NCBI GenBank assembly: GCA_023265025.1
Contig: JAHFUP010000009.1
Location: 1 to 64,000 of the forward strand
Source: Acidimicrobiia bacterium
GTDB taxonomy: Bacteria > Actinomycetota > Acidimicrobiia > Acidimicrobiales > AC-14
Direction: 5' to 3'
Length of the DNA stretch: 64,000 nucleotides
Positions 1 through 64,000 of the stretch are shown here, piece after piece. Numbering within the stretch: position 1 is the first letter of the stretch; each line of letters begins with the position of its first letter. The translations under genes were made by a program, and so were the position numbers. The notes below the pieces were generated by a model. The model saw nothing but the letters and a program-made list of their open reading frames with translations, searched no databases and was not told the DNA's origin.

Positions 1-108
1 CGAACATCAGTGTGGCGGTCAGCCGAACCACTGCCCGCCGGCGCATCGTCGAGCACTTGGGGCCAGGCCCCCTCCGAGTCGGTCCACGACAACGGCAACG
101 CTGCTCAC

Positions 109-130
109 AAGAAGGCCTGGCGGCCTTCTT
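109..130. terminator. Candidate bidirectional terminator hairpin
   Basis: A perfect 9-bp stem AAGAAGGCC / GGCCTTCTT encloses a 4-nt TGGC loop. The stem is A-rich on the left and T-rich on the right, so it could act in both directions, although no long T tract follows. Confidence 0.55.
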
Positions 131-161
131 CATCCAGTGTGCTGGCGGGCCTGACCGGGCC

Positions 162-202
162 GTCAAGGCTCCCCCTCCGGGCGGCCTGCGGCCGGCCTTG
201 AC
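162..202. repeat. Inverted repeat, 8-bp arms
   Basis: GTCAAGGC at 162-169 is mirrored exactly by GCCTTGAC at 195-202 around a GC-rich loop that can itself pair. It is a second possible terminator or RNA hairpin downstream of cobB. Confidence 0.45.
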
Positions 203-309
203 TGCCCTGCTCTGCTTCGACGCGCCCGGAGATCTGTTCCGAACAAATCTCGCCGGGACCTTGACAAGCCGTTCCACATCAGTGCCTCGACCTCATTCGT
301 TCGCTTCGC

Positions 310-1800
310 TCACTCCATTCGGTCGAAGTGATCGTACTCCGGCGGGAGAGCGGAGCTCGCGCCGCCTCCGCCCTGTCCCTCCCTCGTGTCCGCGGCCGGG
401 GGGGCCGCCTTCGGCGGCGACGGCGGCCACGGACGGGAAACCCCACGAACGCGGCGAGCGTTTGTGGTCAGGGCGCGAGCCACGAACCGCTCGGCCAGCG
501 CCGGCGCCGACCCCAGATGGAGATGGACATAGGACGCCAGCAGAGTCGAACGGGCGAAGCCGGCTCGGCCGGCGCCGGTGCGCCCCGACCACTCGAGATC
601 GTCGCCCGGCGGGTCGAGGGCGGAGTAGTGGAACTCGTGGCCCCTTAGCTCGGTGCCGGCGGGGCCCAGCGGCGATGGCTCCCGCACGGTGACCCGCCGG
701 TAGCCGAGGGTCAGGCGGTCGGTCATGCGGCCGTCGGCGGGCAGCGCCCCGGCCAGGACGTGGCCGTCGAGCGAGCGGGCCAGCCACAGGAGGCCGCCGC
801 ACTCCGCCCACGTAACCAGGCCGGCGTTGACCCGCCGGCGGACGTCGTCGAGCAGCGGCCGGTTGGCGGCCAGGCCGGCGACGAAGACCTCGGGGAAGCC
901 GCCGCCGGCGTACAGGCCGGTGGCCCCATCGGGCAGCTGCGTGTCGACCAGCGGGTCGAAGGTGACCAACTCGGCGCCGGCCTCGGCGAGCAGTTCCAGG
1001 TTGTCCGGGTAGGTGAAGCTGAACGCCGGCCCGCCGGCGACCGCCAGCACGGCGTGGCCCTGCTGGTGGGCCGCCGGTCGGTCGGCCACGTTGAGTGCCG
1101 GCGCGGAGCGGGCCAGGGCCAGCACCGCGTCGAGGTCGCAGTCCCGGGCGACGGCGGCGGCCAGCGCGTCGATCGACCGGCGGACCTGGGCCGGCTGCTC
1201 CACCACCGGGACGAGCCCGAGGTGGCGGTCGCGCCACGAATAGTCGGCGTGCCGGCGGAGGGCGCCCAGCACCGGCACGCCCAGTGGCTCGAGGGCCTGA
1301 CGGAGGAGTGCCTCGTGGCTGTCGCTTCCGACCCGGTTGAGCAGGACGCCGGCCAGCGCCACTGACGGGTCGAAGGTGGCGAAGCCGTGGACCGTCGCCG
1401 CCACCGAGGCACCGACCGCCGAGGCGTCCACCACGAGCAGGATCGGCGCCCGGAGCAGGCCGGCGACCTCGCCGGTGCTGGCCGAGGGGCCGGCGGGATC
1501 GCCCGAGCCATCGAAGAGGCCCATCACCCCCTCGACGACCAGCACGCCGGCGCCGGCCGCAGCCCGGCCGGCGAGGGGCCCGACGGCCTCCGGACCACAC
1601 ATCCAGGCGTCGAGGTTGCGGCCCGGTCGCCCCGTGGCGAGGGCGTGGTAGCCGGGGTCGATGAAGTCCGGACCCACCTTCGCCGCCGCCACGGAGAGCC
1701 CCCGGGCGCCCAACGCGGCCATCAACCCAGTGGCCACCGTCGTCTTGCCCACGCCCGACGATGTGCCGGCGACGACCAGCCGGGGGCCGAGGCGAACCAC
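310..1800 (-). CDS. cobB: Cobyrinate/hydrogenobyrinate a,c-diamide synthase (CobB/CbiA)
   Basis: This glutamine-dependent enzyme amidates the a and c side chains of (hydrogeno)cobyrinic acid in the cytoplasm. The N-terminal ATP-binding domain opens with GTSSGVGKTT. The C-terminal class I glutaminase domain carries the nucleophile in ECGGLLWL, preceded by GLYAGGGFPEVF and followed by GHEFHYSAL. I chose GTG at 1800 because homology begins there; longer upstream frames would run through ccdA. Family homology ends near HLGSAPALAERFVARA, and the last roughly 45 residues are Pro/Ala/Gly-rich and look like read-through into non-conserved sequence. It sits alone, 9 kb from the other cob genes and divergent from ccdA with only 33 bp between starts. 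Confidence 0.92.
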   Translation of the reverse strand: MVRLGPRLVVAGTSSGVGKTTVATGLMAALGARGLSVAAAKVGPDFIDPGYHALATGRPGRNLDAWMCGPEAVGPLAGRAAAGAGVLVVEGVMGLFDGSGDPAGPSASTGEVAGLLRAPILLVVDASAVGASVAATVHGFATFDPSVALAGVLLNRVGSDSHEALLRQALEPLGVPVLGALRRHADYSWRDRHLGLVPVVEQPAQVRRSIDALAAAVARDCDLDAVLALARSAPALNVADRPAAHQQGHAVLAVAGGPAFSFTYPDNLELLAEAGAELVTFDPLVDTQLPDGATGLYAGGGFPEVFVAGLAANRPLLDDVRRRVNAGLVTWAECGGLLWLARSLDGHVLAGALPADGRMTDRLTLGYRRVTVREPSPLGPAGTELRGHEFHYSALDPPGDDLEWSGRTGAGRAGFARSTLLASYVHLHLGSAPALAERFVARALTTNARRVRGVSRPWPPSPPKAAPPAADTREGQGGGGASSALPPEYDHFDRME

Positions 1801-1805
1801 GGCAC

Positions 1806-1826
1806 ACCGTAGACCGAGGGTACTTT
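1806..1826. promoter_or_regulatory. Divergent -10 boxes for leaderless cobB and ccdA
   Basis: On the plus strand TACTTT (1821-1826) lies 7 nt before the ccdA GTG. On the minus strand TACGGT (1811-1806) lies 5 nt before the cobB GTG. Both fit the actinobacterial TANNNT -10 box at leaderless starts, and neither gene has a Shine-Dalgarno sequence. This is inferred from spacing only. Confidence 0.4.
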
Positions 1827-1833
1827 GGGGCCT

Positions 1834-2565
1834 GTGACAGCCGGTTTCGCACTGCCCCTGTTCGCAGTGGTCGCCGGCCTCCTCTCCTTCAGCTCGCCCT
1901 GCTGCCTCCCGCTGTTGCCCGGCTACCTGTCCTATGTGTCGGCGCTGCCGGTGTCCGAGCTGGGCGACCGCCAGGCCCGCGCCGTCACCCTGCGGGCCGC
2001 CCTGCTGTTCGTCGCCGGCTTCACCGTGGTGTTCACCGTCCTGGGCGTTATAGCCCAGCTCCTCGGGTCGGTGTTCCTGTCGAACGGCGGCCCGGTGGTG
2101 CGGTGGTTCGGCGTCCCGATCATCATCCTCGGCCTGTCGACCATGGGGGTGCTGCGCATCCCGCTCCTCATGCGGGAGCGGCGCATCGACCTGGCCCGCG
2201 TGCCGCGCGGGACGGCCTGGGCCTTCCCGATGGGGATGGCCTTCGCCGCCGGCTGGGCGCCCTGCCTCGGCCCGGTGCTGGCGACGATCTACGCCACCGC
2301 CGCCGTCAGCGGGACAGCCGTCTGGGGCGCCGTCCTGCTGATCCTCTACTCCGCCGGTCTCGGCGTGCCGTTCGTCGCCCTGGCCCTGGGGTTCAACCGG
2401 GCGCAGCGCTCGCTGGGCTGGCTGCGGCGCAACGGCCGGCGCATCGAAGTGGCCGGCGGCGCCCTGCTGGTGGTCGTGGGCTTGCTGTTCGTGACCGGGC
2501 GCTGGCAGGGTTACTTCCAGCCGCTGCAGCGCTGGTTCGCCGAGCACGGATGGCCCCCCGTATGA
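1834..2565 (+). CDS. ccdA: CcdA-type thiol-disulfide transporter
   Basis: This polytopic membrane protein passes reducing equivalents from cytoplasmic thioredoxin to extracytoplasmic thioredoxin-like proteins, usually for cytochrome c maturation. About six hydrophobic segments are visible in 243 residues, the normal CcdA length. The redox cysteines are in SSPCCLPLLPGY (first helix) and GWAPCLGP (fourth helix). GTG 1834 is preferred over TTG 1825 because of the -10 box 7 nt upstream. The stop overlaps the start of the thioredoxin-like gene (ATGA), so the two are translationally coupled and very likely partners. Confidence 0.88.
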   Translation: MTAGFALPLFAVVAGLLSFSSPCCLPLLPGYLSYVSALPVSELGDRQARAVTLRAALLFVAGFTVVFTVLGVIAQLLGSVFLSNGGPVVRWFGVPIIILGLSTMGVLRIPLLMRERRIDLARVPRGTAWAFPMGMAFAAGWAPCLGPVLATIYATAAVSGTAVWGAVLLILYSAGLGVPFVALALGFNRAQRSLGWLRRNGRRIEVAGGALLVVVGLLFVTGRWQGYFQPLQRWFAEHGWPPV

Positions 2566-3173
2566 CCGACGACGACCCGCCCCAATCCCCCGACGAGCCC
2601 GGCGCGCCCGACGAGGAGCTCGTCCCCCGCATCCGCCGGACCCGCAAGGCGCTGTGGGTTGCGGTTGCCGTCGCCGTCCCGGTCTTCCTCCTGGTGCTGG
2701 CCCTGGCCAACGGCGAGCCGGCGGCGACCCGGGCGGTCAAGTCGCCACTCGTCGGCAAGGAGGCGCCGCCGATCGAGGGCACGACGGTCGACGGCGGACA
2801 GGCGTCGCTCGCCGGGCTCGACGGGAAGTGGGTGGTGGTCAACTTCTTCGCCACCTGGTGCGTCCCGTGCCGCCAGGAGCACTCGGAGCTCGTCCGCTTC
2901 TCTCAGGACCACCAGGCGACGGGCGACGCCGCGGTACTGGCGGTCGTCTACAGCGACAACGCCCAGGCGGTGAAGGAGTTCCGCGACAAGGAAGGCGGGG
3001 CGTGGGCGATGGTGACCGACCCCAAGGGCCGCATCGCCCTGGACTACGGGGTGGCCGGCGTGCCCGAGTCGTTCCTGATCAGTCCCGACGGGCAGGTGGT
3101 GGCCAAGCTGCTGGGCGGGGTCAGGGCCGGCGACCTCGACCAGCTGCTCTACCGGGCCAAGACCGGGCAGTAA
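2562..3173 (+). CDS. TlpA/ResA-like membrane-anchored thioredoxin
   Basis: The 203-residue protein has an acidic cytoplasmic N-terminus, one membrane anchor (about residues 30-48) and an extracytoplasmic TlpA-like thioredoxin fold. The active site is WCVPC and the cis-proline loop is GVPESF. It would reduce cytochrome c apoprotein or other exported thiols using electrons from the adjacent CcdA. The start overlaps the ccdA stop (ATGA); an in-frame ATG four codons upstream is possible. Its 3' end overlaps the convergent sialidase-like gene by about 53 bp. Confidence 0.87.
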   Translation: MTDDDPPQSPDEPGAPDEELVPRIRRTRKALWVAVAVAVPVFLLVLALANGEPAATRAVKSPLVGKEAPPIEGTTVDGGQASLAGLDGKWVVVNFFATWCVPCRQEHSELVRFSQDHQATGDAAVLAVVYSDNAQAVKEFRDKEGGAWAMVTDPKGRIALDYGVAGVPESFLISPDGQVVAKLLGGVRAGDLDQLLYRAKTGQ

Positions 3174-4596
3174 CCACCGCGCCCAGGACGGCGAGCAGCC
3201 CGCCGCCGGCCACCAGCGGCACGCGGGCGCCGGCGCCGGAGCGCACCTCGACGGTCGCCGACACGAGGTCGACGATGTTGTTGACCCGGTTGCCCCGGGC
3301 GGTGTCGGCCCAGATGGCCGTCGCCCTGCCGGCGCCGGACGCCACGGCCATGTGGCTGCCGAGCATGACGTCGTCGCCGTTGAAGCTGCCCACCATCGAG
3401 TCGAACGGGGCGTCGGTGAGCGTCGTGGTGGTGAAGGCGCGGCCGCCGTCCGACGACGAGGCCATCACCACGTTGGCCAGCACGTCGTCGGGGTCGCCAC
3501 TGCGGTCGTAATAGGCCACGTCGACGCGGCCGTCGGGGGCCACTCCGATGCCGGGCAGGAATTGGCCGCCGGCCGACGGGCCGAGCCGGCGGGGGGTGGT
3601 CCACGAGCCGCCCCCGTCGTCGGAGCGGGCCAGGACGACGTCCCGGCCCGTTTCCCACGAGGCGTACAGGCGACCCCGTGCCCCGTCCACCGCGAACGCC
3701 GGCGCCGGCGCCAGGTCGATCAGCACCCGCTGCGCCGGCACCACGCCGTCGGCCACGGTCCTCGCCGGCCCGAACGTCGACCCGCCGTCGGTCGAGGCCC
3801 ATGCCACGATCCGCCACGGCCCGGCCGGCGGGGGGCCCGGCTGGCCCTCGTGAAGGGACTGGTACGTGGTCCGGTCGTCGACCAGGTCGAGGGCGCCGAC
3901 CAGCACCCGGCCGTCGGGCCACGCCAGGAGCGTCGGCTGGACGGCCAGGCGGCCGGGCTCGCTCACGGTCACCGGCCGGGAGAACGTACGGCCGCCGTCC
4001 TCGGAACGGACCACGACGATCGGGTTGGGCGGCGGGCCGAAGCCGAGCGACTTGGTGGCCCGGACCTCGCTGGCCTGGATCCACGACACGAGCACCCGCC
4101 GGCCCTCCACCGCCAGCCGGGGCTGGAAGGTCAGCGGTCCGCTGACCAGCAGGGGGGCGCCGTCCGCCACCAGCTCGGGAGTAAAGCGCTGGAGTCGGAG
4201 TGCGGTCGGCAGGTTGAACGGGCCGCCGGTCGGCGTGTAAAGGACGAGCAGGTTGCCATCGCCGTCGAAGGCGATCGCCGGCCAGAAGCAGTTGGTGGCG
4301 TCGGGCGCCAGCGGCAGGTCCAGCCGGCGCCACGCCTCACCGCGGGTCGTCGACACCGCCAGCGTGCAGTTCAGCTGGGGCGCGTCGACCCGGCCGGCGG
4401 TGACCAGCACCTCCGGCCGGCGGGGGTCGACGGCGACCACCGGGGACGTGTTCACGTTGATGGCCAACTGGGGGTCGTCGCTCACCTGCTGGGTCGGCGC
4501 GGGGTGGAGGGAGGCGCCCCGGCCCTGCAACCCGAACAGCGCGAGCCCGGCGCCGGCCACCAGGGCCCCGATGGCGACGCCCGGGCGGCTGTTCAC
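3121..4596 (-). CDS. Sialidase-like BNR-repeat protein, membrane anchored
   Basis: The 491-residue protein has an N-terminal hydrophobic segment, a beta-propeller body with at least four Asp-box (BNR) motifs (SEDGGRTFS, STDGGSTFG, SDDGGGSWT, SSDGGRAFT), and a C-terminal hydrophobic helix followed by a basic tail. This is a typical exported and anchored arrangement. The fold is that of sialidases and other BNR proteins. I do not see the arginine triad that would prove sialidase activity, so the substrate is unknown. It starts with GTG 10 bp after the beta-helix gene ends, so the two may form one transcript. Confidence 0.7.
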   Translation of the reverse strand: MNSRPGVAIGALVAGAGLALFGLQGRGASLHPAPTQQVSDDPQLAINVNTSPVVAVDPRRPEVLVTAGRVDAPQLNCTLAVSTTRGEAWRRLDLPLAPDATNCFWPAIAFDGDGNLLVLYTPTGGPFNLPTALRLQRFTPELVADGAPLLVSGPLTFQPRLAVEGRRVLVSWIQASEVRATKSLGFGPPPNPIVVVRSEDGGRTFSRPVTVSEPGRLAVQPTLLAWPDGRVLVGALDLVDDRTTYQSLHEGQPGPPPAGPWRIVAWASTDGGSTFGPARTVADGVVPAQRVLIDLAPAPAFAVDGARGRLYASWETGRDVVLARSDDGGGSWTTPRRLGPSAGGQFLPGIGVAPDGRVDVAYYDRSGDPDDVLANVVMASSSDGGRAFTTTTLTDAPFDSMVGSFNGDDVMLGSHMAVASGAGRATAIWADTARGNRVNNIVDLVSATVEVRSGAGARVPLVAGGGLLAVLGAVVTARSWPGRAAGRGRRP

Positions 4597-4606
4597 CGCC
4601 GGGACG

Positions 4607-7600
4607 TTAGCGAGTCACCCGCGGGACCAGGTGCCTCGGGCGGAACCGGAAGTAGGCCCACAGGCCGACGGAGATCCCCCCGAAGATCAGGAACAGGGCC
4701 ACCACGCCGATCGTCACCTCGCCGGTGGTGTGCCCGACGTAGCCGCTCGTCGGCGACATCAGTACGTGCACGGCGACGAAGACGCCGAGGAACATCAGGA
4801 CCGCCCAGATGGTGCGGTTCCAGTCGATCACCTTCCGGCCGTCGAGGAAGCGCATCGGCAGCATGGCCACGACGAGGCCCTCGACCCCCCACAGGAAGAC
4901 CAGCACCAGGAATGCCTCGAGGCCGATCCACCACACATTGGCGTCGGGTCGGGCGGCGGCCTCCGAGACCGGCATGCGGGCGAGCCAGGCGCCGACGCTC
5001 AGGACGAGGGCGAACACCCAGTTGGCCGCGGTGAGCCGGCCCTGGTCGGCGCGGGTCAGCGCGCTGGCGAAGGCCAGGCCGGCGAGGGCGCCGTACATGT
5101 ACCCGGGCTGGAAGTGGAATGCCCGGGACAGGGCCACCATGGCGATCGACACCAGGACGGTGCCGGGCAGGAAGTTCAGCTTGCCCCACTCACCGGTGCG
5201 GCGGTGGATGCCGACGTCGGCCGGGAGGCTGAAACCGACGCTCATGACCAGCAGCGCCACCGTGAAGCCGATGACCAGGACGAGGCTGTTCATGTTCAGC
5301 CCGAAGTCCGGGCTGAGGAAGCCGACGATCACCGCGGTCGCCACCGTGAGGCCTCCGAAGGTGGCGATCCGGCCGGCGCGCGAGCCGGCGCCGACGAGCC
5401 GCGGCGGGAGGCGGAACCAGCCGCGGATCTCGTCGTAGTTCTCCTCCACCGTCGAATTGAAGAGCTCGAACGGGAAGGCGAAGAGCAGGAGGAAGGCGAT
5501 GGCGACCACCGCGCTGGTGGCCAGGCGCTCCGGGTCGAGGGAGACCTGGTCGGGCGAGGCGAGCGAGGTGGCGATGGCGCTGCGGTGGACCTTCGCGTCG
5601 GTCACCAGGAAGGCGTTCGACGCCCGCAGGGGGCCGCCGGACGGCCGGCAGGCCGACGTGACGCGGTGCTCGCCCGGGTCGGCGTCCCCGGGGACGGAGA
5701 GGTTGCCGACCCCGACGCGGCCGGCGCGGTCCGGCGTGTCGGAGCCGATCCGGACCCCGTCGAAGAAGAAGTAGACGGTGTCGCAGTCCTCGTAGCCCTC
5801 GCCCGACACGTCGAGGCCGACACCGGGCGGCCCGTTCCGCTCGCCGTCGGGGTTGCGGGCGTCCAGGCTCGGGCCGGGGGGCGGTGGCGGCAGGGTGGTC
5901 GTGGTCGTGGTCGTGGTCGGTGCGGTCGTTGTGGTGGGCGGCACCGTCGTCGGGGGCACGGTCGTGGGCGGCACCGTCGTGGGCGGCACCGTCGTGGGCG
6001 GGACGGTCGTCGTTGAGGCGGTGGTCGACGTGGTCGGGCGGGTGGTCGTCGGTGCGACGGTCGTCGCCGTGGTCGGGATCGGTGTCGTGCGGACCGTGGT
6101 GGTGACCGTCGGCGTGGTGACCGAGGTGGTCGTCGTATCCACCAGGAGAATGATCTGCGTGGCGTTCGTCGTGGACGTCGTCGTCGGCGCAACCGTCGTG
6201 GACGTGGTCGTCGGCGCCACCGTCGTGCTGGTGCTCGTCGTGCTCGAGGTCGTGGTTGTCGGGGTGGGGCTGACCACCACGGACTCGTTGGGGGCGTTGC
6301 AGGCGCCGGCGACCGGGGCGTTGTTGGCGTCACCCGAGTACGACGCCACCCACCGGTAGGTGCCGGCGGTGGCCGGGGTGAACGGCGCCGAGACGACCGC
6401 GCCGTTGCCGGCGACCGGGCGGACGGACGTGAACGCCGGCGGCGTCGCGCAGGTGGCGTCGTTCGGGCCGTACAGCGCGAAGGTGATCGTCCCGCCCGGG
6501 TTGAAGCCGCCGGCGACGGTGGCCGTGTCGATGACCGCCCCTCCGAGTGTCGCGCCCGCCGACGCCTGGGTGGTGACCGCCGGCGCGGCCGGGGTCACGA
6601 CGACGTTCTCGTTCGTGTCGTTGCACTTGCCGGTGGCCATGCTCACGCCGCCGACCTGGTAGTCCGCCACCCACCGGTAGGTGCCGGCCGCACCGGTCGT
6701 GAAGGTCGGCGAGCCGTACACCGAGGTCCCGAGGACGACTGGGACCGACGCCGTGGCCGCCGGCGGGCTGGCGCAGGCGGCGTCGTTCGGCCCGTAGACC
6801 CGGAAGGTGATCGTGCCGGCGGTGAAGTCGCCCGCGAGGCTGGCGGTGTCGGAGATCACGCCGCCCACCGGCACCGCCGGCGACGCCTGGGTCGAGATCG
6901 TCACCGGGAAGGTGGCGACGACCGCCGGCGACAGCTCGGAGGTGTTGAGCAGCGTGGTGTGGGTGGCGGTGGCGGTGATGAATCGCTGCATGGGGTCGAC
7001 GGCCAGGCCGGTGGCGGTGTACGGGCCGGCCGACGCGCCGGTGTCGACGGTCGTCGAGCCGATGGGCGTCTGGCCCTCGGCGTCGGAGGTGGCGTTGCCG
7101 TAGAAGTCGATGACGAACTGGCCGGGGGAGTCCAGGGTGAAGGAGGCCGTCCAGACGCCCCCGGTGGAGGTCACGGTGCTGATCACCGGGAAGTTCTGAA
7201 GGTCGTTGGGGCCGGTGTCGGCGTCGCCCGGGTCGTTGGCTGTGGTCCCGTCGTCGCCGAGGTCGATGCCGAGGCCGCCGTTGGCGAAGATGCGGTTGAG
7301 CCGGACGGGGTTGCCAGCGCCGACGTCGATGGTGACGCCGGCTCCGCCGTTGAATGCGATCGTGTTGCCCGCTCCGGGTGTCGCCCCGCCCACCTCCGGG
7401 AAGGACGAGCCGACGTAGACGCCCGACCCGTCATTGCCCATGGCCCCGCCGGTGGCGTCGACGCCGATCGAGTTGCCCCATATGACGTCGCCGGTGCCGT
7501 CGTCGAAGATGCCGGCGCCGCCGTTGCCCGAGATGAGGTTCCCCTCGCCGGCGTTGGTGCCGCCGACGGTGGTGTTTCTCGAGCACAGGATCTCGATGCC

Positions 7601-9088
7601 GTCGCCGAGATTGGCCACCTGCGTGAGGCCCGAGCGGGCCGTGCCGACCCGGTTCCCCTGGATGGTGGTCAGGTTGGGGGCGACCTCGCCGCACCGCACG
7701 GAGACGCCGGCATCCTGGTTCCCGGAGATGACGTTCCCGGCGCCGGCCGCCGGCCCGCCGATCAGCACGTTCGAGGTCTCGGCGATGGCGACGCCGGCGG
7801 CGTTGGGCAGCGCGGTCAGGGTGTCGGGCGTGGTCCCGATGACGTTGCCCTGAATCCGGAGGTCGGTCACCCGCACCGCGAGGACGCCGGTGGAGGGGGT
7901 GAAGGACCCGCGGATGATGACGCCGTTCCCGGAGATGACGTTCCCGGCGCCGGCGGCGGTCCCGCCGATCAGGTAGTCTGTTCCGCCGTCGATCGAGATC
8001 CCGGCACCGCCATTCCCGAGGGGATTCGTTCCAGACGCGTCGGGACCGATGCGGTTGCCCTGGATGACCGTGCCGCCCGAGTTGAAGATCGAGATGCCGG
8101 CGCCGTCGTTCCCGGAGATCAGGTTGCCGGCGCCGGCGGCCGTGCCGCCGATGGTGGCGGCGCTGTCCTCGAGGACGATCCCGTCGTCATTGCCGACGGG
8201 ATCGTCGCCGGCGGCGTTGGTACCGATGTAGTTGCCGAGGATGGAGTTGGCGATCGACGTCGAGTCGGCGTACACGCCGCTCCCGTTGGCCGAGATGACG
8301 TTCCGGTCGAGGACGTTCGTGCCGCCGACGACGTTGGCGCCGGCGGTGACCCCCATGTAGACGCCGGCGCCTCCGTTGCCGACGGCGAGCGTGCCGCCCC
8401 GGTCGAGCCCGATGATGTTGCCGGCGACGACATTGCGGCTGCCCGTGATGTTGACCCCGTCGGCGGCGTTGCCGCTGATGAGGTTGCCCTGGCCGGCGGC
8501 GACGTCGACGGGCCGCCGGCCGATGACGTTGTCCGACCCGGCGATCGAGACGCCCGTCACGTTGGCTCGCGGGAACTCGTCGACGCCGATGCCGATCCAG
8601 TTGGCGCAGACGTCGTTGCCGTTCGTGCCCACGGCCACCGCTTCGGTGAACTGGGTCAGCGACAGGCCGCGGACGGTCGACCCGCCCGAACCGCCCGCCA
8701 GGATGATGCCCCGGTCCCGGGGCACGAGGCTGCCGGACGGGTCGAGCTGGCCCTGCACCTCGACGACGGGCCGTCCCGCGGCGGCGTACCCGGGTTGCGA
8801 CGTGGCGTCGATGGTGACGGGATCGGTGACCGCCGGCAGTTCGGTGGTGAGGAAAATGGTGACTGGCCCCGACGGGACGACCGCGATGTTGAAGACGATC
8901 ACGTCGGCGCCGGGGTTGGCGTTGGCGTTGAGGATCGCCTGGCGGAGCGTGCCTTTGCCGGCGTCGGCCGCGCTGTCCACGATGAGCTCGAGGGCCCGGG
9001 AATCGCCGGCGCGGAGAAGGAGTAGGACGGCCGCCATGCACATGGCGATGGCCAACCGCGCGGCCCAGGTGCGTATCGTCCAGCTCAC
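4607..9088 (-). CDS. Secreted beta-helix protein with polytopic membrane C-terminus
   Basis: This 1,493-residue protein is built in blocks: signal peptide (1-32); a CSLREA-like opening (GKGTLRQAILNANANPGAD, about 45-63); a long right-handed parallel beta-helix of repeats such as GAGNVISGN and VIGG (70-630); two similar Ig-like domains, both with FxVYGPNDA or FALYGPNDA (730-940); a Thr/Pro/Val linker with tandem VPPTT (940-1075); a small beta domain; and 8-9 transmembrane helices (about 1195-1480). Beta-helix proteins often bind or cleave polysaccharides, but no catalytic residues are identifiable. The GTG start has GGGAGA nine bases upstream. The membrane domain begins AFPFELFNSTVEENYDEI. Confidence 0.75.
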   Translation of the reverse strand: MSWTIRTWAARLAIAMCMAAVLLLLRAGDSRALELIVDSAADAGKGTLRQAILNANANPGADVIVFNIAVVPSGPVTIFLTTELPAVTDPVTIDATSQPGYAAAGRPVVEVQGQLDPSGSLVPRDRGIILAGGSGGSTVRGLSLTQFTEAVAVGTNGNDVCANWIGIGVDEFPRANVTGVSIAGSDNVIGRRPVDVAAGQGNLISGNAADGVNITGSRNVVAGNIIGLDRGGTLAVGNGGAGVYMGVTAGANVVGGTNVLDRNVISANGSGVYADSTSIANSILGNYIGTNAAGDDPVGNDDGIVLEDSAATIGGTAAGAGNLISGNDGAGISIFNSGGTVIQGNRIGPDASGTNPLGNGGAGISIDGGTDYLIGGTAAGAGNVISGNGVIIRGSFTPSTGVLAVRVTDLRIQGNVIGTTPDTLTALPNAAGVAIAETSNVLIGGPAAGAGNVISGNQDAGVSVRCGEVAPNLTTIQGNRVGTARSGLTQVANLGDGIEILCSRNTTVGGTNAGEGNLISGNGGAGIFDDGTGDVIWGNSIGVDATGGAMGNDGSGVYVGSSFPEVGGATPGAGNTIAFNGGAGVTIDVGAGNPVRLNRIFANGGLGIDLGDDGTTANDPGDADTGPNDLQNFPVISTVTSTGGVWTASFTLDSPGQFVIDFYGNATSDAEGQTPIGSTTVDTGASAGPYTATGLAVDPMQRFITATATHTTLLNTSELSPAVVATFPVTISTQASPAVPVGGVISDTASLAGDFTAGTITFRVYGPNDAACASPPAATASVPVVLGTSVYGSPTFTTGAAGTYRWVADYQVGGVSMATGKCNDTNENVVVTPAAPAVTTQASAGATLGGAVIDTATVAGGFNPGGTITFALYGPNDATCATPPAFTSVRPVAGNGAVVSAPFTPATAGTYRWVASYSGDANNAPVAGACNAPNESVVVSPTPTTTTSSTTSTSTTVAPTTTSTTVAPTTTSTTNATQIILLVDTTTTSVTTPTVTTTVRTTPIPTTATTVAPTTTRPTTSTTASTTTVPPTTVPPTTVPPTTVPPTTVPPTTTTAPTTTTTTTTLPPPPPGPSLDARNPDGERNGPPGVGLDVSGEGYEDCDTVYFFFDGVRIGSDTPDRAGRVGVGNLSVPGDADPGEHRVTSACRPSGGPLRASNAFLVTDAKVHRSAIATSLASPDQVSLDPERLATSAVVAIAFLLLFAFPFELFNSTVEENYDEIRGWFRLPPRLVGAGSRAGRIATFGGLTVATAVIVGFLSPDFGLNMNSLVLVIGFTVALLVMSVGFSLPADVGIHRRTGEWGKLNFLPGTVLVSIAMVALSRAFHFQPGYMYGALAGLAFASALTRADQGRLTAANWVFALVLSVGAWLARMPVSEAAARPDANVWWIGLEAFLVLVFLWGVEGLVVAMLPMRFLDGRKVIDWNRTIWAVLMFLGVFVAVHVLMSPTSGYVGHTTGEVTIGVVALFLIFGGISVGLWAYFRFRPRHLVPRVTR
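5934..6012 (-). repeat. 15-bp tandem repeat encoding VPPTT units
   Basis: About five near-identical 15-bp units (consensus GTGGGCGGCACCGTC on the plus strand) encode VPPTT repeats in the linker of the beta-helix protein. The repeat is in frame, so copy number could change by slippage without a frameshift. Confidence 0.8.
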
Positions 9089-9163
9089 CGCGTGGTCTCC
9101 CGAGTACGGAGTGTAGCGGCCGCGGTGGTGGTTCTCTTTGCGCGGCGAACTACCCGCGCGGCC

Positions 9164-9904
9164 CTACCGGGTGATCAGCTTGGCCAGCTCACCGATGGCC
9201 ACCACGGCCGGCGCCGTGGGGTCGGCGTCGATGGCGGCGATGCCCAGGTGGTCGGCGTCCTCGATGGCCCGGTCCTCGGGGACGGTGAACATCTCGACGC
9301 CGAGCTCCTCGCCGATGCGCTTGGCGTCGACGTCGTCGATCGTCCGGTTCGAGATGCCGATGATCCGCTTGACGCCCAGTTCCTCGGCCAGCCGGCAGGC
9401 CCGGCGGGCGATCTCGACCGACTTGGCGCTGCCCTCGGTGACGGCCAGGACCACGTCGTCGGCGCCGGGCTTGGCCCAGATGAGGTCGTTGAGCCCGGCC
9501 TCGAGGTCGGCGATGACGACGCGGTCGTCGGCGGGAAGCTCACCGAAGAACTGGCGCGTCGTGTTGTGCGATCCGCAGCACAGGCAGGCGTTGGACGGGC
9601 GCTCGATCTTGCCCGTGGCGACCAGGCGGATGCCCTCGGGGGCGTCGACGCCGTAGCGGTCGAGCAGGACCTCGGCCTCGATCTTGGGGTCCTTGTGGGT
9701 GTGGCCGGCGTCGATGAGGGCGTTGAGGATGGGGCTCATCGACTCGACGCTCTCCCGGGGCACGCCGAGGGAGATGCCCAGGTTCGGGTTGGGGTCGCAG
9801 TCCAGGGCCACGACCTTGTGCCCCTGGCGGGCCAGGTGGCGGGCGAGGGCGCCGGAGATCGTGCTCTTGCCCGATCCACCCTTGCCACAGACGGCGATCT
9901 TCAT
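9164..9904 (-). CDS. CooC-type MinD/ParA ATPase with CxC motif
   Basis: This 246-residue deviant-Walker ATPase opens with GKGGSGKST (7-15) and has the DCDPNPNLG switch. C107-L-C109-C110 sits where characterised CooC nickel chaperones carry the CxC pair that binds metal at the dimer interface. CooC proteins load nickel into CO dehydrogenase. No such enzyme is in this window; instead the gene is the third member of a leftward cobO operon, overlapping the preceding ATPase gene (ATGA). A metal or cofactor-loading role, perhaps for cobalt, is inference. The family call is firm and the substrate unknown. Confidence 0.8.
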   Translation of the reverse strand: MKIAVCGKGGSGKSTISGALARHLARQGHKVVALDCDPNPNLGISLGVPRESVESMSPILNALIDAGHTHKDPKIEAEVLLDRYGVDAPEGIRLVATGKIERPSNACLCCGSHNTTRQFFGELPADDRVVIADLEAGLNDLIWAKPGADDVVLAVTEGSAKSVEIARRACRLAEELGVKRIIGISNRTIDDVDAKRIGEELGVEMFTVPEDRAIEDADHLGIAAIDADPTAPAVVAIGELAKLITR

Positions 9905-10989
9905 ACCGGTACCTCCTGGTTCAAGTAAAGGGCTGCAAGCTGGCGAAGGGCGACGATGGCCGGCGAGTCGGGGCAGGCGTCGAGGGGCGCCAGGCCCTGG
10001 CGCTCCACCTCGGCCAGTTCCGGGTCGAACGGGATGCGGAAGCGGGCGGCGAGGCCCGGGTGGTCGGGCTCATCGCGGAAGCGGTTGGCGATGATGAGCG
10101 AGCGCCGGCCCTCGACCATGGGGAGCAGGCGCCGGGCGGTCATGGCCGAGCGCCACGCCGGCCCGACGACGACCACCACGTCCTCCGAGAAGGCGTGGTA
10201 GCGCTCGAAGGGGGTGGTGGGCCCCGCTTCGAGGTCGGCGATGACGTCCCAGTCGGGCTCGCCGATCCCCAGCATCAGGTGCACCAGCGCGGCCACCGAC
10301 TGCTTGGCCGCCGACTTGTCGGTGCCGCCCCCCTCCGACGCCGGCCCGATCTTGCCGAAGCCCAGGAAGCGCACGCCGTCGGGGGCGGCCGAGGCGAATT
10401 TCTCGACCACCTGGATGGGCGTCATGTCGCCCGTGAGCTGCCACCCGTAGATCGACCCGGGGTGCTCCTCGATCGAGCCCTCGGGCATGCCGCCTTGGTC
10501 GCCCTGCATGCCCAGGCTGACGGCCAGGCCGGGGTTGACGTCGAGGTCGCACGCGAGCACTTTGCGGCCGGCCTGGGCGAACAGGCGGGCCAGCGTGGAC
10601 GACGTGACGGTCTTGCCGGCGCCCCCCTTGCCGATGACGGCCAGGCGGATGCCGAGCCCGGCCCGGGCCGCTTCGAGCTCTTCGGCGTCGACGCCGGCCA
10701 CCTGCTCCTGGGCCCGGTGGGCGTAGCCGGCGAGGGCCGCCTGGTGCGTGGCCATCTGGCCGCGGGCGCCGGGGAAGATCGTTTCCTTGGCCAGCCAGGT
10801 GCCGAGGTGGCGGGCGTAGCTGTTGGCCTGGCGCTCGAGGGCCAGCCACGCCGCTGTGCCGGCGGCCCGGTCGGCCAGGTCGTCCATGACGACGAGCTGG
10901 CGCTCCATGCACTGGATCGCCCACTCGTCGCGCTTCGGCAGCTCTTCCCCCACAAGGTCTGACTCTACCGCCGAACTGCCAATACTCAA
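9901..10989 (-). CDS. CooC-like ATPase with helical N-extension, no CxC
   Basis: The 362-residue protein has a helical 115-residue N-terminal extension (ERQANSYARHLGTWLAKE) and then a CooC/MinD ATPase domain with GKGGAGKTVT (120-129) and DLDVNPGLAVSLG. It aligns with its neighbour throughout: GFGKIGPASEGGG lies where the neighbour has ATGKIERPSNACLCC, so the metal-type cysteines are absent. The stop overlaps the next start, so both are made together and could form a heterodimer. It lies 33 bp downstream of cobO. Function unknown; candidate metallochaperone subunit. Confidence 0.75.
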   Translation of the reverse strand: MSIGSSAVESDLVGEELPKRDEWAIQCMERQLVVMDDLADRAAGTAAWLALERQANSYARHLGTWLAKETIFPGARGQMATHQAALAGYAHRAQEQVAGVDAEELEAARAGLGIRLAVIGKGGAGKTVTSSTLARLFAQAGRKVLACDLDVNPGLAVSLGMQGDQGGMPEGSIEEHPGSIYGWQLTGDMTPIQVVEKFASAAPDGVRFLGFGKIGPASEGGGTDKSAAKQSVAALVHLMLGIGEPDWDVIADLEAGPTTPFERYHAFSEDVVVVVGPAWRSAMTARRLLPMVEGRRSLIIANRFRDEPDHPGLAARFRIPFDPELAEVERQGLAPLDACPDSPAIVALRQLAALYLNQEVPV

Positions 10990-11022
10990 TGCCCAAGTTG
11001 GTGGCGCGGGCCGACGGGCAAA

Positions 11023-11547
11023 TCAGTATTCGATACCCTTTTTTGCCTTGACGCCCTGGTCGTAGGCGTGCTTGACCTTGCGCATCTCGGTCACGGTGTC
11101 GGCCAGTTCCACCAGCTCGTCGGGGGCGTCGCGACCGGTGATGACGACGTTGGTGTGCGGGGCCCGGTTGCGGACGCCGTCGACCACGTCGGCCACGTCG
11201 ACCCAGCCGTACTTCACCGCGTAGGTGAGCTCATCGAGGATGAGGAGGTCGAAGTCACCCGACGCCAGCTTGGCGGCGGCGACGTCCCACGCGTGGCGGC
11301 CCTTGGCCGCCGTCTCGTCGAGGTCGGTGGACTCCCACGTGAACCCGTCGCCCAGGGTGTGCCACTCGATCTCGAGGTGGTCGGCCAGCTTGCGCTCGCC
11401 GGTCTTCCACTTCCCGCTCTTGATGAACTGCACGACGCCGACCCGCCAGCCCCGGGCCCATCCCCGGCCCATGACCCCGAACGCGGCCGACGACTTGCCT
11501 TTGCCGTAGCCGGTGTTGACGAGGACGATCGATTCGGCTCTCGGCAT
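11023..11547 (-). CDS. cobO: Cob(I)yrinic acid a,c-diamide adenosyltransferase (CobO)
   Basis: This enzyme transfers the 5'-deoxyadenosyl group of ATP to cob(I)alamin-type corrinoids, giving the adenosylated intermediates used by cobQ, cbiB and cobU products. The 174 residues match the CobA/CobO family: P-loop variant NTGYGKGKSSAAFG at the N-terminus, then VVQFIKSG, LLILDELTYA and NVVITGR. The ATG at 11547 has no Shine-Dalgarno sequence but a TACGCT box 7 nt upstream, so the mRNA is probably leaderless. It is divergent from the riboswitch operon and heads the leftward operon with the two CooC-like ATPases. Confidence 0.93.
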   Translation of the reverse strand: MPRAESIVLVNTGYGKGKSSAAFGVMGRGWARGWRVGVVQFIKSGKWKTGERKLADHLEIEWHTLGDGFTWESTDLDETAAKGRHAWDVAAAKLASGDFDLLILDELTYAVKYGWVDVADVVDGVRNRAPHTNVVITGRDAPDELVELADTVTEMRKVKHAYDQGVKAKKGIEY

Positions 11548-11554
11548 TCAGTGC

Positions 11555-11564
11555 AGCGTATGCT
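11555..11564. promoter_or_regulatory. Overlapping divergent -10 elements
   Basis: The near-palindrome AGCGTATGCT contains TATGCT on the plus strand (11559-11564) and TACGCT on the minus strand (11560-11555). The first would start transcription near 11571, the base of riboswitch stem P1. The second would start it at the cobO ATG. One symmetrical element could serve both operons. Inferred from sequence only. Confidence 0.5.
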
Positions 11565-11569
11565 CGCCT

Positions 11570-11734
11570 CCGCAGCGCAGGGAACCCGGTGGAAATCCGG
11601 GGCTGTCCCGCAACTGTCACCGGGGAGCAGACCTCACGCAGTGGCCACGGCCCAATTGGGCGGGAAGGCCGAGGCGAGCGCCGATCCGGAAGCCAGGAGA
11701 CCTGTCTGTGCGGCATGCCATGCCGGGAGAAAGG
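11570..11734 (+). promoter_or_regulatory. Cobalamin riboswitch
   Basis: The B12-box AGCCAGGAGACCTG at 11691-11704 and the upstream core GGTGGAAATCCGGGGCTGTC are hallmarks of the adenosylcobalamin aptamer. CCGCA (11570-11574) can pair with TGCGG (11709-11713) to close P1. Overlapping that strand, CGGCAT-GCC-ATGCCG (11711-11725) forms a perfect 6-bp hairpin abutting the ribosome site GGGAGAAAGG (11725-11734) of cbiZ. Control is therefore probably translational, with high B12 turning off cbiZ and the genes behind it. Confidence 0.9.
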
Positions 11735-11738
11735 TCGC

Positions 11739-12365
11739 GTGGACGTGGAGATGCAGGTTCGGTTTCGCCAGGAGGGCGGCAGGGCTCTGCCCGTCCTGGT
11801 CTGGCGGGCGCCGGCGCCGATGCGAGTGGTTGCCTCTGCACCCCATGGGGGCGGGATCGGGGTGCGGCGTTGGGTGGTCAACGCCCAGGTACCCGAGAGC
11901 TACGGCCGGCGGGACCCCGACCACCACCTGTCGAAGCTGGGCGTGTCGTTGGGCCTGCCCGGTCGGGGGGTCGGCATGCTGACCGCGGCCGACGTGCGCG
12001 CCGTGTCGTCGTGGACCGACGCCGGCGTGGAGGTGTCAGCCACCGTCGGCCTCGGGCATCCGACGTGGGCGGCGGCGCCGGACGTCACGTCGCCGGTGAG
12101 CCTGGTCGGCACCATCAACCTCGTCGTCCTGCTGCCGGAGGCTCTGTCCGACGCCGCGCTCGTCAACGCGGTGGCCACCGCCACCGAGGCCAAGTCGCAG
12201 GCGCTGTGGGAGTCGGGGGTCGACGGGACGGGCACGGCGACGGACGCCGTCTGCATCGCCTGCCCGCAGGACGGCGCAGTCCATGCGTTCGGGGGGCCCC
12301 GGTCGGTGTGGGGCGCCCGGGTGGCCCGAGCCGTGCATGCGGCGGTGCTGGGCGGCCTGCGATGA
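11739..12365 (+). CDS. cbiZ: Adenosylcobinamide amidohydrolase (CbiZ)
   Basis: CbiZ cuts the aminopropanol side chain from adenosylcobinamide (and, in some species, pseudocobalamin), giving cobyric acid so a salvaged corrinoid can be rebuilt with a new lower ligand. Family signatures seen are LTAADVRAVSSW, ATVGLGHPTW and GTINLVVLLPEALSDAALV followed by TATEAKSQAL. GTG 11739 lies behind the ribosome site at 11725-11734; an ATG four codons on is possible. First gene after the riboswitch; its stop overlaps cobU (ATGA). The conserved part begins around residue 8, so nothing appears missing. Confidence 0.88.
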   Translation: MDVEMQVRFRQEGGRALPVLVWRAPAPMRVVASAPHGGGIGVRRWVVNAQVPESYGRRDPDHHLSKLGVSLGLPGRGVGMLTAADVRAVSSWTDAGVEVSATVGLGHPTWAAAPDVTSPVSLVGTINLVVLLPEALSDAALVNAVATATEAKSQALWESGVDGTGTATDAVCIACPQDGAVHAFGGPRSVWGARVARAVHAAVLGGLR

Positions 12366-12847
12366 CGGTGACGCTGGTCCTCGGTGGGGCTCGGTCGGGG
12401 AAGTCGGCGGTGGCCGAGCACCGGGCCGGCGCCGGCCCGGTGACCTATGTGGCGACCTGGCTGCCCTCGCCGGACGACGCGGACATGGCCTCACGAGTCG
12501 CCGCCCACCGGGCCCGACGGCCGCCGGCGTGGACCACGGTGGAGACCGCGGATGTGGCCGGCGCCGTGCGGGCGTCCACCGGGCGGGTGCTGGTCGACAG
12601 CCTGACGACGTGGGTGGGCGGGGCCCGTGACTTCGCCGTCGATGCGGACTCCTTGTGCCGGGCGCTCGTCGACCATGGCGACGCCATTGTGGTCAGCGAC
12701 GAGGTCGGCTTCGGGGTGCACCCGTCCTCAGATGCCGGCCGGCGGTTCCGTGACACCTTGGGGTTGGTCAACCAGGCCGTCTCCGCGATCGCCGGCGAGG
12801 TGCTGCTCGTCGTCGCCGGCCGCGTGCTCCGGCTCGACCCGGCCTGA
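12362..12847 (+). CDS. cobU: Adenosylcobinamide kinase / guanylyltransferase (CobU)
   Basis: This bifunctional enzyme phosphorylates adenosylcobinamide and activates it with GTP to adenosylcobinamide-GDP. The 161-residue protein has the Walker A motif LGGARSGKS, the family motif HRARRPPAWTTVE and the Walker B-like LVDSLTTW. The ATG overlaps the cbiZ stop and its own stop overlaps the cobS start (TGATG). It is slightly shorter than the usual 175-185 residues, with the loss in the region between the ATP site and the YVATW strand. Confidence 0.9.
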   Translation: MTVTLVLGGARSGKSAVAEHRAGAGPVTYVATWLPSPDDADMASRVAAHRARRPPAWTTVETADVAGAVRASTGRVLVDSLTTWVGGARDFAVDADSLCRALVDHGDAIVVSDEVGFGVHPSSDAGRRFRDTLGLVNQAVSAIAGEVLLVVAGRVLRLDPA

Positions 12848-13548
12848 TGCGCGGCGCAATCGCCTTTCTCACCCCGTTCGGTGGGGCAGCAACACCGTCA
12901 CCCTCGAGTCTCGGGTGGTTCCCATTTGTCGGGGCCGGGATCGGACTCACTCTGGGCGGGGTGTGGTGGCTGGCCGACCGGCTGTGGGCTGCTCCCGTGG
13001 CCGCGGCCATCGTGGTGGCCGCCGACCTGGCTTGTACGGGCATGCTCCATTTCGACGGGCTTGTCGACTCCGCTGACGGCCTCCTCCCGCCGTTGAACCG
13101 CAACCGGCGGCTAGAGGTCATGGCCGACCCTTCTGCCGGCGCGTTCGGCGTCGGAGTGGCGATTGTGGTCCTGCTCCTGCGGTGGGCGTCGTTGGCGACG
13201 CTGGCTCCGTCGCCGGTGCTCCTCGGGGCGTTGTGGTGCGCTTCGCGCCTGGCGATGGCCCGGTTCGCTCGCACCGGAACGTACGCCCGGCCAGGTGGGC
13301 TGGCCACAGCGTTTCGGGGAGCAGGGTCGCGGGTGCTCACCGCCGCCGGGATGCTGCTCGGTGCAGGGTTGGCAGCTGCCGGTCACGGCGACGCCATCGT
13401 CGGTGTCGCCGTGCTGGGGGTGGCGGCGGCCGCAGTTGTGGGGCTCGCCGGCCGTCGCATCGGCGGATTCACCGGTGACGTACTGGGCGCGGCCGGCATG
13501 GTCGGAGAGACGGCCGGTCTCCTTCTGGCGGCCGCGCGATGGCGGTAG
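12847..13548 (+). CDS. cobS: Adenosylcobinamide-GDP ribazoletransferase (CobS)
   Basis: The integral membrane cobalamin synthase joins adenosylcobinamide-GDP to alpha-ribazole (phosphate). The 233 residues are mostly hydrophobic, with about six membrane segments. The signature HFDGLVDSADGL lies near residue 73, and GAFGVGVAIVVLLLRWASL is typical of the family. It is coupled to cobU by TGATG and overlaps cbiB by 10 bp. The nucleotide-loop partner CobT is not in the window. Confidence 0.92.
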   Translation: MRGAIAFLTPFGGAATPSPSSLGWFPFVGAGIGLTLGGVWWLADRLWAAPVAAAIVVAADLACTGMLHFDGLVDSADGLLPPLNRNRRLEVMADPSAGAFGVGVAIVVLLLRWASLATLAPSPVLLGALWCASRLAMARFARTGTYARPGGLATAFRGAGSRVLTAAGMLLGAGLAAAGHGDAIVGVAVLGVAAAAVVGLAGRRIGGFTGDVLGAAGMVGETAGLLLAAARWR

Positions 13549-14465
13549 CAGCAGCGGCTGCGGGCATTGTGGCCGACCGGCTCATGGGGGAGCCGCCGGC
13601 GGCGGTCCACCCGGTGGTCGCCTTCGGGCGGGTGATGCGGGCCGTCGAGCGCATCGCCTACCGCGACACGCGTGCCGCCGGCGTTCTCCACGCGGCGGCC
13701 GGCGCCGGCCTGGGGCTCGTGGCCGGCGGCGTCGTCGGCTCGACCGCGTTGGCTACGTGGCTGGCGGTCGCCGGCCGGGCACTCGGCGAGGCGGCGACCG
13801 CGGTCGGCGCCGCGCTGGACGCTGGCAACCTCCCGCGGGCCCGGTCGCTCCTGCCGGCTCTGGTCGGTCGCGACCCGACCGACCTCGACGAGAAGGAGCT
13901 GGCCCGGGCGGTCGTCGAGTCGGTGGCCGAGAACACCGTGGACGCGGTCGTCGCGCCGGCGCTGTGGGCCGCGGCGCTCGGCGCCCCGGGCGCGCTCGGC
14001 TACCGGGCGGTCAACACGCTCGACGCCATGGTCGGCCACCGTTCGGCCCGCTACGAGCGGTACGGCTGGGCCAGCGCCCGCCTCGACGACCTCGCCGGCT
14101 GGATCCCCGCCCGGGTGACGGCGGGACTGGTCGCCGTGGTCCGGCCGGCGTCGGCACCGGCGGTCTGGACGGCGGTGCGCACCCAGGCGCCGGCCCACCC
14201 GTCGCCCAACGCCGGCGTGGCCGAAGCCGCCTTCGCCGCCGCCCTGGGGCTCCGCCTCGGCGGCGAGAACCGCTACGGCGCGAGAGTCGAGCTCCGCCCC
14301 CCCCTCGGCACCGGCCGGCCGGCGGAGGCCGGCGACATCGCCCGCGCCGTCGCCCTCTCCCGCGACGTCGCCGGCGCGCTCGGTGTGTTTTTGGTCGTGA
14401 AATCGGCGATTTCGGCCCGAATCACGACCAGAAACACACCGAGCGCCGGCGGAGCGGTCCGATGA
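13539..14465 (+). CDS. cbiB: Adenosylcobinamide-phosphate synthase (CbiB)
   Basis: This membrane enzyme attaches (R)-1-amino-2-propanol (phosphate) to adenosylcobyric acid. Seen are ADRLMGEPPAAVHPVVAFG near the N-terminus, ESVAENTVDAVVAPALW, YRAVNTLDAMVGH and SPNAGVAEAAFAAALGLRLGG. The family normally ends soon after IARAVALSRDVAGAL. Here about 23 further residues are encoded by a long inverted repeat (14376-14446), so the tail is probably acquired. The stop overlaps the cobC start (ATGA). Confidence 0.9.
   Translation: MAVAAAAAGIVADRLMGEPPAAVHPVVAFGRVMRAVERIAYRDTRAAGVLHAAAGAGLGLVAGGVVGSTALATWLAVAGRALGEAATAVGAALDAGNLPRARSLLPALVGRDPTDLDEKELARAVVESVAENTVDAVVAPALWAAALGAPGALGYRAVNTLDAMVGHRSARYERYGWASARLDDLAGWIPARVTAGLVAVVRPASAPAVWTAVRTQAPAHPSPNAGVAEAAFAAALGLRLGGENRYGARVELRPPLGTGRPAEAGDIARAVALSRDVAGALGVFLVVKSAISARITTRNTPSAGGAVR
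14376..14446. repeat. Long inverted repeat at the cbiB-cobC junction
   Basis: Two arms of about 25 bp (14376-14400 and 14422-14446) are complementary apart from one T/C difference, which would be a G-U pair in RNA. The 21-bp loop starts with a smaller palindrome, GAAATCG-G-CGATTTC (14399-14413). The repeat is translated as the cbiB tail, just before the cobC start. It looks like a mobile REP/MITE-like unit or an intra-operon hairpin. Confidence 0.8.
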
Positions 14466-15307
14466 TCCCGGCCGGCCCCCACGGAGGCGACGGCGCCCGG
14501 CTGGCGGCGGCGCTGGGAGTCGACCCAGCGGCGGTCCTCGACCTCTCGGCCAGCCTCAACCCGCTGGCGCCCGACGCCGGCGAGGTGGTCGGCAAGCACC
14601 TGGATGCGCTGCGGCGGTATCCCGATCCGGCGCGGGCGACGGCGGCGCTGGCCGCGGCGATGGACGTCGACCCCGGCCGGCTCCTCCTGACCAACGGGGG
14701 CGCGGAGGCCATCGCGCTCGTTGCCGCCGAGCTGGGCGGGCGGGTGGAGGAGCCGGACTTCGCCCTCTATCCCCGCGGCGGCGGGCCGCTCTGGCGGTCG
14801 AACCCGCACAACCCGACCGGGCGGCTGGCGGACGGCCACGCCGACGTGTGGGACGAGGCGTTCTACCCGCTGGCCACCGGTCGGTGGACCCGGGGCGAGG
14901 GGATCGTCGTCGGGTCGCTGACGAAGCTGCTGGCCTGCCCGGGGCTCCGGGTGGGCTACGTCCTCGGGGGCCCCCGGTTGCGCCAGCCGGCGTGGTCGGT
15001 GAACGGGCTGGTCGCCGCCGCCCTGCCCGACATGCTCGACGCTGTCGACCTGCCGGCGTGGGCCGCGGCCATCGCCGGCCTGCGGACGAGGCTCGTCGGC
15101 ATCCTGCACGGCGCCGGCCTGCAGCCTGAGCCGTCCGACGCCAACTTCGTGCTCGTGCGCGCCCCGGGGCTGCGCAGCCGGCTGGCGCCCCACGGGATCC
15201 TGGTGCGCGACTGCGCCAGCTTCGGGCTGCCCGAACACGTCCGCATCGCGGTGCCGGACCACGCCGGCCTCGCCCGGCTGGAGGAGGTCCTGTGCGCGGC
15301 GCGCTGA
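14462..15307 (+). CDS. cobC: Threonine-phosphate decarboxylase-like PLP enzyme (CobC/CobD)
   Basis: This PLP enzyme of the histidinol-phosphate aminotransferase fold makes (R)-1-amino-2-propanol phosphate for the side chain that CbiB attaches. Visible motifs are LDLSASLNPLAP, TNGGAEAIALVAAEL, NPHNPTG and the PLP lysine in GSLTKLLACPGLRVGY. At 281 residues it is clearly shorter than the usual 330-360. The segment between VAAEL and NPHNPTG, which normally holds the PxFSEY loop and a strand, is compressed. The start overlaps cbiB (ATGA), and the end overlaps cobQ by 16 bp. Confidence 0.82.
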   Translation: MIPAGPHGGDGARLAAALGVDPAAVLDLSASLNPLAPDAGEVVGKHLDALRRYPDPARATAALAAAMDVDPGRLLLTNGGAEAIALVAAELGGRVEEPDFALYPRGGGPLWRSNPHNPTGRLADGHADVWDEAFYPLATGRWTRGEGIVVGSLTKLLACPGLRVGYVLGGPRLRQPAWSVNGLVAAALPDMLDAVDLPAWAAAIAGLRTRLVGILHGAGLQPEPSDANFVLVRAPGLRSRLAPHGILVRDCASFGLPEHVRIAVPDHAGLARLEEVLCAAR

Positions 15308-16716
15308 TGGTGTGCGGGACGGCCAGCGATGTGGGCAAGAGCTCCGTTGTCGCCGGCCTGTGCCGGGTACTCCACCGCCGGGGCGTCAGCGTGGCGCCGT
15401 TCAAGGCCCAGAACATGGCCAACAACGCCTACGTCACCCCGTCGGGCCACGAGATCGGCCGGGCCCAGGGCATACAGGCGCTGGCCGCCGGCGCCGTCCC
15501 CGAGGTGGCCATGAACCCCATCCTGCTCAAGCCCACCGGCGAGCGCACGAGCCAGGTGGTGGTGATGGGCCGCCCCGCCGGCCACCTCGACGCCGCCGCC
15601 TACCAGGCCGAAAAGCCGAGATTGTTCGCCACCGTCCTGGAGGCGCTGGCCGACCTGCGTCGCCGGTTCGACGTCGTGATCGTCGAAGGCGCCGGCAGCC
15701 CGGCGGAGATCAACCTGCTGCACTCCGACATCGTCAACCTGCGACTGGCGGCCGCCGCCGGCGTGCCGGCGATCGTGGTGGGCGACATCGACCGCGGCGG
15801 CGTGTTCGCCGCCTTCTACGGCACCGTCGCCCTGCTGCCCGACGACCTGCGTCCGCTGGTCCGGGGGTTCATCGTGAACAAGCTCCGGGGCGATCCTGCA
15901 TTGCTCGCCGAGGGGCCGGCCGAGCTCGAACGCCGGTGCGGCGTGCCGACCCTCGGCGTCCTGCCGTACCTCCACGGCGTGACGCTCGACGCCGAGGACT
16001 CCCTCGCCTTGCCGGCGCCGGCGCCGGCAAGTGGCGCAGCGATCGACGTCGCCGTCATCCGCTTCCCCCGCATCGCCAACTTCACCGACCTCGACCCGCT
16101 GGCGATGGAACCCGGCGTCGGCGTCCGTTTCGTCGACCGGCCGGCGGCGCTGGGACGGCCCGACCTCGTCGTCCTGCCGGGCACCAAGGCGACAGTGTCC
16201 GACCTCGAGTGGCTGCAGGGCCGTGGCCTGCACACGGCGATCGAGGCGTGCGGGGCGAGGGTGCTCGGCATCTGCGGCGGCTACCAGATGATGGGCCGGA
16301 CGATCGTCGACGAGGTGGAATCGGAGCGGGGCACCGTCGCCGGCCTGGGCTGGCTCGATGCCGCCACCGTCTTCAAGCCGACCAAGGTCACCCGCCAGCG
16401 CCGCGGCCACGCGCTGCAGCAACGGGTCACCGGCTACGAGATCCATCACGGCCGCGTGACCGCAACCGACTCATGGATCGCCCTCGACGACGCGTACGGC
16501 GCCGGCCCCGAAGGCTCGCAACGGGGCCGGTTCTCCGGCACCACCCTGCACGGGCTGTTCGAGGAGGACGGCTTCCGCTCTGCCTTCCTCGGTGTCGAAC
16601 CGTCGGGCGTGTCCTTCGCCGCGGCCCGGGAAGCCCAGATCGACCGCCTCGCCGACATGCTCGAAGCCCACCTCGACCTCGCCGCCATCGACTCCCTTAT
16701 CAAGGAAGCCACGTGA
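15292..16716 (+). CDS. cobQ: Cobyric acid synthase (CobQ/CbiP)
   Basis: This ATP- and glutamine-dependent enzyme amidates the b, d, e and g side chains of adenosylcobyrinic acid diamide. The N-terminal domain starts MRGALMVCGTASDVGKSS as in homologues, which supports GTG 15292 although the GAGGAGG site is only four bases upstream. ATG 15307 is the alternative. The glutaminase nucleophile is in VLGICGGYQMMG, with GYEIHHGRV and GTTLHGLFE near the C-terminus. Length (474) is normal. It ends GTGA with cobN. Confidence 0.94.
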   Translation: MRGALMVCGTASDVGKSSVVAGLCRVLHRRGVSVAPFKAQNMANNAYVTPSGHEIGRAQGIQALAAGAVPEVAMNPILLKPTGERTSQVVVMGRPAGHLDAAAYQAEKPRLFATVLEALADLRRRFDVVIVEGAGSPAEINLLHSDIVNLRLAAAAGVPAIVVGDIDRGGVFAAFYGTVALLPDDLRPLVRGFIVNKLRGDPALLAEGPAELERRCGVPTLGVLPYLHGVTLDAEDSLALPAPAPASGAAIDVAVIRFPRIANFTDLDPLAMEPGVGVRFVDRPAALGRPDLVVLPGTKATVSDLEWLQGRGLHTAIEACGARVLGICGGYQMMGRTIVDEVESERGTVAGLGWLDAATVFKPTKVTRQRRGHALQQRVTGYEIHHGRVTATDSWIALDDAYGAGPEGSQRGRFSGTTLHGLFEEDGFRSAFLGVEPSGVSFAAAREAQIDRLADMLEAHLDLAAIDSLIKEAT

Positions 16717-19700
16717 TCCTCGTCCTGACCAACGCCGACACCGAGATCCTCGCCTTGCGGTCGGTGGTCGAGGGCCTGCCCGACGGCTTCCCGCCGGTGC
16801 GGGCCGCCCGGCCGGTCGACGTACCGCCCCTCGACGGCGTCACCATGGTGCTCGTCCGACTGCTCGGCGGCCGGCGGGCGTGGGAGGAGCAGTTCGACGA
16901 GCTCCGCCGGCGCTGCCTCGCCGCCGGCGTCCCGCTCCTGGCGTTCGGTGGCGAGTCCACGCCCGACGCCGAGCTGACCGCCCTGTCGACGGCGGCGCCG
17001 GCCTCCGTCGGCCGGGCGTTCGAGTACATGGCCTCGGGCGGGCTGGCCAACACCGAGCAGCTCCTTCGTTTCGTCGCCGGCTACCCGCACCTGCCGCCGG
17101 TGGAGGTGCCGGCGTTCGGCGTGCTCGGCCACCCGACGCGAGATCCAGGCAAACCCACCATCGGCGTCGTCTTCTACCGGGCCCACGTGCTGGCCGGGAA
17201 CACCGGCTTCGTCGAGGACCTGTGCCGGGCCATCGAGGACAGGGGCGCCAACGCCCTGCCCGTGTGGTGCTACTCGCTCAGAGCGGATGCCGGCGTCTTC
17301 GACCTCCTGGGCGGCGTCGACGTGCTCGTGACCACCGTCCTGGCCATGGGTGTGAGTGACGGCGACGACTGGGACGCCTCCGCCCTCGCCGCCCTCGACG
17401 TGCCCGTCCTGCAGGCGGTCGCCGCCACCCAGCCGGCGGCCGCATGGGCGGCGAGCACCGCGGGGCTGACCCCGATCGACGTGGCCATGAGCGTGGCCAT
17501 TCCCGAGTTCGACGGCCGCATCATCGGCGTGCCCTTCTCGTTCAAGGAGATCGTCGACGACGGCGACGAGCTGGGCGCTCCGGTCACCGCCTACCGCACC
17601 GTCCCCGACCGGGTCGCCCGGATCGCCGGCCTGGCCACCCGCCTCGCCGCCCTCCGCCACGTGCCCAACGGCGACAAGCGGCTGGCGGTCGTGCTGTCCT
17701 CCTACCCGACCAAGAAGAGCCGGATCGGCAACGCCGTCGGCCTCGACACGCCGGCGTCGGTGGTCGACCTCCTCCACGAGCTCCGCGCCGCCGGCTACCG
17801 GGTCGGCCGCATTCCGGCCGACGGCGACACCCTCATGGCCGAACTGGCCGACGGCGGCGTCTGCGGTCGCTGGCCGGCGGCGCGGTATGTGGCACCCGCG
17901 GCCGTGACGGAGACCTGGGGGCCGCCCGAGGCGGAGTTCGCCTTCGCCGGTATCGACCTCGGAGGCGTCCTGGTCGCCATCCAGCCGGCCCGCGGCTTCG
18001 GCGACAATCCCATCGCCGTCTACCACTCGCCCGACCTGGCCCCGACCCACCACTACCTGGCCTTCTACCGCTGGCTGGAGGAGGCCTGGGGCGCCCACGC
18101 CGTCGTCCACGTCGGCAAGCACGGCACCCTCGAGTGGCTGCCCGGGAAGGGCGTGGGGCTGTCGTCGTCCTGTGGTCCCGACGCCGCCCTCGGCGACCTC
18201 CCGCTCGTCTACCCGTTCGTGGTCAACGACCCGGGGGAGGGGACGCAGGCCAAGCGCCGGGCCCACGCGGTGATCGTCGACCACCTCCTCCCGCCGATGA
18301 CCCGGGCCGACTCCTACGACGATGTCGCCCGCCTGGAGGCGTTGCTCGACGAGCACGCGTCGATCGCCGCCCTCGACCCGGCCAAGCTTCCCGCCATCCG
18401 GGCCCAGGTGTGGGACCTCCTCGTCCAGGCCGAGCTGCACCGCGACCTCGGCGTGACCGACCGCCCCGACGGCGACGACTTCGACGACCTCGTCCTCCAC
18501 GTCGACGGCTACCTGTGCGAGCTGAAGGACGCCCAGATCCGCGGCGGCCTCCACATCCTCGGCCGGCCCCCGGAGGGCGAGGCCCAGCTCGACCTCGTCC
18601 TGGCCATGACCCGTCTGCCCCAAGGCATGGTCCCCGCATTGCGCCGGCCCGCCGCCGGTCTGCACGACGTCGACTCGGCCGAGGCCGAGGCCCGGGCCAC
18701 GCTCGCCACCATCCAGTCCGACGGCTGGACCTACGCCGGCGACCACCCCACGCTGCGGTGGGTGTGCGACCGCCTGGTGCCGGCGCTGGGCCGCACCACC
18801 GACGAGTTCGTCAACCTGCTCGGCGCCCTCGACGGCCGCCACGTGCCCGCCGGCCCGAGCGGGGCGCCCACCCGGGGCATGGCCCACGTCCTGCCCACCG
18901 GGCGCAACTTCTTCTCCGTCGACCCGAAGGCCATCCCCAGCCGGCTGGCGTGGGACGTCGGTCGCCAGCTGGCCGACCGTCTCATCGAGCGCCACGTCGC
19001 CGAGGAGGGCCGGCCGCCGGCCACCGTCGGCCTGGTGGTGTGGGGCACCGCGTGCATGCGCACCGGCGGCGACGACGTGGCCGAGGCCCTTGCCCTGCTC
19101 GGCGTGCGCCCGCTGTGGGCCGACGAGTCGGGCCGGGTCACCGGCGTCGAGCTGATCCCTGACGCCGAGCTCGGCCGGCCACGGGTCGACGTCACCCTGC
19201 GCATCTCCGGCTTCTTCCGTGACGCCTTCCCCCACGTCATCGCCCTCCTCGACGACGCCGTCCGCCTCGCCGGCTTCGACGACGACCCCCGCATCTTCGG
19301 CTCCAAGCCCGGCGCCTACGGGTCGGGGATCCTGGCCCTCCTCGAATCGAGGGAATGGGACGACGACGCCGACCTGGCCGCCGTCTACACCGCCTGGGGC
19401 GGCTGGTCCTACGGCCGGGCGGCCATGGGGGCGCCGGCGGCGGAGGCCATGCAGCGCCGGTTCTCGCTCATCGAGGTGGCGGTTAAGAACCAGGACAACC
19501 GCGAGCACGACATCTTCGACTCCGACGACTACCTCCAGGACCACGGCGGGATGATCGCCACCATCCGCTCGCTCAGAGGCGGCGAGGAGCCCAAGGCGTG
19601 GTTCGGCGACTCGGCCGACCCGGCCAACCCCAAGGTCCGCTCGCTGGCCGAGGAGGCGGCTCGCGTCGTGCGCACCCGCGTGCTGAACCCCAAGTGGATC

Positions 19701-20006
19701 GGCGCCATGTGCCGCCACGGGTACAAGGGCGCGTTCGAGATGGCGGCTACCGTCGACTACCTCTTCGGCTACGACGCCACCGCCCACGTGGTCGAGGACT
19801 GGATGTACGAGCGGGTGACCGACGCCTACGTCGGCGACCCGGCGGTGCGCAAGCTCTTCGAGCAGTCCAACCCCTGGGCCCTCCGCTCGATCGCCGAGCG
19901 CCTGCTGGAGGCCAAGGACCGTGGGCTCTGGGACGCGTCGGCGGAGGCATTGTCGACGCTCCGTTCCGCGCTGCTCGAGGCTGAGGGCTGGGAGGAGGCC
20001 CGGTGA
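16713..20006 (+). CDS. cobN: Cobaltochelatase large subunit CobN
   Basis: CobN is the H-type catalytic subunit that inserts Co2+ into hydrogenobyrinic acid a,c-diamide, the aerobic-pathway step. The GTG start (16713) overlaps the cobQ stop, and the protein reads [16 protein letters not shown]. Conserved blocks include [48 protein letters not shown] and [15 protein letters not shown]. At 1,097 residues it is shorter than proteobacterial CobN (about 1,250) but in the actinobacterial range. It is coupled (GTGA) to the fused AAA+/VWA subunit that would drive it. Confidence 0.94.
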
Positions 20007-21739
20007 CCCCCCGTTCTGGTGACGATCGGACAGGTCAGGACCTGTCGAACCGTCACCAGTTCCCGTTTGGGGCCGTTGTCGGGCAGGACGAGGCCAAGCT
20101 GGCGCTGCTGCTGGCCGCGGCGGCGCCGGCGATCGGCGGCGTGCTGCTGCGGGGCCAGAAGGGGTCGGCCAAGACGACGCTGGCTCGCGGTCTGGCCCGC
20201 CTGTTGGCTGACGCCCCGTTCGTCGAGCTGCCGATCGGCTCCACCGAGGACCGCGTCGTCGGCTCGATCGACATGGCCGCGGCCCTGACCGGCGGTGAGG
20301 TGCGGTTCTCGCCCGGCCTGCTGGCCGCGGCGCACGGTGGGGTGCTCTACGTCGACGAGGTCAACCTGCTGCCCGACCACCTGGTCGACGTCCTGCTCGA
20401 CGTGGCCGCCACCGGCGTGAACCGGGTCGAGCGGGAGGGCATCTCGCATGTCCACCCCAGCCGCTTCGTGCTCGTCGGGTCGATGAACCCCGAGGAGGGC
20501 GACCTCCGGCCCCAGCTCCTCGACCGCTTCGGGCTGGCCGCCGACGTCACCGCTCCGGTCGATCCGGCCCAGCGGGCGGAGGCCGTCCGCCGGCGTATGG
20601 CCTTCGATGCCGACCCGGCCGGGTTCACGGCGATGTGGCCCGACGAGCCGCTCCCCGCCCACGGACCGGTCGCCCTGCCCGACGAGCTGGTCCACACGAT
20701 CAGCGCCTTGTGCGCCTCGGTCGGCGCCGAGGGCCTGCGCGCCGATCTCGTCATCTGCCGGGCGGCGTCCGCCCTCGCCGGCATGGAGGGCCGAGCCGAG
20801 GCCACCGTGGACGACGTCCGACGCGTGGCCCCGCTCGCCCTGGCCCATCGCCGGCGCCGGCACCCGTTCGACGACCCGGGCATGGAGCAGCAGGAGATCG
20901 ACGATGCTCTCGACGGGGCGGCCGGCGAGGAGCAGGAACAGGACCGGGTGGCCCAGCCCGACACGGCGCCCGACCGGGTGAGCCGCCTGGAGGCGCCCCG
21001 GACGCTCGCCACCGGCGCCGGACGGCGCTCGGTGGTCGAGGGCGAGCGGGGCCGCCAGGTGGGCGACCGGGTGCCGGCCGGGCCGCTCGGCTCGGTCGCC
21101 ATCGGCCCGACCATCCGGGCCGCCGCCGCCCGTCGAGCCGGCGACGACGCCGGCCCCCTGGTCGCACCGTCAGACCTGCGTGAGGCCGTCCGGGAGGAGC
21201 GGGCCGGCAACCTGGTCATCCTCGCCGTGGACGCGTCGGGCTCCATGGGCGCCGAGACGCGCATGGAGGCGGCCAAGGGCGCGGTCATGGGCCTCCTGCT
21301 CGACGCCTACCAGCGCCGGGACCGGGTCGCCCTGGTGACGTTCCGGGGCGACGGGGCCGAGGTCGTCCTGCGCCCCACCGGCTCGGTGGAGGTGGCCAGA
21401 GCGAGGCTCGCCGAGCTGCCCACCGGCGGGCGCACGCCCCTCGCCGCCGGCATCTCCACCGCCCTCGGCCTGGCCCAGCACCCGGCCGACCGTCCCCTGC
21501 TCGTGCTCGTCTCCGACGGCCGGGCCACCGCCGGCCCCGACGACCGGGACCCGCTGGTCGCAGCCAAGGAGGCGGCGGCCGAGGTCCGCCGGCGGGGCGT
21601 CCCGGCGGTTGTCGTCGACGCCGAAGACGGCCACACCCGCCTCGGCCTGGCCGCCGAGCTGGCCGAGGCGATGGGCGCCCGCTACCTGACCTTGTCGCAG
21701 CTCGACGCCGGCGCGGTGCGCCGGCTCACCGACGGCTGA
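20003..21739 (+). CDS. Fused ChlI-ChlD-type chelatase AAA+/VWA subunit
   Basis: One 578-residue chain combines a ChlI/BchI-like AAA+ domain (P-loop GQKGSAKTT at 51-59, [22 protein letters not shown]), an acidic Gln/Glu linker (EEQEQ, about 310-318) and a C-terminal von Willebrand A domain with MIDAS motif DASGSM near residue 409. Such proteins replace CobS and CobT as the ATP-driven partner of CobN in many actinobacteria. Immediate overlap with cobN argues for cobalt rather than magnesium chelation. The P-loop has Ala where Gly is usual (GSAKT). Start GTG overlaps the cobN stop. Confidence 0.88.
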
Positions 21740-23240
21740 GCTCGGCTGACGCCGGCGCCGGCGCCGGCGCCAACCCCAGCTCGCCGTCGTGGAGCACCCA
21801 GCCGCCGGCCCACCGTTCGGCCGGGTCCCGCCGGGTGATCGTCTCCACATGCCAGGTGTCACCTTGCACCCGGTCGGGCCCGACGTCGACGGTGACGTAG
21901 CCATGGTGCTGGAGGTCGCCCAGTCGCAGATGCCGGTTCTGCCACATGAACCAGCGGCGGACTGCGGCGGATACGCCGGGGAGGCGGGGCAGCACCGTCC
22001 GGGCGAAGCTGTCGGACGTCACGCTCGGCGACACGAACTCCGCCCCCACGGGCAGCTCGGCGGCCCACGAGGAGTGGATGTCGCCGGAGAGCACCGCCAC
22101 GTTCGACGCCCATCCCGTCCGGCGCAGCAGGTCGTACAGCCGCCGGCGCTCGCCGGGGTAGCCGTCCCACTGGCTCGGGTTCACACCGAGCCCGCCGGCG
22201 ACGCCGAACAAGGCGAGGGGCGCCAGCATCACCTGGTTGCCGATGAGCAGCCACCGGGCCGTCGAGGACGAGATCTCCGCCTCCAGCCAGCGCCACTGGT
22301 CCTCGCCGAGCAGCGAGCGCTCGCCCTCGGCGCGCACCACGGGCCGGCCGCCGCCGCCGGCGGGCCGGTCACGGCCGACGAGGCGGGTGTCGAGCATGAC
22401 CAGGTCGGCCAGCGCCCCGAGCCGAACCGTCCTGAACACCGACTCGCGACCGGGGCGCCGCACCGGCATCCACTCGAAGTAGGCCTGCACCGCGGCGTCA
22501 CGCCGGTCCTCCCACTTGCCGTGCCGCGCCGTGCTGTGGGCGCCGGCGCCGCCCCGCCATGCGTCGCCCACGAGCTCGTGGTCGTCCCACACGGCGACCA
22601 CGGGGTGGGAGGCATGCAGGGCCTGGAGATCGGGGTCGGTGCGGTACTGGGCGTACCGGGCCCGGTAGCCCTCCAGCGTGACCACCCGACCCGCCGGCCG
22701 GTGGGCCCGGACGGCGCGCCGCGTGGGGCTCACGTGGTCGTTCTCGTAGATGTAGTCGCCCACGTGGACGACGAGGTCGAGGTCGCGGGTGGCGAGGTTG
22801 GCGTAGGCGTTGAAGAAGCCGCACGACCAGTACGAGCACGACGCCAGCCCCACCCGGAGGTGGCCGGCGGGGCCGTCCGGCGCCGGCGCCGTCCTCGTCC
22901 GGCCCACCGGCGACGAGACGTCGCCCGCCCTGAATCCGTACCAGTAGGTCGTCGCCGGCTCCAGACCGCCGGCGTCGACGTGGACGGTGAAGTCCCTCGC
23001 CGCCGACGCCTCGGCCGTCCCTCGGGCGACGAGCTGTGCCGGCTCGGGCGCCGGCGAGCGGCTCACCCACCAGTCGACGTGGATGGGCCCGGCGCTGTCG
23101 GTTGTGCACCGCGTCCACAGCAAGACGCCGTCGGGCAGCGGGTCGGCGCTGGCGACGCCGTGGCGGAAGAGGATCAATGCGGCTCGGACAGTACCCGTCG
23201 AAAGGAGTACCCCTCCGGCGCATGACAGTGTGTCGAGCAT
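21726..23240 (-). CDS. PhoD-family phosphatase/phosphodiesterase
   Basis: This metallophosphatase belongs to the alkaline phosphatase D family. Motifs are [20 protein letters not shown] at the PhoD N-domain, [31 protein letters not shown] and LSGDIHSSW, which supply the metal ligands. PhoD enzymes usually carry a long Tat signal peptide; none is seen here. ATG 23240 gives 504 residues and overlaps the divergent F420 reductase start by two bases. TTG 23177 (483 residues) begins almost exactly at the domain and is the alternative. Its 3' end overlaps the chelatase gene by 14 bp. Confidence 0.85.
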
Positions 23241-23907
23241 GGACGTAGGGATCGTTGGAGGTACCGGGCCCGCCGGGCGGGCGCTCGCGGCCCGGCTGGC
23301 ATCGGTGGGGTTGGAGGTGGCCGTCGGGTCGAGGTCCGCAACGCGGGCCCAGGAGATCGTCGAGGAGATCCTCAAGAAGTGGCCGGACCGGACCCTCCCG
23401 CTGACGCCGGCGGCCAACGCCGAAGCCGCCGGCGCGCCCCTCGTCGTGCTGGCGACGCCGTGGGACGCCGCCGCCGACACCGCGGCCGGCCTCCGGGCCG
23501 AGCTGGGGGGCAAGGTGGTCGTGTCGATGGGCAACGCCCTGGCCAAGATCGACGGCGAGTTGCGGGCTGTCGTCCCGCCCTCCGGGTCGGTCGCCGCCGG
23601 CGTGCAGGCCGTCCTCCCGGACGCACTCGTGTCGGCCGCGTTCCACCACCTGCCCGCCCGCGCCCTCGGCGACCTGACCCAGCCGGCGTCGGGCGACGTG
23701 CTGATCTGCACCGACCACCCCGAGGCGTTCGAGGCGACTGCGGCGCTGATCCGGCGGGTGCCGGACCTGCGGGCCTTCGATGCCGGCTCCCTCGCCGCCG
23801 CCGGGCCGGTCGAGGCCTTCACCGCCGTGCTCCTCGGCCTGAACGGCCGCTACAAGGGCCGGGCCACGATCCACCTCACAGGCATCGACGGCGACATCCC
23901 GCGCTGA
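23239..23907 (+). CDS. F420:NADPH oxidoreductase (Fno/NpdG)
   Basis: This enzyme passes hydride between NADPH and coenzyme F420, supplying reduced F420 to deazaflavin enzymes. The 222-residue protein has the Rossmann motif IVGGTGPAGRALA at the N-terminus, GSRSATRAQE for the NADP phosphate, and VVLATPWDAAAD, ending GIDGDIPR as in the family. ATG 23239 is the only start that keeps the Rossmann strand; the AAAGGAG upstream is too far away to help. The stop overlaps mshC (TGATG). Confidence 0.9.
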   Translation: MDVGIVGGTGPAGRALAARLASVGLEVAVGSRSATRAQEIVEEILKKWPDRTLPLTPAANAEAAGAPLVVLATPWDAAADTAAGLRAELGGKVVVSMGNALAKIDGELRAVVPPSGSVAAGVQAVLPDALVSAAFHHLPARALGDLTQPASGDVLICTDHPEAFEATAALIRRVPDLRAFDAGSLAAAGPVEAFTAVLLGLNGRYKGRATIHLTGIDGDIPR

Positions 23908-25025
23908 TGAAGCTGTACGACACCGCCCGCCGGGCGGTGGTCCCTTTCGAACCAGGTCCGCTGGTCACGATGTACACGTGCGGCATCACGCCCTACGACG
24001 CCACCCACGTCGGCCACGCCGCGACCTACGTGCTCTACGACGTCCTCCAGCGCCGGCTGCGCGACCTCGGGCATGACACCCAGTGCGTGCGCAACATCAC
24101 CGATGTCGACGACGACATGCTGCGCAAGGCCCGCGAGGTCGGCATGCCGTACCTCGACCTGGCCGCGGCGGAAGTGGCCCGGTTCCAGGGCGACATGCGG
24201 GCGCTCAACGTGCTGCCGGCCTACAGCGAGCCGGCCGCCACCTCCGCCATCCACGACATCCTCGGCTTCATCGGCATGGTGCTCGACCGGGGTCACGCCT
24301 ACCAGGCCGCCGGCGCGGTGTACTTCAGCGTCGCCAGCTTCGAGCGCTTCGGCCAGGTCAGCCACCTCGGCCGGGACGAGATGCTGGCGCTGGCCGCCGA
24401 GCGCGGCGGGAACCCCGGCGACCCGGCCAAGCGCGACCCGCTCGACTTCGTGCTGTGGCAGCCGTCCGCCCCCGACGAGCCGGCGTGGGACTCGATGTGG
24501 GGCCCGGGCCGGCCGGGCTGGCACATTGAGTGCTCGGCCCTGTCCATGCGCGAGCTCGGCACCACCATCGACCTCCACGGCGGCGGCAGCGACCTGATCT
24601 TCCCGCACCACGAGTGCGAGGCGGCTCAGTCGGAGGCGGCGACCGGCGAGCGCTTCGTGCGCCACTGGATGCACGCGCCGATGGTCGAGTACGAGGGCAC
24701 CAAGATGTCGAAGTCGCTGGGGAACCTGGTGTTCATCAGCGAGCTGGTGAAGGAGTGGGACCCCATGGCCGTACGCCTGGCGATCCTCGACCACGCCTAC
24801 CGACGACCGTGGGCGTGGCACGACGGGCTGCTCCCCCAGGCGACCGACCGGCTGGAGCGCTGGCGGGAGGAAGGCGACGGGGACGGCGGTCTGGCGGCGG
24901 TGCGGGCGGCGCTCGACGACGACCTCGACATCCCGGCGGCGATCCGGGCAATCGACGGTGCCGCCGCGGCCGGCGCCGGCGTGGACCAGGCCGCCGGCCT
25001 CCTCGGTGTCGCCCTCGCTGGGTAA
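23907..25025 (+). CDS. mshC: Cysteine:glucosaminyl-inositol ligase (MshC)
   Basis: MshC joins cysteine to GlcN-inositol in mycothiol biosynthesis. It is a cysteinyl-tRNA synthetase paralogue: YTCGITPYDATHVGHAATY (HIGH-like), HIECSALSM and FPHHECEAAQSEA (zinc and cysteine site), and TKMSKSLGN. MshC keeps ITPYDATH where CysS has VTVYD, and no tRNA-binding C-terminal domain is present. At 372 residues it is slightly short. Its last roughly 140 bp are partly duplicated twice downstream, around the Uma2 genes. Confidence 0.9.
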   Translation: MKLYDTARRAVVPFEPGPLVTMYTCGITPYDATHVGHAATYVLYDVLQRRLRDLGHDTQCVRNITDVDDDMLRKAREVGMPYLDLAAAEVARFQGDMRALNVLPAYSEPAATSAIHDILGFIGMVLDRGHAYQAAGAVYFSVASFERFGQVSHLGRDEMLALAAERGGNPGDPAKRDPLDFVLWQPSAPDEPAWDSMWGPGRPGWHIECSALSMRELGTTIDLHGGGSDLIFPHHECEAAQSEAATGERFVRHWMHAPMVEYEGTKMSKSLGNLVFISELVKEWDPMAVRLAILDHAYRRPWAWHDGLLPQATDRLERWREEGDGDGGLAAVRAALDDDLDIPAAIRAIDGAAAAGAGVDQAAGLLGVALAG

Positions 25026-25029
25026 TTTG

Positions 25030-25590
25030 GTGACTCCCATGCTGTCGAACGCCTTCACGGTGGACGACCTCGATTCCATGCCCGAGGACGGCAACCGCTA
25101 CGAGCTCATCGGCGGCGCCATCGTGATGACACCAGCCCCGGAGCCGATCCACCAGCGGGTGGGCGGCGGCATGTTCGTTCTCATTCGAGACGCCTGTCCG
25201 CCCGGCCACGAGGTGTTCATCAGCCCGATCGACTTCGGCCTTCCCGGGGGCCAGCGAGTCGAGCCCGACATCATCGTCGTCCCCGACGCCAGCGTGGGCA
25301 GGAAGCGGCTCGCCGGCCCCGCCCTCCTCGTCGTGGAGATCGTCTCGCCCGGATCGACGGTGAACGACCGCGTCACCAAGCGGGAGGTCTACGCCCAAGC
25401 CGGGGTGCCGGCGTACTGGATCGTCGATCCCCGGGCCGGGCCTCTCCTCGCCCTCCGCCTCGTCGACGGCGGGTACGTCCCCTACGTCGACCAGACCGGG
25501 CCGGTAACCCTCGGCTGGCCGGTGGCCGTCTCCTTCTCGGTCATAGACCTGGCCCGCCCCCCGGGCCAAGTGAGCAAGGGTCGCCTTTGA
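25030..25590 (+). CDS. Uma2-family (DUF820) putative endonuclease, copy 1
   Basis: The 186-residue PD-(D/E)XK-like protein has EPDIIVVPD, PALLVVEIVSPGS and the VPAYWIVDPRAG block typical of Uma2/DUF820. The acidic residues of the fold are present, but no activity is established for most family members. GTG 25030 aligns with the ATG of copy 2; ATG 25039 is possible. It is a close paralogue of the gene at 25698 and differs in a C-terminal extension (PPGQVSKGRL). Confidence 0.85.
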   Translation: MTPMLSNAFTVDDLDSMPEDGNRYELIGGAIVMTPAPEPIHQRVGGGMFVLIRDACPPGHEVFISPIDFGLPGGQRVEPDIIVVPDASVGRKRLAGPALLVVEIVSPGSTVNDRVTKREVYAQAGVPAYWIVDPRAGPLLALRLVDGGYVPYVDQTGPVTLGWPVAVSFSVIDLARPPGQVSKGRL

Positions 25591-25617
25591 GCTGATCGGC
25601 GGTCAGCGGGCCGTCGA

Positions 25618-25697
25618 CCCCATGGCCGGCGCCGCGACGCTTTGGCGATGCCGCCGGCCTCCTCGGTGTCACACTCCCTGGGTACTATTGGGGAGCG
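25618..25697 (+). repeat. Degenerate copy of the mshC 3' end
   Basis: The sequence GCCGCCGGCCTCCTCGGTGT followed by CTGGGTA matches the end of mshC (about 24994-25024), and similarity extends back to about 25618 with small indels. It ends at copy 2 of uma2, as mshC does before copy 1, which shows that the duplicated unit was [mshC tail + uma2]. Confidence 0.75.
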
Positions 25698-26237
25698 ATG
25701 ACCACGATCTTGTCGAACGCCTTCACGGTGGACGACCTCGAGTCCATGCCGGATGACGGCAAGCGCTACGAGCTCATCGGAGGCGCCATCGTGATGACCC
25801 CTGCCCCGGAACCGGTGCACCAGCATGTATCAGGCGAGATGTTCGTCCTGATCCGCGAGGCATGTCCTCCTGGTCATCGAGTGTTCTACAGCCCGATCGA
25901 CTTCGACCTTCCCGGGGGCCAGCGCGTCGAGCCCGACATCATCGTCGTCCCCGACGCCAGTGTGGGCGAGAAGCGGCTCTCCGGCCCCGCCCTCCTCGTC
26001 GTGGAGATCGTCTCGCCCGGCTCGGTCACGAACGACCGGGTCACCAAGCGCCGGGTGTACGAGGAGGCCGGCGTGCCGGCGTACTGGATCGTCGACCCCC
26101 GCGCCGGGCACCTCCTCGCCCTCCGCCTCGTCGACGGCGCGTACGTCCCCTACGTCGACCAGACCGGGCTGGTCACCCTCGACTGGCCGGTGGCCGTCTC
26201 GTTCTCCGTCTCCGACCTGGCCCGCCCGAGGCGCTAG
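25698..26237 (+). CDS. Uma2-family (DUF820) putative endonuclease, copy 2
   Basis: The 179-residue paralogue of the preceding gene is nearly identical over the core (EPDIIVVPDASVG, GPALLVVEIVSPGS, VPAYWIVDPRAG). It starts MTTILSNAFTVDDL and ends LARPRR. A TACTAT box lies 9 nt before the ATG, which favours expression from its own promoter. Uma2 genes commonly occur in multiple copies, often within mobile or defence-rich regions, but the family's role is uncertain. Confidence 0.86.
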   Translation: MTTILSNAFTVDDLESMPDDGKRYELIGGAIVMTPAPEPVHQHVSGEMFVLIREACPPGHRVFYSPIDFDLPGGQRVEPDIIVVPDASVGEKRLSGPALLVVEIVSPGSVTNDRVTKRRVYEEAGVPAYWIVDPRAGHLLALRLVDGAYVPYVDQTGLVTLDWPVAVSFSVSDLARPRR

Positions 26238-26360
26238 CCTCGACGGTGTCCGGGCGGCCCCCGACGACGACCTCGACATCAGGGCCATCCGGGCGATCGA
26301 CGACGCGGCCGCCCCGGCCATGGCGTGCGTCGAGCCGCCGACCTGATCGGAGTCGCCCTG
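26238..26360 (+). pseudogene. Second degenerate copy of the mshC 3' end
   Basis: The stretch after the copy-2 stop reads DDDLDIRAIRAIDDAA in frame, against DDDLDIPAAIRAIDGAA in MshC, then VEPPTXLIGVAL-like sequence corresponding to VDQAAGLLGVAL. It matches mshC from about 24893 to 25020 with substitutions and indels. It is the third occurrence of this tail and has no start of its own. Confidence 0.75.
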
Positions 26361-26362
26361 TC

Positions 26363-26890
26363 ATGAGCGAGAACAAGCGTTCCTTCTGGTCCAGCGTCCC
26401 GGGCCTCGTCACCGGCATGGCCGGCCTCCTGACGGGCATCGTGGGGCTGGTCACCGTCCTGATCCAGCTGAACGTGATCGGCGGTGACAAGCCCGGCACG
26501 CCGGCTGCAACCGCGACGACGGTCGCGAATGCCGGCGGCACGACGGCCACCACAGAGGTGGGGTCGTTCACGGTGAGCCCGAAGCCGCTGACCTTCGGTC
26601 CCACGGACTCGAAGGTGAAGACCGTCACGGTGAAGAACACGAGCGACACCGCGTCGATCTCGCTGCAGCCGCCGCGGGTGACCGGCGACAACGCAGGTCA
26701 ATTCTCTGCGGCGTTCGACACCTGCAGCAGCGCGCCCTTGCGGCCCAACTTGAGCTGCACCCTCAAGGTGACGTTCGCGCCCGACCGGCCCCTTGGGAAC
26801 TACAAGGCGACGCTCCAGGTCCAGCCGGCGGCCGGGGCCGTCCGCGCCGAGGAGGTCCAGCTGACCGCGTCGACCCTGCTCGGGGGCTGA
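26363..26890 (+). CDS. Membrane-anchored Ig-like (choice-of-anchor type) protein
   Basis: The 175-residue protein has one N-terminal membrane helix (about 14-38, VPGLVTGMAGLLTGIVG), an Ala/Thr-rich linker, and an extracytoplasmic beta-sandwich of the DUF1573/ASPM-SPD2-Hydin type: VKTVTVKNTSDTASISL, then CSSAPLRPNLSCTLKVTFAP. The two cysteines could form a disulfide. The start is placed at ATG 26363 by the helix, although no strong ribosome site is seen. Function unknown. Confidence 0.65.
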   Translation: MSENKRSFWSSVPGLVTGMAGLLTGIVGLVTVLIQLNVIGGDKPGTPAATATTVANAGGTTATTEVGSFTVSPKPLTFGPTDSKVKTVTVKNTSDTASISLQPPRVTGDNAGQFSAAFDTCSSAPLRPNLSCTLKVTFAPDRPLGNYKATLQVQPAAGAVRAEEVQLTASTLLGG

Positions 26891-26916
26891 CCCGCCCAGG
26901 CGACGCCGATTGCCGG

Positions 26917-26922
26917 TAGCTT
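26917..26922 (+). promoter_or_regulatory. -10 box of a probable leaderless gene
   Basis: TAGCTT lies exactly 6 nt before ATG 26929, the spacing expected when transcription starts at the start codon. No Shine-Dalgarno sequence precedes the gene. Confidence 0.4.
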
Positions 26923-26928
26923 CGGACC

Positions 26929-27300
26929 ATGAGCATGACTGAGAGCACGGTCGGGAAACGGCGCAAGATCGGGCTCCAGATCCTGGTGTCGATCGTGACC
27001 TTCGGCCTGTACGGGATTTACTGGGCGTACAGCAGCCACGAGGAGGTCAAGCAGTACTCGGGCGAGGGCGTCGGCGGCGTCCTCGGAGCGGTGATCTACT
27101 TCTTCGCCGGCATCATCACGATCTTCCTCCTGCCCATCGAGATCAAGAAGATGTACGAGAAGGACGGAATGCAGAGCCCGGTGGGCGCCGTGACCGCGAT
27201 CTGGATCTTTCCGTTCGTCATCCCCTTCTACGTGAAGTGCCAGGCCGCGCTGAACAACTTCTGGGCCGCGAAGGGCGCACCGGAGCCCACCGGCGTCTAG
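26929..27300 (+). CDS. DUF4234-like small membrane protein
   Basis: The 123-residue protein has three or four hydrophobic segments. The opening block KIGLQILVSIVTFGLYGIYW resembles DUF4234, followed by EEVKQYSGEGVGG and WIFPFVIPFYVKCQAALN. It probably resides in the cytoplasmic membrane, and its role is unknown. An ATG two codons on is possible, but ATG 26929 fits the leaderless -10 box. Confidence 0.7.
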   Translation: MSMTESTVGKRRKIGLQILVSIVTFGLYGIYWAYSSHEEVKQYSGEGVGGVLGAVIYFFAGIITIFLLPIEIKKMYEKDGMQSPVGAVTAIWIFPFVIPFYVKCQAALNNFWAAKGAPEPTGV

Positions 27301-27332
27301 GCGGGACCGCCGCCACTACTCTGCCTCGGCAT

Positions 27333-28331
27333 ATGGACCCTGCCGGACTGCGGCCGCTGGGTGTCGGCGAGATCCTCGACGTCGCCATCAAGATCTACCG
27401 GGCGCGCTTCGGCGTCCTGGTCCGGGCGGTCGCGGTTGTCACCGCCCCGGTGTACGCGCTCGGGGCGATCATCCGGATCTCCATCCCCCAGAGCGACTCC
27501 TTTACCGACGTGTCGCAGCCCGGGGCCACGCCGGAGTTCGAAGCCGACCAGTTCTGGGCGTTCATGGCCGGAACGCTCGTGATCGCCATCCTGGCGTTCG
27601 TCGCCTCCCAGGTGGCCACCGGCGCCTGTTTCAAGGCGGTCGGGGGCGCCTACCTCGACGAGGAGCCGGACTGGAAGGAGTCGCTCCGATTCGCCCGCGA
27701 GCGGCTCGGGTCGCTCCTGTGGCTCTCCTTCCTGCTCGTCGTGTTCCTGACGCCGGCGTTCCTGGCGTGCATCATCCCGGGCGTCTACTTCTACGTGGCG
27801 TGGGCCGTCGCCGCGCCCGTGCTGCTGCTCGAAGGGGTGAAGGGTCGCGGCGCGTTGAAGCGGTCCCGCGCCCTGGTGGAGGGACGCTTCTGGCCGACCG
27901 CCGGCGTGCTGGTGCTCGTCGGCATCCTCACCGGTGTCGTCCAGGGCATCTTCCTGGGCGTGCTCACCGGCATCGTCAGCATCGCCGGCAACGAGGTGGC
28001 CACCGCGCTGGCCGACGCCATTGGCCAGACGGCCAGCAGCGCGTTGACGACGCCGCTGACCGCCGCGGTGCTGACGGTCATGTACTTCGACCTGCGGGTG
28101 CGCAAGGAGGGGTTCGACCTGGAGCTGCTGGCCCGCCGTCTCGGTGTCGAGCCCGGGACGACGTCGTCGGTCGAGGCGTTGGGCGGCGGGTACGGGTCCG
28201 GGGCGCCGTCGCTCGACTTCATGCCGCCGGGGCCCGTCCGGCCGGCATTCGACCCCGAAGACCAGCCGCCGTTCTGGCCGCCGCCGCCAGGATGGAAACC
28301 GCGTGACCGCGGACCGGCGGAGCCGGAGTGA
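27333..28331 (+). CDS. Polytopic membrane protein (GDPD membrane-domain-like)
   Basis: The 332-residue protein starts LRPLGVGEILDVAIKIYR, the usual opening of the membrane domain also seen in front of some glycerophosphodiester phosphodiesterases. It has about six transmembrane segments and a proline-rich cytoplasmic tail (FWPPPPGWKP). No catalytic domain is attached. It heads the run DUF4129-DUF4350-MoxR-DUF58 and overlaps the next gene by GTGA. In mycobacteria a membrane protein occupies the same place in the Rv3690-Rv3695 cluster. Confidence 0.72.
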   Translation: MDPAGLRPLGVGEILDVAIKIYRARFGVLVRAVAVVTAPVYALGAIIRISIPQSDSFTDVSQPGATPEFEADQFWAFMAGTLVIAILAFVASQVATGACFKAVGGAYLDEEPDWKESLRFARERLGSLLWLSFLLVVFLTPAFLACIIPGVYFYVAWAVAAPVLLLEGVKGRGALKRSRALVEGRFWPTAGVLVLVGILTGVVQGIFLGVLTGIVSIAGNEVATALADAIGQTASSALTTPLTAAVLTVMYFDLRVRKEGFDLELLARRLGVEPGTTSSVEALGGGYGSGAPSLDFMPPGPVRPAFDPEDQPPFWPPPPGWKPRDRGPAEPE

Positions 28332-29212
28332 CGGCTGGACTACGCCGGCTGGCCGTGCTCGGTGCGTTGGCGATGACCGTGGTGACGGCCCTCGCCGGCC
28401 CGGCGCCGGCGCAGACCGCGGCGGTGACGGGCCAGCAGTTCCAGGCGCTGGCCCAGCGCGCGATCAACGACCCGCGCGCCCTGGCCGAGCTCCGGGCCGT
28501 CCGCCAGGTCGACGGGCGGCCGGTCGACGTCGGGCGGGCGCTGGCCGGCGCCGAGGGGCCGGCGCTGGCCTCGCGTCTGCGGACGCTGGCGGGCGCCGGC
28601 GCACCGGGGGCGCCGGCGGTCGGCGCCACCGAGGCCCGCCAGGAGGCCGCGGAGGTGCTGGACGGCCGGCGGTTCAAGCGGCCCCGGGTCCCCCGCCCCC
28701 TGCAGGGCGTCCTGCGGACGCTCGGGCGGTGGTTGCAGCCCATCGCCGACCCGATCGGCCGGCTCTGGGCCCGGGTGGCGTCCAGCGTGCCGGCCCAGAT
28801 CGTCCTGGCCGGGCTCGTGTTCGCGGGCGCGATCGCCGTGTCTGTCCTGCTGGTCGGCCGGCGCAGCGCGCGGTCCCTGGAGCGGTCCCGGCCGCTCGGC
28901 GTCGACGGCGAGGGGCTCGACCCCGACGAGCTCGAGCGCCGCGCCGTGGCTGCGGAACGGGCCGGCGACATGGCGACCGCTGTCCGCCTGCGGTTCGTGG
29001 CCGGCGTCCTGCGCCTCGACCGGGCTGGCGTCATCTCGTACCGGTCCTCGCTGACGACCGGGCAGCTGCGGTCGTCCGTGCGGTCCCAGTCCTTCGCCGG
29101 CCTGGCGGCGGCGTTCGACGAGATCGCCTACGGCGGGCGCCCGGCCGAGCCGTCCGACGTGGAGACGGCGACCGCCGGCTGGCCCCGGGTCCTCGCCGAG
29201 GTGCGTACATGA
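28328..29212 (+). CDS. DUF4129-domain membrane protein
   Basis: The 294-residue protein has a signal-like N-terminus (to about 29), an extracytoplasmic helical region, one central membrane helix (QIVLAGLVFAGAIAVSVLL, about 157-175), and the cytoplasmic DUF4129 domain with ERAGDMATAVRLRFVAGVLRL and FDEIAYGG. DUF4129 proteins sit beside MoxR and DUF58 genes in actinobacteria. The mechanism is not known. GTG start and ATGA end keep it coupled to both neighbours. Confidence 0.78.
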   Translation: MTAGLRRLAVLGALAMTVVTALAGPAPAQTAAVTGQQFQALAQRAINDPRALAELRAVRQVDGRPVDVGRALAGAEGPALASRLRTLAGAGAPGAPAVGATEARQEAAEVLDGRRFKRPRVPRPLQGVLRTLGRWLQPIADPIGRLWARVASSVPAQIVLAGLVFAGAIAVSVLLVGRRSARSLERSRPLGVDGEGLDPDELERRAVAAERAGDMATAVRLRFVAGVLRLDRAGVISYRSSLTTGQLRSSVRSQSFAGLAAAFDEIAYGGRPAEPSDVETATAGWPRVLAEVRT

Positions 29213-30336
29213 TCGAGGCATGGCGGGCCATGCGGCCGGGCTCCCGAGCCCTGGTTGGCGCCCTCGCCCTCATCCTCGGCCTCAACCTCCTCACCGCCGG
29301 CGTGTCGACGGTGACCGGCGGCTCGGGGCCGAGCGGGCCGTCGTCGTCCTCCTACGCCACCGCGGCCGACGGCCTGGCCGCCTACGCCGAGCTGCTGGTC
29401 CGCCACGGCCATGTGGTCGAGCGCCTCCGCGTGTCGCTGGACCGCGCCGACCTCGACCCCGGCTCGACGCTCGTCCTCGCCGACCCGGGCCGGGGCCTGA
29501 GCGATGAGGAGGGGCGGGCGCTGTTCGCATTTGTCAGCGCCGGCGGCCGCCTCATCGCCGCGGGCGCCGGCGCCGCCGACCTCATGGAGGCGCTGCCCGG
29601 TGGCGGGCCGGTGTGGGACAGCGACGGTGTGCGGACCGCCGGCCCGGTGGTGCCGGCGCCGGAGGTGGCCGGCGTGGGCACGGTCGAGACGGCGGGCGAC
29701 GGCTCGTGGAGCCGCGCCGGCGCCACCCTGCCGGTGCTTGGCGGCCCCGACGGCTTGCTGGCTACGGTGGCGGTCGTGGGCGCCGGCCGGGTGGTGGCCA
29801 TCGCCGACGCCTCGCCGTTGCAGAACCGCCTGCTCGACCGGGCCGACAACGCCGCCTTCGCCCTGGCTGTCGCCGGCGAGGGCCGTCCGGTGGCCTTCGC
29901 CGAGGCGCAGCACGGATACGGGCGCAGCACCGGCCTGGGTGCGCTGCCGTCGCGCTGGCGGTGGGCGCTGGCCGGCGGGTTCCTGGCCGCGCTGGTGTGG
30001 ATGTGGTCGCGGAGCCGGCGCCTGGGTCCCGCCGACGACGTCGAGCGGTCGACGCCCCCGCCCCGGCGGGCCTATGTCGACGCCATGGCCGCCGGCCTGG
30101 CCCGCACCCGCCAGCCCGACGTCGCCATCGCCCCGCTCCAGGAGCGGGCCCGCCGGCGCCTGGCCGCCCGAGCCGGCCTGGTCCCCGACGCCGGCGAGGC
30201 CGAGCTCCGGGGGGCCGCGATCCGGCTGTCACTTCCGCCGGCCGACGTCGACGCCCTCTTCCGACCCTGCGGGACCGACGACGAGATTGTCGCCGTGGGT
30301 CGGGTCATGGCCGAGCTCGGGACGTACCGGTCGTGA
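29209..30336 (+). CDS. DUF4350-domain membrane protein
   Basis: The 375-residue protein has an N-terminal membrane helix (15-35), an extracytoplasmic DUF4350 domain that looks like a GATase-type fold (STLVLADPGRGLSDEEGRAL, GGRLIAAG), a second helix (about 247-265, RWALAGGFLAALVWMWSRSR) and a cytoplasmic tail. It lies between DUF4129 and MoxR, as in Mycobacterium Rv3691. ATG overlaps the preceding stop, and the end overlaps MoxR (GTGA). Role unknown; presumably part of the same membrane complex. Confidence 0.78.
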   Translation: MIEAWRAMRPGSRALVGALALILGLNLLTAGVSTVTGGSGPSGPSSSSYATAADGLAAYAELLVRHGHVVERLRVSLDRADLDPGSTLVLADPGRGLSDEEGRALFAFVSAGGRLIAAGAGAADLMEALPGGGPVWDSDGVRTAGPVVPAPEVAGVGTVETAGDGSWSRAGATLPVLGGPDGLLATVAVVGAGRVVAIADASPLQNRLLDRADNAAFALAVAGEGRPVAFAEAQHGYGRSTGLGALPSRWRWALAGGFLAALVWMWSRSRRLGPADDVERSTPPPRRAYVDAMAAGLARTRQPDVAIAPLQERARRRLAARAGLVPDAGEAELRGAAIRLSLPPADVDALFRPCGTDDEIVAVGRVMAELGTYRS

Positions 30337-31268
30337 TCCTCGCCGAGCTGCGCGACGCGGTCGCCCGCGAGGTGGCCAGGGTCGTCGTGGGCCAGGACGG
30401 CGTGCTCGACGTCCTCCTCGCCGCGGTCAGCGTCGGCGGCCACGTGCTCCTCGAAGGGGTGCCCGGCGTCGGCAAGACGCTGATGGCCGACGCCACCGCC
30501 CGGGCTCTCGGCCTCGACTTCCGCCGCATGCAGTTCACCCCCGACATGCTGCCGTCAGACATCACCGGCACCATGACCCTCCTCGGCGGCGAGCTGGCGT
30601 TCCGTCCCGGCCCGGTGTTCACGAACCTGCTCCTGGCCGACGAGGTCAACCGGACGCCGCCCAAGACGCAGGCCGCCCTGCTCGAAGCCATGCAGGAGCG
30701 CCAGGTCAGCGTGGAGGGCACGCCCCGGAAGCTGCCGGACCCCTTCCTCGTGGTCGCCACCCAGAACCCAATCGAGTACGAGGGCACCTACCCGCTGCCG
30801 GAGGCGCAGCTCGACCGCTTCCTCGTGAAGCTCGACGTCGGCTACCCGAGCGAGGCCGACGAGGTGGCGCTGCTGCGTTTCTCCCACCGCGGTGTCGACC
30901 CGGTGACGTTGTCGGACATCGTCGCGGTCGCCAGCGCCAAGCAGCTGCGCGCCGCCCGCCAGGAAGTCGACGCCACCACCGCCAGCGAGGATCTCCTCCG
31001 GTACGTGGCCGCCATCGTCCGCCGCACCCGTTCCCTGCCGAGCGTGGCCCTCGGAGCCAGCCCGCGGGCCGCCGTCCATCTGTTGGCCGCCTCGAAGGCC
31101 GCGGCCCGGCTGTCCGGCCGGGCGTTCGTCACCCCCGACGACGTGGTGGCGATGGCCGCACCGGTGTTGCGGCACCGGCTGATCCTGCGGCCGGAGGCCG
31201 AGCTCGAGCGGTACCGCCCCGACGACGCGATCGCCACCGCCGTCGCCGCCGTCGCGGTGCCCCGCTGA
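30333..31268 (+). CDS. MoxR-family AAA+ ATPase
   Basis: MoxR ATPases are chaperone-like AAA+ proteins that work with DUF58/VWA partners to mature or activate enzymes. The 311 residues contain Walker A EGVPGVGKTLMAD near residue 40, Walker B LLLADEVNRTPPKTQ, sensor region VVATQNPIEYEGTYPLPEAQ, and the arginine finger region LDRFLVKLDVGYP. GTG start overlaps the DUF4350 stop. The clear partner is the DUF58 gene seven bases downstream. Confidence 0.9.
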   Translation: MILAELRDAVAREVARVVVGQDGVLDVLLAAVSVGGHVLLEGVPGVGKTLMADATARALGLDFRRMQFTPDMLPSDITGTMTLLGGELAFRPGPVFTNLLLADEVNRTPPKTQAALLEAMQERQVSVEGTPRKLPDPFLVVATQNPIEYEGTYPLPEAQLDRFLVKLDVGYPSEADEVALLRFSHRGVDPVTLSDIVAVASAKQLRAARQEVDATTASEDLLRYVAAIVRRTRSLPSVALGASPRAAVHLLAASKAAARLSGRAFVTPDDVVAMAAPVLRHRLILRPEAELERYRPDDAIATAVAAVAVPR

Positions 31269-31275
31269 GCAACTC

Positions 31276-32520
31276 GTGAGCCCCACGCCCCGGGCCGCCG
31301 TGGCCCTGGCCGTGCTCGCCGCCCTGGCGCTGGTGATCCCGGTGCCGCTGGCCGCCCTCGCGGTCGTGGCCCTGGCCGGCGCCACCGTGGCCGACGCCCT
31401 GGCGGTGCGGGGCGATCCCGGCGCGTCCCGCCGGCTGGGCGCGGTGCTGGCCCGTGGCGTCCCGACCGCCCTGCGGGTGGAGACGCGTACCGGCCAGCCG
31501 GGCCGGGCCCGGATCCGCCAGCCCATCCCGCCCGACTTCGAGGTGGAGCCGGCGGAGGCGGACGACCGCCTGGAGGCGGTGGTGACCGCCCGCCGGCGTG
31601 GCCGCCACCGGATCCACGATCCAGCCGTCCGCCTGACGGGGCCGCTCGGCCTCGGCCGGTGGTACCACGGCGGACGAGGGGAGTCCGAGGTCGTCGTCTA
31701 CCCCGACCTGCCGGCCGCCCGCCGGCTGGCCCGTGCGGTCAGGCAGGGCAAGCTGGGCGAGGGTCGCCGCATCCGTGGCCCTCTCGGCCTCGGTACCGAC
31801 TTCGAGTCCGTGCGGGAGTACACGCCTGATGACGACGTCCGCCGCATCAATTGGCGGGCCACCGCCCGTCTGGGCCGGCCGATGACCAACCAGTACCGGG
31901 TCGACCAGAACCGCGACGTCATCTGCCTGGTCGACACGGGGCGGCTCATGGCCGCGCCGCTCGGCGACCGCACGCGCCTCGACGCCGCCCTCGACGCCGT
32001 CGCCGCGGTCGCCGCGGTGGCCGACGAGGTGGGGGACCGGTGCGGCGTCGTGGCGTTCGACTCCGAGACCCGCCGCGAGGTGCGGCCCCGGCGGGGCGGG
32101 GCGAGCGCGGTGGTGACCGCGGTGTTCGACCTCGAATCGCGGCCCGTCGACAGCGACTACGAGCTGGCGTTCACCGCCGTCGCCCGGTCGAAGCGGTCGT
32201 TCGTCCTCCTCGTCACCGACCTCCTGGAGGAGTCCGCGGCCCGGCCCCTGCTGGACGCGGTCCCCATCCTGGCCCGGCGTCACGTCGTCGCCGTGGCGAG
32301 CGTCGCCGACCCCGGCATGGCCGAGCTGGTGGGGGTCGCCCCGTCGACCGCGTTCGCCGTCTACGCCGCCGCCGTGGCCCACGACGTGCTCGATGCACGG
32401 GCGCTCGTGTCGGCCCGGCTGTCGCGCGCCGGCGCCGAGGTGGTCGAGGCCGGCCCCGACGCGTTCTCGGCCGCGTGCGTGGCAACCTACCTCAGGGCGA
32501 AGTACCGGGCCCGGCTGTAA
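31276..32520 (+). CDS. DUF58 protein, partner of MoxR
   Basis: The 414-residue protein has two N-terminal membrane helices (about 5-40), a beta-rich middle and the DUF58 core with DFESVREYTPDDDVRRINWR followed by a VWA-like fold (VDTGRLMAAPLG). DUF58 proteins are thought to be MoxR substrates or adaptors at the membrane. It matches the position of Rv3693 in mycobacteria. The GTG start is seven bases after MoxR. Its end overlaps the convergent SpoIIM-like gene by 29 bp. Confidence 0.87.
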   Translation: MSPTPRAAVALAVLAALALVIPVPLAALAVVALAGATVADALAVRGDPGASRRLGAVLARGVPTALRVETRTGQPGRARIRQPIPPDFEVEPAEADDRLEAVVTARRRGRHRIHDPAVRLTGPLGLGRWYHGGRGESEVVVYPDLPAARRLARAVRQGKLGEGRRIRGPLGLGTDFESVREYTPDDDVRRINWRATARLGRPMTNQYRVDQNRDVICLVDTGRLMAAPLGDRTRLDAALDAVAAVAAVADEVGDRCGVVAFDSETRREVRPRRGGASAVVTAVFDLESRPVDSDYELAFTAVARSKRSFVLLVTDLLEESAARPLLDAVPILARRHVVAVASVADPGMAELVGVAPSTAFAVYAAAVAHDVLDARALVSARLSRAGAEVVEAGPDAFSAACVATYLRAKYRARL

Positions 32521-33499
32521 CCGGCTGAAGCGCGCCCGCGGCTGGGACGGGCGCCGGCGCACCCAACTTCCACGCCAGCCCCCAGTAGAGGGCGCCGAGC
32601 CCCACGCCGACGACGACCGCCGGCACCACGCCGATGCCCAGCGGCGTGATCAACCCCTCGGTCAGCCCGGCGACCACCAGCCACAGGGCGGTGCCGAGGA
32701 CCATCTCCACCGCGGCCCGCGCCTCGGTGGCCAGGGCCTGGCTGCGGGGACGCCGGCCCGGGTCGACGAGCGCCCAGCCCATGCGCAGGCCGGCGGCGCC
32801 GGCGACGATGATGCACGACAGCTCCAGCACGCCGTGGGGGACGACGAGCTCCACCAGCACGGAGCCGTTCCCGGCCGCGGTCGCCACGCCGGCCACCACC
32901 CCGACCAACACGCCGTTGAAGATGAGCACGACGGCGGTGAGCAGCCCGAAGGTGATCCCGCCGGCCACCGCCGCGAACGTCACCCGGATGTTGTTGGTGA
33001 AGATGCCCGCCGAGAACGACGCCCGCTCGCCGCCGGACAGGCCGACGTCGGACTCACCCCCGCGGGGCCGGGCGACGGCCTCGCTCGTCGACGGGAGCAG
33101 CGCGCCGGCGCGCCCCGGGTCCTGCCAGCCCCAGATGCCGGCGGCCAGGCCGGTGCCGAGGAGGAGCAGCGCGGAGATGGCCAGCAGCGCCGGCCGCTCC
33201 CGGACCCGCCGCCAGTAGCCATGGGCCAGGAACCGGCCCACGGACTCCCGCCGGACCGCAGTCCCGTAGACGATCGTGTGTGCCCGCCCGACCAGGTCCT
33301 CGAGCGCGGGGACCGTCTGCTCGGCCGGGAACCTGCTGCGGGCGGTGGCCAGATCGGCGGCCGCGCTCCGGTACAGCGTTCCCAGCCGTTGCATGCGCTG
33401 GGCGCCGATCCGCTCCGGACGCCGCTTGGCGTCCTTCAGGAGCGCGTCGAGCTCGTCCCATGACGGGCGGCGTTCGGCGATGAAGCGGTCTAGGTTCAC
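32492..33499 (-). CDS. SpoIIM-like (stage II sporulation M family) membrane protein
   Basis: The 335-residue protein has a soluble helical N-terminus (LDRFIAERRPSWDELDALL), then five or six transmembrane segments with FTNNIRVTFAAVAGGITFG and PHGVLELSCIIVAGAAGLRMG, the SpoIIM family signature. In non-sporulating actinobacteria this gene accompanies MoxR, DUF58 and RDD genes (Rv3694c in M. tuberculosis). GTG 33499 is only five bases from the divergent RDD start, so the promoters must lie inside each other's coding region. Confidence 0.86.
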   Translation of the reverse strand: MNLDRFIAERRPSWDELDALLKDAKRRPERIGAQRMQRLGTLYRSAAADLATARSRFPAEQTVPALEDLVGRAHTIVYGTAVRRESVGRFLAHGYWRRVRERPALLAISALLLLGTGLAAGIWGWQDPGRAGALLPSTSEAVARPRGGESDVGLSGGERASFSAGIFTNNIRVTFAAVAGGITFGLLTAVVLIFNGVLVGVVAGVATAAGNGSVLVELVVPHGVLELSCIIVAGAAGLRMGWALVDPGRRPRSQALATEARAAVEMVLGTALWLVVAGLTEGLITPLGIGVVPAVVVGVGLGALYWGLAWKLGAPAPVPAAGALQPVTAGPGTSP

Positions 33500-33504
33500 G
33501 GTCG

Positions 33505-34254
33505 GTGTTCTACGAGGATCGCATCTCGGTGGCGACGCCGGAGGGCGTGACGCTGGAGGCCACGCTGGCGGGGGTCGGATCGCGCTTCGCCGCGGCCGTC
33601 ATCGACCAGCTTCTCCGGCTGGCCGTCATCCTCGCCATCTTCGCCGTCGTCGGCGTGCTCGGCGCCGGCACCGGCATCTCCTCCGGCGTGGTGCTGGCCG
33701 GGCTGTTGGTGGCCCTGTTCCTCGTGCAGTTCGCCTACGACGTGCTGTTCGAGACGATGGCATCGGGGCGTACCCCGGGCAAGCGCTGGACCGGCCTTCG
33801 AGTGGTGCGGATGGGTGGTGGCCCGGTTGGCTTCGTGGCCAGCGCCGTCCGCAACCTGTTGCGGATCGTCGATGCCCTGCCCGCCTTCTACCTGGTCGGC
33901 ATGCTCTCCGTGCTGTTCACCAAGAACAACCAGCGCCTGGGCGACCTGGCCGCCGGCACGATCGTGGTGCGCGAGCGCAAGCAGGTGAGGGCCCTGCCAC
34001 GGCCGGCGCCGGCGCCGTCGCGGCAGGTCGCCGAAAACATGGCCCTGTGGGACACTTCCGCCGTCTCCACCGAGGAGATGGCCACGGTCCGGCGGTTCCT
34101 GGAGCGACGCGCCACGCTCACGCGGGAGTCCCGTGACCGTCTGGCCATGGAGTTCGCCACCCGGCTCGGACCGAAGGTCGTGGGCCCGCCGAAGCAGTGG
34201 GATCCCGAGGACTTCCTCGAGTACCTGGTGGCGACCAAGGCGGCCCGCGAGTGA
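33505..34254 (+). CDS. RDD-family membrane protein
   Basis: The 249-residue protein has a short N-terminal strand region (ISVATPEGVTLEATLAGVG), then an RDD domain: RFAAAVIDQLLRLAVI, and FETMASGRTPGKRWTGLRVV before the third helix. The C-terminal roughly 90 residues are cytoplasmic and charged (RDRLAMEFATRLGPKVVGP). It corresponds to Rv3695 of M. tuberculosis. RDD proteins have been linked to ion or osmolyte transport, but this one is untested. GTG start; the stop overlaps the DUF2752 gene. Confidence 0.83.
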   Translation: MFYEDRISVATPEGVTLEATLAGVGSRFAAAVIDQLLRLAVILAIFAVVGVLGAGTGISSGVVLAGLLVALFLVQFAYDVLFETMASGRTPGKRWTGLRVVRMGGGPVGFVASAVRNLLRIVDALPAFYLVGMLSVLFTKNNQRLGDLAAGTIVVRERKQVRALPRPAPAPSRQVAENMALWDTSAVSTEEMATVRRFLERRATLTRESRDRLAMEFATRLGPKVVGPPKQWDPEDFLEYLVATKAARE

Positions 34255-34625
34255 GCGTCGGGGCCAGCCTGCGGGGCCGGACCACCGTCGAGCTCGGTGA
34301 CCTGCGCGTGGCCGGCGCCGGCATGCTCGCCGCCGCGGTGCTGCTCCCGCTCGTCCCCGGACCGAACGGCGTGCCCTGCCCGCTCCGGAGCCTGACCGGC
34401 ATCCCCTGCCCGTTGTGCGGCATGACGACGAGCGTCACGGCCGCCGTGCACCTCGACCCGGTCGCCGCGGTGGCGGCCAATCCCGCCGGGGTCATCGCCG
34501 TCGTCGCCGTGCTCGCGCTGCTGGTGTTCCGGCACCGGCGGACGGCCGACGTCCCCGGATGGACGCTCCCCGCGGCCCTCGTACTGATGGAGCTCTGGCA
34601 GCTGGTCCGGGTGGGCATTCTCTGA
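34251..34625 (+). CDS. DUF2752 membrane protein
   Basis: The 124-residue protein has the DUF2752 block PCPLRSLTGIPCPLCGMTTS, with closely spaced cysteines, between hydrophobic segments. The cysteine cluster sits at a membrane face. Function unknown. GTG start overlaps the RDD stop, so it is part of the same transcript. Confidence 0.8.
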   Translation: MSVGASLRGRTTVELGDLRVAGAGMLAAAVLLPLVPGPNGVPCPLRSLTGIPCPLCGMTTSVTAAVHLDPVAAVAANPAGVIAVVAVLALLVFRHRRTADVPGWTLPAALVLMELWQLVRVGIL

Positions 34626-34691
34626 GCTACGAGCGGGACGGAGGTGTACCGTTCGGTTTCCTTACGCGTCAGCGGGAGACGGGGGTACGGG

Positions 34692-35144
34692 ATGTCTGAA
34701 TATGGTGCCGGCGCCGGCGGCGGCAGCGTGCAGTCAGGGCCACGGGCGAGCTTCGGCATCCGCCTCGTCGCCGCCCTGATCGACGGGGTGATGCTCACCG
34801 CCGTCGGGCTGGTGATCCAGCTGATCCTCGGGCGCGCGCTCGGTAGCGTCGTCCAGTTCGCGCTGGGGTTGGCCTACATCATCTACCTGGAAGGCAGCCC
34901 GTCCGGCCAGACCGTCGGCAAGCGGGCGATGAACATCCGGGTGATCGACGCCAATGGAGGCGGCCCGATCGGCCCCGGCCGAGCGGCGCTGCGCTACGTG
35001 GGGCGGATCGCGTCCACGATCCCGTGCCTGCTCGGGTACTTCTGGATGCTGTGGGACAGCGAGAAGCAGACGTGGCACGACAAGATCGCCACCACGCTGG
35101 TCGTGCCGACGTCGGCCTACCCGGTCGCGGCCTGGCCGGGCTGA
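34692..35144 (+). CDS. Small RDD-family membrane protein
   Basis: The 150-residue protein has an RDD domain: SFGIRLVAALIDGVMLTAVG, SGQTVGKRAMNIRVID, and WHDKIATTLVVP at the end. A Gly-rich N-terminus precedes it. ATG 34692 follows GAGACGGGGGTACGGG. It is the second RDD gene in 1.5 kb but is too divergent from the first to be a recent duplicate. Its role is not known. Confidence 0.82.
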   Translation: MSEYGAGAGGGSVQSGPRASFGIRLVAALIDGVMLTAVGLVIQLILGRALGSVVQFALGLAYIIYLEGSPSGQTVGKRAMNIRVIDANGGGPIGPGRAALRYVGRIASTIPCLLGYFWMLWDSEKQTWHDKIATTLVVPTSAYPVAAWPG

Positions 35145-35147
35145 CCT

Positions 35148-35933
35148 TCAGCCCGCCACCCGCCGGAGCGACCGGATGAGCTGATGGTCGGCGGTGAACA
35201 GCCGGGAGATGGTGAGGCGGCCGGCGACGAGGCCGGCGAAGGCGTTGCCGCCCAGGAGCATGTACATCACGACCATCTGGAGGCGGATGGCCGACGACGG
35301 GGACGCGCCGGCCAGCAGCATGCCGGTCATCGCCCCGGGGAGGGCGACGAGGCCGACGACCTTGGTCTGGTCGATGATCGGCAGCATGCCGTTGCGGACC
35401 GCGGTGCGGTGCCAGGACGCGGCGGCCTCGGTCGATGTCTCGCCCAGGCTGAGGTGGGCTTCCACCTCCCGCCGGTGGGCGCCCAGGTCGTCGCGCAGCC
35501 GGCTCATCACCAGCGAGGCGGTGTTCATGGCGTTGGAGATGATCATCGACCCCAGCGGGATGGCGGCCCGTGGGACCGCCGGCACGATGCCGAGCACCAG
35601 GAGCACGCCGAGGGTGCCGCCGGCGGCGGCCGACACTGACGTGGCCGCGATCCAGTAGGCGCCGGGGACCCGCTTGCCCCGTCCTCCCGACGTGACGGTG
35701 GCCGTGCCGATCATGACGAGCAGGACCACCGGCGTCAGGGCGGCGTTGCCGTCGAAGACGTAGTCGAGCACGAACCCGATGGCGAGGAGTTGGGTGAAGG
35801 ACCGGAACGTCGCCACCGCGATGTCCCGCTCCAGGCCCGTGCGTCGGGTCCGGGAGATGACCATCGACACGCCGACCAGCAGCAGGGCCAGGCCGACGTC
35901 GGCCCAGGAGATCCGTCCGCTCAGATCATTCAC
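35148..35933 (-). CDS. FetB-like (UPF0014) ABC transporter permease
   Basis: The 261-residue integral membrane protein has about seven helices and the UPF0014 hallmarks TFRSFTQLLAIGFVLDYVF, GSMIISNAMNTASLVMSRL and GLVALPGAMTGMLLAG. E. coli FetAB exports iron, and this pair is probably a metal exporter, though the substrate is inferred. GTG 35933 overlaps the stop of the ATPase gene (GTGA). Longer starts would run into the ATPase. Confidence 0.87.
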   Translation of the reverse strand: MNDLSGRISWADVGLALLLVGVSMVISRTRRTGLERDIAVATFRSFTQLLAIGFVLDYVFDGNAALTPVVLLVMIGTATVTSGGRGKRVPGAYWIAATSVSAAAGGTLGVLLVLGIVPAVPRAAIPLGSMIISNAMNTASLVMSRLRDDLGAHRREVEAHLSLGETSTEAAASWHRTAVRNGMLPIIDQTKVVGLVALPGAMTGMLLAGASPSSAIRLQMVVMYMLLGGNAFAGLVAGRLTISRLFTADHQLIRSLRRVAG

Positions 35934-36526
35934 GGGGCGCCCACGGTCAGGGTGCGGTCGGCGAGGTCCGAGGCCTGGCGGGGGTCGTGGGTGACCATCA
36001 CGACCGTCAGCCCGTCGTCGGCGAGCTTTCGCACCAGCGCCTCGATCCCCGCCTTCGACGCCGTGTCCAGCGCCGACGTCGGCTCGTCGAGCAGGAGGCA
36101 CTCGGGGCGGCGGGCCAGGGCCCTCGCCAGGCACATGCGCTGCGCCTCACCCACCGAGAGCCGATCGGCCTCACGGTCGGCCAGGGCGGCCGGCAGCCCG
36201 ACCCGAGCGAGCAGGGCGTCGACGTCGGGCCCGACCTGGGCGGCCACCGTGCCGGGGAAGGTCACCGGCACCTGGCCGACGTACTGGACCCGCCGGCGGA
36301 GATCGAGCACGTCGTAGGAGCGGACGTCGCGCCCGTCGAGCAGGACGTCGCCGGCGTCGGGGTCGTCGAGGCGGTTCAGCAGGCGCAGGAGCGTCGTCTT
36401 GCCGGCGCCGGAGGGTCCCACCATGGCCGTCAGCCCGTCCGCCGGGATGCGGGCCGAGAAACCCTCGATGATCGGTGCGGCGTCACCGTCGACCCGCACG
36501 TTTCGATACTCGAACCGGTCGCCCAT
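35930..36526 (-). CDS. FetA-like ABC transporter ATPase
   Basis: The 198-residue ABC ATPase has Walker A GPSGAGKTTLLRLL, Q-loop QYVGQVPVTFPG, a signature reading LSVGEAQRMCLARALA, Walker B CLLLDEPTSALD and switch His in VTHDPRQA. The signature is LSVGE rather than LSGGE. Adjacent to the UPF0014 permease, it forms a FetAB-type exporter. ATG 36526 is 25 bp from the divergent thrS start. Confidence 0.88.
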   Translation of the reverse strand: MGDRFEYRNVRVDGDAAPIIEGFSARIPADGLTAMVGPSGAGKTTLLRLLNRLDDPDAGDVLLDGRDVRSYDVLDLRRRVQYVGQVPVTFPGTVAAQVGPDVDALLARVGLPAALADREADRLSVGEAQRMCLARALARRPECLLLDEPTSALDTASKAGIEALVRKLADDGLTVVMVTHDPRQASDLADRTLTVGAP

Positions 36527-36537
36527 GGCGTCACCAG

Positions 36538-36543
36538 TATCCT
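36538..36543 (+). promoter_or_regulatory. Candidate -10 box of thrS
   Basis: TATCCT lies 8 nt before the thrS ATG, and no Shine-Dalgarno sequence is present, consistent with a very short or absent leader. Confidence 0.35.
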
Positions 36544-36551
36544 CCCCGGCA

Positions 36552-38477
36552 ATGAAGGTCTCACTTCCCGACGACTCCACCCGCGAGCTGCCCGACGGCT
36601 CGACCGCCGGCGACCTGGCCGCGTCCATCGGCCGGGGCCTGGCCAAGGCCGCGGTGGCCGCCGTCGTCAACGGCGACCAGGCCGACCTCGGTGCGCCGCT
36701 CCACGAGGGCGACCGGGTGGCCATCATCACGGCCAACACGGACGAGGGCCGCTACGTCCTCCGCCATTCGACCGCACATGTGATGGCCCAGGCCGTCTGC
36801 GACCTCTTCCCGGGCGCCAAGTACGCCATCGGTCCGCCGGTCGAGGACGGCTTCTACTACGACTTCGAGCTGCCCGGCGGCGCCCGGTTCAACGAGGACG
36901 ACCTCGGGCGGATCGAGGCCCGCATGCGCGAGATCGTGGGCGAGAACCAGCCCTTCGTGCGGGAGGAGCTGTCCCGCGAGGAGGGGCTGGCGCGTTTCGC
37001 CGACCAGCCGTTCAAGGTGGAGATCATCGAGGGCGTCGACCCCGAAGAAGGGGCCGAGGACAGCGCGGTCAGCGTCTACAGGAATGAAGGGTGGGCCGAC
37101 CTGTGCCGGGGTCCCCACGTGCCGTCGACCTCCCGCCTGGGCTCGTTCAAGCTCCTGAAAGTGGCCGGCGCCTACTGGCGGGGTGACGAGCATCGGGAGG
37201 TGCTCCAGCGGATCTACGGCACCGCATGGGAGTCCGACAAGGCGCTGGCCGAGCACCTGCACCGGCTGGAGGAGGCCGAGCGGCGGGACCACCGCAAGCT
37301 CGGCGTCGAGCTCGACCTGTTCCACTTCCCGCCCGAGATCGGCGGCGGCCTGCCGGTGTTCCATCCCAAGGGCGGCCTCATCCGCAAGCTCATGGAGGAC
37401 TACTCCCGGGACGAGCACGAGGCCGCCGGCTACTCGTTCGTGTGGACGCCGCACCTGTCGAAGTCGACCCTCTTCGAGATCTCGGGCCACCTCGCGTGGT
37501 ACGCCGACGGCATGTACCCCCCCATGGAGATGGAGGGGGCGACGTACTACCCGAAGCCCATGAACTGCCCGATGCACATCCTGATCTACAAGAGCCAGTC
37601 CCGGTCCTACCGGGACCTGCCCATGCGGCTCTTCGAGTTCGGGACGGTCTACCGGTTCGAGCGGTCCGGTGTGCTGCACGGCCTGACCCGCGTGCGGGGC
37701 ATCACGCAGGACGACTCCCACATCTTCTGTGCCCCCGACCAGCTGGCCGGCGAGCTCACGTCGCTGCTGGCCTTCGTGCTCAAGGTCCTGCGGACCTTCG
37801 GCCTCACCGAGTTCGAGGCCGAGCTGGCCACCCGTCCCGAGAAGTCGGTCGGGGAGCCGGCGGAGTGGGAGGAGGCCACCGACGCCCTGCGCCAAGCGCT
37901 CGACGCGGTCGGTATCGAGTACAAGGTGGCCGAGGGCGAGGGCGCCTTCTACGCCCCCAAGATCGACGTCCACGTGCGCGACGCCATCGGCCGGCGCTGG
38001 CAGATCTCGACCCTGCAGGTCGATCTCCAGATGCCGCAGCGCTTCGACATGGAGTTCGTGGGTGCCGACAACACCCGCCACCGCCCCTACATGATCCACC
38101 GGGCGCTGTTCGGGTCCGTCGAGCGGTTCTTCGCCATCCTGCTGGAGCACTACGCCGGCGCCATGCCGGCGTGGCTGTCGCCGGTGCAGGCTCGGGTGCT
38201 GCCCGTGCGGGCCGACCACGAGCTGTACGCCGCCGCGGTCCTGGGCCGGCTGCAGGCGTCCGGGCTCCGAGCCGATGTCGCCGAAGCCGACGAGCCGCTC
38301 GGTGGGCGGATCCGCAAGGCCAAGCTCGAGAAGCTGCCGTACGTGCTGGTGGTCGGCGACGACGACGTGGAGGCGGGCACCGTGGGGGTCAATCCCCGGG
38401 GCGGCGAGGTGGAGCGGGGCGTGCAGGTAGGGACGTTCGTCGACCGGCTGCGTGATGAGGTCGAATCCAAGTCGTGA
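36552..38477 (+). CDS. thrS: Threonyl-tRNA synthetase
   Basis: This class II synthetase charges tRNA-Thr. The 641 residues show an N-terminal TGS domain (MKVSLPDDSTRELPDGSTAG), an editing domain with HSTAHVMAQAV, and a catalytic core with PMNCPMHILIY, RLFEFGTVYRFERSG and IHRALFGSVERFFAIL. The C-terminal anticodon-binding domain begins WLSPVQARVLPV. ATG 36552 starts the TGS domain exactly. It overlaps the HIT gene by GTGA, a common actinobacterial pairing. Confidence 0.96.
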   Translation: MKVSLPDDSTRELPDGSTAGDLAASIGRGLAKAAVAAVVNGDQADLGAPLHEGDRVAIITANTDEGRYVLRHSTAHVMAQAVCDLFPGAKYAIGPPVEDGFYYDFELPGGARFNEDDLGRIEARMREIVGENQPFVREELSREEGLARFADQPFKVEIIEGVDPEEGAEDSAVSVYRNEGWADLCRGPHVPSTSRLGSFKLLKVAGAYWRGDEHREVLQRIYGTAWESDKALAEHLHRLEEAERRDHRKLGVELDLFHFPPEIGGGLPVFHPKGGLIRKLMEDYSRDEHEAAGYSFVWTPHLSKSTLFEISGHLAWYADGMYPPMEMEGATYYPKPMNCPMHILIYKSQSRSYRDLPMRLFEFGTVYRFERSGVLHGLTRVRGITQDDSHIFCAPDQLAGELTSLLAFVLKVLRTFGLTEFEAELATRPEKSVGEPAEWEEATDALRQALDAVGIEYKVAEGEGAFYAPKIDVHVRDAIGRRWQISTLQVDLQMPQRFDMEFVGADNTRHRPYMIHRALFGSVERFFAILLEHYAGAMPAWLSPVQARVLPVRADHELYAAAVLGRLQASGLRADVAEADEPLGGRIRKAKLEKLPYVLVVGDDDVEAGTVGVNPRGGEVERGVQVGTFVDRLRDEVESKS

Positions 38478-38971
38478 CCCTCGAGCGGCTGTGGGCAGGT
38501 TGGCGCAGCGAATATGTCGGGGCGGCGCAGGCCGACGACGGCTGTGTCTTCTGCCGCATCCTGGCCAGCGACGAGGCGGGGGAGACCACCTACGTCGTGC
38601 GGCGCGACGACGTCTGCGCCGTCGTGTTGAACGCGTACCCGTACACGAGTGGGCACCTGATGGTCATGCCGCTCCGGCACGTCGGCGACCTGGAGGACCT
38701 CACCGCCGACGAGGCCACCGGGCTGTGGCGCAACCTGGCCGGCGCGGTGCGGGCGCTCAAGGCGGGCTACTCGCCGGACGGGCTCAACGTCGGCGCCAAC
38801 CTGGGCCGCAGCGCCGGCGCCGGCGTGCCTGGCCATTTCCACATGCATTGCGTGCCCCGGTGGAACGGCGACACCAACTTCATGACGACGGTGGCCGAGA
38901 CCCGCATCCTGCCGGAGTCCCTCCCGGCGACGTACGAGAAGATCACGAAAGCGTGGCCGAGCGATGGCTGA
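38474..38971 (+). CDS. HIT-family nucleotide hydrolase/phosphorylase
   Basis: The 165-residue protein has CVFCRIL near the N-terminus and the histidine triad in GHFHMHCVPRW. It resembles the actinobacterial AP4A-phosphorylase-type HIT proteins that follow thrS. Such enzymes split nucleoside phosphoester bonds; the natural substrate here is not known. GTG start overlaps the thrS stop, and its end overlaps the next gene by 8 bp. Confidence 0.88.
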   Translation: MTLERLWAGWRSEYVGAAQADDGCVFCRILASDEAGETTYVVRRDDVCAVVLNAYPYTSGHLMVMPLRHVGDLEDLTADEATGLWRNLAGAVRALKAGYSPDGLNVGANLGRSAGAGVPGHFHMHCVPRWNGDTNFMTTVAETRILPESLPATYEKITKAWPSDG

Positions 38972-39455
38972 ACCGTCCGACGACGAGCACCGCGACGAGC
39001 TTCCCGCCGACCTCGACGTCACCGCCTATGTCGGGATGTACACGTTTCCCGACATTCGCCGGCGGCGGGCGCCGGCATACGCGTACCTGATCCTGGCCGC
39101 ACTGCTGGGTGTGCTGGTCGCCACCCATCCGGGCACCGGCGTGCTGGTCAACGAGGGCTTCCTGGCCGCCGCCATCGTGCTGACGGTGATCGGCATCTAC
39201 CACCTCGCCGCCGCGTGGCCGCTGGCCGTCAAGGACACCGACGCCCTGCTGGCGGCCGCGGGCAAGGTCGGCTTCCCCGTCGGCCACGCGTCGGCCCAGC
39301 TGGGGTGGCGCGGCCTCCGCAGTCGCCCGACCTGGCGAATCCTCCTGTATTCGAGTGAGGACCCGCCGGCGTCTCGCGGCATGGTCCTCGTCGACGCGGT
39401 CGACGGTCATGTCCTCGATCAGATCGTGGAGGACAACCCCGAAGACTGGTCATGA
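38964..39455 (+). CDS. Conserved two-helix membrane protein
   Basis: The 163-residue protein has a charged N-terminus, two membrane helices (about 38-56 and 64-84, AYLILAALLGVLVATHP and GFLAAAIVLTVIGIYHLAAA) and a cytoplasmic domain with GFPVGHASAQLGWRGLRSRPTWRI. It overlaps the HIT gene and is thus co-translated. I do not recognise the family. Confidence 0.65.
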   Translation: MAEPSDDEHRDELPADLDVTAYVGMYTFPDIRRRRAPAYAYLILAALLGVLVATHPGTGVLVNEGFLAAAIVLTVIGIYHLAAAWPLAVKDTDALLAAAGKVGFPVGHASAQLGWRGLRSRPTWRILLYSSEDPPASRGMVLVDAVDGHVLDQIVEDNPEDWS

Positions 39456-39476
39456 TCGGAGCGGAACGCCGTACTG

Positions 39477-39734
39477 TTGAACGTTGTGGTAAGCCGCGCT
39501 GAGGGTCTGCCCGACCCGGCCGTCGTGGTCGTCAATCCCGACGACGAGGTCACCCCCGAGGCCTTCTGTGCATGGCTCGATCAGCTGCGGAGCGGGGAAC
39601 CTCTTCGCTCAGGGTCACCGCCGCCCAGACACTCGCTGATGCACGAGCCGCCGGCGAGGCTCTCATCGGCTCGCGTCGCCTTGTCCGCAAGACCAGCGAG
39701 GTGGAGTCGGCCCTGGGTCATCCCGATGCCTGAT
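39477..39734 (+). pseudogene. Small ORF with probable frameshift
   Basis: From TTG 39477 (or GTG 39486) the frame reads DPAVVVVNPDDEVTPEAF and CAWLDQLRSGE, plausible protein sequence. Around 39600-39615 the sense-like reading jumps to another frame that gives TAAQTLADARAAGEALIG and RLVRKTSEVESALGHPDA, ending at TGA 39732-39734. One indel would join them into a protein of about 85 residues. It precedes a convergent vapBC pair. The family is unknown, and the frameshift is inference. Confidence 0.4.
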
Positions 39735-39769
39735 GAACCCGCCGGTAGGAATCCGCCCGGGTTTCCGTC

Positions 39770-40186
39770 CTACGTCCTGTTCGGGGAGGTGAGCCGAACT
39801 GCGGGGAAGTAGGTCCGGTACTGGGTGGCGTCGCGGGTAAGCAGCCGGAGCCCGGCGACCGCGGCGTGGGCGCCGATGAAGAAATCCGGGAGCGCCGACG
39901 ACCGAGTCCCCTTGTTCCGGCGGTAGGCGAGGAATGCCTTTCCAGCGAGGAACGCCGATTCCCACGGCACCGTGAGCCGACCGTAGTCTGAGGGCGGGAG
40001 CGCCTCTTCAAGGTCCTCGATACGGCTGAATCGAACCGACACCTCGGCGTAGATGATCGGGTTGATGAACAGTGGTCCGTCATCCGCGGCGCCGGCGAGC
40101 GCGCTCGATGACCAATCGAGCCACGTCTCGTCCTCGGTGATGACGTCGAGCAGCACGTTGCTGTCGACCAGAGTCCCGAAAGCCAT
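39770..40186 (-). CDS. vapC: PIN-domain toxin (VapC-like)
   Basis: The 138-residue PIN-domain ribonuclease has the expected acidic residues: LVDSNVLLDV at the N-terminus, NPIIYAEVSV, then LPDFFIGAHA and LLTRDA near the C-terminus. VapC toxins cut tRNA or rRNA; the target here is unknown. It lies two bases downstream of the AbrB-type antitoxin gene, so both come from one transcript. Confidence 0.88.
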   Translation of the reverse strand: MAFGTLVDSNVLLDVITEDETWLDWSSSALAGAADDGPLFINPIIYAEVSVRFSRIEDLEEALPPSDYGRLTVPWESAFLAGKAFLAYRRNKGTRSSALPDFFIGAHAAVAGLRLLTRDATQYRTYFPAVRLTSPNRT

Positions 40187-40188
40187 GA

Positions 40189-40416
40189 TCAGGTCTGCCG
40201 CGTGAGCGCCATGATCTCCTCCGTACTGAGCCGGACATCGCCCCGACCGCGGAGGCGGTTCACCATCTCTCGCCCCCTGGTTGACCCGCCCTCGACCTTG
40301 CGGACGACGATCGCGTCATCGGCCCTCTCGAACGCGACCTCGGTGCCGGCGCCGATACCCAACGCATCCCGGAGATCCTTCGGGATGGTGACCTGGCCCT
40401 TCTCGGTGACTCGCAT
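40189..40416 (-). CDS. vapB: AbrB/MazE-type antitoxin (VapB-like)
   Basis: The 75-residue protein has an N-terminal SpoVT-AbrB swapped-hairpin DNA-binding domain (RVTEKGQVTIPKDLRDALGI) and a C-terminal tail (about 45-75) that would thread into the PIN toxin. It should repress its own operon through the palindrome that touches its start codon. The ATG has TAGGAT exactly 6 nt upstream, so the mRNA is probably leaderless and the -10 box lies inside the operator. Confidence 0.88.
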   Translation of the reverse strand: MRVTEKGQVTIPKDLRDALGIGAGTEVAFERADDAIVVRKVEGGSTRGREMVNRLRGRGDVRLSTEEIMALTRQT

Positions 40417-40444
40417 GTAAGAATCCTACCAGTAGGAATCTTAC
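40417..40444 (-). promoter_or_regulatory. vapBC operator with embedded -10 box
   Basis: The arms GTAAGAATCCTAC and GTAGGAATCTTAC form an imperfect inverted repeat directly upstream of the vapB ATG. The TAGGAT -10 box (40428-40423 on the minus strand) falls within it, so repressor binding would block polymerase. A related palindrome occurs at 45717-45744 before a decayed antitoxin. Confidence 0.7.
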
Positions 40445-40802
40445 TTGGACGCAAAGCGCCGCTGCCACTGACTCGCTCCCGCCGGCGCTTCTCGGCGCTC
40501 CTGTCGGAACAGGGTCATCATGGAGAGGGAATCAGGAAGTGCTGTTCCGGTGCGACTTGGGAGGATGCGTGCGCTGAGTTGTTTTCCACAACAGCAGGGC
40601 AGTCGTCGGTGGCATGCTGGCCGTGATGCTTGCGGCCGCGCCCGCAGTGGCTGAAATGGCTCTCGAGACCCACACGTCATAGTGATCGTCCCCAAGAAGT
40701 AGACGTTGCAGTACGGCGGCCTTGGCGGGAGATGGTCGCCCAGATCCCACAGGAGATGAGCGACACGAGCCTGCGCGTTCGGCTGCAGGCGGTCAGGGAG
40801 CG
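40445..40802. other. Non-coding stretch upstream of the histidine kinase
   Basis: About 360 bp with no credible gene. The open frames on both strands give Arg/Ser-rich translations with no family resemblance and no ribosome sites. It separates the leftward vapBC operon from the rightward histidine kinase and so may hold both upstream control regions. I see no repeat in it. Confidence 0.5.
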
Positions 40803-43154
40803 ATGACGGAAGAGGAATCCTTTCGCGACCTCTGGCGGACGGCCGCCGATGCGTCGGAGGACGCCATCTTCGCCATCGATGCCCAGGGCCTGATCCTGAC
40901 CTGGACGACCAGCGCGGCGCGCCTCTTCGGCTACCCGAAGGACGACATCCTCGGCCGGCCCGGAACGACACTGCTCCCCGGCCGCGAGGGCGGGCATGAC
41001 CCCGTCGCCCGCGTCCTGGCGGGGGAGCGGATCGAGCGGCTCCAGCTCGACGTGCGCCGGGGCGACGGCATGGTCGTCCCCATATCGCTGACGCTCGTCC
41101 CCCTCCCCTCCGGAGGTGGGGCCTGCGTCATCGCTCGGGACCTGACCGAGCAACGGGAGGCCCAAGCCACCCTGGCCGAGAGCGACCTTCGGCTCCGCGA
41201 GGCCCAGGAGCTGTCTCACGTGGGGTTGTGGCTGTGGGACAAGCGGAGCGACGTCCTGCAGATGTCCGACGAGCTCTACCGGATCCACGCCCTCGACCCG
41301 CTGGACTTCGACGGCACTATGGGCGCGTATCTCGACCTGGTCCACGCCGAGGACCGCGAGGCCCTGCACGTCGACCTCGACCGAGCGGCCTCCGGGGCTC
41401 AGACCTTCGAGCGCGAGTACCGGATCCTGCGGGGCGAGGGGGACCTGGGCTGGGTGTACGCCCGGGCCTCCGTCGAGGTCGGCGTGGGCGGAGCCACCAT
41501 CGGCCTGCGCGGCATCGCCCAGGACATCAGCGAGCGCAAGGCAATGGAGACGGAGCTGGCGTCCGCTCGCGACCGGGCCATGGAGGTCAGCCGGCTCAAG
41601 TCCGAGTTCCTGGCGACCATGAGCCACGAGATACGGACTCCGATGAACGGTGTCATCGGGATGGTCGGTCTTCTCCTGGACAGCGAGCTCGACGCCGAGC
41701 AGCGGGAGTACGCCGAGATCGTGCGCACATCTGGCGAGGCCCTGCTGATGATCATCAACGACATCCTCGACTTCTCCAAGATCGAAGCCGGGCGCATGGA
41801 GCAGGAGATCATCGATTTCGATCTGCGCAGCGTCATCGAGGACGTGGGCGACCTGCTCGCCGAACAGGCCCACGGCAAGGGCTTGGAGTTGGCGATCATG
41901 GTGCCGCCGGCCGTCCCGACCGCGGTGCGGGGCGACCCGGGCCGGCTTCGCCAGATCCTCACCAACTTGATGAACAACGCCATCAAGTTCACCCAGGAAG
42001 GCGAGATCCTGGTCCGGGCCGGCGTGGCGGAGGAGCGCGATGACGAGGTCGTCGTCCGCATCCGGGTGAGCGACACGGGGATGGGCATCTCGCCCGCGGC
42101 GCGGGAGGGGTTGTTCGAACCGTTCTCCCAGGCCGATGCCTCCACCACCCGGATCTATGGCGGCACCGGGCTCGGGCTCGCCATCTCGAAGCAGCTGGTG
42201 GAGCTTATGGGCGGCCACATCGAGATCGACAGCGAGGTCGGCGCTGGAAGCGTCTTCACCTTTACGATCCGGTTGCTGAAGCAGCAGCCACCCGTGGGAT
42301 CGGTCGCCCCGTCCCCCCGCGCCCTGCAGGGGTTGCGGGTCCTGATCGTCGACGACAACGCCACCAGCCGAGCGGTCCTCGGTGAGCAGCTGGCGTCGGC
42401 CGGCGTGATCACCGGAACGGCTGACGGCGGCGCCTCGTCCATGGAGGCGCTGCGGGCCGCGCTCTCACTCGGTCAGCCATACGACGTCGCCCTGCTGGAC
42501 ATGGGGATGCCCGAGGCCGACGGCGCGGAAGTGGCGAGGGCCATTCGCGGCAATGCCGCGTTGAGTTCGACCCGCCTGCTGCTGCTGACGTCAGGGGGCG
42601 TAAGGGGGTCGGCGGAGGCCGCCCACCGGGCCGGCGTCGCCATGTATCTGACCAAGCCGGTCCGCCAGTCCCTGCTTCTCGACGCCATGGCGACGCTGAT
42701 GGGCACGGGCACTCAGGCGCCTGTCGTCATCCGACCCACGCCCTCCGAGTCCCGGTCCGGTGCGCACTCGCGTCTGCTGGTTGCCGACGACAACGCCGCG
42801 AATCAGAAGGTGGCTGTGGCCATACTGGCCAAGCTCGGCTATCGCGCCGACGTGGTGGCGAACGGGGCGGAGGCGGTGGAGGCCGTGTCCCGGATCGGAT
42901 ACGGCGCGGTCCTGATGGACTGCCAGATGCCGGTGATGGACGGCTACGACGCCACCCGCGAGATCCGCAGGCGGGAGTTGGGACGGACGCGCCTGCCCAT
43001 CATCGCCATGACCGCGGCCGCCATGGCGGGCGACCGGGAGCGGTGCCTGGCGTCGGGCATGGACGACTATGTCGCCAAGCCCGTCGACATCGAAAAGCTG
43101 GGTGAGACGCTGAGGCGATGGGTCGATCCGGCCTCGTCGAACGGACCTGACTAA
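40803..43154 (+). CDS. Hybrid sensor histidine kinase (PAS-PAS-HisKA-HATPase-REC-REC)
   Basis: The 783-residue cytoplasmic hybrid kinase has two N-terminal PAS domains (about 8-125 and 135-255; the second ends [16 protein letters not shown]) and no membrane helix. The HisKA domain has [12 protein letters not shown] with His near 275, and the HATPase has [10 protein letters not shown] and [10 protein letters not shown]. Two receiver domains follow: [11 protein letters not shown] with LLDMGMP, and [11 protein letters not shown] with [11 protein letters not shown]. Both keep the aspartate and the switch lysine. No phosphotransfer (Hpt) domain or DNA-binding regulator is nearby, so the output partner must be encoded elsewhere. 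Confidence 0.92.
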
Positions 43155-43187
43155 CGTCGGCAACGGCGAAGGCGGAGCCCGCGACGC

Positions 43188-43760
43188 GTGGAGATGACGA
43201 TGGGCCAGCCAACACGATTCCGTGTCGTCAGCGACCGCTCCGCGCTGATCATCGAGGCCCGCTCGAGCGTGGGGCCGATCTCGTTCGGAACGACTGCGGT
43301 CGAGGGATGCGTCGAGGCCGAGCTGGATGTGACCACCGGCGAGCTCACCGGGTCGCCGTCAGCCCACCTCTCCGTCCGCCTCGACACGCTGCGGTCCGGC
43401 AACCGGGTGTACGACGCCGAACTGCTGCACCGTGTCGATGCCCGCCGTCACCCGGCCACATCGGTCGTCCTGCGGGATGCCGTCCGCCTCGGCCGGTCGG
43501 ATCGCTACGACGTGTCCGGCGAGTTGACCTTCCACGGCATCACCCGGTCGATCACCGGGACCGTGGCGCTGTCGACGCCCGGGGGCGGAACGCTTCTGGT
43601 CAGCGGTGAGCATGTGTTCGACATGCGCGACTACGACATCGCCGCGCCAAGCGTGTTGATGCTCCGGATCTACCCCGACGTCCGCGTCCAGTTACAACTG
43701 GAGGTGGAGCCCGACCCTGCCCCATCCGAGTGCACGGACCATGATCGAGCGGGAGGTTGA
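43188..43760 (+). CDS. YceI-family protein
   Basis: The 190-residue YceI lipocalin-like barrel has FRVVSDRSALIIEARSSVGP at the start, DAELLHRVDARRHPATSVVL and FHGITRSITGTV, the family blocks. YceI proteins bind isoprenoid-type lipids. No signal peptide is present, so this copy is probably cytoplasmic. GTG 43188 is used here; ATG 43200 has GGAG six bases upstream and may be the true start. Confidence 0.85.
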   Translation: MEMTMGQPTRFRVVSDRSALIIEARSSVGPISFGTTAVEGCVEAELDVTTGELTGSPSAHLSVRLDTLRSGNRVYDAELLHRVDARRHPATSVVLRDAVRLGRSDRYDVSGELTFHGITRSITGTVALSTPGGGTLLVSGEHVFDMRDYDIAAPSVLMLRIYPDVRVQLQLEVEPDPAPSECTDHDRAGG

Positions 43761-43762
43761 CG

Positions 43763-44032
43763 ATGGACAGCCTGGTGATCTTCCTCGTCGGGTACGCCCT
43801 CGGCTCCAAGTCGGGGAGCAAGGGGTGGCCGGAGCTCGTCAAGGCGGCGACGGCCGTCAAGGAGTCCGAGGAGTTCCGGTCGATGCTCAGGGTCGTGCGG
43901 ACCCACGTCGGTCACACGCTGCGGGAGGTGGGCGACATGCTCGACCGACCCGAGCCGCTGGCGATGGATGACGTCCTGAAACGGGCGCAGCGCCTGGTCG
44001 GGGACATCGACCCGCGAACCAAGCCGTCCTGA
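43763..44032 (+). CDS. Small hypothetical protein
   Basis: The 89-residue protein has a short hydrophobic N-terminus (SLVIFLVGYALGSKSGSKG) and then a charged helical part (KESEEFRSMLRVVRTHVGH). The start is set by GGGAGG six bases before ATG 43763, three bases after the YceI stop. It may be a membrane-associated helix protein co-expressed with YceI. Family not recognised. Confidence 0.6.
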   Translation: MDSLVIFLVGYALGSKSGSKGWPELVKAATAVKESEEFRSMLRVVRTHVGHTLREVGDMLDRPEPLAMDDVLKRAQRLVGDIDPRTKPS

Positions 44033-44042
44033 GACCAACGGT

Positions 44043-44252
44043 TCAGCCCGCCTTCACCGCGACGACTTCGAGGTAGTCGCGCGGGACGCGTAGCGTTCCG
44101 GTGGACGAGGTGTTGTATTGGTTGGCGAGGGCGAGCAGGTCATGCTCGAGAGCTACCCGCGCCGCGTCGTCAACTGCCGCGGACGCCTTGACCGGCCCGC
44201 GCTCATGCCGCGCTCGCCGGCGCGTGGCCGTGGCGAGGGTGACGGGGATCAT
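44043..44252 (-). pseudogene. Possible C-terminal remnant of a SAM-dependent methyltransferase
   Basis: The 69-codon frame ends LALANQYNTSSTGTLRVP followed by RDYLEVVAVKAG, which resembles the last strand pair of many actinobacterial class I methyltransferases. The N-terminal part is missing and its first 50 bp lie within the HNH gene, so it cannot be a full enzyme. The identification is from memory of the tail motif only; a short unrelated gene is possible. Confidence 0.35.
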
Positions 44253-45459
44253 CCGGTGGCACGAAAGCCCGTTTGCCCCGCCCCTCGACGAGGCGCCAAC
44301 CGTCCAGGCTCTTGAGGTCGTGGTGATGGGGACACAACCTGTCCAGTAGATCGAGCGCGGTGAAGTGCGTCGCCGCCCAGTCCACCCGATGGTCGGTCTC
44401 CAGCCACGTCGAAGCCGAGCAGCCCTCGACGGCGCACGTCGGGTACAGCCACTCCAGTGCCGTCTGCTGTCGTGCGGTGGCCCGCCGGCCGAGATGGGCC
44501 ACGCCCACCACCGCCTTCCCGTCGGTCACCACCGCAGCGAGGAACGGATCGCCTGAGTCGAGCAGTTCCCGCACGGCGGAGACGGCCACCGGCCCGAAGC
44601 CGGCGATCTCGCACACCTCGCCCTCGATCACCCGGCCCCGCAGCAACGCCGGCAGGTCGATGCGGACAATGGTCTTGGCCCCTGAGCGCGCCGGCCGCGA
44701 CGCCGGCGCACACACCGCCTCAGCCAGAGCATCGGCGGCGTAGGCCTCGGAGGGCTCGGAGCGCCCTTCGGAGCGGGCCGTGCGGAACAGCCGGTCCCGA
44801 ATGGGCAGCAGGGCGGCCATGATCGCCGCCCCCACCTCAGGGTTGTCGCGCATACGGAGATTCCAGCCACCCTCGGCGTCACCCCAGGTACGCAGGAACC
44901 GCTCGTCGTGGATCTTGGCCCGCCGGGCCTCGGGGTCGGGCAGCGCCGCCGCCTTGGTCCGGGCGCACTCCTCCCGCAGCTCGGCCAGCGACGACGTCGC
45001 CGCCTTGGCCAGCAGCCGATCGGCGGCCGAAGCATCGATCGCCGCGGCGTCGGCCACCGCCGCCGCCTGCTGCGCCGACAAGGAACCAGCACGAGCGGCG
45101 GCGTCCACCGCCGGCAACTTCCCCAGCCGGCGGGCGGTGGTGATGCTCTCCGACGCCTGCCCCACCGACGTCCCCGTCGAGCGGGCCAGATGGTGGGCCG
45201 GCGATCGCTCCCCGGCCCGCTTCCACGCACCGCCGTCGGCCGCCCGGGCCGCGGCCAGCCCCTTCACCGTCGTCGCCATGCGCTCGATGGCCGCCGCCTC
45301 GACCACCACCACGCCGGCCGCCTCGCAACTCAGCAACGACGCGTCGAGCCCGGCCGCGTAGCGACCCATTGCATCCCGCAACTCCGCCAACCGCTCGCAC
45401 ATCGGCGCCATCTCCATCACGATGGAGGGCCGGACCAGCGAGGGAGAGTCGTCTCCCAC
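44203..45459 (-). CDS. DUF222 / 13E12-type HNH endonuclease
   Basis: The 418-residue protein has a helical DUF222 domain (about 20-330) and a C-terminal HNH motif (CAVEGCSASTWLETDHRVDW, then LCPHHHDLKSLDGW). The family is widespread and multicopy in actinobacteria; in M. tuberculosis several members are induced by DNA damage. An SOS box covers the GTG used here (45459), so the true start may be one of the ATGs at residues 15, 17 or 20; ATG at residue 20 has GGAG upstream. Function unproven, possibly a mobile nuclease. Confidence 0.85.
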   Translation of the reverse strand: MGDDSPSLVRPSIVMEMAPMCERLAELRDAMGRYAAGLDASLLSCEAAGVVVVEAAAIERMATTVKGLAAARAADGGAWKRAGERSPAHHLARSTGTSVGQASESITTARRLGKLPAVDAAARAGSLSAQQAAAVADAAAIDASAADRLLAKAATSSLAELREECARTKAAALPDPEARRAKIHDERFLRTWGDAEGGWNLRMRDNPEVGAAIMAALLPIRDRLFRTARSEGRSEPSEAYAADALAEAVCAPASRPARSGAKTIVRIDLPALLRGRVIEGEVCEIAGFGPVAVSAVRELLDSGDPFLAAVVTDGKAVVGVAHLGRRATARQQTALEWLYPTCAVEGCSASTWLETDHRVDWAATHFTALDLLDRLCPHHHDLKSLDGWRLVEGRGKRAFVPPDDPRHPRHGHAPASAA

Positions 45460-45473
45460 GAACGTATGTTCGT
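45458..45473 (-). promoter_or_regulatory. LexA/SOS box of the HNH gene
   Basis: ACGAACATACGTTCGT is a near-perfect match to the actinobacterial LexA site (CGAAC-N4-GTTCG, both half sites intact). A TACGTT -10-like box lies inside it (45466-45461, minus strand), so bound LexA would block transcription. Confidence 0.7.
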
Positions 45474-45676
45474 AGACTAGCCAACCGAAGCGGCCGGCGC
45501 AAGACCAGAAGCAAAGAAAATCGAAGTCGATTGGCAGCGTGCGCTCACACTGCGAGAAAAATCTGATGTCGTCGATGGTTTCGAGATGGATCGTCGAGTG
45601 CCGCGGTGGCGCGGCGAAGACGCATCTCCATTACGCACCGAGGCCCTGAAGCCGTCCTCCTTGCCTGGTGACGGCG

Positions 45677-45716
45677 CGTACGGGATCGTGACCTGGCCGT
45701 TCTCGGTAACCGGCAC
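45677..45716 (-). pseudogene. Decayed AbrB-type antitoxin start
   Basis: The first codons read VPVTENGQVTIP, matching RVTEKGQVTIP of the vapB gene at 40416, and then similarity stops. No PIN toxin follows. Upstream (45717-45744) an imperfect palindrome resembles the vapBC operator, but the -10 equivalent is TAGGAG instead of TAGGAT and the start is GTG. This is the remnant of a second TA module. Confidence 0.65.
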
Positions 45717-45786
45717 GTAGGACTCCTATTCGTAGGATTTCTACCTGTAACGCTCCGGGATTGTCGGGATGCGGGATGCTTGACGG

Positions 45787-46056
45787 ATGACGCTCCCTGA
45801 GGACAGTTCGCCAGAGCAGATCGTCGGCTGGTTCAGGGACGAGGGCTGGGAGTTGAAGCTTCATACGGAGCCGCCGCCGCGGGGAGAGGCAAAAGACGTA
45901 CCCCGAGCGCTTCGAGCGCTTCCTCGTTTCGGCCATTGGGCCGACCTTGTCTCCCTTGAGACTGGCGATGTCGTGTCGCGCTGGTATGGCGGCGGCATGG
46001 ACGAGGCGCAGGCGATCAGAAGCTCCTGGCGTCGGTGGCAGACCGAGCAACCCTAG
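45787..46056 (+). CDS. Small hypothetical protein
   Basis: The 89-residue soluble protein reads SPEQIVGWFRDEGWELKLHT, then WADLVSLETGDVVSRWYGGG and QAIRSSWRRWQTEQ. The tryptophan-rich, well-behaved sequence suggests a real gene, though I see no family. It is followed nine bases later by the lipoprotein hydrolase gene, and the TTG of that gene has its ribosome site at this stop. Confidence 0.5.
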   Translation: MTLPEDSSPEQIVGWFRDEGWELKLHTEPPPRGEAKDVPRALRALPRFGHWADLVSLETGDVVSRWYGGGMDEAQAIRSSWRRWQTEQP

Positions 46057-46065
46057 GAAGTCGGG

Positions 46066-47028
46066 TTGCACCTCCGAAGCTCAGTCGTCCTCTTGGCCGC
46101 GCTGCTGACGGCGTGCTCCGCTCGGGACGTCGCCGGCGGCCCGGTCACGACCACAGCGGTCGCCGTGGTGACCGCGCCGGCTCCCGCGCCGGACGTACTG
46201 CCGGTCGCCGCCACCCCTGACCCCGACCCGCCGCCGGCGGCGGCCCCGCTCCAAACACCCCTGCCAGTCGTCACTGCCGTCCTCGCGTTGGTCGACGAGA
46301 GCCGGCCGGTCGTCAGCTACGGGTCGACGATCTCCGACGTGCGCCCGCTCGACACCCTGCTTTGGTACCCCGCGGTGCCCGGTCGATGGCCGCTCGTCTT
46401 GTTCGCGCACGGCTACGCGGTCGGGCCTGACCCGTACGCGAGCCTGTGCGAGGCGTGGGCCGCCGCCGGCTACGTGGTCGCCGCCCCCCGGTTCCCGCGT
46501 ACCGATGAGCACGTGGCCGGCGAGAACCTCGACGAGTCCGACCTGGAGAACCAGCCCGGTGACATCAACTTCGTCATCGAAGCGCTCCTGGCGGCCGACG
46601 GTCCCGCGGCTGGCCTCGCCGACCCGTCACGGATCGCCGTCGCCGGTCACTCCGACGGGGGACTGACGGCGCTCGAAGTAGCCGCCGACCGGCCGGGCCT
46701 ACTGGGAGCGATCGCCCTTTCGACGTCGCCGGTCGGCCGGCCCGGAGAGAATCCGCCATTGCTCGTCGTCCAGGGCGACGAGGACGACATCAACGGCTGG
46801 GAGTACGGCCAGGCGATCTACGACGAGGCAGTGGCGCCCAAGTTCCTCGTGTACCTTCTCGGCGCCGGCCACCTCCCTCCATTCGAGGAGGGGAGCCCAT
46901 GGGAGACCGTCATCCGGGGGGTCACCATCTCGTTCTTGGATCGCTACGTCGCCGGCCGAGTGGACGACCGCCAGTCGCTCCTCGACGACGGCGAGCCGGG
47001 CCTGGCCACGGTGGAGGGCATTCGGTAG
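46066..47028 (+). CDS. Lipoprotein alpha/beta hydrolase (dienelactone/PET-hydrolase-like)
   Basis: The 320-residue protein has a lipoprotein signal (VVLLAALLTAC, lipobox LTAC), a Pro/Ala linker (to about 70) and an alpha/beta-hydrolase domain: oxyanion region LVLFAHGYAVG, nucleophile elbow AVAGHSDGGLTA, acid region VVQGDEDDING and a histidine in LLGAGHLPPFEEG. It is exported and lipid anchored. The substrate is unknown; chlorophyllase/cutinase-like relatives hydrolyse esters. TTG start follows AGGAAG at five bases. Confidence 0.78.
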   Translation: MHLRSSVVLLAALLTACSARDVAGGPVTTTAVAVVTAPAPAPDVLPVAATPDPDPPPAAAPLQTPLPVVTAVLALVDESRPVVSYGSTISDVRPLDTLLWYPAVPGRWPLVLFAHGYAVGPDPYASLCEAWAAAGYVVAAPRFPRTDEHVAGENLDESDLENQPGDINFVIEALLAADGPAAGLADPSRIAVAGHSDGGLTALEVAADRPGLLGAIALSTSPVGRPGENPPLLVVQGDEDDINGWEYGQAIYDEAVAPKFLVYLLGAGHLPPFEEGSPWETVIRGVTISFLDRYVAGRVDDRQSLLDDGEPGLATVEGIR

Positions 47029-47676
47029 TCAGGATCGCCCGACGGCGAGCACGGCCAGGTTCGTGGCGACGATCCTGGCTCGCGCCGGGTCGGCGTCGCT
47101 GGCCCGCACGATCATCGAAAGGCTCGAGCGCCTGACGTAGAGGGTCCGGGTGCCGGCGACCCAGCGGGCGCTGTCCCATGGCCCCGACACCTCTTGGCCG
47201 CTGGGCAGCGCCGACGTGGTGCCGGGGACGGCGTCGGCGAACTCGAGCTGCAACGGTGCCCGCTCGGTGCCGAGCACCCACTCGCAGCCCGGCGCTCCAT
47301 TCGGGCCCTGGCTCTGGCGCAACGCCACCGGCGTCGCCCCCGACGCCGTCGCCACGTCCTCGGTGGTCAGGAACGCGCACGTGCCGCCGCCGGTCGGCCG
47401 AGGTAGAGCTTCGGTTGTGGGGGTGGTGGCCTCGGCGGGGGGTGGTGTGTCGGGCGGGCGGGCGCCGGCGCCGGCACCGGGCGCCGGCGTCGGCGCCGCC
47501 GGCTGCGGGATGGTGCCGGCACCGGGCGGGACCGCCGCCGGCGCCGGCGCCGGCCCGACGACGCCGGCGCTGGTCGTCGCCGGCGCGGCCGGCTGGACGT
47601 CCTCGCCCACGTCACCGTCCCCGGCGAAAAGCGCGCCCAAGAGAACGATCACCGCAACGGCGACCCCGACCGCCAA
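47029..47676 (-). CDS. DUF3558-like anchored protein
   Basis: The 215-residue protein has an N-terminal membrane anchor (VGVAVAVIVLLGALFAG), a Pro/Ala/Thr-rich spacer (about 25-95) and a compact C-terminal domain with CAFLTTEDVATASG and CEWVLG, the cysteine pattern of DUF3558-type proteins. TTG 47676 is the only conventional start that keeps the anchor. It lies 20 bp after the Calx-beta gene on the same strand. Function unknown. Confidence 0.55.
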   Translation of the reverse strand: MAVGVAVAVIVLLGALFAGDGDVGEDVQPAAPATTSAGVVGPAPAPAAVPPGAGTIPQPAAPTPAPGAGAGARPPDTPPPAEATTPTTEALPRPTGGGTCAFLTTEDVATASGATPVALRQSQGPNGAPGCEWVLGTERAPLQLEFADAVPGTTSALPSGQEVSGPWDSARWVAGTRTLYVRRSSLSMIVRASDADPARARIVATNLAVLAVGRS

Positions 47677-47696
47677 GGCAACACGAAGGCGACCGG

Positions 47697-50543
47697 TCAG
47701 TCGTCGTCCTGGATGCGGCCCTCTCCATACCGCGCCGCGGCGTTGAGGCTGGCGCCCGACGGGTTGTAGATCTGGACCCAGAGGTTCTCAGTGCCCTCGC
47801 CGGCGGTGGTGTCCCCGATGATGTTGATGACGATCGACCCGGCGCTGAGGCCGGCGGGGATGGTCAGCGTCGACTCCTTGTACTGGTAGTCGACGTTGGA
47901 AGTCGCGGTCGACCCGTTGTAGCCCGGCATGGTGGCATAGGCGATGGTCACACCTGCGGCCCCCGCCGGCGCCGTGAGCGTGACGGGGAAGGTGATGGTG
48001 TTGGTCCCACCGACGTTGCCCTCGGGAGCCGGATCGGGCGTGCCGGTTCCGATGGACACCACCGGCGCGGCGGCATCGTCGTTCGAGATGGTCGCCATCC
48101 CGAAGCGGGTCCCCAGCGTGGCGCCGACCGGGTCGTAGAGCTGGACGAAGAAAGTCTCGTCGCCCTCAGAGGCCGTGTCGCCGATGATCGTCACGGTGAT
48201 GTTGGCTGTCGACGCACTGGGCGCGAAGATCGCCCGCGCCTCCTTGTACACGTAGTCGGCGCCGGGCGTGGTCTGGGTGGCGCCGGCGGTCGCCGAGCCG
48301 TACTGGGTGGCGTAGCTGACCGAGGCACCCGAAGGGCCGGCGGCGGGCGACAGGCTGAGGGGGAACGTGACGGTTTTCGTGCCCGAGTTGCCCTCGGTGA
48401 CCGGGGCCGGGGATCCGATGGACACCGTGGGCGCGGCGTCGTCGTTCTGGATCGTGCCCATCCCGAAGCTGTCGGCCAGGCTGGCGCCGGTCGCGTCGTA
48501 GAGCTGGACGAAGAACGTCTCGTCGGGCTCCCAGTTGGTGTCGCCGATGAGGCTCACGCTGACGGGCTTGCTGCTCTCACCGTTGGCGAAGGTGAGCATG
48601 CCCTCCTGGTAGCTGTAGTCGACGCCGGCGGTCGCGGACCCGTACTGCGTGGCGTACTTGACCGTCACGCCCCCCGGCCCTGCGGGCACCGAGAGCGAGA
48701 CGGTGAAGTTGAGCGCTCCGCTGTTCTCGGCGCCGGCGGCGTCGTTGACGCTGATCGCCGGCACGATGCCGGCGTCGTCGTTGGCGATGGTCGCCATCCC
48801 GAACCGGTCGCCCAGGGTGACGTTCTGCGGGAGCTGCGGGTCACCGGGGCCCACGAGCTGGATGAGCTGGACGAAGAAGGTCTCGTCGGGCTCGAGCGCG
48901 GTATCGCCGTTGATCATCACGGTGGCCGGCCTGGTAGTTGCGCCGGGCGTGAAGGTGACCGAGGACTCGGTGTACACGTAGTCCACGCCGGCGGTGGCCG
49001 AGCCGTACCCGGTCGCGTAGCCCACCGTCACAGGATCGGTCACCGCGGTCGACAGGCTGATGGTGAAGGTCACCGTGCTCGTGCCCGTGTTGCCTTCGGG
49101 GGCGGGGGAAGGCACGGCGTCGGACACATTGAGGGTGACCGGCGCACTGAGCGCGTTCGAGCAGTGCCTGGTGTTGCCGAGCGCGTCGGTGACGTCGAAC
49201 GACCAGGTCATCGGAAGGTCGCCCGTTTCGGCCGCCGGCGTGCGCGTGGCGGACACGGGGAGCGGCCCCTTGTACGGAGGCGCGTAGGTGTACGAGGTGG
49301 GCGTGGAGGATGGCGCGGGAACGACGTACTGGTTGTTCACCGACACTGTGGCGTTGGTGGCCGCGAGGTTGGTGATGGACGCGACGCCGCCGGCGTCGAA
49401 CACACCGATCAGCTCGGTGCGGGGGACCTGCGGCGTGGGGTCTGTCGGTCCCATCGGGGCGACGACGAGCACACCGCAGCTGGGCTTGGTCGTGTCCGCC
49501 CCGGGCGTCAGCGCCGGCGGGGTCGTGCCGCAGGTCACCTGGCCCTTGATGAGCTCGCCGATCGCCGTGGGCCCGAAGAGGTAGAGGTGGACTGCATTGA
49601 CGGTGAGGGAGCCGTCGGCGTTCACGATCTGCTCGTTGTAGACGGCGGTGAACACGTCACCGACGTTGGTGATCACGCCCGAGCGGGTGTAGTTGACCGG
49701 GGGGACGTTGGGCACCGGCTCGACGATGGTGGGCTCGCCGAACCCGTCCGTGGCGGTGGCGAGTGTCGCGTTCACGAACGTCGTCGACCCGGTGGTCGCC
49801 GTTTGCGACGCGGAGCACTCGACGTGCAGCGAGTCGCCCTCGGCCGGGGAGGGCCCGAACCCACCGGGCGCCGGCGTCGGTGGGTCGTTGAGCATGATGT
49901 CCGCGTAGCTCGTCACCGTCCCCCCGGCGGGGGTTCCCTTGGTGCTGGCGAAGATCGGGCCCGATGGCGGCGCCGAGGGAAGGGAGGCCGGCCACCGGCC
50001 GCCGAAGATGACCGCAGGACCGTACTGGGCCTTCGCTCCGTCAGGGTCCGTCGCGGTGATCGGGTCATCGGAGCCGGTCGTCGGCAGGTTCACGAACGGG
50101 GAGTACGAGACGTCCGTGGCCGCCAGGGGGCGGGTGACGACCAGCGCCACGCCGGTCGCAGTGGCCGTGGCATTGACCGACAGGTCGACCGACGTGGTCG
50201 AGTTGACGACGACGATGACCGCGCCGGCGGGGATGCCGGCGCCGGCGACCGTGCCGTTGAGGTCGGAGGCGAGGAAGTTCCCGCCGGCGGCGGTCACCGT
50301 CGGTGAGCCAGCGGTCGTGGTGCCGTTGGCGACGTTCCGGGCCGTGCCCCCACCGCAGCCCTTCAGGCCTTGGGGCCCGCCGAACAGACCGACGTTGGTG
50401 ATGTAGCCGCAGGCGCTCCCGCGCACTGTCGTGACCGCGGCGGCCGCCGGCCGTTGCCCGACGGCGATGGGGATCAACCCGGCGGCGAGGAAGAGAAAGA
50501 GCATCCCCACCATCCGACGCCGGCCGTCCGTCTCGGTGCGCAT
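47697..50543 (-). CDS. Secreted Calx-beta protein with uncharacterised N-domain
   Basis: The 948-residue protein has a signal peptide (cleavage near AAAA, 35-38), an N-terminal domain (about 41-338) starting CGYITNVGLFGGP and ending VKGQVTCG-like sequence, a short Ig-like stretch (to about 480), and four Calx-beta domains (about 485-948; repeated DETFFVQL, YGSATAGVDY, FGMATIANDD). Calx-beta motifs bind calcium and occur in adhesins. The N-domain also occurs inside the large protein at 54112. ATG 50543 follows GGGGGA at six bases. No sorting signal or membrane anchor is seen, so it is probably released. Confidence 0.82.
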   Translation of the reverse strand: MRTETDGRRRMVGMLFLFLAAGLIPIAVGQRPAAAAVTTVRGSACGYITNVGLFGGPQGLKGCGGGTARNVANGTTTAGSPTVTAAGGNFLASDLNGTVAGAGIPAGAVIVVVNSTTSVDLSVNATATATGVALVVTRPLAATDVSYSPFVNLPTTGSDDPITATDPDGAKAQYGPAVIFGGRWPASLPSAPPSGPIFASTKGTPAGGTVTSYADIMLNDPPTPAPGGFGPSPAEGDSLHVECSASQTATTGSTTFVNATLATATDGFGEPTIVEPVPNVPPVNYTRSGVITNVGDVFTAVYNEQIVNADGSLTVNAVHLYLFGPTAIGELIKGQVTCGTTPPALTPGADTTKPSCGVLVVAPMGPTDPTPQVPRTELIGVFDAGGVASITNLAATNATVSVNNQYVVPAPSSTPTSYTYAPPYKGPLPVSATRTPAAETGDLPMTWSFDVTDALGNTRHCSNALSAPVTLNVSDAVPSPAPEGNTGTSTVTFTISLSTAVTDPVTVGYATGYGSATAGVDYVYTESSVTFTPGATTRPATVMINGDTALEPDETFFVQLIQLVGPGDPQLPQNVTLGDRFGMATIANDDAGIVPAISVNDAAGAENSGALNFTVSLSVPAGPGGVTVKYATQYGSATAGVDYSYQEGMLTFANGESSKPVSVSLIGDTNWEPDETFFVQLYDATGASLADSFGMGTIQNDDAAPTVSIGSPAPVTEGNSGTKTVTFPLSLSPAAGPSGASVSYATQYGSATAGATQTTPGADYVYKEARAIFAPSASTANITVTIIGDTASEGDETFFVQLYDPVGATLGTRFGMATISNDDAAAPVVSIGTGTPDPAPEGNVGGTNTITFPVTLTAPAGAAGVTIAYATMPGYNGSTATSNVDYQYKESTLTIPAGLSAGSIVINIIGDTTAGEGTENLWVQIYNPSGASLNAAARYGEGRIQDDD

Positions 50544-50650
50544 TCAGTGTCCCCCGTTGTTCGAAAGCGCCGCGCATGTCGATCCATGCGAGCAACGACC
50601 AGTGTGGCGCAGAGTGGGCCGGCGGTCACGCACTACTGTCTATCGACGGC

Positions 50651-50679
50651 TTGCCCATAGCATGACCCATCCCTACAAT
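50651..50679 (+). promoter_or_regulatory. Sigma-70-like promoter of the lipoprotein-regulator operon
   Basis: TTGCCC (50651-50656) and TACAAT (50674-50679) are separated by exactly 17 bp. A start near 50686 would give a leader of about 58 nt before the lipoprotein ATG at 50744, which has GAGGAG upstream. Confidence 0.55.
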
Positions 50680-50743
50680 CGCTCAGATTCGGCATGGCAA
50701 GGCTTGGGGAGCCTCGGTACACAGTCTTTTCCGAGGAGCGGCG

Positions 50744-51058
50744 ATGAGGAATCGGTGGCGTAGGACTCGGCCAGTGGCTGCCGCTCTCTTGGGGTTGTTG
50801 CTGGTGGTGTCGTGCGCCGGTTCGGACTCGGACCCGGCGGCGGGACCTTCAACGACGTCACTCCCCGCCGACGGGGCGCACGCACCCACGACGCCCGTGC
50901 AGCCCGCCGGCTCGATCGTAACGCCCACATCGGTGCACCCGGTGGGTCCGACGACCACGCCGGCCACCGTGCACCCCGTCGGCCCCACGACACCCCCGTC
51001 GACGGTGCACCCCGTCGGCCCGACGACGAGCCGGTCGACCGTCCACCCGCCGCCGTGA
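50744..51058 (+). CDS. Small lipoprotein with VHPVGPTT repeats
   Basis: The 104-residue protein has a lipoprotein signal (ALLGLLLVVSCAG, lipobox VVSC), then a Thr/Pro spacer ending in four VHP(V/P)GPTT-like units encoded by a 24-bp tandem repeat (about 50934-51050). It has no globular domain, so it is probably a cell-surface spacer or sensor. GAGGAG precedes ATG 50744. The stop overlaps the start of the regulator gene (GTGA), so the two are coupled. Confidence 0.65.
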   Translation: MRNRWRRTRPVAAALLGLLLVVSCAGSDSDPAAGPSTTSLPADGAHAPTTPVQPAGSIVTPTSVHPVGPTTTPATVHPVGPTTPPSTVHPVGPTTSRSTVHPPP

Positions 51059-53952
51059 ACCGGCCCGACCCGTCCCGCGCCGGCGGGACGAGCGCGGGAG
51101 CAGGGGTGGGCACGGATGTGAGCACGACCCCGTCGGGCGCAGCCGCTCGGACACCGTGGACAGTGCCCGGGTTACCCGTCGGGCTGCCCTCGGGCCTGCC
51201 CGGCCTCGTGGGCCGGTCGCAGGAGCTCGGCGACATCACCGGGCTTCTCCGGGCCGGCGAGTTGGTCACCCTGACCGGGCCGCCGGGGATAGGCAAGACC
51301 CGCCTGGCCCAGGAGGTCGTGCTGCGGCTGCACCACAGCTACGCCGGCGGGGCGTGGTTCGTCGACATCGCACCGGTCAAGGACGCCGACCTGCTACCCG
51401 AGGCGGTGTCCTCGGTCCTCGGGTTCGACCCCGAGCCCGGTCGTGACCCCTTCGACGCCCTCTGCATCCGGTTGCAGCCCCGCAGCGCCCTGCTCGTCCT
51501 CGACAACTGCGAGCACCTCCTCGGTGCGTGCCGCGAGCTGGCCGAGCGGATCGCGGCAGACTGCGCCGGCATCACGCTGCTGGCCACCAGCCAGGAGGCC
51601 CTGGGGGTCACCGGCGAGCGGACGGAGGTGGTCGCCGCGCTCTCGTTGCCGGCGCCCGAGCTGGGGTCGTCGGTTCCCGCCGCCCTGGAGTCGGACGCCA
51701 TCAGCCTCTTCTGCGCACGGGCCGTCGCCACCCAGAGCGGCTTCAGCCTGACCGAGGAGACGCTGGCTCCGATCGCCGAGATCTGCCGCCGGCTCGACGG
51801 GATCCCGCTCGCCATCGAGCTGGCCGCGGCGCGAGTCGCGGTGCTGGGCCCCGCCGAGATCGCCGAGCGGCTCGACGCGCGCTTCCGGCTCCTGACCCAG
51901 GGACGCCTCGGCGCACCCACCCGCCACCAGACCATGCGAGCGGCGCTGGACTGGAGCTACGGGCTCCTGAGCGCGGAGGAGTCGTCGCTGTTGCGGCGCC
52001 TCTCGGTGTTCGTCGGCGGAGCGGGGCTGACAGCCGTCGAGGACATCTGCTCCGGCGACGGCGTGGACCGCCACGACATCGTCGACCTGCTCACGTCGCT
52101 GGTCGCCAAGTCCCTCGTCGCCGCCGACACCACCAGGGCGCGGGCCCGCTACCACCTGCTGGAGACCATCAGAGCCTACGGCCGGGAGCGCCTGGAGAAG
52201 GCGGACGAGGCCGATGCCGTCTCGTCCCGTCATGCCGGGTGGTGCATCAAGCTGGCGGAGCGCTCGTGGCACCAGATCGCCGGCGGCGACGCACGCGTCT
52301 GGATCGGCATGCTCGAGACCGACCACGACAACCTCCGCGCCGCCATGGACTGGGCCGCCGACGCCGAGCCGGCGACCGCGCTGCAGCTGACCGCGGCCTT
52401 GGCCCCCTTCTGGAAGGCCGGAGGCTATCTGCGCGAGGGACGCCAGCGCCTGCGCCGGGTGCTCGACGTGGGGCAGCCGATCCCGGGCTCGCGCTCGGCC
52501 GCACTGCGAGCCCGGGCACTCTGGGGGTTCGGCCTCTTGTCCACCTTGCAGGGCGACGGCGCCGTCGCCCGACCGGCGGTCGAGGAGGCCATCGAGATCG
52601 CCCGCAAGGGCAGGTTCCGACAGGCCGAGGCCCAGGCCGTCGACCTGCTCGCCCTGATCGCCGTCTTCACCCAGGACGCCCGCGCGGCCAAGCCGCTGCT
52701 GGAGGACGCCGTGGCCAAGGCTCGCGCCGGCGGTGACGTCTGGTCGGCGATCCCGGCACTGCTCATGCTCGGGCGGACGCATCTCTATCTCAGCGAGGTC
52801 GCCGAGGCACTCGCACTGTTCGAGGAATGCCAGGAGCTGGTCGGTCCCCAGGGATGGGGCGCGCTCATCGGCCGCGGCTGGGCCGCGTCGGCGGCCGGCG
52901 ACGAGCGCCGGGCCGGCGCCCTGTTCGAACGGGCCCTGCCGCTGGTCGTCGACGCCCGCGAGCGCTTCGAGACCGCGCTCGTCCTCAGCTTCCTGGGCGA
53001 GCTGGCCTGGGCCACAGGCGACTCGGCGGACGCCCGGGCCCGCTTCGAGGACGGCCTCGAGCTCGCCCGCGCCATGGGCGCCCCGTTCCCGCTCGTCCGC
53101 TGCCTGTACGGGCTGGCGACCCTCGAGTCCGCCGAGGGGAGGTCCGACTCGGCGATCCAACTCGCCGGCGAGGCCTGTGACGTCTCGACGAAGGCATCCC
53201 TGCCCTTCGGCCTGGTGCGCAGCCTGCTGGCCCGGGGCGGGATCAGGTCGGCGGCCGGGGACCAGGCGGGGGCGAGGCAGGACTTCGACGATGCGCTTGC
53301 CCTGGCGCGGGCCAACGGCGACCGCGCCGGCGTGGCGCGATCGCTCCAACTGCTCGCGGCGCTCTCCCGGGCCAGAGGCGCCGACGACGACGCCATGGGA
53401 CTGCTCCACGAGGCGGTGACCCTCCAGAGCGAGATCGGGATCAGCGGTCTCCCGAGCTCGATGGAAGCGATGGCGGGGATGGGCGCAGACCAGGGCCGCC
53501 CGGCCCACGCGGCACGGTTGTACGGGGCCGCAGAGGCGCTGCGAAGCGCGTGTGGTGCCTCGCGCCGCCCGGAGGAGGTGGCCGCCTACGAGGCCGACGT
53601 GGCCCGTCTCCGTGCCGTGCTCGACGTTGCCGAGCTCGCTGCAGCCTGGGCCGAGGGCGCCGCCCTCTCCCGCGACGACGCCGTGGAACTGGCCCTACGC
53701 GGCCGGGGCCCAAGGGATCCCGACCGGCCGTCGCACGGGTGGGCCAGCCTCACTCCCACGGAACGCCAGGTGGTCGACCTGGTGACAGAGGGCATGACCA
53801 ACCGCGAGATCGGCGAGAGGCTCTTCATCTCCGACCGGACGGTCCAGAGCCACCTGGGCCGTGTGTTCCCCAAGCTAGGGGTGACATCACGCCGGCAACT
53901 CAGGAACATCCGTCGCCGACAGCGAGACGACGGCTCGGGTAGAGAACACTGA
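51055..53952 (+). CDS. Large LuxR-family regulator with NB-ARC-like ATPase and TPR
   Basis: The 965-residue protein has a P-loop ATPase (LVGRSQELGDI and LTGPPGIGKTRLAQE near 70-85, LLVLDNCEHLL, RLDGIPLAIELAAARV), a winged helix, a helical TPR-like array (about 420-830) and a C-terminal LuxR HTH (LTPTERQVVDLVTEGMTNR, then SDRTVQSHLGRVFPKLG). This is the AfsR/LAL-like architecture of ATP-dependent regulators. The chosen GTG start overlaps the lipoprotein stop. It probably responds to a signal sensed with the lipoprotein and may control the flanking surface genes; both points are inference. Confidence 0.87.
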   Translation: MNRPDPSRAGGTSAGAGVGTDVSTTPSGAAARTPWTVPGLPVGLPSGLPGLVGRSQELGDITGLLRAGELVTLTGPPGIGKTRLAQEVVLRLHHSYAGGAWFVDIAPVKDADLLPEAVSSVLGFDPEPGRDPFDALCIRLQPRSALLVLDNCEHLLGACRELAERIAADCAGITLLATSQEALGVTGERTEVVAALSLPAPELGSSVPAALESDAISLFCARAVATQSGFSLTEETLAPIAEICRRLDGIPLAIELAAARVAVLGPAEIAERLDARFRLLTQGRLGAPTRHQTMRAALDWSYGLLSAEESSLLRRLSVFVGGAGLTAVEDICSGDGVDRHDIVDLLTSLVAKSLVAADTTRARARYHLLETIRAYGRERLEKADEADAVSSRHAGWCIKLAERSWHQIAGGDARVWIGMLETDHDNLRAAMDWAADAEPATALQLTAALAPFWKAGGYLREGRQRLRRVLDVGQPIPGSRSAALRARALWGFGLLSTLQGDGAVARPAVEEAIEIARKGRFRQAEAQAVDLLALIAVFTQDARAAKPLLEDAVAKARAGGDVWSAIPALLMLGRTHLYLSEVAEALALFEECQELVGPQGWGALIGRGWAASAAGDERRAGALFERALPLVVDARERFETALVLSFLGELAWATGDSADARARFEDGLELARAMGAPFPLVRCLYGLATLESAEGRSDSAIQLAGEACDVSTKASLPFGLVRSLLARGGIRSAAGDQAGARQDFDDALALARANGDRAGVARSLQLLAALSRARGADDDAMGLLHEAVTLQSEIGISGLPSSMEAMAGMGADQGRPAHAARLYGAAEALRSACGASRRPEEVAAYEADVARLRAVLDVAELAAAWAEGAALSRDDAVELALRGRGPRDPDRPSHGWASLTPTERQVVDLVTEGMTNREIGERLFISDRTVQSHLGRVFPKLGVTSRRQLRNIRRRQRDDGSGREH

Positions 53953-53985
53953 GAGATGCTGAGAAACCTTGTCACATCCCAGCCG

Positions 53986-54006
53986 AGACGCTAATTGCGC
54001 GTCTTT
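53986..54006 (+). terminator. Candidate weak terminator after the regulator gene
   Basis: AGACGC and GCGTCT pair across a 7-nt loop (TAATTGC), followed by TTGG. The stem is only 6 bp and the T tract is poor, so it may be leaky or simply structural. Confidence 0.35.
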
Positions 54007-54111
54007 GGCGGAAGGTGTTTCGTCGGCATCCCGTCATGATGAACCAGTTGTGGCCTCGCTGGCTCAGGCCGCGTGGACCCGCAACTGGGGGGACTGAAAA
54101 GGACGAGCACC

Positions 54112-57100
54112 ATGGGGAAGAGACGAAGCGGACCCGTCCTAGTCCTCGCGGCCATGGTCCTGTCGACCCTGGCCCTCGTGGTGCTTCCAGTCACGCCGGC
54201 CGTCGCCGCCCCGGCTCCTGCCCCGCCGCCGCCGGGGCCGGTCAACGGCACGGCCAACTTCGAGGGCACCGAGGCGGTGCTCGACGAGGCGTTCGGCGGG
54301 GCGCCGTGCTATTTCCACAACACCAAGACGATCTTCTCCCTCAACGGCGCCGGCACCTTCGCCGGGGTGACGGCGGGCGCCGCTCCCGTGGCCTACACCA
54401 CCAGCATCGGGGGCACCCAGACGCTGCACGCCGACGGTCCGGTGCACATCGAGGTGGAGAGCACCAGCGACTACTACCACGGCCCCAGCGGCACCTTCGG
54501 CACCGACCCCACCCACTGCGACACGGCCCATTTGGGCTCGGCCGTCCCGGCCGTCGTCCGCCTGTTCGCCCCCGACCACCTCTACAAACTCTCCGGAGGC
54601 GCCCAGGTCCCCTGTACGGGCACCGGCAGCTTCTACCGGTACGGCGGTGACTGGCACGCCGACTGGACCCTCGACGCCGACTGCGTGGTGGTGGGCAACG
54701 CCGCCGGCACGCCCGGCACCGGCGCCGCCCCTCGGGGCAGCCTGTTCACCGACGACGGCCAGCACGCCCCGTGCAGCGACACCTGCACCTCCAACATCGG
54801 CTTCGACGCCAAGGAGTACCTGGCCATCCGGGGCTGGGGGGCCACGCTGGTGGGCAGCACCGCCTCGGCCCAGGTGGGCGACACCGTGACCGCCACGGCC
54901 CGGATCACCAACGACGGAGTGGCCCAGGCGGGGACCACGGTGAGCTTCTCGGTGGCCGGCCCGGGGACGGCCACGCCGCCGTCCGGGTCGGCCACCACCG
55001 GCGCCGACGGTCGGGCCACGTTCAGCTTCACCACCTCCGTGGTCGGCTCGTACACGGTCACCGCCTCGGCCACCAATACCTCCCCGCCCCAGACCGCCAC
55101 CGCCAACCTGACCGTCCAGTTCACCCCGCCCGATCCGCCCACCGTGGTACTGACGGGCCCCACCACCGCTCCGACCGAGGAGCCGGTCACCCTCACCGCC
55201 CACTTCACCGACGCCCGGGTGCCCAAGCCCGGGGCCACGGTCAATTTCTCGGTGGCCGCCACCGCCCAGATCACCCCGGCCGGCACCGCCACGCCCCCAA
55301 GCGGCAGCCCCGTCACCGATGCCAACGGCGACGCTTCCTTCAGCTTCACCGGCAGCCGGGCGGGCACCTACACCGTCACCGCCACCATCCACTACAACGG
55401 TGCCGACTATTCGGCGAACCGGGCCGTGGCCCTGGCCATCAACACCTTCTACCGGGCGGGCGGCGCCACCGCCGGCTCGGGCGAGAGCCGCCTCAACGCC
55501 GCCGTCATCGAGCCCACCAGTCACTATGGCTACTTCGGCACCGACACCAACCCTGCGTCGGTGGTCAAGTTCAACCTCACCACCATGGCCCGGGTGGGAG
55601 CCGTCACGCTGAACACCGGCGAGGCCAACCTGCGCTCGGCCGTCATCGACCCCGCCGGCCACTACGGCTACTTCGGGACGAACGCAAACCCCGCCCAGGT
55701 GGTCAAGGTCGACCTCACCACCATGACCCGGGTAGGGGCGATCACCCTGGCCAGCGGCGAGGGCAACCTGGGGGCGGCGGTCATCGACCCCGCCGGCGCC
55801 TTCGCCTACTTCGGCACCGCGGTGTCGGGGGCACCCGGGAAGGTCGTGAAGATCGACCTATCCAGCTTCACCCGGGTGGGCGCCATCACCTTCCCATCGG
55901 AGGAGACCCAGGTGCGCGCCGCGGTGGTTGCCCCGAACGGTGCCACCGCCTACTTCGCCGCCACCGGCGGGGGCGACAACGCCGCCCGGCTGGTGAAGGT
56001 CGACCTGGCCACCTTCACCCGGGTGGGCGCGGCCGAGCTGTTCGGCCCGGACGAGAGCACGGTCACCTCGGCGGTGATCGACCCCGCCGGCCACTTCGCC
56101 TACCTGGGCACCGACGCGTTTCCCGCCTACGTGGTCAAGATGGACCTGACGACCCTGACCCGGGTGGCGGCCCTGCGGGTCGACGGGTACCAGGGCCAGC
56201 AGAGGGCCAACCTGTTCTCGGCGGTGATGGCCGCCGACGGCGCCCACGCCTACTTCTCGACTTCCTCCACCTCGCCATCGATACCCGGCCAGGTGGTGGA
56301 GGTCGACCTGGGAAGCTTCACCAGGGCCCGCACGGTGACCTTGCCGACCACCGACTTGGAGCCGGCCTCGGCGGTGGTGGAGGCCGACGGCAGCTACGCC
56401 TACTTCGGTACCGGCATCTACCAGGGCGTCGACACGTCACCCGGCCATGTGGTCAAGGTGGCGCTCAACCGCCCGCCCAAGGCGGCCCTGGCCGCGGGCA
56501 ACGACTCGTATTCCACGCCCTACGCCGTGCCGCTGACAGTGGGAACGCCCGGCGTGCTGGCCAACGACGCCGACACCGGCGACGGCGACCCCATCGTGGC
56601 CACCCAGGCATCAGACCCGGCCCACGGCAGCGTCACCGTCAACGCCAACGGCTCGTTCACCTACACCGCCGACCCCCAGTTCTCCGGCACCGACACATTC
56701 ACCTATACGGCCTCCGACGGCATGGACTTCTCGGCTCCCGCCACCGTGACGGTCGGGGTCGGGGTGGCGCCCGGCGGGGTCTCCGACGTGGGCGGCGGGG
56801 CCTACGGCTACCTGACCGACGTGGGCCTCTTCGGCGGGCCTCGCAGCACTAAGGGGCCGGCACCCACCGTCAGCCTGCCCCCGGTGGGAGGAGACGTCTC
56901 GGCCTCCGACCCTGACGGGGCGACCGCCTCCTACGGCCCCGCCCGCATCTTCGAGAACCACGGCCCCCTCGACGTCCACACCCAGGGCAGCCCCGGCCCC
57001 AGCGGCTTCGCCACCTCCTCCGCCGACGTGTTCAACGTGGAGGACAACGATCCCTTCCACGCCGGATCACCCGACGGCCAGGTGTCGAGCACCTGCCGGG

Positions 57101-60100
57101 CCGACCAGTCCGGTCTCAGCGGCTCGACCCACATCGTCAACGGCTACATCGTGGTCCACACGGACCCAACCACCGGGGACCCCGCCGAGATCCTCACCTT
57201 CGACCATGACTACGACCCCGCCCCCAACACCGAGATCCACGGCGCCTTGGACCACGTGGGCGACCATTGGCGCATCGTGCTGAACGAGCAGATCTACGGG
57301 CCCGACTCGATCACCGTCAACGCCGTGCACATGTACCTGGAAGGCCCGATCGCCGTCGGGGAGATGGTCGTGTCCCAGTCCCGCTGCTCGATCGTGACCG
57401 CCACCCCTGATGCCGCTCCGGTGGCCGCCGACGACACCTACTCGACCAACAAGGGCACGCCGAAGACCATTGGCGCCGCCGGCGGCCTGCTGGCCAACGA
57501 CACCGACGCCTATGCCGACCCGCTGTCGGCGGCCAAGCTCATCGGCACCCCGCCGCCGGCCTCGGGCGGGGGAACGTGGACGTTCCCCTCCGACCCCGCC
57601 CACGGCACCCTCACCCTGGCGACCGACGGCTCCTTCACCTACACCCCCGTGGCCGGCTATGTCGGCCCGGACGGCTTCGACTACGTGGTGGCCGACTCCC
57701 GGGGCCGGACCGACACCGGCCACGTGACCCTCACGGTGAACAGCCCTCCGGTCGCAGCCAACGACGCCTACGGCACCACCGCCGGCACTGCACTGGTGGT
57801 AGCCGCGCCGGGGGTGCTGGGCAACGACAGCGATGCCGACGGCGCCACCCTGGTCGCCGGCTCGGCCTCCGACCCGCCCCACGGCAGCGTGACCCTCAAC
57901 GCTGACGGCTCGTTCACCTACACCCCCGACGCCGGCTACACCGGCCCCGACAGCTTCACCTACACCGTCTCCGACGGCCAGGGCGCAAGTGCCACCGCCA
58001 CCGTGAACGTGACCGTCACCGGCACCAACCACCCCCCGGTGGGCACCAACGACACCTACTCCACCAACGAGGACACCGCCCTGGTGGTGCCCGCCCCCGG
58101 AGTGCTGGCCAACGACACCGACGCCGACGCCAACCCCCTCTCGGCCGCCAAGCTCGCCGACCCGTCCCACGGCAGCGTGACGCTCAACGCCAACGGCTCG
58201 TTCACCTACACCCCCTCCGCCAACTACAACGGCCCCGACTCCTTCACCTACACCGCCTCCGACGGCCAGGGGGGCAGCACTACCGCCACCGTCAGCCTCA
58301 CCGTCGTCGCCGTCAACGACGCCCCCTCCGCCGGCGCCGACGCCTACTCGACGAACGAGGACACGGCCCTGGTCGTCGCCGCTCCCGGCGTCCTGGCCAA
58401 CGATTCCGACGTGGAGAGCCCCACCCTCACCGCCGGATCCGCCACGACACCCGCGCACGGCGCCGTGACGCTGAACGCCGACGGTTCGTTCACCTACACC
58501 CCCGTCGCCAACTACAACGGCCCCGACGCCTTCACCTACACCGTCAGCGACGGCCAAGGGGGCACCGCCACCGCCACGGTCGGCATCACCGTCGCCGCTG
58601 TGGCCGACGCCCCGGTAGCCGTCGACGACACCTACACAATCAGCAGCGGAACCCCGCTGGTCATCACCGGCCCCGGCGTGCTGGCCAACGACACCGACGG
58701 GGACGGCGACTCTCTAACCGCCTCCAACGCCTCCGATCCGCCCGGCGGCGCCGTCACCCTCAATTCCAACGGTTCCTTCACCTATACCGCTGACGCCGGG
58801 TTCACCGGAACTGACACCTTCGCCTACACCGTCACCGACAGCACCGGCCGCTCCGCCACCGGCCATGTCACCATCACTGTGCTTCCCGGGAACGCCATGC
58901 TGCTGAAGGACCTCAAGCCTGGGTCCGCGGACTCGGGCTTGTCGGGCTTCGTCCCAATGGGCCCCGCCGTCTACTTCTACTCGTACGACCCGGCGCTGCA
59001 GGGCCTGTGGAAGACGGACGGCACGGCGGCGGGCACCGTTCTTGTCAAGAGCTTGGACATGAGCAACAACGGCGATTATCTGACCGCGATGGGCGGCAAC
59101 GTGTACTTCATGGGCTTCGACCCAGACAACGGTTACGAGCTGTGGAAGACCGACGGTACGACCGCCGGGACCACATTGGTCAAAGACATAAACCCCGGTG
59201 CTGCCAGCAGCTATCCATACCAGATCAAGGCCATCGGCGGCACGCTTTACTTTGCCGCCGACGACGGCGTCCACGGCCCCGGCGAGTTGTGGAAGTCCGA
59301 CGGCACCACCGCGGGCACGACGATGGTCAAAGACATCAACCCCGGGCCGGGTAGCAGCGACCCCGCAAACTACACCGCCGTGGGGAACACCGTGTTCTTT
59401 ACGGCCAATGACGGCGTCCACGGCCCAGAGCTGTGGAAGACCGATGGCACCGACACCGGCACCGTCTTGGTAAAGGATATCAATCCAGGATCTGGCAGCT
59501 CCATTCTCCAGTATCTAACGCCATTCGGCAACAAATTGCTGTTTGATGCTTCCAACGGCGCCGGAGTCCATAACTTCGAGCCATGGATCAGCGACGGCAC
59601 CGACGCCGGCACGGTCATGATCGCGGAGATCTGGCCAGGGACGACCGGCTCGTCACCGGCGGACTTCTTCGTCTTGGGCAATTCGGCGCTTTTCAGCGCC
59701 AGTGATTCCACACACGGCTCAGAGCTGTGGACGACGGACGGCACCGCGGCGGGCACGTTCATGCTCAAGGACATCAACACGTTGCCTGGTAACACGAGCC
59801 CGAATAGCTCAAGCCCCGGACCATTCACTCGTGTGGGCACCATCGTTTTGTTCCAGGCGTCGGACGGAACCACCACGGGACTCCACGGATCAGAGCTCTG
59901 GAAGACGGACGGCACGGCTGCGGGCACGGTAATGGTCAAGGACATCAACACCGTGTTGCGAGCGGGCACGAACCCGGGTACTGCGGACTCGTCTATTGTC
60001 CAGCCGGTCCTGGTCAACGGCAGTTTGTATTTCAATGCGACCGATGGCATCCATGGCCGCGAGTTGTGGCGAAGCGACGGCACCACGGCGGGCACGGTCA

Positions 60101-61443
60101 TGGTGCAGGACATCAGGCCAGGTGCAGGAGACTCGCTGAGCTCGAGCATCTACTCCTATCTGACCCCTGCGCTCGGAACTCTATTCTTCTTGGCTGACGA
60201 CGGCATTCACGGCATGGAGCTGTGGCGCCTTACGCCCGCCGCTCCGTCTGTGTCGGCCAGCTCGGCGTCGGTCACGGCCGGCAGCACGGTCACGGCCACC
60301 TGGTCGAACATCGCCTCGCCCACCGCCACCGACTGGGTCGGCCTCTACGCCAATAGCACCAACGCGGACCCGGCCCTTCTCACCTGGGCCTACACCAACG
60401 GGGCCGCCAGCGGGAGCGTGAACCTCACCGTCCCCCTCAACGCGCCTGCCGGCACCACCTACGAGATGCGCCTGTTCTCCAACAACGCCTACACCCGTCT
60501 GGCCACCTCGTCGCCGTTCGCCGTGGCGGCGTCGGCCACGACCGTCTCGGCCAGCCCCTCCTCGGTCAATCCTGGGGCTCCGGTGACGGCCACGTGGTCG
60601 GGGGTCTCGTCGTCCACCGCCACCGACTGGGTGGGCCTGTACTCGTCGTCGTCCGCCGCCGACCCGGCCCTGGTGGCCTGGACCTACACCGGCGGCAGCG
60701 CCAGCGGCAGCCTCAACCTGACCGTGCCCACCGGTGCCGCCCCGGGCACCACCTACGAGCTGCGGCTGTTCACCAACAACACCTACACCCGCATCGCCAC
60801 CTCCACGCCGTTCTCGGTGGTGGCGTCGAGCACCACCCTGGCGGCCAACCCGGCGACGGTGGCGGCCGGCACCCCCGTCACCGCCACCTGGTCGGGCATC
60901 GCCGCCCCCACCGCCACCGACTGGGTGGGCCTGTACTCGTCGGCCCCGGCCCCGGACCCCGCCTTGGTGGCGTGGGGCTACACCAACGGGGCTGCGTCGG
61001 GCACCCTTCCCTTCACCATTCCGGTGGGGTCGGCGGCGGGCACCACCTACGAGCTGCGCCTGTTTACCCACAACACCTACACCCGCCTGGCCACCTCGGC
61101 GCCCTTCACGGTGACGGCCTCGGCCGCCACCATCTCGGCCAGCCCGGCGAGCGTCGCCCGCGGCAGCGCCGTCACCGCAACCTGGTCGGGCATCGCCGCA
61201 CCGACGCCCACCGACTGGGTCGGTTTGTACGCGTCCAGCTCCGCGGCTGATAGCGACATCGTTGGCGAGCCGAGCGGCGGTGGCGTCACCAACGCGTGGG
61301 CCTATACCGGCGGCGCAGCAGCCGGGAGCCTCAATCTGACGGTGCCCTCCTCCGCGCCGCCGGGGACGATCTACGAGCTGCGCCTGTTTACCGACAATAC
61401 CTACTCCCGCCTGGCGACGTCCGGGCCGTTCACCGTGACCTAG
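54112..61443 (+). CDS. Giant multidomain secreted protein
   Basis: The 2,443-residue protein has: signal peptide (1-33, TPAVAA); a cysteine-containing N-domain (45-245); two invasin-type Ig-like domains (246-443); seven propeller repeats of the type AVIDPAGHYGYFGT (446-786); a cadherin-like repeat; the domain shared with the Calx-beta protein (893-1096); five more cadherin-like repeats (ANDTD, GSFTYTP; 1101-1593); eight ELWxxDGT repeats plus one partial (1593-2040); and four ATDWVGLY repeats (2043-2443). It ends without an anchor. The modules suggest adhesion or biofilm/matrix roles. ATG 54112 is preferred over an upstream GTG, because it starts the signal peptide. Confidence 0.83.
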   Translation: MGKRRSGPVLVLAAMVLSTLALVVLPVTPAVAAPAPAPPPPGPVNGTANFEGTEAVLDEAFGGAPCYFHNTKTIFSLNGAGTFAGVTAGAAPVAYTTSIGGTQTLHADGPVHIEVESTSDYYHGPSGTFGTDPTHCDTAHLGSAVPAVVRLFAPDHLYKLSGGAQVPCTGTGSFYRYGGDWHADWTLDADCVVVGNAAGTPGTGAAPRGSLFTDDGQHAPCSDTCTSNIGFDAKEYLAIRGWGATLVGSTASAQVGDTVTATARITNDGVAQAGTTVSFSVAGPGTATPPSGSATTGADGRATFSFTTSVVGSYTVTASATNTSPPQTATANLTVQFTPPDPPTVVLTGPTTAPTEEPVTLTAHFTDARVPKPGATVNFSVAATAQITPAGTATPPSGSPVTDANGDASFSFTGSRAGTYTVTATIHYNGADYSANRAVALAINTFYRAGGATAGSGESRLNAAVIEPTSHYGYFGTDTNPASVVKFNLTTMARVGAVTLNTGEANLRSAVIDPAGHYGYFGTNANPAQVVKVDLTTMTRVGAITLASGEGNLGAAVIDPAGAFAYFGTAVSGAPGKVVKIDLSSFTRVGAITFPSEETQVRAAVVAPNGATAYFAATGGGDNAARLVKVDLATFTRVGAAELFGPDESTVTSAVIDPAGHFAYLGTDAFPAYVVKMDLTTLTRVAALRVDGYQGQQRANLFSAVMAADGAHAYFSTSSTSPSIPGQVVEVDLGSFTRARTVTLPTTDLEPASAVVEADGSYAYFGTGIYQGVDTSPGHVVKVALNRPPKAALAAGNDSYSTPYAVPLTVGTPGVLANDADTGDGDPIVATQASDPAHGSVTVNANGSFTYTADPQFSGTDTFTYTASDGMDFSAPATVTVGVGVAPGGVSDVGGGAYGYLTDVGLFGGPRSTKGPAPTVSLPPVGGDVSASDPDGATASYGPARIFENHGPLDVHTQGSPGPSGFATSSADVFNVEDNDPFHAGSPDGQVSSTCRADQSGLSGSTHIVNGYIVVHTDPTTGDPAEILTFDHDYDPAPNTEIHGALDHVGDHWRIVLNEQIYGPDSITVNAVHMYLEGPIAVGEMVVSQSRCSIVTATPDAAPVAADDTYSTNKGTPKTIGAAGGLLANDTDAYADPLSAAKLIGTPPPASGGGTWTFPSDPAHGTLTLATDGSFTYTPVAGYVGPDGFDYVVADSRGRTDTGHVTLTVNSPPVAANDAYGTTAGTALVVAAPGVLGNDSDADGATLVAGSASDPPHGSVTLNADGSFTYTPDAGYTGPDSFTYTVSDGQGASATATVNVTVTGTNHPPVGTNDTYSTNEDTALVVPAPGVLANDTDADANPLSAAKLADPSHGSVTLNANGSFTYTPSANYNGPDSFTYTASDGQGGSTTATVSLTVVAVNDAPSAGADAYSTNEDTALVVAAPGVLANDSDVESPTLTAGSATTPAHGAVTLNADGSFTYTPVANYNGPDAFTYTVSDGQGGTATATVGITVAAVADAPVAVDDTYTISSGTPLVITGPGVLANDTDGDGDSLTASNASDPPGGAVTLNSNGSFTYTADAGFTGTDTFAYTVTDSTGRSATGHVTITVLPGNAMLLKDLKPGSADSGLSGFVPMGPAVYFYSYDPALQGLWKTDGTAAGTVLVKSLDMSNNGDYLTAMGGNVYFMGFDPDNGYELWKTDGTTAGTTLVKDINPGAASSYPYQIKAIGGTLYFAADDGVHGPGELWKSDGTTAGTTMVKDINPGPGSSDPANYTAVGNTVFFTANDGVHGPELWKTDGTDTGTVLVKDINPGSGSSILQYLTPFGNKLLFDASNGAGVHNFEPWISDGTDAGTVMIAEIWPGTTGSSPADFFVLGNSALFSASDSTHGSELWTTDGTAAGTFMLKDINTLPGNTSPNSSSPGPFTRVGTIVLFQASDGTTTGLHGSELWKTDGTAAGTVMVKDINTVLRAGTNPGTADSSIVQPVLVNGSLYFNATDGIHGRELWRSDGTTAGTVMVQDIRPGAGDSLSSSIYSYLTPALGTLFFLADDGIHGMELWRLTPAAPSVSASSASVTAGSTVTATWSNIASPTATDWVGLYANSTNADPALLTWAYTNGAASGSVNLTVPLNAPAGTTYEMRLFSNNAYTRLATSSPFAVAASATTVSASPSSVNPGAPVTATWSGVSSSTATDWVGLYSSSSAADPALVAWTYTGGSASGSLNLTVPTGAAPGTTYELRLFTNNTYTRIATSTPFSVVASSTTLAANPATVAAGTPVTATWSGIAAPTATDWVGLYSSAPAPDPALVAWGYTNGAASGTLPFTIPVGSAAGTTYELRLFTHNTYTRLATSAPFTVTASAATISASPASVARGSAVTATWSGIAAPTPTDWVGLYASSSAADSDIVGEPSGGGVTNAWAYTGGAAAGSLNLTVPSSAPPGTIYELRLFTDNTYSRLATSGPFTVT
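57415..58890 (+). repeat. Five tandem cadherin-like repeats
   Basis: Five units of about 285 bp encode domains with the pattern NEDTALVV, PGVLANDTD, HGSVTLNADGSFTYTP and GPDSFTYT. The DNA units are similar enough to recombine, so the copy number is likely to vary between strains. Confidence 0.8.
58890..60230 (+). repeat. ELWxxDGT repeat block
   Basis: Eight units of about 150 bp plus a terminal ELWRL half-unit encode GxELWKTDGTxAGTxxVKDINPG. A matching block of eight plus one occurs in the next gene (61560-62905). By eye the block is less GC-rich than its surroundings. Confidence 0.8.
60240..61440 (+). repeat. Four ATDWVGLY repeats
   Basis: Four units of about 290 bp encode domains with VTATWSxIxxPTATDWVGLY, a GxxxGSLNLTVP strand and TTYELRLFxNNxYTRLATS. 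The fourth has a roughly 10-residue insertion (DIVGEPSGGG). Related units end the next gene. Confidence 0.8.
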
Positions 61444-61451
61444 GAGAGAAC

Positions 61452-64000
61452 ATGTCGAAGAACTATCGAACGAGGTCCATGTGGCGCGCCGCAGCAAGCG
61501 TTGTGGTGGCGGTGGTGGCATCGCTGATGGCGCTCGTGGCGCCGGCAGGGGCCGCGCCGCAGTCGATTGCTCTGGTCAAGGACATCCTCGCGGGTACCTC
61601 GAGCAGCACTCCCGCCCTGATCACGAACGTCAACGGCACTGCGTTCTTCCGGGCAACCGACGGCACCGGCGCTGGCGGTCACGGACCTGAGCTGTGGAAG
61701 AGCGACGGCACGCCTGCCGGCACGGTGCTCGTCAAGGACATCAACCCCGGCACTGGGACTGGGATTGTTGCTTCGAGCGGGTCGGTCCTGATCAACTTCA
61801 ACGGGACGCTGTACTTCGCCGCCACCGACGGCGTCAACGGCGCCGAGCTTTGGAAGAGCGACGGCACGGACGCGGGCACCGTCATGGTGACGGACATCAA
61901 CCCCGGCGCGGGCGCCTCCAGCCCCGCCGACCTCACGGTTGTGGGAAGCAGCTTGTTCTTCACGGCCAACGACGGCACGACCGGCATCGAGTTGTGGAAG
62001 ACCGATGGCACGGCCATCGGGACCGTGCAGGTCAAAGACATCAGCGCCGGCTCTGGCAACTCGAGTCCCACCCAGCTGACCAACATCAACGGCATCGTTT
62101 ACTTTCGAGCAACCGACGGCAGCGGCGGCCACGGTATCGAGCTCTGGACGAGCGACGGGACAACGGCCGGCACCGCGATGGTCAAAGACATCCAAGTGGG
62201 CACGGGCAACTCGAGCCCGACCGACTTCGCCCTGTTCAACGGCTTCGTGTACTTCTCCGCCAACGACGGAACGCCGAACCCGCCCACGTCGCACGGCAAC
62301 GAGATGTGGAGAACCGACGGCACCGAAGCGGGGACCACGCTCTTTGCCGACATAAACGTCGCGGCGAACTCGGCTTCGGGTCCTTTCATCAACTATAACG
62401 GCTCGTTGATCTTCCCGGCCAGCGACGGCGGTGCAGCTTACGGGTTCGAGTTGTGGACGACCGACGGCATCAGCCCCCCTGTGATCCTCAAGGACATCAA
62501 CCCCGGCAGCACTGTAGGTTCAACGCCCTCGAACTTCGTCAAGTCGAACAACATCTTGTACTTCCAGGCACTCGAAGCGACCACAGGTCAGGAGCTGTAT
62601 AAGACCGACGGCACCACCGCGGGCACCGTACTGGTCAAAGACGTCAACCCGGGTACAGCCAACGGCCTAACCATCGGTTCCCTCCAGATCGATTTCAACA
62701 ACACGCTCTACTTCGTCGGCATCACCGGCGCCAACGACCGGGAGCTGTGGAGGAGCGACGGCACCGCCGCCGGAACCACGCTGGTACAGGACCTCAACCC
62801 AGGGACAGCGGGCTCGTTCCCAACGCTCTTGACGAACGTCAACGGCACCCTTCTCCTCCGGGCCCAACCTTCGTCCACCGGCGCGGAGCTGTATCGCCTC
62901 AACAACGGACCCACGGCGGCCAACGACTCCTACACCACCGCCGAGGACACCACCCTGCCGCTCGGCGCGCCTGGCCTGTTGGCCAACGACACGGACCCCG
63001 ACGGGGCCGTCAACACGCTAACGGCCGCCAAGGTCACCGACCCGGCCCACGGCACCGTGACCGTCAACGCCGACGGCTCGTTCACCTACACGCCGGCGGC
63101 CAACTACAACGGCCCCGACAGCTTCACTTACAAGGCCAGCGACGGGTCGCTGGACTCCGTAGCAACGGTCAGCCTCACCGTCACCTCGGTGGCCGACGCC
63201 CCGGTGGCGGCCAACGACTCCTACGTGGTCAACACCAACATGGCCCGCACCGTCAGCGCCCCGGGCGTGCTGGCCAACGACACCGACGGTGACGGCGACG
63301 CCCCGACGGCGGTGAAGGTCACCGACCCGGCCCACGGGACCGTCGTGCTCAACGCCAACGGTTCGTTCACCTACACCCCCGCGGCCAACTACACCGGCCC
63401 CGACAGCTTCACCTACAAGGCCAACGACGGCGCCAGCGACTCCAACGTGGCCACCGTCAACCTCATCGTCAGCGCACCCACCATCGCCGCCAGCCCGTCG
63501 ACGGTCACTTCCGGCAGCCCGGTCACGGCCACGTGGTCGAACATCGCCAGCCCCACCGCCACCGACTGGGTGGGCCTGTACGCCTCGAGCAGCGATCCCG
63601 ACACGGCCATCCTCGCCTGGGCCTTCACCGGTGGAGGGGCGGGCGGCAGCCTCAACCTGACCGTGCCCGTAGGTGCCACGCCGGCAGCCACCTATGAGCT
63701 ACGGCTCAACGCCAACAACGCCTACAACCGCCTGGCGACGTCCGCCCCATTCACGGTGGCGGGATCCGGCATCACCGTGTCGGCCAGCCCGTCGTCGGTT
63801 CCTTCCGGCGGCCCCGTGACCGCCGCGTGGTCCGGCATCGCCAGCCCGAGTGCCACCGACTGGATCGGCCTCTACCCCAGTAGCTCCACCCCGGAGCCCG
63901 GTCTGTTGGCCTGGGCGTACACCAGCGGGGCGGCAGCCGGGAACCTCAACCTGACCGTGCCGGCGGGGGCAACTCCGGGCGCCACCTACGAGCTGCGCCT
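61452..64000 (+). CDS. Secreted ELWxxDGT / cadherin-like / ATDWVGLY protein, partial
   Basis: This open frame starts at ATG 61452 behind AGGAGAG and runs off the window with no stop in at least 849 codons. It has a signal peptide (ASLMALVAPAGAAP, cleavage near 34), eight ELWxxDGT repeats plus ELYRLNNG (36-485), two cadherin-like repeats (486-673), and at least two ATDWVGLY repeats (674-850). It uses the same modules as its neighbour in a different order. It lies eight bases after that gene, so the two are probably co-transcribed and belong to one secreted-protein system. Confidence 0.82.
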   Translation, partial: MSKNYRTRSMWRAAASVVVAVVASLMALVAPAGAAPQSIALVKDILAGTSSSTPALITNVNGTAFFRATDGTGAGGHGPELWKSDGTPAGTVLVKDINPGTGTGIVASSGSVLINFNGTLYFAATDGVNGAELWKSDGTDAGTVMVTDINPGAGASSPADLTVVGSSLFFTANDGTTGIELWKTDGTAIGTVQVKDISAGSGNSSPTQLTNINGIVYFRATDGSGGHGIELWTSDGTTAGTAMVKDIQVGTGNSSPTDFALFNGFVYFSANDGTPNPPTSHGNEMWRTDGTEAGTTLFADINVAANSASGPFINYNGSLIFPASDGGAAYGFELWTTDGISPPVILKDINPGSTVGSTPSNFVKSNNILYFQALEATTGQELYKTDGTTAGTVLVKDVNPGTANGLTIGSLQIDFNNTLYFVGITGANDRELWRSDGTAAGTTLVQDLNPGTAGSFPTLLTNVNGTLLLRAQPSSTGAELYRLNNGPTAANDSYTTAEDTTLPLGAPGLLANDTDPDGAVNTLTAAKVTDPAHGTVTVNADGSFTYTPAANYNGPDSFTYKASDGSLDSVATVSLTVTSVADAPVAANDSYVVNTNMARTVSAPGVLANDTDGDGDAPTAVKVTDPAHGTVVLNANGSFTYTPAANYTGPDSFTYKANDGASDSNVATVNLIVSAPTIAASPSTVTSGSPVTATWSNIASPTATDWVGLYASSSDPDTAILAWAFTGGGAGGSLNLTVPVGATPAATYELRLNANNAYNRLATSAPFTVAGSGITVSASPSSVPSGGPVTAAWSGIASPSATDWIGLYPSSSTPEPGLLAWAYTSGAAAGNLNLTVPAGATPGATYELR

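Follow-up and report, generated by a model that had tools for sequence, protein, structure and literature searches.

The window, by which we mean the whole 64,000-nucleotide stretch of an Acidimicrobiia genome that was analysed, encodes two CooC/MinD-type ATPases, here called A and B, of which only B carries a cysteine motif. We found that this A+B pair is widespread in Actinomycetota, where it occurs as two sister versions. The explanation that we favor, and to which we give roughly even chances, is that the pair is a heteromeric CooC-type ATPase that inserts a metal, probably nickel, for a hydrogenase system, the window copy being a paralogue that has diverged and has Cys only. As judged from sequence comparison, the pair is conserved and co-duplicated, is linked to hydrogenase genes, shows selenocysteine (Sec) and SECIS signals in relatives, and goes together with depletion of HypB. 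A heterodimer, the identity of its metal, the mechanism of insertion and the client of the window copy are what we infer.

The locus and its two ATPases

The three open reading frames that a preliminary description had reported here, cobO and two overlapping ATPase genes on the minus strand, were all recovered (Table 1). They run in the order cobO, A, B; the genes of A and B share 4 nt (ATGA, 9901-9904), and the gap between cobO and A is 33-69 nt, the start codon of A being uncertain (TTG at 10989 or GTG at 10953). The cobO product matches TIGR00708/PF02572 at E ~1e-62, and cobO and the pair probably form one operon. At its 5' end, the cobalamin riboswitch overlaps the region of the cobO start codon; it heads and controls a divergent cob operon on the plus strand, not the ATPase operon. 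On the other side, a 1493-aa beta-helix surface protein (4607-9088) lies directly downstream of B, as does, further along at 3121-4596, a BNR-repeat secreted protein. BNR proteins recur beside CLCC pairs and beside Sec pairs that lie outside hydrogenase clusters. We considered them as a conserved neighbor of the CLCC pair (5/13 loci), but because they are abundant in these genomes, we draw no function from this adjacency.

Table 1. Features of the cobO-ATPase region of the window
Feature	Position	Strand	Basis
ATPase B (P0001, 246 aa), CooC/MinD-type, CLCC motif	9164-9904	-	family and structure-sequence searches, AlphaFold2, fold search
CLCC codons TGC CTG TGC TGC (B residues 107-110)	9575-9586	-	sequence
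ATPase A (P0002, 362 aa from TTG), no Cys motif	9901-10989	-	sequence, alignment with B, AlphaFold2, fold search
N-terminal helical extension of A (residues 1-113)	10651-10989	-	AlphaFold2
cobO, corrinoid adenosyltransferase, upstream neighbor of A	11023-11547	-	TIGR00708/PF02572
Cobalamin riboswitch RF00174, 94 bits	11543-11723	+	Rfam scan

The asymmetry of the pair is evident from alignment. The CLCC of B (C107-L-C109-C110) falls on the CxC (CYC) of CooC 3kje (E 1.2e-18), which is the nearest sequence to B among solved structures; the motif aligns with the metal position of CooC, as had been proposed. A is 30% identical to B over 256 positions (E 2e-23) and has, as also described before, GPASEGGG and no Cys where B has its Cys loop. 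Both proteins contain the deviant Walker A GKGGxGK (GKGGxGKT/S). The AlphaFold2 monomers of the two proteins are confident CooC/MinD/NifH folds (pLDDT 88 and 86), with the CLCC of B situated in a flexible, low-confidence loop (100-114). The extension of A, earlier put at 115 residues, is predicted to span about 113 and to contain helices at 19-41, 45-67, 73-96 and 102-110; it is found in most window-type A proteins and is absent from the A proteins of hydrogenase clusters. In a fold search, the match of B to CooC 3kje (Z 21.7) was tied with those to the MinD and NifH folds, and for both A and B we found NifH, BchL and MinD to be equally close, so that CooC, MinD and NifH are not separable by this means. 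Neither protein scored above the cut-off of any curated NCBIfam model, nor did the relatives that were scanned, and matches to MinD/ParA-type families were well below theirs. A family scan gave no match of A or B to PF02492, nor did either match the HypB model TIGR00073/PF02492, which indicates that they are not G3E GTPases.

Conservation of the pair and linkage to hydrogenase genes

An asymmetric pair of CooC-type ATPases with a single metal motif is kept in 12 other genomes, each with CLCC in B, no Cys motif in A, and A directly upstream. In phylogenetic trees, the window-type A proteins are sister to those of hydrogenase clusters, and the same holds for B. The two versions of the pair thus correspond in gene order, in the presence of CxCC in B and its absence from A, and in forming sister clades. 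CODH-type CooC proteins form a 100% clade of their own, and B groups with the hydrogenase-cluster ATPases. This pattern indicates that the A-B cassette was duplicated as one unit, from which we argue that A and B work together.

The preliminary description had noted that the window lacks genes for CO dehydrogenase and CobW, and this extends to the genome as a whole, a 5.4-Mb draft that is 98% complete. It contains no PF03063 match, on which ground we rejected a CODH link of the pair, and PF02492 matches in it are limited to UreG and HypB. The same description had suggested that the pair might load cobalt for CobN. In its fuller form, this explanation holds that a lineage-specific cobalt chaperone arose when the CLCC pair was recruited to the cobO operon, where it replaces CobW and either feeds Co(II) to CobN-ChlID or hands a corrinoid to CobO or another client. 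Consistent with this, cobO, A and B stand in tandem with short gaps in the window and at one other locus, L084 (B 96% identical); the window genome encodes CobN with a nearby ChlD/I-type cobaltochelatase subunit and no CobW; and COG0523/CobW GTPases have the same CxCC motif as B (PMC9164220). However, the linkage to cobO is not conserved across relatives: it is found in just these two closely related genomes (at L083 and L086, the sequence stops short of the region), and at other window-type loci the neighbors are unrelated (BNR proteins, a VTT-domain protein, ilvBHC). Moreover, 9 of the 13 CLCC-pair genomes have a CobN match and 4 do not, several of these being drafts. The position of the window pair beside a B12 gene is a local arrangement. 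The asymmetric CooC-type pair of the preliminary description thus stands, while its cobalt inference is weak because it rests on adjacency at two near-identical loci. We consider recruitment to B12 synthesis unlikely, though the presence of CobN without CobW in this genome leaves it some probability in this lineage.

The hydrogenase-cluster version points elsewhere. Among its loci of at least 15 kb, 29 of 39 contain hydrogenase genes (large or small subunit, hypC-F, the protease HycI), and none of its 69 loci contains cobO, cobN, hypA or hypB, HypA having been searched for across relatives at the loci only. A [NiFe]-hydrogenase is encoded in all 13 CLCC-pair genomes, compared to a base rate of 172/296 (58%) in the phylum. 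In a genome beyond these 13 (G200:C306, L069), one 16-kb contig carries a window-type pair, a Sec-type pair and a [NiFe]-hydrogenase locus, together with a NifU-like gene and a protease. The preliminary description had set occurrence with nickel enzymes rather than with cobN against its own proposal. The nearest sister clade does reside in nickel-enzyme clusters, which comes close to this; the window copy itself, which adjoins cobO, lies outside any [NiFe]-hydrogenase cluster. The window genome has several [NiFe]-hydrogenase large-subunit genes and encodes HypA-HypB at L082, unlinked to the pair. Because of this, and because the pair is outside a hydrogenase cluster, nickel insertion by the pair would not be strictly needed there.

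Maturation of [NiFe]-hydrogenases is usually held to require HypA/HypB for nickel. HypB was found above the cut-off in 4 of 24 pair-bearing genomes and was absent from the other 20; it fell below the cut-off in, for instance, the pair-bearing Amycolatopsis marina, Haloechinothrix halophila and Blastococcus saxobsidens. In a phylum sample of 112 genomes with strong hydrogenase matches (hand-compiled lists, E 1e-30 or better), HypB was present in 1/8 genomes with the pair versus 87/104 without it (Fisher 6.6e-5), a P value that is indicative only, as it overstates independence among related genomes. Seventeen pair-less hydrogenase genomes likewise have no HypB, and since other CooC-like ATPases (CxC/UxC) share the clusters, a HypB-like role could be theirs. 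Still, many hydrogenase-bearing Actinomycetota in this survey have hypC-F, no detectable hypB, and a paired CooC-like ATPase instead.

Two further features of these regions are worth recording. Four hydrogenase clusters (L062, L063, L068, L070) encode single-pass membrane proteins of ~80-95 aa beside CooC-like genes, and the one that was tested belongs to no Pfam family. Peptide/nickel-type ABC transporter genes (SBP_bac_5-like) lie beside the pair in two hydrogenase regions (L064:5650-9119, L067:5934-11658), and possibly serve nickel uptake.

A different explanation of the linkage is that the pair assembles another metal center, an Fe-S or heterometal cluster, in the style of NifH/BchL or Mrp/NBP35, for the hydrogenase small subunit or another client. 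The equal closeness of the folds to NifH, BchL and MinD would fit this, as would the NifU-like genes in the hydrogenase clusters. Against it, B is nearest in sequence to CooC among solved structures, and its CxCC is confined to one loop of one partner, whereas NifH has two separated Cys per subunit. We regard this explanation, too, as improbable.

Selenocysteine signals in the sister clade

The motif is Cys in every window-type copy (CLCC). Among hydrogenase-cluster B proteins, it occurs as CxCC, CxUC or UxUC, and many copies have TGA or TAG as the first codon of the motif, the third or both. An identical hairpin core, GAGCAGTTGCTC, was found in 46/46 distinct Sec-coding copies, at exactly 18 nt counted from where the stop codon in third position starts, compared to 2/32 Cys copies of the sister B and 0/14 CLCC copies (Sec versus Cys, Fisher 1.4e-19, again indicative only). 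It belongs to a SECIS-like hairpin, in whose stem the outer pairs compensate each other (GCC..GGC, GCT..AGC, CCC..GGG). TAG replaces TGA at the Sec site of B in two strains, Blastococcus saxobsidens DSM 44509 and Modestobacter sp. DSM 44400 (L159, L161, ~10309-10324); this matches the established decoding of UAG as Sec in Geodermatophilaceae (PMC5330540). We rejected a reading of the TGA-bearing paralogues as frameshifted or pseudogenes: the stops lie at ligand positions, the reading frame stays open as far as its usual end, and conservation extends to the hairpin. Given the conserved hairpin, the TAG in Geodermatophilaceae, and the joint presence of SelA, SelB and tRNA-Sec, it is very likely, on these sequence signals, that the sister-clade B motif contains selenocysteine.

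The window genome itself encodes SelA-SelB (L022) and a tRNA-Sec with anticodon UCA, and three further CooC-like paralogues in it have TGA exactly at the metal motif. One of these (C158; L009:7038-7778) is a B paralogue with two in-frame TGA codons (GULUCG) and a SECIS-like hairpin; its partner A lies immediately upstream with a 4-nt overlap, making this the genome's second A+B pair, of the UxUC type. The others have a UTC motif (C105, on a contig that ends in a hydrogenase large subunit) and a UTG motif (C143). Window B is all-Cys, with neither the hairpin core nor an in-frame TGA or TAG, and we do not class it as a selenoprotein.

In hydrogenase-bearing genomes, we also observed unpaired CooC-like ATPases in which TGA takes the first place of the motif (GAGUTCG, GTGULCS, GSGUTGT; L012:9651-10424, L010:116-889, L039-L044, L095:1042-1782, L133:16203-16937); they are probable further selenoproteins. 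In addition, matches to the NiFe-hydrogenase large subunit contain a single in-frame TGA in many genomes of the phylum (e.g. G185:C16, G131:C1, G164:C1, G035:C24). These are likely [NiFeSe] hydrogenases, a type that a 2026 review limits to sulfate reducers and methanogens.

The invariance of the motif across the clade, and Sec at exactly the ligand positions in many relatives, make it very improbable that A and B are ordinary MinD/ParA-type positioning or regulatory ATPases with an incidental Cys motif, even though family scans yield only weak MinD/ParA-type matches.

Proposed function and comparison with known systems

We propose that A and B together make up a heteromeric metal-insertion ATPase of the CooC/MinD family, each contributing one half. 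In B, a flexible loop would present three clustered ligands, the thiols of CxCC or, in many relatives, selenols, at the place that corresponds to the intersubunit metal site of CooC. A would be a paralogue in which the ligands were lost and the deviant Walker A was retained, probably acting as dimer partner or as a subunit that docks the client or donor, and metal binding and release would be switched by ATP-driven dimerization and hydrolysis. The main job of the family may be [NiFe]-hydrogenase maturation, most likely nickel delivery where clusters have hypC-F and no hypA/hypB. The client of the window pair, as a diverged Cys-only paralogue, may be a [NiFe]-hydrogenase of its own genome or another Ni/Co enzyme. 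More tentatively, and with somewhat less than even confidence, we suggest that A+B is a selenium-using metal-insertion heterodimer, with UxUC, CxUC or CxCC on one subunit, that takes the place of HypA/HypB in the maturation of actinobacterial [NiFe]-hydrogenases, the window pair being an all-Cys paralogue. The pair is a concrete candidate for nickel insertion that does not depend on HypB, and the sister B is a candidate for a new selenoprotein family whose metal motif can hold two Sec; the natural Cys, single-Sec and double-Sec variants would allow a test of selenium's role in a metallochaperone.

The fold and the general idea of a CooC-type metallochaperone ATPase are already known. In the literature outside subscription journals that our search covered, we found no description of a ligand-less/ligand-bearing pair, of its hydrogenase linkage with HypB depletion, or of Sec in the motif, and a search of a 2026 review covering 119 families/subfamilies of prokaryotic selenoproteins (PMC13188914) gave no CooC/MinD-type entry.

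Compared to CooC (3kje), the nickel-chaperone ATPase that serves CO dehydrogenase and binds Ni/Zn via Cys112/Cys114 at its dimer interface (PMC6006190), the pair has the same fold and deviant Walker A; a cluster of Cys at the corresponding loop is present in B only. It differs in that B has CxCC rather than CxC, is encoded in an obligate pair together with a Cys-less partner and belongs to a separate clade; the window genome has no CODH, and the sister clade is hydrogenase-linked. The proposed role, NTP-dependent nickel insertion next to hypC-F, is that of HypB/HypA, but A and B are MinD-class ATPases and not a G3E GTPase, and the pair's loci are without HypA/HypB. B shares the CxCC ligand motif with the G3E GTPases of the CobW/COG0523 family, whereas the missing PF02492 match places A and B in another NTPase class. 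Finally, the sister B resembles known prokaryotic selenoproteins in its exchange of Cys and Sec at a metal/thiol motif and in the SECIS-like hairpin downstream.
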